DNA of 26,346 bases. Source: a virus. The stretch is from positions 1 to 26,346 of IMG/VR virus record IMGVR_UViG_3300025099_000116; one strand, written 5' to 3'. The notes beneath the pieces were generated by a model that made no database searches, had not been told where the DNA came from, and worked only from the letters and a program-made list of their open reading frames with translations. The position numbers were made by a program, and so were the translations under genes. Shown piece after piece: positions 1-26,346 of this stretch (position 1 is its first letter; each line of letters begins with the position of its first letter).

Positions 1-2
1 GA

Positions 3-1700
3 ATGTGCTACCTTAAAAACAGACGATCTGGATTTTCATTTATGTCCTCGGCGGAACTTGTTAACCAAGCAACAATATCTAGTGACTCCAGATTTGGTAT
101 ACTCTCTAAATCTGGATCAGATGCTAAAAAAATGTTTACAGATAAAGTCGTCCCAATATCCGTTAACTATCCGTTTTTCTTCAAACCGATCCAGGACGGT
201 ATGGATCGTCCTAAAACAGAACTTGCATACAGAGTTCCAGCTTCGAAGCTTACTAGAAGGAAGCTTGAAAGCAATGAACAATTAAGAGAGCTAGACGGAC
301 TTGATACAACTATTGACTGGAAAAATACTGGTGACAACTCTTACGATGGTGAAAAGCTAAAACTATTAGCTCACGATGAAAGTGGTAAGTGGGAGAGGCC
401 TGATAATATATTAAATAACTGGAGGGTTACAAAAACTACATTACGTCTTGGTTCTAGGATTGTAGGTAAATGTATGATGGGCTCAACTTCAAATGCTTTA
501 GACAAAGGTGGAGACAACTTTAAAAAATTATACTACGCTTCAGACGTTACTAAAAGAAATAGAAACGGACAAACATCTTCTGGGCTCTATAGCTTGTTCA
601 TTCCTATGGAATGGAACTACGAAGGATTCATCGATACTTATGGACTACCTGTCTTCATTGGAGGCAAAGGTTCAGTCAAAGGAGTTGATGGTATTGAAAT
701 TAAAACGGGAGTTATTGAGCACTGGGAAAACGAAGTCGACGGCTTAAGGTCGGATCAAGATGGTTTAAATGAATATTACCGTCAATTTCCAAGAACTGAA
801 GCTCATGCTTTTAGAGATGAAGCTAAAGATACTTTATTTAATTTAACTAGAATATACCAACAAATAGATTATAATATAGAGTTAAATAATATATCTTCAG
901 TTACAAGAGGTAGTTTTATGTGGGAAAATGGAATTAAAGATACTAAAGTTTCTTTTATACCTAATAAAGATGGAAGATTCTTAATATCTTGGGTACCACC
1001 TAAAAACTTGCAAAACCGAGTGATTATAAATAATGGTACTAAATCTCCTGGTAATGAACATATTGGAGCTTTTGGTTGTGATAGTTATGATATAAGTGGC
1101 ACTGTTGACGGTAAAGGATCTAACGGTGCTTTACATGGACTAACTAAATTCAGCATGGAAGATGCTCCTCCAAACCATTTCTTTCTAGAATACATATCAA
1201 GGCCTCAGACAGCTGAGATATTCTTTGAAGATGTGTTAATGGCTTTAGTATTTTATAGTATGCCTTTGCTTTGTGAAAATAACAAACCTAGGCTATTGTA
1301 TTATTTAAAACGTAGAGGTTATAGAGGTTTTTCAATGAATCGTCCTGATAAAATTTGGAATAAACTTTCAACAACAGAAAAAGAAATAGGTGGTATACCT
1401 AATTCAAGTGAGGATATTAAACAAGCACACGCAGCAGCAATAGAATCTTATATAGAAACTTATGTAGGTGCTTTGCAAGAAGGATATGGAGATATGTATT
1501 TTCACAACACTTTAGAAGACTGGAGTAAATTTAATATAAACAACAGAACTAAGTACGATGCAACAATAAGTTCTGGTCTTGCTATAATGGCTTGCAATAA
1601 AAACAGGTATAGACCAACTCCTGAAAAAAATTATAAACCTATAAGTTTAGGTTTTAAAAGATACAATAACAACGGAGATGTTTCAAAAATAATAAAATAA
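3..1700 (+). CDS. terL: Terminase large subunit, 5'-partial
   Basis: DNA-packaging motor: an N-terminal ATPase and a C-terminal RNase H-like nuclease that cuts the concatemer. The true start lies before the window, because the first visible residues already belong to the ATPase core. Counting from the Met at base 3, a Walker A-like loop NRRSGFSFM is at residues 6-14, a Walker B-like LLAHDE at 121-126 (D125, E126) and a coupling-motif-like MGSTSN at 159-164. The nuclease half contains GAFGCDSYD (D360), a second acidic position near E396 and D519 in YDATISSGLAIMA, matching the usual three-acid arrangement. The Walker A lysine is replaced by Phe, with Lys/Arg just upstream, as in deviant terminase loops. 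Codon choice becomes more AT-rich near base 780-840, close to the ATPase/nuclease junction. It sits 4 bases before the portal gene. The family assignment is firm; the packaging type cannot be read from the sequence. Confidence 0.9.
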   Translation: MCYLKNRRSGFSFMSSAELVNQATISSDSRFGILSKSGSDAKKMFTDKVVPISVNYPFFFKPIQDGMDRPKTELAYRVPASKLTRRKLESNEQLRELDGLDTTIDWKNTGDNSYDGEKLKLLAHDESGKWERPDNILNNWRVTKTTLRLGSRIVGKCMMGSTSNALDKGGDNFKKLYYASDVTKRNRNGQTSSGLYSLFIPMEWNYEGFIDTYGLPVFIGGKGSVKGVDGIEIKTGVIEHWENEVDGLRSDQDGLNEYYRQFPRTEAHAFRDEAKDTLFNLTRIYQQIDYNIELNNISSVTRGSFMWENGIKDTKVSFIPNKDGRFLISWVPPKNLQNRVIINNGTKSPGNEHIGAFGCDSYDISGTVDGKGSNGALHGLTKFSMEDAPPNHFFLEYISRPQTAEIFFEDVLMALVFYSMPLLCENNKPRLLYYLKRRGYRGFSMNRPDKIWNKLSTTEKEIGGIPNSSEDIKQAHAAAIESYIETYVGALQEGYGDMYFHNTLEDWSKFNINNRTKYDATISSGLAIMACNKNRYRPTPEKNYKPISLGFKRYNNNGDVSKIIK

Positions 1701-1704
1701 ATAA

Positions 1705-4098
1705 ATGAATCAGATTTCTTATAATAATAATAGTTCGTTCCCAAGCCAGGTGGTACCTGATGCAGAGAAAGCTACTTTAGAATATGGTCTTGCTGTCGGT
1801 AGAGCTATAGAAGGAGAATGGTTTAGGAATTACAGAGGTGGTGCTGGTATGAGTGGTTATGCTACTAACTACGCCAACTACCATAGTTTAAGATTATACG
1901 CAAGAGGCGAACAACCTGTTCAAAAATATAAAGACGAATTAGCTATAAATGGTGATTTATCTTACTTAAATTTAGACTGGAAACCAGTTCCTGTTATATC
2001 CAAGTTTGTAGATATTGTTGTTAATGGCATGTCTCAAAGAAATTACGAAATAAAAGCTTTTGCAGTTGATCCTTTTTCAACTAATAAAAGAACAGAGTAC
2101 GCTAAAGAGTTAATGCGTGATGTTAGAGAAAGAGATCTAATACAGCAATTAAGAGATACTTTAGGTGTTGAAATGCAAAGTAAAGCTAGTAAAGAATTAG
2201 GTTTAGAAAGTGAAGAAGAGTTACAATTGCATTTACAATTAGACTATAAGCAGTCTATAGAAATAGCTGAAGAAGAGGTTATAACTGATATACTTAATAG
2301 AAATAGATATGATTTAACAAGACGTAGGTTTTGTCAAGATTTAACTGTTTTAGGTATAGGTGCTGTAAAAACTAACTGGAACAAAGCGGAAGGCGTAGTT
2401 ATAGACTACGTAGATCCTGCTGCTTTAGTTTATTCATATACAGAAGATCCTAATTTTGAAGATATATATTATGCTGGTGAAGTTAAATCAATATCTTTAT
2501 CAGATTTAAAAATGCAGTTTCCTTATCTTACAGATCAAGAAATGGAGACTATACAAAAGTATCCTGGTAACTCTGAATATTTAAGAAACTGGAACGGTAG
2601 AAGTGATCAACAAACTGTTCAAGTAGTTTACTTTGAATATAAAACTTATTCAGATCAAGTATTTAAAATAAAAGAAACTAATACGGGTTTAGAAAAAGCA
2701 TTAGAAAAGTCAGATACTTTTAATCCACCTAAAAACGACAAGTTTGATAGAGTATCTAGAACTATAGAAACTTTGTATAGTGGAGCTAAAATACTAGGGC
2801 ATCCTATGATGTTAAAATGGGAGTTAGCTGAAAATATGACTAGACCTAGCGCTGATACTACTAAAGTGAAAATGAATTATAGTATATGTGCACCTAGAAT
2901 GTACAAGGGTAAAATTGATTCATTAGTAAACCGTATAACTGGTTTTGCTGATATGATTCAATTAACTCATTTAAAAATACAACAAGTATTATCTAGAGTG
3001 GTTCCTGACGGTGTATACTTAGACATGGATGGCTTAGCAGAAGTAGATCTTGGTAATGGAACTAATTACAATCCAGCTGAAGCTTTGAATATGTATTTTC
3101 AAACAGGTTCCATTGTAGGTAGAAGTTTAACTCAAGATGGTGATCTAAATAGAGGTAAAGTTCCAATACAAGAATTACAGACTGGATCTGGTGGTGCTAA
3201 GATACAAAGCCTAATACAGACTTATCAATATTATTTACAAATGATAAGAGACGTGACGGGACTTAATGAAGCAAGAGATGGTAGTACTCCTGATAAAAAT
3301 GCTTTAGTAGGGTTACAGAAATTAGCTGCTGCTAACTCAAACACTGCAACTAGACATTTACTACAAGCAATGTTATATCTTACGTCTAGAACATGTGAAA
3401 ATGTATCATTAAGAGTTTCTGATTCTTTAGAGTTTCCATTTACTAGACAAGCTTTAGAAAATAGTATATCAAGATACAATGTAGCTACTTTAGATGAATT
3501 ATCTGATTTAAACATACACGACTTTGGTATATTCTTAGAGCTAGAGCCTGATGAAGAAGAGAAACAAGTGTTAGAGCAAAATATTCAAATAGCTTTAAAA
3601 ACTGGTGGTATTGATTTAGAAGATGCTATTGATTTAAGAGAGATTAATAATATTAAGCTTGCTAATCAAATGTTAAAGCAAAGAAGAAAAGCTAAACAAA
3701 AAAGAGACCAGCAAGCTGCACAAGCTAATATACAAGCTCAAGCTCAAGCAAATGCTGAGTCTAGTGAAAAAGCTGCTTTAGCTGAAATGCAAAAGCAACA
3801 AGCATTAGCAGAAACAGAAGTACAGGTTGAACAAGCTAAATCTCAGTTTGAGATTAATAAAATGCAACAAAAAGCAGAGATTGATAGACAGTTGTTAGAA
3901 TTAAGGTATCAGTTTGATATGAAATTAAAACAAATGGAAACTCAGCAAATAGATGCAAAAGAAAAAATGATTGAAGATCGTAAAGACGAGAGAACTAGAA
4001 TTCAAGCTACTCAACAAAGTAAAATGATTGACCAACGAAAAAACGATTTATTACCAACTGATTTTGAACAAAATCAACAAAACCCATTGCTAGGTTAA
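1705..4098 (+). CDS. Portal protein
   Basis: Dodecameric ring at the unique capsid vertex through which DNA is packaged and ejected. The 797-residue length fits the large portals of podoviruses. Features typical of portals are a hydrophobic helix FVDIVVNGMSQRNY near residues 101-114, the DPAALVYSYTEDPNFED segment, and a conserved-looking TGLNEARDGSTPDKNALVG region followed by a long helical stretch. The last ~140 residues are almost entirely Gln/Ala/Lys/Glu, with coiled-coil character and no Pro until the C-terminal tail. This could form a barrel reaching into the capsid, as in P22-type portals. The start is 4 bases after the terminase stop, in an A-rich leader without Shine-Dalgarno sequence. 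The context between terminase and scaffold supports the call strongly. Confidence 0.88.
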   Translation: MNQISYNNNSSFPSQVVPDAEKATLEYGLAVGRAIEGEWFRNYRGGAGMSGYATNYANYHSLRLYARGEQPVQKYKDELAINGDLSYLNLDWKPVPVISKFVDIVVNGMSQRNYEIKAFAVDPFSTNKRTEYAKELMRDVRERDLIQQLRDTLGVEMQSKASKELGLESEEELQLHLQLDYKQSIEIAEEEVITDILNRNRYDLTRRRFCQDLTVLGIGAVKTNWNKAEGVVIDYVDPAALVYSYTEDPNFEDIYYAGEVKSISLSDLKMQFPYLTDQEMETIQKYPGNSEYLRNWNGRSDQQTVQVVYFEYKTYSDQVFKIKETNTGLEKALEKSDTFNPPKNDKFDRVSRTIETLYSGAKILGHPMMLKWELAENMTRPSADTTKVKMNYSICAPRMYKGKIDSLVNRITGFADMIQLTHLKIQQVLSRVVPDGVYLDMDGLAEVDLGNGTNYNPAEALNMYFQTGSIVGRSLTQDGDLNRGKVPIQELQTGSGGAKIQSLIQTYQYYLQMIRDVTGLNEARDGSTPDKNALVGLQKLAAANSNTATRHLLQAMLYLTSRTCENVSLRVSDSLEFPFTRQALENSISRYNVATLDELSDLNIHDFGIFLELEPDEEEKQVLEQNIQIALKTGGIDLEDAIDLREINNIKLANQMLKQRRKAKQKRDQQAAQANIQAQAQANAESSEKAALAEMQKQQALAETEVQVEQAKSQFEINKMQQKAEIDRQLLELRYQFDMKLKQMETQQIDAKEKMIEDRKDERTRIQATQQSKMIDQRKNDLLPTDFEQNQQNPLLG

Positions 4099-4114
4099 TA
4101 CTTAGTAATTATTA

Positions 4115-4135
4115 TTAATTATTATATTATATTAT
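4115..4135 (+). repeat. First copy of the shared AT-only gene leader
   Basis: This 21-base sequence ends on the first two bases of the scaffold start codon and is identical to 7154-7174. The remaining gap (4099-4114) is also A/T-rich. It may be a promoter, a translation leader or a chance product of low-complexity sequence; length and position before two start codons argue against pure chance. Confidence 0.45.
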
Positions 4136-5312
4136 GTCACAAAAAGAAGAAGTAAAGCCTTTAAAGGTTAAAGCTAAAAAGCCTTCTATAAAAACTAAAT
4201 CAAACGAAACATATAAAGTAGATTTAGCTAACAAAGAAGAAAAAGAAGTCAAAGAAGAAATAAAAGAAGAAGTAAAAGATGCCGTTCAAACACAAGAAAC
4301 AAATGATAGCGATGCTATTGTCGAAGAAAAGAAAGACGAGACAAGTAGCAAAGAAGTGGTTGAAGAAGTACGGTCCACCCAAGCTGAAACAGTAGAGTCT
4401 CCTATATTAGAAATAATAGAAGATGAAACTAAAAAAGTAGAGAACAAATATAAAGAAGCTGTAAGAGATGAAAAGGTTTTAGGAAAACAATTACCTGATA
4501 ACATCGAAAAACTAGTTTCTTTTATGGAGGAAACAGGTGGTAATATTGAAGACTATGTTAGATTAAATAGAGATTATTCTAATATTGATGACAACGCTTT
4601 GCTTAAAGAATATTATAAAAACACTAAGTCACATCTTAATCAAGAAGAAATAGCTTTCATAATGGAAGATAATTTCTCGTATGATGAAGATATAGACGAA
4701 GAGCGAGATATAAAGAAAAAGAAACTTGCTTTTAAAGAAGAAATTGCAAAAGCCAAAAACTTTTTGGAAGAAACCAAGAGTAAGTATTACGACGAGATCA
4801 AGTTGAGACCGGGCGTTACTCAGGAACAACAAAGAGCTATGGATTTTTTCAATAGATACAACAAAGAACAACAAATAGCTGAAAAGCATCATGAGTCATT
4901 TAAAAATAAAACTAATGATTATTTCACTGATAATTTCGAAGGTTTCGATTTTGATTTAGGTGAAAAGAAATTTAGGTATAAAATATCAAATGCTAATGAT
5001 GTCGCTGAAAAACAGTCAAACTTAAACACGTTTGTTAAGAAGTTCTTAAACAAAGAGGGAGAAGTTGTTGATACTGTAGGTTATCACAAAGCTATTTACG
5101 CTGCTGAAAATGCAGATACTATTGCTAATCATTTTTATGAGCAAGGCAAAGCCGATGCTGTAAAGAATATGATGGCTAAATCTAAGAATATAACAAATGA
5201 ACCTAGGCCACAGGCTAATGGTGATATTTTTATTAATGGATTAAAAGTACGTGCAATCACTGGCGCAGATAGTTCTAAGTTGAAAATAAAAACAAAAAAC
5301 AACAACAACTAA
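4134..5312 (+). CDS. Putative scaffolding protein
   Basis: Probably the internal scaffold that guides capsid assembly and is then removed. The 392-residue protein has the expected composition and position, directly between portal and major capsid protein. Residues 1-110 are a low-complexity Lys/Glu-rich stretch; the middle (about 118-260) is predicted helical and highly charged, including LPDNIEKLVSFMEETGG and a Lys-rich helix; the C-terminus is basic (KLKIKTKNNNN). There are no Cys residues and few aromatic clusters. No separate capsid maturation protease is visible nearby, so either the scaffold leaves intact or a protease elsewhere acts on it. The start follows a 35-base AT-only gap that shares 21 identical bases with the leader of the gene at 7178. 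An alternative is a different head-internal protein. Confidence 0.72.
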   Translation: MSQKEEVKPLKVKAKKPSIKTKSNETYKVDLANKEEKEVKEEIKEEVKDAVQTQETNDSDAIVEEKKDETSSKEVVEEVRSTQAETVESPILEIIEDETKKVENKYKEAVRDEKVLGKQLPDNIEKLVSFMEETGGNIEDYVRLNRDYSNIDDNALLKEYYKNTKSHLNQEEIAFIMEDNFSYDEDIDEERDIKKKKLAFKEEIAKAKNFLEETKSKYYDEIKLRPGVTQEQQRAMDFFNRYNKEQQIAEKHHESFKNKTNDYFTDNFEGFDFDLGEKKFRYKISNANDVAEKQSNLNTFVKKFLNKEGEVVDTVGYHKAIYAAENADTIANHFYEQGKADAVKNMMAKSKNITNEPRPQANGDIFINGLKVRAITGADSSKLKIKTKNNNN

Positions 5313-5324
5313 AAAATAAAAATT

Positions 5325-6791
5325 ATGGGATTATCCGGAGGAGGCTTTCCAGCTTCTATTACTCCAATGCCTAACAAAGTCACTGTAGAAGGGAACTATA
5401 TTAACTTCCAAGACGCAGCTGGCGGATTTAATGCGTGGGCACAACAATATCTACCTGAGCTTTACGAAGCAGAAGTAGAAAGATACGGAAACCGAACATT
5501 AGGTGGTTTCTTGAGAATGGTTGGCGCTGAAATGCCAATGACATCTGATCAAGTTATTTGGTCTGAGCAAAATAGATTACACGTTGCTTATGACTCTGTA
5601 ACTGTTGTAGCAGTCGCTGATCCAGTATATACAGTAACTATTGCTTTGCCCGCTGGTCAAGCTACAGGTGCTGTAAGGATTGGTAATACAATTTTAGTTT
5701 CTGATAATGCTACTGGATTAGTTACTGCTAAACTTTTAGTAACTAACGTAGGTGGTGCTACTTCAAATGAGTTAACTTGTACTAGCTATGAAGGGGCTAC
5801 TTTAGTAGGTGGTGCTTTAATTAGTGCTGATAACAGTTTATTCGTTTATGGTTCTGAATTTGGAAAAGGAACAAGTGGTATGGCTGGAGCTATTACTCCT
5901 ACCGCTAAAACTTTCACTAATTCTCCAATTATCCTTAAAGATAATTATGAACTAAGTGGATCTGACGTTGCTCAAATTGGTTGGATTGAAGTATCTACTG
6001 AAGATGGTCAATCTGGTTACTTATGGTATCTAAAAGCTGAATCTGAAACAAGATTAAGATTTGAAGATTACCTTGAAATGTCAATGGTAGAAGGTATTAA
6101 AATGGCTACTGCTGATAAAACTTTTGATGGTAGTGTATTTGCTGCTGGAGATCAAGTTATAAAAGGTACTGAAGGTTTATTTGCTGCTATCGAAGATAGA
6201 GGTAATATATATTCTGGATTTGCTGGTGCTGCTGCTCCTGGTTCAGGTGCTTTAGCTGATTTCGATGAAATCCTTAAGCAACTAGATAAGCAAGGTGCTA
6301 TTGAAGAGAACATGTTATTTTTATCTAGAGCTACTGCTCTTGATTTTGATGATATGATTGCTGCTGTTAACGGAGCTTATGCTTCTAAGCAAGCTGCTTC
6401 TTATGGTCTTTTTGACAATGACGGAGATATGGCATTAAACTTTGGATTTTCAGGTTTTAGAAGAGGTTCTTATGACTTCTATAAAACTGATTGGAAATAT
6501 TTAAATGATGCTACTACTAGAGGTTTAGATAATGAGATTGATGGTGTAATGGTTCCTGCTGGAACAACTACAGTGTACGATCAAATGTTAGGATCAAACA
6601 TCAGACGTCCTTTCTTACATGTAAGATATAGAGCTTCTGAAACTGAAGATAGAAAGATGAAATCTTGGATCACTGGTTCAGTTGGTGGAGCTTACACTTC
6701 TGATCTTGATGTTATGAGAGTTAATTTCTTATCTGAAAGATGTTTAGTAACTCAAGCTGCTAATAACTTCGTGTTATTTAAAGGAGCTTAA
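5325..6791 (+). CDS. Major capsid protein
   Basis: Main shell protein, expected to have the HK97 fold. The 488-residue length and the position after the scaffold fit. The N-terminal arm includes a helical segment WAQQYLPELYEAEVERYG followed by TSDQVIWSEQNRLH (residues 74-86). Residues about 98-175 form a Gly/Thr/Val-rich beta segment that looks like an insertion. The core resumes with SDVAQIGWIEV (213-223), GYLWYLKAESETRLRFEDYL (231-250) and GAIEENMLFLSRATALDFDD (324-343). The C-terminal part has a FGFSGFRRGSYDFYKTDWKY block (373-392). The gene begins 12 bases after the scaffold stop with an A-rich leader. The first ~300 bases use more C/G-ending codons than the rest. I am confident in the role from context and composition; the subfamily (possibly crAss-like) is a guess. 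Confidence 0.85.
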   Translation: MGLSGGGFPASITPMPNKVTVEGNYINFQDAAGGFNAWAQQYLPELYEAEVERYGNRTLGGFLRMVGAEMPMTSDQVIWSEQNRLHVAYDSVTVVAVADPVYTVTIALPAGQATGAVRIGNTILVSDNATGLVTAKLLVTNVGGATSNELTCTSYEGATLVGGALISADNSLFVYGSEFGKGTSGMAGAITPTAKTFTNSPIILKDNYELSGSDVAQIGWIEVSTEDGQSGYLWYLKAESETRLRFEDYLEMSMVEGIKMATADKTFDGSVFAAGDQVIKGTEGLFAAIEDRGNIYSGFAGAAAPGSGALADFDEILKQLDKQGAIEENMLFLSRATALDFDDMIAAVNGAYASKQAASYGLFDNDGDMALNFGFSGFRRGSYDFYKTDWKYLNDATTRGLDNEIDGVMVPAGTTTVYDQMLGSNIRRPFLHVRYRASETEDRKMKSWITGSVGGAYTSDLDVMRVNFLSERCLVTQAANNFVLFKGA

Positions 6792-6823
6792 TTAATTATT
6801 AACATTTAAAAAAAATAAGAAAA

Positions 6824-7111
6824 ATGGGATATATAAAATTTTATGACGCTGCATTTGGTGGAGACCAAATAATTTTTTTAGGTAATGCTATTAAAATTGA
6901 TTCGACCACTAATGATTGCTCTATTACTTACGGGCTATTAGCTAGTGATGACAGTGCAATCTCGTTGATAATTTATTCAACTGGAAATGGATCTGCTATA
7001 CGAGCTAAAATTATAGAAGCTATAGGTAAAGTAGATGGTGGAGGTATTACAACTATAGATATGAGTGATACTGCTACTACACAAGCATCAGAGCTTAACG
7101 GCATCGCTTAA
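6824..7111 (+). CDS. Small unknown head-region protein, possible capsid decoration
   Basis: I do not recognise this 95-residue protein. It is beta-rich, with alternating hydrophobic and polar residues (KFYDAAFGGDQIIFLGNAIKI, SAISLIIYSTGNGSAIRAKI), no Cys, and a Thr/Ser/Asp-rich C-terminal end. It lies 32 bases after the capsid gene and is the last gene before a strong terminator, so it is probably co-transcribed with the capsid gene. Small genes in this position are often capsid decoration or cement proteins, which is the basis for the suggestion; nothing in the residues proves it. Start codon ATG-GGA follows an A-rich leader like those of its neighbours. Confidence 0.6.
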   Translation: MGYIKFYDAAFGGDQIIFLGNAIKIDSTTNDCSITYGLLASDDSAISLIIYSTGNGSAIRAKIIEAIGKVDGGGITTIDMSDTATTQASELNGIA

Positions 7112-7129
7112 GTAAAACAAAAACAATAA

Positions 7130-7155
7130 GATCCCGCTTCGGCGGGGTCTTTTTT
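7130..7155 (+). terminator. Rho-independent terminator with TTCG tetraloop
   Basis: An 8-base-pair GC-rich stem, GATCCCGC (7130-7137) with GCGGGGTC (7142-7149), closes a TTCG loop (7138-7141) and is followed directly by six T (7150-7155). One pair is a G-T wobble. The C(UUCG)G loop is exceptionally stable in RNA. It lies 18 bases after the stop of the small gene at 6824-7111 and is the only strong intrinsic terminator I see in the window, so it should mark the end of the terminase-to-capsid transcript or reduce read-through after the capsid gene. Confidence 0.9.
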
Positions 7156-7177
7156 AATTATTATATTATATTATATT
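7154..7177 (+). promoter_or_regulatory. AT-only leader shared with the scaffold gene, possible promoter or translation leader
   Basis: Directly after the terminator T-run, bases 7154-7174 are identical over 21 bases to 4115-4135, just before the scaffold start (core TTAATTATTATATTAT). The copy here has one extra ATATT unit before its ATG. Being located between a terminator and a gene start makes a promoter plausible; the same position could equally be an A/U-rich ribosome-loading leader. No Bacteroidota-type TAnnTTTG or -35-like box is evident. Confidence 0.4.
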
Positions 7178-7963
7178 ATGGAAACAAAAGAAAAAAAAGC
7201 TCCTGCTCCCAAGCAAGAGGTTAAAAAAGATACTTGGGAATATAAAGATAGAAATTACTTTCTATTAGGTAGTAAAATGCCTTTAACCTATACTATAACA
7301 TCTAGACACTCTAGAAGATACCCTTGTGTTTGGTTTGATAAGGATTTAGGTTACGAAAGAGAATTAAGATATGCTACTAATCAAAAAAGCATATTTGTAG
7401 ACGAACAACAAGGTTCAGCCACTTTAAAACATATTGTCTTTGAAAAAGGCCATTTAATGGTTAAAAAAGAGCAAAGAAACTTACAAGAGTTTCTAGCTAA
7501 ACACCCACATAATGGTCTTTTATTCAAAGAGTTCGATGCAGTTGCTAAAGCAGTTGATGAATACGAAGACTTAGAAATAGAATTAGAAGCAATGAACGCT
7601 GCTAAAACAATGGATATAGATCAATTAGAAGCTATATTAAGAGTTGAACTAGGTTCAAGCGTTGCTAATCTTTCAAGTAAAGAATTAAAAAGAGATGGAT
7701 TACTTTTTGCTAAAAACAATCCTGCACTTTTTATTAGTTTAGCACAAGATGAAAATGTTGTAATTAGAAACTTTGCTATAAGAGCTGTTGAAGAGAATAT
7801 AATTAAACTTGACAGTGATCAAAGAACATTTAAATGGGCTGCTAATGGTCGTAAACTAATGACAGTGCCTTTTGATGAAAACCCATATTCAGCTATGGCT
7901 GCATGGTTTAAGACAGATGAAGGACTTGAGGTTTACAGATCTATAGAGAAAAAGTTCAAATAA
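7178..7963 (+). CDS. Unknown head-region protein
   Basis: I cannot name a function for this 261-residue protein, although its general look (RNYFLLGSKMPLTYTI, SRHSRRYPCVWFD, ELRYATNQKSIFVDEQ) is that of a protein found near capsid genes in environmental phages. The first ~20 residues are Lys/Ala/Pro-rich and probably disordered. Residues 20-95 look beta-rich; from about 100 the protein is helical and acidic (EYEDLEIELEAMNAAKTMDIDQLEAIL), and the C-terminus carries RKLMTVPFDENPYSAMAAWF. No signal peptide, membrane segment or catalytic motif is visible. It starts right after the terminator and AT-only leader and is followed by the largest non-coding gap, so it may be a single-gene transcription unit. 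A minor head or head-completion role is inferred from position only. Confidence 0.65.
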   Translation: METKEKKAPAPKQEVKKDTWEYKDRNYFLLGSKMPLTYTITSRHSRRYPCVWFDKDLGYERELRYATNQKSIFVDEQQGSATLKHIVFEKGHLMVKKEQRNLQEFLAKHPHNGLLFKEFDAVAKAVDEYEDLEIELEAMNAAKTMDIDQLEAILRVELGSSVANLSSKELKRDGLLFAKNNPALFISLAQDENVVIRNFAIRAVEENIIKLDSDQRTFKWAANGRKLMTVPFDENPYSAMAAWFKTDEGLEVYRSIEKKFK

Positions 7964-8042
7964 CAAGTAAGAACTAAAATAAACAAGTAACTATATAAAT
8001 AAGCATAGTACCGTAACGTATTTAGTAATATAATAAAAGTAA

Positions 8043-8056
8043 GCATAGCTCTATGC
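8043..8056. promoter_or_regulatory. 14-base dyad, possible operator
   Basis: GCATAG and CTATGC are perfect inverted arms separated by CT. The arm sequence, as TAAGCATAG, occurs also at 8000-8008 in direct orientation and at 8101-8109 inverted, with roughly 40- and 60-base spacing. Repeated short dyads in a non-coding gap are typical of protein-binding sites, but no binding protein is known here. Confidence 0.4.
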
Positions 8057-8147
8057 GCTTATTTTAATTGTTAGAGAGTTTACGAAGATATTTTATTTTA
8101 CTATGCTTAAACCGAAAAGGTGCTTCTCTTATTGGAAGATTACTAAG

Positions 8148-8177
8148 TATTTTAGTTGAAAAGCAAAAAATGATTTG
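8148..8177 (+). repeat. Imperfect direct repeat, copy 1
   Basis: TATTTTAGTTGA, three spacer bases, then GCAAAAAATGA, T and TTG. It matches 8238-8268 with one substitution in the second block and a 3- versus 4-base spacer. Start-to-start distance is 90 bases. Confidence 0.75.
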
Positions 8178-8237
8178 ATTTGTAAATATTACGATAATTG
8201 ACGCAAGTTAATTGTTTTACTATGTATGATGAAAAAT

Positions 8238-8268
8238 TATTTTAGTTGAGTACGCAAAAAATGAATTG
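8238..8268 (+). repeat. Imperfect direct repeat, copy 2
   Basis: TATTTTAGTTGA, four spacer bases (GTAC), then GCAAAAAATGA, A and TTG. Each copy is preceded by a TTTTACTATG element, 52 bases upstream for copy 1 and 23 bases upstream here, so the region looks like a diverged duplication. Confidence 0.75.
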
Positions 8269-8278
8269 TAATTGGATG

Positions 8279-8300
8279 AAAAAGGGAAGTACCTTTTTTT
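8279..8300 (+). terminator. Weak terminator-like hairpin before the connector genes
   Basis: AAAAAGG (8279-8285) can pair with CCTTTTT (8292-8298) around a six-base loop, and the T-run continues to 8300. Only two G-C pairs support the stem, so termination would be partial. It lies 20 bases before the next start codon, which suggests an attenuator or the 3' end of a small RNA from the gap rather than an operon end. Confidence 0.5.
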
Positions 8301-8319
8301 ATTTTAAAAAAATATTAAA

Positions 8320-9366
8320 ATGGCAATAAACGTAAACACGGTATATACCACAGTTTTGACTATATTAAATAAAGAACAAAGAGGTTACTTAACACCTTAT
8401 GAATTTAACAATGTAGCAAACCAGGTTCAGTTAGAAGTTTTTGAAAAGTTTTTTGAAGACTATAACCAATACATACGTATGCCAAAAACAAATGTGGAGT
8501 TTGCTTCTAGAATGGACCATATAAGAGAAGAGTTTCAAGTATTTGAAAAAACAGATAACGCCTCTAATGACCCAGCTGCTACTACTAATGTTTATGACCA
8601 ACCAGCTGATTTACATAGGTTTGGTTCTGCATCTTGGAATAAAGGTACTAATTCTCCACCTATAGAGATAGTAAGTAACAGAGATTACAATCAATTAAAA
8701 CTATCTCCTTTAACACAACCTACAAATAATTTTCCTGTTGCTAAATACCAACAAGACAAGCTGACAGTGTTTCCAAGTCCATCGACTTTTGCAAACACAG
8801 ATGTTACCTTTAATTATATTAGAAAACCGGATCTAGTTAGATGGGGTTATTACGCTGGTAACTTGGGTCAATTTATATATGATCCTACGGTTTTTGCAGC
8901 AAACTCATTAAACAACGGAGGAAGCTTATTAAGTTCTATTAGTCCTAATTTAGACAATACTGCGCCTACATTATCTTTAGCTGAGTATGATGGTAGCTCT
9001 GCAGGAGTCACAATAAACTCACCTGGAGGTGGTACAGGTTTAAAAATAAAAATGGAAATAACTTTTGGAAGCGGTATTGTTAATATATTTGTTTCAGATC
9101 CGGGAACAGGATATAGCATAGGTGACACAATAACCTTTGCATCGGCTACTTTTGGCGGAGCTATTGATGCTGTGTGTACGTTAGCTGCTGGTAATTTTAA
9201 TGGCGGTAGTACATATGGTTCAACTAATTTTGAAATAAGTGACTCTATGCAAACTGAAGTTATATTGGAAATATTAAAATATTCAGGAGTTATAATAAGA
9301 GATCCACAAATAGTTCAAGCAGCTTCTCAAGAACTAGCTCAAGAAGAAGTAAACTCAAAAAGATAA
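8320..9366 (+). CDS. Putative head-tail connector protein with inserted G-x-G-Y module
   Basis: Probably one of the rings that join portal and tail. The 348-residue protein starts with a helical segment (VNTVYTTVLTILNKEQRGYLTPYEFNNVANQVQLEVFEKF) and a DHIREEF stretch, then a beta-rich part with DLHRFGSASW, YQQDKLTVFPSP and FNYIRKPDLVRWGY. It ends in a helical tail (TEVILEILKYSGVIIRDPQIV, QELAQEEVNSKR). Residues about 226-290 form a Gly-rich module with PGTGYSIGDTITF (261-273) that recurs in the genes at 10539 and 14885; it splits the segment that would otherwise join the beta part to the C-terminal helix. The next gene follows after 6 bases. The connector role comes from position and from the helical ends; the exact ring is not identifiable. 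Confidence 0.65.
   Translation: MAINVNTVYTTVLTILNKEQRGYLTPYEFNNVANQVQLEVFEKFFEDYNQYIRMPKTNVEFASRMDHIREEFQVFEKTDNASNDPAATTNVYDQPADLHRFGSASWNKGTNSPPIEIVSNRDYNQLKLSPLTQPTNNFPVAKYQQDKLTVFPSPSTFANTDVTFNYIRKPDLVRWGYYAGNLGQFIYDPTVFAANSLNNGGSLLSSISPNLDNTAPTLSLAEYDGSSAGVTINSPGGGTGLKIKMEITFGSGIVNIFVSDPGTGYSIGDTITFASATFGGAIDAVCTLAAGNFNGGSTYGSTNFEISDSMQTEVILEILKYSGVIIRDPQIVQAASQELAQEEVNSKR
8995..9189 (+). repeat. G-x-G-Y/GD beta module, copy A (protein-level)
   Basis: Encodes residues about 226-290 of the connector protein. Signature: GGGTGLKIK, about 20 residues, then PGTGYSIGDTITF, then GGA. Three further copies lie at about 11214-11417, 12774-12980 and 15725-15901. Confidence 0.6.
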
Positions 9367-9372
9367 TAAAAC

Positions 9373-10536
9373 ATGGGATTAATAACTGAAACAAACGCAC
9401 AATATTACGCTGGTCAACAAACATTTCCTAATTTAGCAGGTGTAGCAAACCCAACTTTCAATTGTACTTTCGGAGTAGATGTAATCAGCGCTTTTGACAG
9501 TACTGGCACTCAAATACATTCTGCTTCTAATTACACTATATACATTAATGACATAGCTTTTGCGGAAGACTTATCTTATGTTTCTGACGCGGCTAACAAT
9601 GTTATAACACTGAGAAATGGTCCTTATACTACTACTTCTATTCGTATAGAATTAAAACAATCTTCAATATGGGATAACTATGGTAGCTATTCTTACAATA
9701 GCTTAACTGATATAGTTAATAACTTTATGGTTGCTTATGTTGGTATGGATAAGTTAATACCAAGATGTAAAAGAACTGATGTTATATTTCATGCTAAAAG
9801 AGGTTTGCAAGAGTTTAGTTATGACACATTAAAATCTGTTAATTCTCAAGAGCTAACAATACCACCTAGTTTATCTTTAGCAATACCTCAAGACTATGTT
9901 AATTATGTTCAGTTATCTTGGGTTGATAAAACAGGTGTTAAACACATTATATATCCAACTACATTAACTAGTAACCCAACACAACCATTAATTCAAGACG
10001 CTACTGGAGATATAACTCAAAACAGTTTTGGAGAAAATTTAGAGTCTCAGCAAGCTATAACAGATACTAGATGGGCTAATAACAATAATTTAGACATAAC
10101 AGGCCAAATAACAAATGAGATTTTTGAAAACGCGGATGTATATGATTGGTCTTGGTGGAAAGCTGAATTTGGCGCTAGATACGGTTTGCAGCCTGAAGTT
10201 TCACAAAAAAACGGTTGGTTTACTATAAACGAAAGAGAAGGTAAGTTTAGTTTTTCAAGTGGTTTAGTAGGTAAGTTGATAATACTAGAATACATATCTG
10301 ATGGTTTAGCATATGATATGGATACTAAGATACCTAAAATGGCAGAAGATGCTTTATATGCTCATATAATGCATTCTATAGTGTCTACAAGAGCCAATTT
10401 TCCAGAATATATAGTTCAAAGATACAAAAAGGAAAGATCAGCTAAACTAAGAAATGCTAAAATAAGATTAAGTAATATTAAACTTGAAGAATTTACTCAA
10501 GTAATGAGAGGTAAATCTAAATGGATTAAACATTAA
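9373..10536 (+). CDS. Putative tail-tube / connector protein
   Basis: A 387-residue structural protein, probably a ring below the portal, comparable in position to tail tubular A of T7-like phages. The N-terminus (MGLITETNAQYY) leads into a beta-rich segment (residues 25-97, with NYTIYINDIAF and NNVITLRNG). The core begins with SYNSLTDIVNNFMVAYVGMD and a basic RCKRTDVIFHAKRGLQEFSYD stretch, then SLSLAIPQDYVNYVQLSWVD. A late segment LIILEYISDGLAYDMDTKIP and a basic helical end (RYKKERSAKLRNAKIRLSN) complete it. No catalytic motif is visible. It follows the previous gene after 6 bases and runs into the next with a 2-base gap, so translation is probably coupled. Confidence 0.68.
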   Translation: MGLITETNAQYYAGQQTFPNLAGVANPTFNCTFGVDVISAFDSTGTQIHSASNYTIYINDIAFAEDLSYVSDAANNVITLRNGPYTTTSIRIELKQSSIWDNYGSYSYNSLTDIVNNFMVAYVGMDKLIPRCKRTDVIFHAKRGLQEFSYDTLKSVNSQELTIPPSLSLAIPQDYVNYVQLSWVDKTGVKHIIYPTTLTSNPTQPLIQDATGDITQNSFGENLESQQAITDTRWANNNNLDITGQITNEIFENADVYDWSWWKAEFGARYGLQPEVSQKNGWFTINEREGKFSFSSGLVGKLIILEYISDGLAYDMDTKIPKMAEDALYAHIMHSIVSTRANFPEYIVQRYKKERSAKLRNAKIRLSNIKLEEFTQVMRGKSKWIKH

Positions 10537-10538
10537 GT

Positions 10539-13500
10539 ATGGCTCAAACTAAAAACACTTTTATAAAATCTAGAATGAATAAAGATCTAGATGAAAGATT
10601 AATTCCTAATGGTGAGTATAGAGATGCTTTAAATATAGAAATTAGTCAATCTGAAGATTCTGATGTTGGAACTGTTTCCACCGCTCTTGGTAATGTAAAA
10701 CTAACAGATTTTGGTTTAACTAATAATTGCGAAGCTAAAATAATTGGTATTTTTGCAGATGAAAAAAATAAAGATATTTATGTTTTTATAACTAATTTTA
10801 TAGATACTTCTAATAGCAAGTTAGATTTATTTCCAAATGAAAATGCTATTTGTCAAATATGGAAAAGAAATATTGAAACAAATTTAAATACAAAACTTGC
10901 AGAAGGTGAATTTTTAAATTTCTCTTTAACTCATGAGATATTAAATATAAACTTACTTGAAGATTTATTATTTTGGACTGATAACAGGAATCAACCTAGA
11001 AAAATTAACGTTTTAAAAGCTAATCCAGGGAACTTAGATAGTCCTAATTATTATACTAATGAAGATCAAATATCAGTAGCTAAATATTATCCTTTTGAGC
11101 CCATTGAATTATTAGATAATTACATAGTAGATTATACTGTAACAGACAATGGAGGTGGAAGTGTTGTTGATCCAGCTGGTTATTACTTTATACTAGGTGA
11201 AATTATACCAACAACTGCTAGTACCGGTGTTGGAACTGGACTAACAGTTCAAATAACTAGTGCTGGTAGTTCTGGGCAATCTCCGCCTGTAGAAGGTGAT
11301 GGGAATTTAGTTGCTGTAAAAATAATAAACCAAGGTACTGGTTATCAAAACGGTGATATTATAAACATAGCTCCTAAGTCAGGTAGTGCTCAAATAACTT
11401 TAGTTGTAGAGTTACAATCTACAATGAAAGACAAATGCAGTGAGTTTCTACCTGAAACAGAATCTTTTACCATAGCAAATGGTTCAACACCTTGGGTTGG
11501 AACTATAGAGTCTGGACAACCTTTTGCACCTCAGCCAGGTTTTGGGTCTAATCCTTTTGCTAACTTTGTTGGGTCTTTAGTTAAAATAACAAATTCTGCT
11601 GGTGTAGATATAACTCCATCAGGCGCTAGGCTAACTAATGCGGGTTTAGCTCTTGGCACTTTAGTCATGATAATAGAGTGGAAAGATAATCCTCAAACAA
11701 TAACTACAGGGGTTGGTACAATAATAACAGCTGGCGTTAATCCGGATTACAATGCTAACTGGCCTGGTGATTGTGAATTTTTAAAAGACAAATTTGTAAG
11801 ATTTGCTTATAGGTTTAAGTTTAATGATAATGAATATTCTTTAATATCACCTTTTACTCAAGCTTGTTTTGTGCCAGATCAAAATGGATATTTTTTATCT
11901 AAAACTAGATCTAGAACTACAAATAACTCAACAGTAAATGAAACTATTTATGACTCTCAGTTGGCTTATGAATCTACTGATTTAGAGTTTTTTGAAAATA
12001 AAATTAACAGTATTGATTTAAAAATTCCTTCACCTAGATGTTTAAATTCTAATACTGAACTTTTTAGTGAAGTTAATGAAAAAATGCACTTATCTGAAAT
12101 AGACATAATATATAAAGACGACTCAGAAAATGTTATAAAAGTTTTAGATACTATAACTAAAGAAGGTTTTGAAAGTGTTAATTCAAATTATATTATATAT
12201 GAATACCAATCAAGAGCACCTAAAAGAGTCTTGCCGGAAGATGAAATAACTAGAGTAAGCGATAAAGTGCCTTTAAAAGCTTTAGCTCAAGAAGTTTCTG
12301 GAAATAGAGTTATATATGCCAACTATGTAGATGGACACACAAGCAACAAGTTTCTTAATTATCAAATAGCTGCTGCTGCTAAATCTTTTATAACTGTTCC
12401 AGAATCTGGTGTTTTAAACCCTCAGATAAAAAAAGAATACCAAAATCACACTTTAAAACAGAACAGAACCTATCAAGTTGGTATAGTTTTATCCGACAGA
12501 TACGGAAGACAGTCAGATGTAATATTATCTTCATTAGACAAAGAAAAATCAATTTTATCAGATGTTTCTTACGAAGGATCTACTATTTTTCATCCGTTTT
12601 ATTCTGCAGGTCCAACATTAATAAATACCTTTTCATCACCACCCTCAACTTGGCCTGGAGACTCTTTAAAAGTTCAATTTAATTCTCAAATACCAGAAAG
12701 TATAGGTGAATTAGGTTATCCAGGTCTGTTTACTGATTATAACCCTGCTACCATAAGTAATTTAATATCAAATAGTGGTTATACTAGTGGCCCAGGAATA
12801 AATGTTAGTACAACTGGAGGTAGTGGTAGTGGTTTAACTGTAGACTATACTTTATTTAAAGGTAATTCTGGTTATATAGTTTCAGTCACTATTAATAATC
12901 CAGGAGTTGGATATGTTAATGGAGATATAATAACAATACCAGGCGCAATTGGTGATGACGCTACTTTCATTTACAACACTAATGTATTTTCTAATCTTAC
13001 AGGTTGGTACAGCTATAAAATAGTTGTAAAACAACAAGAACAAGATTATTACAATGTTTATTTACCAGGTATAGTTAATGGAGCTATAAATGAAGAAGGT
13101 TTGTCTAGTTCCACTAAAGCTACTATAAGCTTGTACAGTGATAACATAAATAAAATACCTAAAGATTTATCTGATGTAGGGCCTAGCCAAACAAACTATA
13201 GATCTGATACTAAACTAAGTTTAAGAGTTGAAAATACATCAACTTCTTCTAAACAGTATTACCCAGGTACAGACGTTGAAGATGTTGTCTTGTTATCTGA
13301 GTTAACTGATTTAGGTATAGATTTAACTAGAGTTTCAGACGTAGTTAAAGCTAATGGCACAACAACAGAGATACAGTTAGAGAATTTTAGAGAAAATATA
13401 CAACCAGGTATGAGTATAATAATCACTGATTCTTTTGGAGTTATTACACAACCTTTATCAGCTGGTCTATATGTTGTTTCTTATTACAAAACAAACACCG

Positions 13501-14846
13501 GTTCTAGTGTAATATTAAACAATGCCGTGACAACTACAGGTGGTGGCGCTCCTGATACTGTAACTTTTGGACCTCCTGGTATAATTTTTAATTCAGGAAA
13601 TAATCCAATAGTTGGTGTATTATCTACTTCTGACACTATAGGCGTTGCAGAAGAAAATGATTTTTCTACAAAACTAGCTGTGTTTGAAACAAAACCTTCA
13701 AAGTCTTTATTAGATATATTTTATGAAACTACATCTGCTGGTCTTATTAGTGAACTAAACAGCGCTGTTTTAGTAGGTACTACAGATACACAGATACCTA
13801 TAAATATTGCACCTATAATTTTTACTTTAGATGAGTCACAAACAGGAAGTATATCATGTACTAACTCTTTCACTCCAACTAGTGTTGTTAATTCTAACAT
13901 AACAAGTGTTAATACTACAGGAACTTTAGTTAGCGTTTTTGATGGAAATAATGCAAATAGATTAAATGATTTTGAATTAAATAATAATAATGGTGTTTTC
14001 ACTATTAAAACTAAAAAAATTGCGGGAAGTGGGTTTTTTGTTAGTTCAGATTCAAATAAAACTTTTTTTAATTTTACTGTTAAATTAAGCTTAAATGGAA
14101 TTGATGTATTTAAAAGTTTTTCTGGTAGTATAGAAAACAAAGAACCTAGTTATGTCACCCCATTGCCACCATTAAATTATTATATTAATAAGTTTTCAAA
14201 TACTTTAAAAAATACTGACGGAAGTTTTGCTGTTTTTTCAGCAATAAATGGTAGTGGAGATATTAGCTTAAATAAAAATGAACTTAAATGGACATTAATT
14301 TCACTGAAGGCTGTTCAAGGTGCTAATAGACCTTTTAGCCCTATTATACAACTGCAAGACGCAAACGGTAATTGGTTTCATATTGGCTCTGCTGATGCTA
14401 ACAGTTGGCCTACTATAATAAGACAAGCCGATAGCAGTGGTAATATTACTGATAATTTAGGTGCAGTAGAATCTTATCAAATAGTTTTAAATCGAGAGTA
14501 TGTTAACACTAGAGCTTTTGTAAGAATATCATCTTTTAATGCAGTCGGGGGTTTAAACTCTACACCTACTACTTCGGTAGATGATGATTCAATACTTGTA
14601 AGGGTTAATTCTTTAGACACGATCCTTGGATCTTTACCTTCTATCTCTATTGACCCAGATGGAGATCCAAACCTTTGGCAACAAGTTAAAAACTTTTTTG
14701 GTAACAATGCAAATAATGATCCTTTTAACGTTACTGTTAACGTTTCTGCGGCTTTAAATTTTGTAACGTGGAAAGCAGTATTTAAAGTAGAAGATGGCGG
14801 CGGAATGAATGCCGGAAATATAACTATAAATATAACTCAACAATAG
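10539..14846 (+). CDS. Large tail stabilisation-type protein with two G-x-G-Y modules
   Basis: Large beta-rich tail component of 1435 residues. The N-terminus SRMNKDLDERLIPNGEYRDA (11-30) and propeller-like strands (AKIIGIFADEKNKDIYVFI, LLFWTDNRNQPRKINVL) are typical of stabilisation/muzzle proteins of crAss-like and related podoviruses. Core blocks are FVRFAYRFKFNDNEYS (419-434), QVGIVLSDRYGRQSD (646-660) and YSYKIVVKQQEQDYYNVYLP (824-843). Two modules interrupt the core: residues 226-293 (QGTGYQNGDIINI) and 746-814 (PGVGYVNGDIITI). From about 1085 to the end are repeated beta strands of Ig/cadherin-like character, including an IDPDGDPNLWQQV segment. No Cys-rich, coiled or enzymatic part is visible. 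The extension could contact the host surface, which matters because no separate fibre gene is present. Start is 2 bases after the previous stop. Confidence 0.75.
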   Translation: MAQTKNTFIKSRMNKDLDERLIPNGEYRDALNIEISQSEDSDVGTVSTALGNVKLTDFGLTNNCEAKIIGIFADEKNKDIYVFITNFIDTSNSKLDLFPNENAICQIWKRNIETNLNTKLAEGEFLNFSLTHEILNINLLEDLLFWTDNRNQPRKINVLKANPGNLDSPNYYTNEDQISVAKYYPFEPIELLDNYIVDYTVTDNGGGSVVDPAGYYFILGEIIPTTASTGVGTGLTVQITSAGSSGQSPPVEGDGNLVAVKIINQGTGYQNGDIINIAPKSGSAQITLVVELQSTMKDKCSEFLPETESFTIANGSTPWVGTIESGQPFAPQPGFGSNPFANFVGSLVKITNSAGVDITPSGARLTNAGLALGTLVMIIEWKDNPQTITTGVGTIITAGVNPDYNANWPGDCEFLKDKFVRFAYRFKFNDNEYSLISPFTQACFVPDQNGYFLSKTRSRTTNNSTVNETIYDSQLAYESTDLEFFENKINSIDLKIPSPRCLNSNTELFSEVNEKMHLSEIDIIYKDDSENVIKVLDTITKEGFESVNSNYIIYEYQSRAPKRVLPEDEITRVSDKVPLKALAQEVSGNRVIYANYVDGHTSNKFLNYQIAAAAKSFITVPESGVLNPQIKKEYQNHTLKQNRTYQVGIVLSDRYGRQSDVILSSLDKEKSILSDVSYEGSTIFHPFYSAGPTLINTFSSPPSTWPGDSLKVQFNSQIPESIGELGYPGLFTDYNPATISNLISNSGYTSGPGINVSTTGGSGSGLTVDYTLFKGNSGYIVSVTINNPGVGYVNGDIITIPGAIGDDATFIYNTNVFSNLTGWYSYKIVVKQQEQDYYNVYLPGIVNGAINEEGLSSSTKATISLYSDNINKIPKDLSDVGPSQTNYRSDTKLSLRVENTSTSSKQYYPGTDVEDVVLLSELTDLGIDLTRVSDVVKANGTTTEIQLENFRENIQPGMSIIITDSFGVITQPLSAGLYVVSYYKTNTGSSVILNNAVTTTGGGAPDTVTFGPPGIIFNSGNNPIVGVLSTSDTIGVAEENDFSTKLAVFETKPSKSLLDIFYETTSAGLISELNSAVLVGTTDTQIPINIAPIIFTLDESQTGSISCTNSFTPTSVVNSNITSVNTTGTLVSVFDGNNANRLNDFELNNNNGVFTIKTKKIAGSGFFVSSDSNKTFFNFTVKLSLNGIDVFKSFSGSIENKEPSYVTPLPPLNYYINKFSNTLKNTDGSFAVFSAINGSGDISLNKNELKWTLISLKAVQGANRPFSPIIQLQDANGNWFHIGSADANSWPTIIRQADSSGNITDNLGAVESYQIVLNREYVNTRAFVRISSFNAVGGLNSTPTTSVDDDSILVRVNSLDTILGSLPSISIDPDGDPNLWQQVKNFFGNNANNDPFNVTVNVSAALNFVTWKAVFKVEDGGGMNAGNITINITQQ
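11214..11417 (+). repeat. G-x-G-Y/GD beta module, copy B (protein-level)
   Basis: Encodes residues about 226-293 of the stabilisation-type protein: GVGTGLTVQI, spacer, NLVAVKIINQ, GTGYQNGDIINI, then a short beta tail. It follows IIPTTAST and ends before the KDKCSEF segment, which looks like resumption of the core. Confidence 0.6.
12774..12980 (+). repeat. G-x-G-Y/GD beta module, copy C (protein-level)
   Basis: Encodes residues about 746-814 of the same protein: SGSGLTVDY, spacer, IVSVTINN, PGVGYVNGDIITI, then DDATFIYNTN. It lies between the QFNSQIPES segment and the NLTGWYSYKIVVKQ segment of the core. Confidence 0.6.
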
Positions 14847-14884
14847 TTTTAAAGTAATATTAATTAAAAATAAGTGATTATAAA

Positions 14885-16843
14885 ATGGGTGCAATAATAG
14901 AAGTGAAATATTTTAATTCATTTTGGGCTAAGCAAGTTCAAGGTAGTTCATCTTACAACGATCCTAAATGGCCTGGCTTAGATTGGAATCCATATGGTTA
15001 TCCTATTTTTCCTGTAAATGCTACAGACTCTCTTAATAATTTTTATATAGAAGAAGCTAGAATTAAAGGAGGTTTTAACAATGACATGGTTTCACAAGGT
15101 GTGAGAGCTTATTTAAATGAAAAAAACCCTGTTCAAAACATTAGAGAATCTTCATTAATATACTCTGGTGTATATAATTCTAGAACAGACGTAAACGAAA
15201 CAAACGTTTTTTCTGTTGGTAAAACTATAACTAGTAACTTAGATCCAGCAAATGGTAGTATACAAAAACTTTTTGCAGAAGATACTAACTTAGTTATATT
15301 TCAAGAAAACAAAGTTAGTAAGTCTTTAATTAATAAAAACACTATATACTCGGGAACTCAAGGAGCCGCTGAAACACCTGACATATTAGTTATAGGTCAA
15401 AATGTTCCTTTTCTAGGTAGATTTGGTATTGGCAAAAACCCTGAGTCATTTGCTCAATATGGTTTTAGAAAATATTTTGCAGATCCTATTAGAGGGTCTA
15501 TTATTAGGCTATCTAGAGATGGTTTAACTGAGATATCTAACTACGGTATGAAAGATTATTTTAGAGACAGTTTAAGTGCTTTAGATCATAATTATAAAAC
15601 AGAGAATATACAATGGACTTTAGCAGCTAATCCTCCAAGATCTATAAAAGATGGAGAGGAATTACTGGCTGCTAGCCTTAATTTAAGTAATTATACTTTT
15701 TTAAGTGCTGGAACAAGCGCTAATATAACTGTTACTTCTAGCAACACAGGTACAGGTGCTGAAGTAACTGTTACTACTGCTTCTCAATCAGTTGTTCAAG
15801 TCAATACAACCGCAGTTGGCGGTTCTGGTTATATGGTTGGTGATACCGTTGTAGTAACTGGCGATGGTGTTAACTTTAGTGGTTCAATATCTTTTATTTT
15901 AACCTCTAGCGAATTAAATAGTTTGACTGGTGTTCAAAATCCTTTTTATGTACAAGGCGTAAGTAATTGTGATATATTTTTAGGTAGTAAAGTTTTAAAC
16001 TTAAACTCTAGCAACGTTGCTGTTGATACTGGAGCTATAGTAACTAATACTTCTATTGTGCCTGGATCTGATCCAGTTTTGATAGCTGTAACAACTAACA
16101 ACTCAATTACTACAGAAAATTCTGGATTTTTTAGTTACGAATATAAAAGTAAAATAGTTGGTGGTTGGGATAATCATAATAGGTATTATACTGTTTCTTT
16201 ACAGTCCAAGCCGACTTATGTTACTAAAGACACAGACTTTACTACATTGTCATTTGATGATGGTGTTAATGGTTGGGTTAGTAGATATTCTTATAAACCT
16301 GGATTTATAACTAGCTTGAAAGGAAGTTATTTTTCTACATATGAAAATTGTATTTATCAGCATTATTTGTCTAACTCTACTAATACTAATTTTTTAAATT
16401 ATTATGGATTTCTTGGTGATTGTTTTTTAAACTTTACAGTAAACACAAGCCCTTCTGTTAAAAAGAACTTTCAAACTATAAACTATGAAGGTGATAACGG
16501 TTGGAAAATTAGTTCAATTATTAGTGATTCAACAAAATATAATAATAATGGTGTAGGCTTTGTTGATTCAGCAAACATAATACCTAGTTTCAACGAGGGG
16601 TTATATATAGATCCTAATAGTGGCTATCCACAAAGAGCAGGCTTTAGTAGAAAAGAAAATTTATACGTTGCTAATATAAATAATAAATCAACATTAAGTT
16701 TTGAAGAAGTAATAGGTGGAAGTTTTCTTACTGGTATAAAAGGGTATTTAGCAACAGTAGAAATAAGAGTAGACTCATCTACTAATGTTGGTGGACCAAA
16801 AGAAATATGGTCTGTAGGAACTACATTTGTACAATCATCTTAA
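14885..16843 (+). CDS. Second stabilisation-type tail protein with one G-x-G-Y module
   Basis: A 652-residue beta-rich protein that looks like the continuation of the stabilisation-type fold of the preceding gene. Conserved-looking blocks are YIEEARIKGGFNNDMVSQGV (54-73), SLIYSGVYNSRTDVNETNVF (90-109), DPANGSIQKLFAEDTNLVIF (120-139), RYGFRKYF-like QYGFRKYFADP (191-201) and LSRDGLTEISNYGMKDYFRD (209-228). Residues about 281-339 carry the module (GGSGYMVGDTVVV), placed between LNLSNYTFLS and the LTSSELNSL segment. The C-terminal third is beta-rich with VGGWDNHNRYYTVSLQ. No signal peptide, membrane or enzyme motif is visible. It is separated from the previous gene by 38 A/T-rich bases and from the next by 10. 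It may form one assembly with the 1435-residue protein. Confidence 0.7.
   Translation: MGAIIEVKYFNSFWAKQVQGSSSYNDPKWPGLDWNPYGYPIFPVNATDSLNNFYIEEARIKGGFNNDMVSQGVRAYLNEKNPVQNIRESSLIYSGVYNSRTDVNETNVFSVGKTITSNLDPANGSIQKLFAEDTNLVIFQENKVSKSLINKNTIYSGTQGAAETPDILVIGQNVPFLGRFGIGKNPESFAQYGFRKYFADPIRGSIIRLSRDGLTEISNYGMKDYFRDSLSALDHNYKTENIQWTLAANPPRSIKDGEELLAASLNLSNYTFLSAGTSANITVTSSNTGTGAEVTVTTASQSVVQVNTTAVGGSGYMVGDTVVVTGDGVNFSGSISFILTSSELNSLTGVQNPFYVQGVSNCDIFLGSKVLNLNSSNVAVDTGAIVTNTSIVPGSDPVLIAVTTNNSITTENSGFFSYEYKSKIVGGWDNHNRYYTVSLQSKPTYVTKDTDFTTLSFDDGVNGWVSRYSYKPGFITSLKGSYFSTYENCIYQHYLSNSTNTNFLNYYGFLGDCFLNFTVNTSPSVKKNFQTINYEGDNGWKISSIISDSTKYNNNGVGFVDSANIIPSFNEGLYIDPNSGYPQRAGFSRKENLYVANINNKSTLSFEEVIGGSFLTGIKGYLATVEIRVDSSTNVGGPKEIWSVGTTFVQSS
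15725..15901 (+). repeat. G-x-G-Y/GD beta module, copy D (protein-level)
   Basis: Encodes residues about 281-339 of the second stabilisation-type protein: NTGTGAEVTVTT, spacer, VVQVNTTAVG, GSGYMVGDTVVV, then a short strand. It is the most diverged of the four copies but keeps the G-x-G-Y-x-x-G-D core. Confidence 0.5.
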
Positions 16844-16853
16844 AAAATAAAAT

Positions 16854-17663
16854 ATGTTATTAGAAATATTAGAAACATTTAATTATGAACCTCAATTAGC
16901 AATGCCTTTACCGCTTTTAGCTATAGCTGCGGTTGGTGCTGCTGGTCAAGTTGTGTCAGGCATAATAGCTAGCAATAAAGCTAATAAAGCTAAAACCGAT
17001 GCTAAAATACTACAAGATCAACTTACAGACTTAGAAAACTCTAGACAGGATATTTACAATGCTAGTCAAGATATAAAAGATTTAGCTGGCCAAATAACTA
17101 ATCCTTATGCTAACCTACCAGTTGCTACTCAAGCTGCAGAAATGCAAGCTGAACAAGCTGATTTGGCTTTAGCAAATACTTTAGATTCTATGCAAGCTGG
17201 AGGTTTTGGAGCTGGTGGAGCAACAGCATTAGCACAGGCAGCAGCTAGAAGTAAAAGAGGTATATCAGCTAACATCGAACAACAAGAAGCTAGAAATAAT
17301 CAATTAAAAGCTCAAGGTGAAATAAGTGTACAAAATCAAAAGTTATCACTAGAGCAAGCTGCTATTGGAGCTGAACAACAAGCTTGGCAGCAACAAGAAA
17401 ACAGAGAGTTGATGCAGTTAGACAGGACTCAAGCTTTAATAGATAATCAAATGGCTCAACAAATGCAATACCAAGCAGATGCTATGGGTGCTTTTACTGG
17501 AGCTGCAGGAGGTTTAATGCAAATGGGTATTGCTGGAGCTGGTAATATAGATCCAGTTACTCAGCAAATAAATGCTTTAAATAGACAGCAAAGAAAAAAC
17601 ACAAGACAAAGTAATAGGATAATTAAAAGAAATGCTAGAATAGATAGTAGACCTGCTTTTTGA
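16854..17663 (+). CDS. Putative internal virion (ejection) protein
   Basis: A 269-residue protein of the type ejected into the cell to build a DNA conduit. Residues 17-40 (MPLPLLAIAAVGAAGQVVSG and on) form one hydrophobic Ala/Gly-rich segment that could insert in membrane. The rest is helical and rich in Gln/Ala/Glu (residues 45-205), with a GGFGAGGATALAQAAARSKRG turn at 115-135, and the C-terminus is basic (RQQRKNTRQSNRIIKRNARI). This resembles gp14-like internal proteins of T7-type phages in layout, not in provable sequence. I chose the first ATG because it has the A-rich leader seen at the other starts; the alternative ATG at 16902 would begin just before the hydrophobic segment. Tandem stops TGA-TAG end the gene. 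Confidence 0.68.
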   Translation: MLLEILETFNYEPQLAMPLPLLAIAAVGAAGQVVSGIIASNKANKAKTDAKILQDQLTDLENSRQDIYNASQDIKDLAGQITNPYANLPVATQAAEMQAEQADLALANTLDSMQAGGFGAGGATALAQAAARSKRGISANIEQQEARNNQLKAQGEISVQNQKLSLEQAAIGAEQQAWQQQENRELMQLDRTQALIDNQMAQQMQYQADAMGAFTGAAGGLMQMGIAGAGNIDPVTQQINALNRQQRKNTRQSNRIIKRNARIDSRPAF

Positions 17664-17684
17664 TAGTAAAAATTAATTAATAAT

Positions 17685-19253
17685 ATGGGAACATACAGAC
17701 AACCAAGTCAAATAATCGATAAAAGTTTTAATACTTTAAATCAGGGTTTACAAAACGTTAATCAGCAAATAGGTAATGAGCTTAGGTTTCAAAGAGCTCA
17801 AGAAATAGCTAGAGCTAAAGAAGCTAAAAAAGAGCAAGAAAAAAAAGATAAAGAATTAAAAGACTTAAAAAATAGACAACAAGCAGCTGTAGATGGTTAT
17901 CAAGTTAATATAGACAATTGGGAAGGTATTAATCAAAAAAGAACTGATGATTGGGGACAAGAAGCTGTTAGTATTCAAAATCAATTAAAAAACAATGCTC
18001 AACATTATTTAGATATAATGGGTGATAATTTACCAGATACAGAAGCTTATAGAGCAGCTGAAAGAGCTATTAAAAACATGATAACTCAATATCCGGTTAT
18101 GGCAGCTTTATTAAATGGTGAAGCTAAAGAAGTTGAAAACGCTTATGTTAATGGAGAGTGGATTAAAGAAGGCAATGATGGTGCTATACTAAACAGTGAT
18201 GATCCTTTACATGCTACTAAAAAGAATATGTTATTAGATATTGCCAAAGGATACAATCCTGAAAGGTTTCAAGTTATAGGTACACCATCTGGTTTTGACA
18301 TTACTTATACAGGTGCAGATGGCAAAGAGTTTAATCTAAATGCAAATGATTATAAAAGTTATAAAGAAGGTGGTAATGATTTAGTAAGTACAGTAAACGG
18401 TAAAGAGTTTGATACTTTTATAGGTGGTATTTGGGGAGAATTAAAAGAAGATTGGAAGCCAGTTCAAACAAAAATTATTGATTACAGAGAAGAATTAAAC
18501 GAAAAAGGCAAACTTGAAACTATAAAATTTACTGATGTTGAAAATAGTTACATTCAGGCTAGAAAAAATGTTAATGAAACTTTGGATGACTGGTTTAATA
18601 AAGGTGCTAGATTAACACAGTCTGAATGGCAAATGCTGGGTGGAAAAGGTGTTTATAGTCCAGATAAAAATAATGAAGAAGCAAAAAAACTTTTAATTAA
18701 AAAAATTGAAAACAAATACTTAAAAGAAGAAGACAACTACACTCTAAGTGAAGAAGAAATAAGAAAAGGTGGAGGTAATAGTGTAAAAGGTGAAGAAACA
18801 AAAGTAGTAAGTTATGATACAATAATAAATGATGCTACAGCTTTTGAAAAAGCTCTTAAAAATCCTAATAGAGTAATTTCTACAGGCGAAGAGGTTAAAC
18901 CGGGAGACGTTGAATCAGGTAAAGCTCAAAGACTTAGTGATACTGAAGCTAAACTTAAAGTCAAATTAACAAATGATTTAAAAAGTAGATTTGAAGGAAG
19001 CGGATTTGCAACAGGTTCAGGAACTAAAATAATACAAGATATAAAAATTAAATACAAAGATGGCAAGTTATTGTTCTTCCCTCAAGTTAATTATGCTGCA
19101 GCAGGCAGCGATGAGGATTTAAAAACCCTTAAAGAATACTCTTCAGGTATACCTATTACAAATGAAAGATTATTAAAGTTTGAAAAACAAATAAAAGAAA
19201 TAGCTAAAGACTCCGTAGTTTCTACAGGTGTTGGAGCTAAGTTTAATCAATAA
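17685..19253 (+). CDS. Putative internal virion / cargo protein
   Basis: I do not recognise a named family. The 522-residue protein begins with a Gln/Asn-rich stretch (YRQPSQIIDKSFNTLNQGLQ) and a strongly charged coiled-coil-like helix at about residues 35-70 (Lys/Glu/Arg-rich). Next is a mixed region with WGQEAVSIQNQLKNNAQHYL, and then a Gly/Asp-rich beta stretch (PSGFDITYTGADGKEFNLNA). The C-terminal third is Lys/Glu-rich. No hydrophobic segment long enough for a membrane span is visible. It lies 21 bases after the hydrophobic ejection-type protein and 12 bases before the giant gene, so all three are probably packaged and delivered together. That role is inferred from position and composition. 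Confidence 0.6.
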   Translation: MGTYRQPSQIIDKSFNTLNQGLQNVNQQIGNELRFQRAQEIARAKEAKKEQEKKDKELKDLKNRQQAAVDGYQVNIDNWEGINQKRTDDWGQEAVSIQNQLKNNAQHYLDIMGDNLPDTEAYRAAERAIKNMITQYPVMAALLNGEAKEVENAYVNGEWIKEGNDGAILNSDDPLHATKKNMLLDIAKGYNPERFQVIGTPSGFDITYTGADGKEFNLNANDYKSYKEGGNDLVSTVNGKEFDTFIGGIWGELKEDWKPVQTKIIDYREELNEKGKLETIKFTDVENSYIQARKNVNETLDDWFNKGARLTQSEWQMLGGKGVYSPDKNNEEAKKLLIKKIENKYLKEEDNYTLSEEEIRKGGGNSVKGEETKVVSYDTIINDATAFEKALKNPNRVISTGEEVKPGDVESGKAQRLSDTEAKLKVKLTNDLKSRFEGSGFATGSGTKIIQDIKIKYKDGKLLFFPQVNYAAAGSDEDLKTLKEYSSGIPITNERLLKFEKQIKEIAKDSVVSTGVGAKFNQ

Positions 19254-19265
19254 ATTAAATAATAT

Positions 19266-22200
19266 ATGAATCCAGAAGCTCTACAAGCAGCCTTCCAGTT
19301 ATTCGTTGATACAGGTTATAATGGTACATCAGAAGACTTTGTTAATTTAATAAATACTAATGAAGAAGCTTTGAAGGCATCATTTAATCAATTTGTTGAA
19401 ACAGGTTATAATGGTTCTGAAGAAGACTTTAAAAATTTAGTAGGTGTTTCTGGCGAAATAACAAAACCTAAAAAAGAAAAAGAAGAAATTATCCCTAAAA
19501 AAGAAGAAATTATCTCTGAAGTAGAAACTTTTGATTGGAAGCCTAGCATGTCTGCTAAAGAATATGAAGCTCTTCCACTGATGGATAAAGAAAGAGCTAA
19601 TTGGGAAAAATTTAAAGAAATAGAATTAGGAAAACAAGAAATACAAGTTGTAGAACCAGATGTTACAGTAGATACAGATGCTTTTTCTAGCTTAGAAGAC
19701 ATACCAGATTATGAAGGTTTGACTCAAGGTACTAGTCTAGCTCCTGACAAGGATGGATTATACAATGTTCTCATAGAAGATGTAGTCAAAACTATATCTA
19801 CACCAAGCTTTCCAGGAGAACCTAGTTTTACTAGTGGTGATAAAGTTATAGATAAGCGTAAGGCTAATAAAGAAGAAATGGAAGTGTTGCTTCCTGTTAT
19901 GGATGCTTTACAAAAAGAAGCTTTTAAAAATCTACAAGATTATGGATTTAGTAATGAAAATGCTTTAGGCTCTGATACTTATACTATATCTACAGAGCAA
20001 CATGCTGTAATAAAAGATAGTATTTATGATAAATTTGTAAAAAAAGCAGGTATACCTATTGATAAAGGTTCTTTTGATTTTTTATATAATGAAACTATTG
20101 TAGATAATAAAGACCAAGTAGAAAGAGATTATAAATCAAATAGAATAAGACCTGAGTCTACTGAAGTTTCACCTGAGTTTAAGGAGATATTTGTTTTAGA
20201 AGCTGACAAAGGCAAAAGTGAAGTAGAACTTGCTAGTGATAGTTTAAAAGCTAAACAATTTGAAATAACTAAAGAATTAAACAATATAAATAATGTTTTA
20301 ATTCCTCAAGCTGTTAATAGAACAGTTGATAAAGATGAATCTTCTACAAAAAGAAATCGTCAGCTAGACGATTTAAACAAAAGAAAGATAGAACTAGAAA
20401 ACGATTATAAAGATCTTGATAAAGCTATAGAGCAAAATGCTACAAGTACTAAAGTAATAGGTGGTTGGATGCCTGGAGATCCTTTATCTTTCCAAGGAAA
20501 ACCTAGAACTTACAAGGAAATAAACGAAGAGTTAAACTCTAAGTTTTTTAATATGCAAGGTAGAAGTAAAGAGTCTACAAAAAAATTAAATAAAGTATCT
20601 CAAGATGTTGAGAATACAGCAGGTGTTAGGGCTCAAAACTTAATAAATGAAAACCCAGCTTTATCTCAAAGAGAAGCTGTAGAGCAATTGTTTAACGATG
20701 AGCTTTTGTATTTACAACAGTTTGAAGCTGATGGTAGAAATAGTTTTGTTAATTTAAAATTTACACCAGAGCAACTTTCAGGTGGTAATCCAATGGGAGC
20801 AAAAGTGTTAAGAGCTTTAGACGCAAATGGACTAAAAGATAACATAGATAACAACGGTAATATAAATATATCTCTATATGATTTAAGAGCTGCTGGTATT
20901 GATTCTAGAAACTTTGAAGGTTACTTTGATGAATTAGCTAATTTAATAAGTGATAAAGATCTTAACGCTGTTAAAATGTACAATGAAGAGGTTGATGAAG
21001 TAACTGTAGCAGCTAGAACTTTTAGAAATTTAGCTATAAACAACGTAGATGTTGGAGCTATAGAAAAACCTGATGGTTTTGTTAATCTTCTACAAACTGG
21101 AGCTGTTGCTACTTTGGAAACTTTAGGTATGAACAAGAGTGAAGCTGAAGAATTTTTAACAGGTACAACTGAAGGGACGGCTAGAACTCAAATAGATAAT
21201 TTAGATAGAGCTATAAAAACTGCTAATAACACACCTGATATACAAGCATCAATGGGTGGTAAAATAGAATTAACAGAAGATCAGAAAGAAAACATATCTA
21301 TGAGCATGACAGAAGAAGTTACTTCTGGAATAGGTGGTTTTGTGCCTGACTTAATGATATTAGGCGCTACTGGAGGCGTTATGAATGCTATGGGTTATGC
21401 TAAGTTAATTAGTAAAATGTCACCTATGGCTAAGTTTATAACCGGAGCTGTTGTTGAAGAAGCTAAGATGCAAACAATACTAGATATGAAACCTGGTGGT
21501 GGTGCTACTTTTTATACTTTAGGTGCAGCAACAAGCGGTATAAAACTTAAAGGGGCATTCGCGTGGTTAGATCCTTTGTTTCAAAAAGTTATAAAAGCCG
21601 GACCAATTGGAGCTATATCAGCTGAAGGAGCTGGAGTTGCAGAACTAGCTTATGAAAGCTTTATGGGTGATAAAAACTTTAAAGCAGAGTTCGATGAGAT
21701 GTATAAAGACTTTAGCACAGTATCAAGAAGAGCTATTGTTAATAGTATGGTCTTTGGTTTAACGGGTTTTACACACGTTAAAAGAGGGGACTTCATGACT
21801 ACTCAAAGAAAGTATGAAGTTATTTCTGAATTAAAAAACGAAGTTAATAACTTGATGGGGCAAAAGTTAGACTTTGTTGATGGTTTTTCTAGTGAATTAA
21901 AAGTAGATAAAGATGGTGTTGTAATTCCAGACCAATTAAAGCCTAAAAAACAATTTAAAGATTTATCACCAAAAGATCAAAAGAAATTTGCAGAGTATAC
22001 TCAAAGAATACAAACTTTAAATCAAGAGATACAAGCTCAAACTATGCATCATAAGTTAGATCCTAATTCTAAAAACTTTGAAAAAGACTTTGATAAAATG
22101 ATTACAGAGCCTATGAATAGAGCTATGAAATCTCTTGTACCAAATTTTGAAGGTGTTAAAGTTAAGTTTGGTAGAAGAAGCGATCCTAAAACTCCTATGT

Positions 22201-25200
22201 TTAAAAAGAACTTTGACAGTGCAGAAAACACTGCTCAGTATAATCCTAAGACAAAAGAAATGTTTTTTGACTTAGATGCTTATACGGCTGGTAAACCTCC
22301 TCATGAATTTACACATGTTGCTTTAAACGCTTATCTTGAAGCTAATCCTGGTATGAAATTAAACTTTACTAAAAACTTAGGTAAAGTATTTGAAGGATTT
22401 GACTTTGGTGAATTTGAAGGAACTGAGCTAGCTAAAAGAATTAAAGAAAGATATAATATAGATCTTAGAACATGGAAAGGTAAGAACTTAGCAGCTGAAG
22501 AATACTTAGCTTTTATGGGTGAATTTTTAGCTGATCCAAAAGTTTATTACAGCAACCCAGACTTAGCATCTACTTTCATGAATCAAGTTAGATTAGAAGT
22601 TAAAGACTTTCTTGTTGAGGCTGGCTTAAAAACACCTAATGTTAAAACAGCTAAAGATGTAGTTCAACTACTAGGCATGATAGGTGAGAAAACTAGAATG
22701 GGTGGAAGGTTTGAAGTTAAAATGCAAACACTTGCTAAGTTAGATGAAATAGATGTAATAGGCGCAGAACTAGTTAAAGCCAATAGAGAAGCTGAAGGTA
22801 AAAAAGTAGCTTCTAAAGATTTAACAGAAGATATTAAAGTTACAGATCTTAAAGCTAACGTTAAAAGTATATCTAAAGAAAATGTAAATAAAGCTAAAAA
22901 AACAGTTCAAAAACTAGTTGAAAAAGCAGGTGGAGATATAGATAGAAATCTAACTAAAAAAGAAAAAGATATATTTAATAAAGAGATAGAGTTCATGTCC
23001 TTAGACGCTTTAGGCTTTAGAAAAGATATTGGAATACCTGGAAAAGTTAAAATACCAGCTTCAGAAGCAATATCTTATGCTAATCAGTTTTTACCAGGTA
23101 TATTAAGAAGATATAAAAAAACAGATGCTAGTGGTAAAACTAGACAGTTTTCTACATTATTTTACAGTAACATAAAACCAAAAAGACAAGCCTTTTATGG
23201 TAAACAAGAAAAATTAAGCGAATTAGGAAAGCAGGAAAGACTAAGTGATGTAGATACAGAAGGAAGAGAAAAGCGTGATATAGTTTCAAAAGAAGCAACG
23301 CCAGAAGAAGCTATTATAGCTTCAGAAGAAAGAAAAGCTAAAGTAACTCCAAAGTCTAAAATAACTAGAGACTTTCCAGAGATATTTACTGAAGATTTAA
23401 AAAATGAAATTGATAAAGGCTTATTAGAAATATTTGAAGGAGAAATACCAGGTGTCGAAACAAAAGAATTTAAAAGCTTTATAACAGAAGCATCGAGAAG
23501 TAAGTTAACTAATAAAGTTAAAAAAGCTTTAGGCGGAGGTAAAAACTATGAATTTTCTATTAAGAAAATGTCAGAAAAAATGAAGGAAACTTTAGATCCT
23601 AGATTCTTTGTTAGATTAGAAAGTCAAACCAAACCTGAAAATAGAATATTTACCAAACCACCTAGGCGTTTAACTAAGCAAACTGAAATTGATGCAGCTA
23701 TGCTTAACGATAAAGTGTATGTGGAAAATACTGCTCAAGGCGTGAATATATACGAGTTTAAAGATTTTACTCCAAAACAATTATCAGATTATATATTAGC
23801 GCCAACTATAAGTCCTACCACCGGAGCTAAGAGTGGATTAAGAGGTACTAGAAAAACAGCCTTTGCAGAAGGTTTAGTTGATAGATTAACTAGAGATGCT
23901 ACTCCACAAAACTTAAAAAGAATAGGTAAAGAACCTAAAGAGATAGCTGAAATAAGTAAGAAAATGCAAGTTGATCCGTCAACTACAATGGCTTCTAAAG
24001 ATTTAACAAGAAAATACAATACAGAAAATCCAAATAAAAAAGTATCAGAAAAAGAAGTAGAAAAAGTTATTGGTGAGTTTTTAAAGGGTGGAAAAGAAAT
24101 GGAGGAAGCAGCTATAAACAATCCAGAGCTTGGAGAGTTTATTAACGATACTTACTTTAATGTTTTAGAAGGTTCGCAGCCAAAAGTAAAAAGCTCTGGC
24201 TACATTAACCAAGTTAGAAATAAAGTTTTAAATAAAGAAAATTTAAATGCAATATCTAAAAACCTTGATGTTCCTGTAGAAACTTTAAAACCTATATTAG
24301 AAAAAATAGTAAATCAAGAAAGTTTCTTCTATACGGAAGATAAATTACCTCAAGTAAGACAACAAGAACTTTTAGAATTTCAATCAAGTATTATAGATTT
24401 TGCTGAAAATACTTTTCCAAAAGAAATTATTGATGCTTTAACAAGTAAGCAAATAGAACAGCTTGTTGGATACGCAGAGAAAACATCTGGAAAAGGTGGA
24501 GAGTCTAAAGGAATTATTGATGCTTTAAAAATAGATAATCAAAGTTTTAAAAAAGGCCTTAAAAACAACAAAAGTTTAAAAGAAAACAAAATATTATCTA
24601 ATGAAACGAAAGAACTTATAAAAGATGTTGATTGGAAAAGTATAAAAGTTCAAAATGTAACCGGTCAATTTAAAAGTTACAATGAAAAATTAAGAAAAGG
24701 AGAATTAATAACTAAATCAGAAAAAGAAGCGGCTTATCCTAAGATAGACGCAGAAAATTATAGAAAAGCTCAAGAAGCAATATCTGCAATGAAGAAAGAC
24801 TATTTAAATTCCAAGAAAAATAATTTAAAAAGTCTAGAAAAAGGAATTAACTTTATATGGAACCTAGGAAGAGCTAATACTAGTATGATAGCTGGGCAAA
24901 GAGGTTTAATACCAATGGAATTTGTTTATAGACCTGAAGGTTTTCAAACTATGGATAAAAGAAATCCTTTATGGAAAAAAGCATATGATAAAGCAGTTGA
25001 AGAAGCTAAATTAAATCCTAAAAAATTAATTAAAAAAGTTGGTCCAGATTATACTTTAGATCAGTATGCTACTTGGAAAGCTAACGAGTTTGCTAAAATG
25101 AAAGGAGAGCATTTTAATCCAAGTGCTGGAGAGTCAGCTTCTGAAGTATTAGGCATTTTAAAAGGTGAGTTTGAAGCTCGAACAAGTGAAAGTATTCTTA

Positions 25201-26346
25201 GCAATGTACAAGGTTTAATACCTAAAGGTTTATTAAACAAAGTAGATGCTGCTTTTGGCCCTACAGCTAGCTATGGTACAAAAAGATTTGCATTAAAAGA
25301 ATTAAAAGATTATTTAAAAGAAACTGTAAATAGTAAAGGAGAAAATTTATATAATATAGTTTTAGAACAAGCTAGAAATGAAATATTAAGTACTGAAGGT
25401 CTTAAAGAATTATTTACTAATAAAAAAAGCATAGATAATATAAACATTGCTACAGAAGTTTTTAAATACGCAATTAATCCAACTACGGCAAATAAATTGC
25501 TTTTAGAAACAGCAAAAAATAATTTAAAAGCAAATACCGAAGTAAGAAATCAAAATATAGAAGTAGCTAAGGAAGCTTCTATGGCTAGTAAAGATTTAAC
25601 GCAAAGTGAAATGCTTAATGAGCTTAACAAAAGAGATAAAGCTTTTAGATTAGCTAATGAGCGTGATAAAACTATTAAGAAGGCTAGAGTATTTGATTTT
25701 GACGATACTATAGCTAGGAGTAAAAGTAAAGTATTCGCAGAGAGAGATGGTAAAAGAAAAACGCTAACAGCTGAGGAGTTTGCTAAACAAGGTGAAAAAC
25801 TAATTTCAGAAGGCTGGAAAATGGATTTTACAGATTTTAACAAAGTTGTTGAAGGCAAGAAAGGTCCTTTGTTTGATTTAATCAAAACAATGAAAGAAGC
25901 TAAAGGTGAAAGAGATATATTTATTCTTACAGCTAGAGCACCTGAATCTCAAAAAGCTATTTATGAATTTATGAAAGCTATGGGTGTTGAAATACCTTTA
26001 GAAAACATAACAGGTTTGGGTAAGTCAAGTGGCCAAGCAAAAGCTGATTGGATAATAGACAAAGCTTCTGAAGGTTACAATGATTTCTTTTTTGCAGACG
26101 ATGCGCCACAAAATGTTAAAGCAGTTCAAGAAGGTATGTCTCGTCTTGATGTTAAATCTAAAACTCAATTAGTTAAAGCTTCTAAAGATTTAAAAATAGA
26201 CTCTGAAAGAGATAAGAAAAAATTAAATTGGAAAACAGATGAAGCTGGTAATATAAAAACTACTTTTGAAGTAGCTGGTAAAAAATATAATTTTAATTTA
26301 GATGCTAGAGATAATAAAGGAAGTTTTGATGTAGAATTTAATTTAG
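19266..26346 (+). CDS. Giant multidomain (polyvalent-type) virion protein, 3'-partial
   Basis: An uninterrupted frame of 2360 codons that leaves the window. Order of parts: two 30-residue tandem repeats (5-60, core GYNGTSEDF/GYNGSEEDF); charged, mostly helical region to ~680; hydrophobic Gly/Ala-rich stretch (687-735, then more to ~840) suggesting membrane interaction; a zinc-metallopeptidase-like domain with HEFTH (1013-1017) and a likely third ligand in AAEEYLAF (E1078/E1079); two long helical segments of unknown role; then a HAD phosphatase domain with DFDDT (2144-2148), ILTAR (T2222), K2259 in GQAKADWI and FADD (2276-2279). The motif ASKDL occurs at 1182, 1576, 2107 and 2305, between these parts. 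Giant virion proteins of this type are injected with phage DNA. Starts 12 bases after the previous stop, no Shine-Dalgarno. Enzyme activities are predicted from motifs only. Confidence 0.85.
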   Translation, partial: MNPEALQAAFQLFVDTGYNGTSEDFVNLINTNEEALKASFNQFVETGYNGSEEDFKNLVGVSGEITKPKKEKEEIIPKKEEIISEVETFDWKPSMSAKEYEALPLMDKERANWEKFKEIELGKQEIQVVEPDVTVDTDAFSSLEDIPDYEGLTQGTSLAPDKDGLYNVLIEDVVKTISTPSFPGEPSFTSGDKVIDKRKANKEEMEVLLPVMDALQKEAFKNLQDYGFSNENALGSDTYTISTEQHAVIKDSIYDKFVKKAGIPIDKGSFDFLYNETIVDNKDQVERDYKSNRIRPESTEVSPEFKEIFVLEADKGKSEVELASDSLKAKQFEITKELNNINNVLIPQAVNRTVDKDESSTKRNRQLDDLNKRKIELENDYKDLDKAIEQNATSTKVIGGWMPGDPLSFQGKPRTYKEINEELNSKFFNMQGRSKESTKKLNKVSQDVENTAGVRAQNLINENPALSQREAVEQLFNDELLYLQQFEADGRNSFVNLKFTPEQLSGGNPMGAKVLRALDANGLKDNIDNNGNINISLYDLRAAGIDSRNFEGYFDELANLISDKDLNAVKMYNEEVDEVTVAARTFRNLAINNVDVGAIEKPDGFVNLLQTGAVATLETLGMNKSEAEEFLTGTTEGTARTQIDNLDRAIKTANNTPDIQASMGGKIELTEDQKENISMSMTEEVTSGIGGFVPDLMILGATGGVMNAMGYAKLISKMSPMAKFITGAVVEEAKMQTILDMKPGGGATFYTLGAATSGIKLKGAFAWLDPLFQKVIKAGPIGAISAEGAGVAELAYESFMGDKNFKAEFDEMYKDFSTVSRRAIVNSMVFGLTGFTHVKRGDFMTTQRKYEVISELKNEVNNLMGQKLDFVDGFSSELKVDKDGVVIPDQLKPKKQFKDLSPKDQKKFAEYTQRIQTLNQEIQAQTMHHKLDPNSKNFEKDFDKMITEPMNRAMKSLVPNFEGVKVKFGRRSDPKTPMFKKNFDSAENTAQYNPKTKEMFFDLDAYTAGKPPHEFTHVALNAYLEANPGMKLNFTKNLGKVFEGFDFGEFEGTELAKRIKERYNIDLRTWKGKNLAAEEYLAFMGEFLADPKVYYSNPDLASTFMNQVRLEVKDFLVEAGLKTPNVKTAKDVVQLLGMIGEKTRMGGRFEVKMQTLAKLDEIDVIGAELVKANREAEGKKVASKDLTEDIKVTDLKANVKSISKENVNKAKKTVQKLVEKAGGDIDRNLTKKEKDIFNKEIEFMSLDALGFRKDIGIPGKVKIPASEAISYANQFLPGILRRYKKTDASGKTRQFSTLFYSNIKPKRQAFYGKQEKLSELGKQERLSDVDTEGREKRDIVSKEATPEEAIIASEERKAKVTPKSKITRDFPEIFTEDLKNEIDKGLLEIFEGEIPGVETKEFKSFITEASRSKLTNKVKKALGGGKNYEFSIKKMSEKMKETLDPRFFVRLESQTKPENRIFTKPPRRLTKQTEIDAAMLNDKVYVENTAQGVNIYEFKDFTPKQLSDYILAPTISPTTGAKSGLRGTRKTAFAEGLVDRLTRDATPQNLKRIGKEPKEIAEISKKMQVDPSTTMASKDLTRKYNTENPNKKVSEKEVEKVIGEFLKGGKEMEEAAINNPELGEFINDTYFNVLEGSQPKVKSSGYINQVRNKVLNKENLNAISKNLDVPVETLKPILEKIVNQESFFYTEDKLPQVRQQELLEFQSSIIDFAENTFPKEIIDALTSKQIEQLVGYAEKTSGKGGESKGIIDALKIDNQSFKKGLKNNKSLKENKILSNETKELIKDVDWKSIKVQNVTGQFKSYNEKLRKGELITKSEKEAAYPKIDAENYRKAQEAISAMKKDYLNSKKNNLKSLEKGINFIWNLGRANTSMIAGQRGLIPMEFVYRPEGFQTMDKRNPLWKKAYDKAVEEAKLNPKKLIKKVGPDYTLDQYATWKANEFAKMKGEHFNPSAGESASEVLGILKGEFEARTSESILSNVQGLIPKGLLNKVDAAFGPTASYGTKRFALKELKDYLKETVNSKGENLYNIVLEQARNEILSTEGLKELFTNKKSIDNINIATEVFKYAINPTTANKLLLETAKNNLKANTEVRNQNIEVAKEASMASKDLTQSEMLNELNKRDKAFRLANERDKTIKKARVFDFDDTIARSKSKVFAERDGKRKTLTAEEFAKQGEKLISEGWKMDFTDFNKVVEGKKGPLFDLIKTMKEAKGERDIFILTARAPESQKAIYEFMKAMGVEIPLENITGLGKSSGQAKADWIIDKASEGYNDFFFADDAPQNVKAVQEGMSRLDVKSKTQLVKASKDLKIDSERDKKKLNWKTDEAGNIKTTFEVAGKKYNFNLDARDNKGSFDVEFNL
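19278..19445 (+). repeat. Two 90-base tandem repeats encoding 30-residue units
   Basis: Residues 5-34 and 35-60 of the giant protein share the pattern A-L-x-A-x-F-x-x-F-V-[DE]-T-G-Y-N-G-x-x-E-D-F-x-N-L. The period is exactly 30 residues, and the DNA copies differ at many third positions (for example TTC versus TTT), so the duplication is old and kept at protein level. Confidence 0.8.
22809..22826 (+). repeat. ASKDLT motif, copy 1 (residues 1182-1187)
   Basis: DNA GCTTCTAAAGATTTAACA. It lies about 165 residues after the HEFTH motif, in a Lys/Glu-rich linker beyond the peptidase-like domain. Confidence 0.75.
23991..24008 (+). repeat. ASKDLT motif, copy 2 (residues 1576-1581)
   Basis: Preceded by Met (MASKDLT), in a Lys-rich linker that ends the first unknown segment. 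Identical DNA to copy 1 over 18 bases (GCTTCTAAAGATTTAACA). Confidence 0.75.
25584..25601 (+). repeat. ASKDLT motif, copy 3 (residues 2107-2112)
   Basis: Again preceded by Met (MASKDLT) and 32 residues before the HAD DFDDT motif. The serine codon is AGT and threonine ACG, unlike copies 1 and 2, so the match is conserved at protein level rather than being a fresh DNA copy. Confidence 0.75.
26178..26195 (+). repeat. ASKDL motif, copy 4 (residues 2305-2310)
   Basis: ASKDLK, 26 residues after the FADD motif that ends the HAD active site; T is replaced by K. Together with copy 3 it brackets the HAD domain at a distance of 198 residues. A GKKYNFNLDARDNKG beta segment begins shortly after it. Confidence 0.65.

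Follow-up and report, generated by a model that had tools for sequence, protein, structure and literature searches.

The 26,346-nucleotide stretch of viral DNA analyzed here (the window; positions 1 to 26,346 of the IMG/VR record IMGVR_UViG_3300025099_000116) ends within a giant open reading frame (ORF) whose product carries the pentapeptide ASKDL four times, which raises the question of what such a repeat could be doing in a single phage protein. The original prediction took the copies for processing sites or domain-joining linkers of a polyprotein, possibly cut by a metallopeptidase-like domain of the same chain. Judging from sequence comparisons, we find it moderately probable that they are recognition and, as we infer, cleavage sites of a self-processed polyprotein that is cut by the zincin of its own chain.

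Giant protein and its ASKDL copies

19266..26346, + strand: giant ORF, 2360 codons within the window, 3' end open; last gene of the virion-structure module

The placement of this gene in the structural module is based on synteny with the structural modules of elemovirus, phi38:1, and MW202828. An identical complete version of it (3144 codons, 3144 aa) is found on another contig, L002; residues are numbered here from the Met of the window ORF. From its N terminus onward, the chain comprises ∼950 residues, the zincin-like region, copy 1, a further region, copy 2, another region, and copy 3. In L002, copy 3 is followed by the HAD domain, copy 4, a GNAT-fold domain, a fifth copy, and a conserved C-terminal domain of ∼670 residues. 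No Pfam family was reached at the cutoff by the zincin and the other domains of the giant protein, nor was a Pfam match found for the middle domains of nine relatives; no RNA polymerase domain was recognized by Pfam or PHROG in the 2360 residues of the window or in the middle regions of the same nine relatives, and most of the chain matches nothing. A tblastn comparison of the window protein with phage records gave no match, and isolated phages have no close match to it. Near its N terminus (window positions 19281-19445, residues ∼6-60), a unit is present in two tandem copies, AAFQLFVDTGYNGTSEDFVNLI and ASFNQFVETGYNGSEEDFKNLV, and the giant protein of MW202828 likewise begins with a repeated unit (TAHSLFE); the tandem unit is possibly a virion-targeting element.

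Three structural proteins of the window, the terminase (66% identical to MW202828), the portal, and the capsid protein, have their matches in Flavobacteriaceae podophages, namely, elemoviruses, Pervagoviridae (phi38:1), Pachyviridae (phi46:3 and Gundel_1), and Maribacter phage Panino, and the host is therefore probably a marine member of the Bacteroidota. In several of these podophages, a giant gene ends the structural module, and the C-terminal domain of the giant protein is distantly related to gp74 of Gundel_1, which is annotated as “structural protein.” Other relatives of this domain are encoded on short contigs (L109 to L112) binned as Caldiserica, Flavobacteriaceae, Maricaulis, and an actinobacterium, which are probably phage contigs and not evidence of the host. 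A 652-aa protein encoded at positions 14885-16843 of the window strongly matches the phage structural family phrog_14478, which is also matched by the preceding 1435-aa protein; its match to crAss_MUZ_C, the C-terminal domain of the crassvirus muzzle, is below the cutoff. With regard to the Crassvirales, the terminase, portal, and capsid proteins match the above podophages instead.

The ASKDL copies are located as follows.

22809..22823, + strand: ASKDL copy 1, residue 1182 (HExxH +169), family-wide seam directly C-terminal of the zincin
23991..24005, + strand: ASKDL copy 2, residue 1576 (HExxH +563), second family-wide seam
25584..25598, + strand: ASKDL copy 3 at residue 2107, with its serine encoded by AGT, seam on the N-terminal side of HAD
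26178..26192, + strand: ASKDL copy 4 at residue 2305, seam that joins HAD to the inserted domain

All four copies are found where the original prediction had put them, and its details also proved accurate: three copies read ASKDLT and the last one ASKDLK, and the Ser codon of copy 3 (AGT) differs from that of the other copies (TCT). The fifth copy, at residue 2475 of L002, lies in NLASKDLSREFNNLIEE. A degenerate DNA pattern for ASKDL has four matches in the window, all of them within the giant ORF, against 0.11 expected, and a 5-mer repeated four times was obtained in only 1 of 2000 shuffles of the giant protein. That the copies sit at domain joins, as had been claimed, agrees with two AF2 models, in which copies 1, 4, and 5 lie in or at the edge of low-confidence segments (pLDDT <50) and copy 3 lies between two helices; a helix begins directly after the post-HAD copy. 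Internal translation starts (an ATG stands ahead of copies 2 and 3) were rejected as a general explanation, since copies 1 and 4 have no such ATG. A literature search among open-licence papers found no earlier report of an ASKDL-type motif.

The domains around copies 3 and 4 are as follows.

25680..26171, + strand: HAD-superfamily hydrolase domain, residues ∼2139-2302 (phrog_415, “polynucleotide kinase,” E value 4e-9; AF2 model)
26232..26346, + strand: start of an inserted domain with a GNAT-like acetyltransferase fold, residues ∼2323-2448, complete in L002

The phrog_415 match, which extends over residues 2131-2318, and the AF2 model both bear out the claim that copies 3 and 4 bracket the HAD domain; Pfam HAD matches in the relatives are weak. 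For the GNAT-like insert, the best Foldseek match is to a spermidine N-acetyltransferase (E value 2.9e-4), and in L002 this insert is flanked on either side by DVKS(K/N)TQ...ASKDL. The giant chain and its relatives together thus contain several unrelated domains: a zincin-type motif, the HAD domain, the GNAT-fold insert, and P-loop kinase inserts. The latter are represented by eight relatives of the A5 set that match P-loop kinase families (AAA_33/Zeta_toxin), reminiscent of the parts of a split polynucleotide kinase-phosphatase. Some relatives of the same set in which HAD and the anchor are far apart (e.g., L068, L090, L101, L310, L314, and L317) have ∼200 extra residues in the HAD region and no GNAT domain.

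Seam spellings among the relatives

The relatives comprise 324 proteins from marine viral contigs, all metagenomic and some of them from incomplete contigs, which were reduced to 200 nonredundant proteins. Motif copies remain in register in close relatives, and the literal ASKDL is usually absent from the 200 proteins, which tend to repeat spellings of their own at the corresponding seams, such as TSEKM, NSKNL, QAKDI, ASNK, FSKS, and others. Both HAD-flanking copies read TSEKM in L005 and NSKNL in L014, and two copies in L016 read ASERL. An invariant Asn served as the alignment anchor for the post-HAD site, and the 4-mer that opens this site recurs in its own protein 71 times in the set of 200, versus 16.6 times for the spellings of other proteins and 13.7 times for shuffles; all five residues recur 15 times, versus 1.2 and 1.5 times, respectively, and a flexible site definition yields 75 recurrences versus 13.7 and 11.0. 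The exact copies span 32 spellings, and other conserved positions given the same treatment recur at no more than 2.25 times the shuffle value. Because an exact second copy of the 4-mer is found in only 56 of the 200 proteins, many sites must be looser than those of the window, so the code is loose or some of the seams are unused. As for the original expectation that homologs would share the motif, it failed for the letters ASKDL in most of them, but many repeat their own spelling at the same seams, which supports a recognition site more strongly than retention of the letters would have done.

The positions of these recurrences along the chain were located by scanning each protein for its own spelling. 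Peaks were seen at HExxH +140 to +200, the end of the zincin (z = 9.0), at HExxH +540 to +600, within the second seam at about +500 to +640 (z = 6.5), and immediately before HAD (z = 9.3 to 10.1); there was no peak in the N-terminal 800 residues, the zincin, the HAD domain, or the C-terminal domain. Copies 1, 2, and 3 of the window, at +169, +563, and the pre-HAD place, are therefore instances of family-wide seams. The influence of kinship was reduced by pairing nearest relatives that have different spellings, which is a pairing and not a full phylogenetic model. In these contrasts, the protein's own spelling prevailed over that of its partner by 41:7 at the pre-HAD seam (p = 3e-7), 49:17 at the zincin-end seam (p = 5e-5), and 48:8 at the second seam (p = 2e-8), whereas the ratios in control windows were 19:25 and 26:31. 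Of the extra copies, 44% have a homology break no more than 10 residues away, versus 13% at random.

The inserted domains conform to this pattern in most cases. GNAT-type inserts between HAD and the C-terminal domain are found in L002, L028, L030, L115, and L140, and the linkers that open these inserts resemble the code of the respective protein: KASKDLK in L002, NFSEKK in the TSEKM proteins, and KFSKS in the FSKNL protein. The exception is L115, a QAKDL protein with the linker KFSKE.

The motif is confined to the giant protein: in other ORFs of the same contigs, the own motif was found twice against 3.3 expected, that is, without any excess. Nor was a repeated motif found in the giant proteins of the isolates MW202828, elemoE, phi38:1, phi46:3, Gundel_1, and Panino; three of these (MW202828, elemoE, and Gundel_1) contain HExxH.

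Zincin-like region and competing explanations

22134..22715, + strand: zincin-like metallopeptidase region, residues ∼957-1150, with invariant H, E, and H and a downstream E
22302..22316, + strand: HEFTH, putative zinc-binding/catalytic motif, residues 1013-1017
22500..22502, + strand: Glu1079, putative third zinc ligand of the gluzincin type (AAEEYLAFMGEF), invariant column E327 of alignment A6

The metallopeptidase-like domain that the original prediction had placed in the same chain is present by its sequence signature. In an alignment of 36 relatives, no columns are invariant other than the H, E, and H of the HEFTH motif and a Glu ∼65 residues later. HExxH occupies this place in 187 of the 200 relatives (in the first relative set, 73 of 80 had it, versus 0.5 expected), and some of the others have HExxxH (HEVLGH at residue 948 of L009, HEMVGH at residue 1011 of L091, and HEILGH at residue 1412 of L035), a spacing known as a variant in dipeptidyl peptidase III. 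A Foldseek search with the zincin model returned weak matches, including PprI/IrrE, jannalysin, and selecase, the best of them not significant (E value 0.09) because the model is poor. The giant protein thus appears to carry a zincin-like metallopeptidase domain, as indicated by HExxH and the distal Glu, with predicted activity.

A code that is found in the flexible linkers of one protein, at seams that follow a metallopeptidase, and that changes in a concerted manner has the appearance expected of cleavage sites whose cognate protease drifts. The motif would then be the recognition, and probably the cleavage, site of a processing protease, and the giant ORF would encode a polyprotein, one of the “polyvalent proteins” of phages, with an N-terminal part ending in the zincin, exchangeable cargo domains, and a conserved C-terminal domain. 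The cargo would comprise the two regions between copies 1 and 3, the HAD hydrolase, and sometimes a GNAT or P-loop kinase domain, and the flexible linkers between successive parts of the chain would carry a code of 4 to 5 residues (here, ASKDL). The protease, most likely the in-chain zincin, would read the first four residues of the motif and release the domains either in the virion or in the host cell. A drift of its specificity would make the sites of one protein change together, giving TSEK, NSKN, QAKD, ASNK, FSKS, and other variants, and a newly inserted domain would be kept only if its linker acquired the local code. More broadly, and more tentatively, we suggest that a large group of marine podophages, whose structural genes are related to those of flavobacterial phages, may make a true polyprotein, with the in-chain zincin cutting a four-residue code at the joins, so that protease and sites drift together into a private code for each lineage into which new effector domains can be plugged.

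The association of the spelling with the zincin depends on the data set. Among 72 proteins, the spelling tracks zincin similarity beyond the adjacent domain (partial r of 0.156, p = 0.0005), and the adjacent domain does not track the spelling beyond the zincin (p = 0.19). When 184 proteins and additional control regions were used, the zincin did not stand out as the partner of the spelling, although parsimony requires fewer spelling changes on the zincin tree (135) than on those of other distant regions (141 to 145), and about as many as on that of the adjacent domain (136).

That the zincin does not stand out in the larger set also fits the main rival explanation, which we consider unlikely: the linkers could be nonproteolytic short linear motifs that remain uncut and dock a phage or host factor of drifting specificity, such as a packaging adaptor, an unfolding or ejection factor, or a chaperone. 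Docking accounts equally well for the co-variation, the linker location, and the selection at the protein level, and the phage N4 virion RNA polymerase is packaged uncut despite the presence of a zincin (PMC5512222). However, docking leaves unexplained why the copies fall precisely on the seams between domains, with inserts flanked by them on either side, and why HExxH and the distal Glu are nearly universal; it also has no known candidate partner.

Still less probable is that the sites are cut by another protease, encoded separately by the phage or supplied by the host, and that the zincin acts on a different substrate. In its favor, 7 of the 190 full-length proteins have neither HExxH nor HExxxH and all of them keep S-K-type linkers, two with repeated FSKS, and the zincin-specific signal is weak in the 184-protein set. 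On the other hand, no HExxH was found in other ORFs near the loci of the HExxH-less proteins, in the part of each genome that was covered, and the specificity of a host protease is not expected to shift in step with each phage protein.

An origin at the level of DNA, in which the motif would be a short repeat promoting the shuffling of domains or a product of linker duplication, is quite improbable. The enrichment of copies at homology breaks and the twofold flanking of the L002 GNAT insert would fit it, but the synonymous codons of the copies are as different as independent ones: over all residues of paired copies, the same codon is used in 216 of 360 cases versus 202 expected, and the Ser codon class (TCN or AGY) is discordant in 46 of 100 paired copies versus 47.1 expected under independence. 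The mixed Ser codons of the window point in the same direction. This largely refutes DNA copying or gene conversion as the cause and indicates that selection holds the letters of the protein. The least credible explanation is chance, composition, or a general tendency to place a helix N-cap ahead of each domain: the helix that starts directly after the post-HAD copy and the S/T/D/N residues after the motif, typical of helix starts, would suit an N-cap, but none of these could match four residues within a protein and yet vary them between proteins. The values obtained with shuffles, with cross-protein controls, and at other conserved positions are far lower, and this whole explanation is refuted by the comparisons of own and other spellings.

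Comparison with known systems

Zincin processing of giant phage “polyvalent” proteins has so far been a conjecture without a recognized site. From the co-varying seam code, cut points and the boundaries of the resulting fragments can be predicted for many of the ∼200 proteins, and cargo domains that are otherwise unrecognizable can be delimited. The packing and release of proteins of several thousand residues become directly testable by ordinary expression or mass spectrometry and, if true, a protease-site code that drifts in nature would lend itself well to studies of how protease specificity co-evolves.

Eukaryotic viruses, such as potyvirids and African swine fever virus (pp220), have polyproteins that are cut at repeated sites by a protease which the virus itself encodes. 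The likeness consists in a single chain with several domains, a repeated site code at the joins, and, putatively here, co-evolution of this code with the protease; unlike in those viruses, the protein in question here would be internal to the virion of a tailed phage, and the enzyme, if the in-chain one acts, would be a zincin.

In phage SPN3US (gp245), several internal or ejected proteins are cut at a short motif, AXE, as the head matures (PMC10052503). A short linear motif is common to both cases, with cleavage established in SPN3US and putative here. However, SPN3US uses a separate prohead protease that removes N-terminal propeptides of many proteins, whereas the motif described here occurs in one giant protein, between its domains, and has the form xS[K/E]x without a fixed Glu, unlike an A-x-E motif common to several head proteins.

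P1 DdrB, which is processed before packaging, and the aforementioned N4 RNA polymerase are large internal virion proteins with zincin domains, a description that would fit the giant protein as well, its presence in the virion and delivery into the host with the DNA being putative, with the gene context and the annotation of Gundel_1 gp74 as indirect indications. They differ from it in that no repeated motif is described for them in the consulted passages of that source (PMC5512222), and the giant protein has no recognized RNA polymerase domain.

The closest parallel is with the polyvalent proteins of phages and conjugative elements, for which self-processing by the zincin has been proposed (Iyer et al. 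2017, PMC5512222). Those proteins share with the one described here a giant multidomain chain, a zincin-like peptidase, and unrelated enzymatic domains that vary between relatives. The consulted passages of that work give no recognition sequence for the processing, whereas the giant proteins described here carry, at defined seams, a code that is specific to the lineage and whose copies change together.
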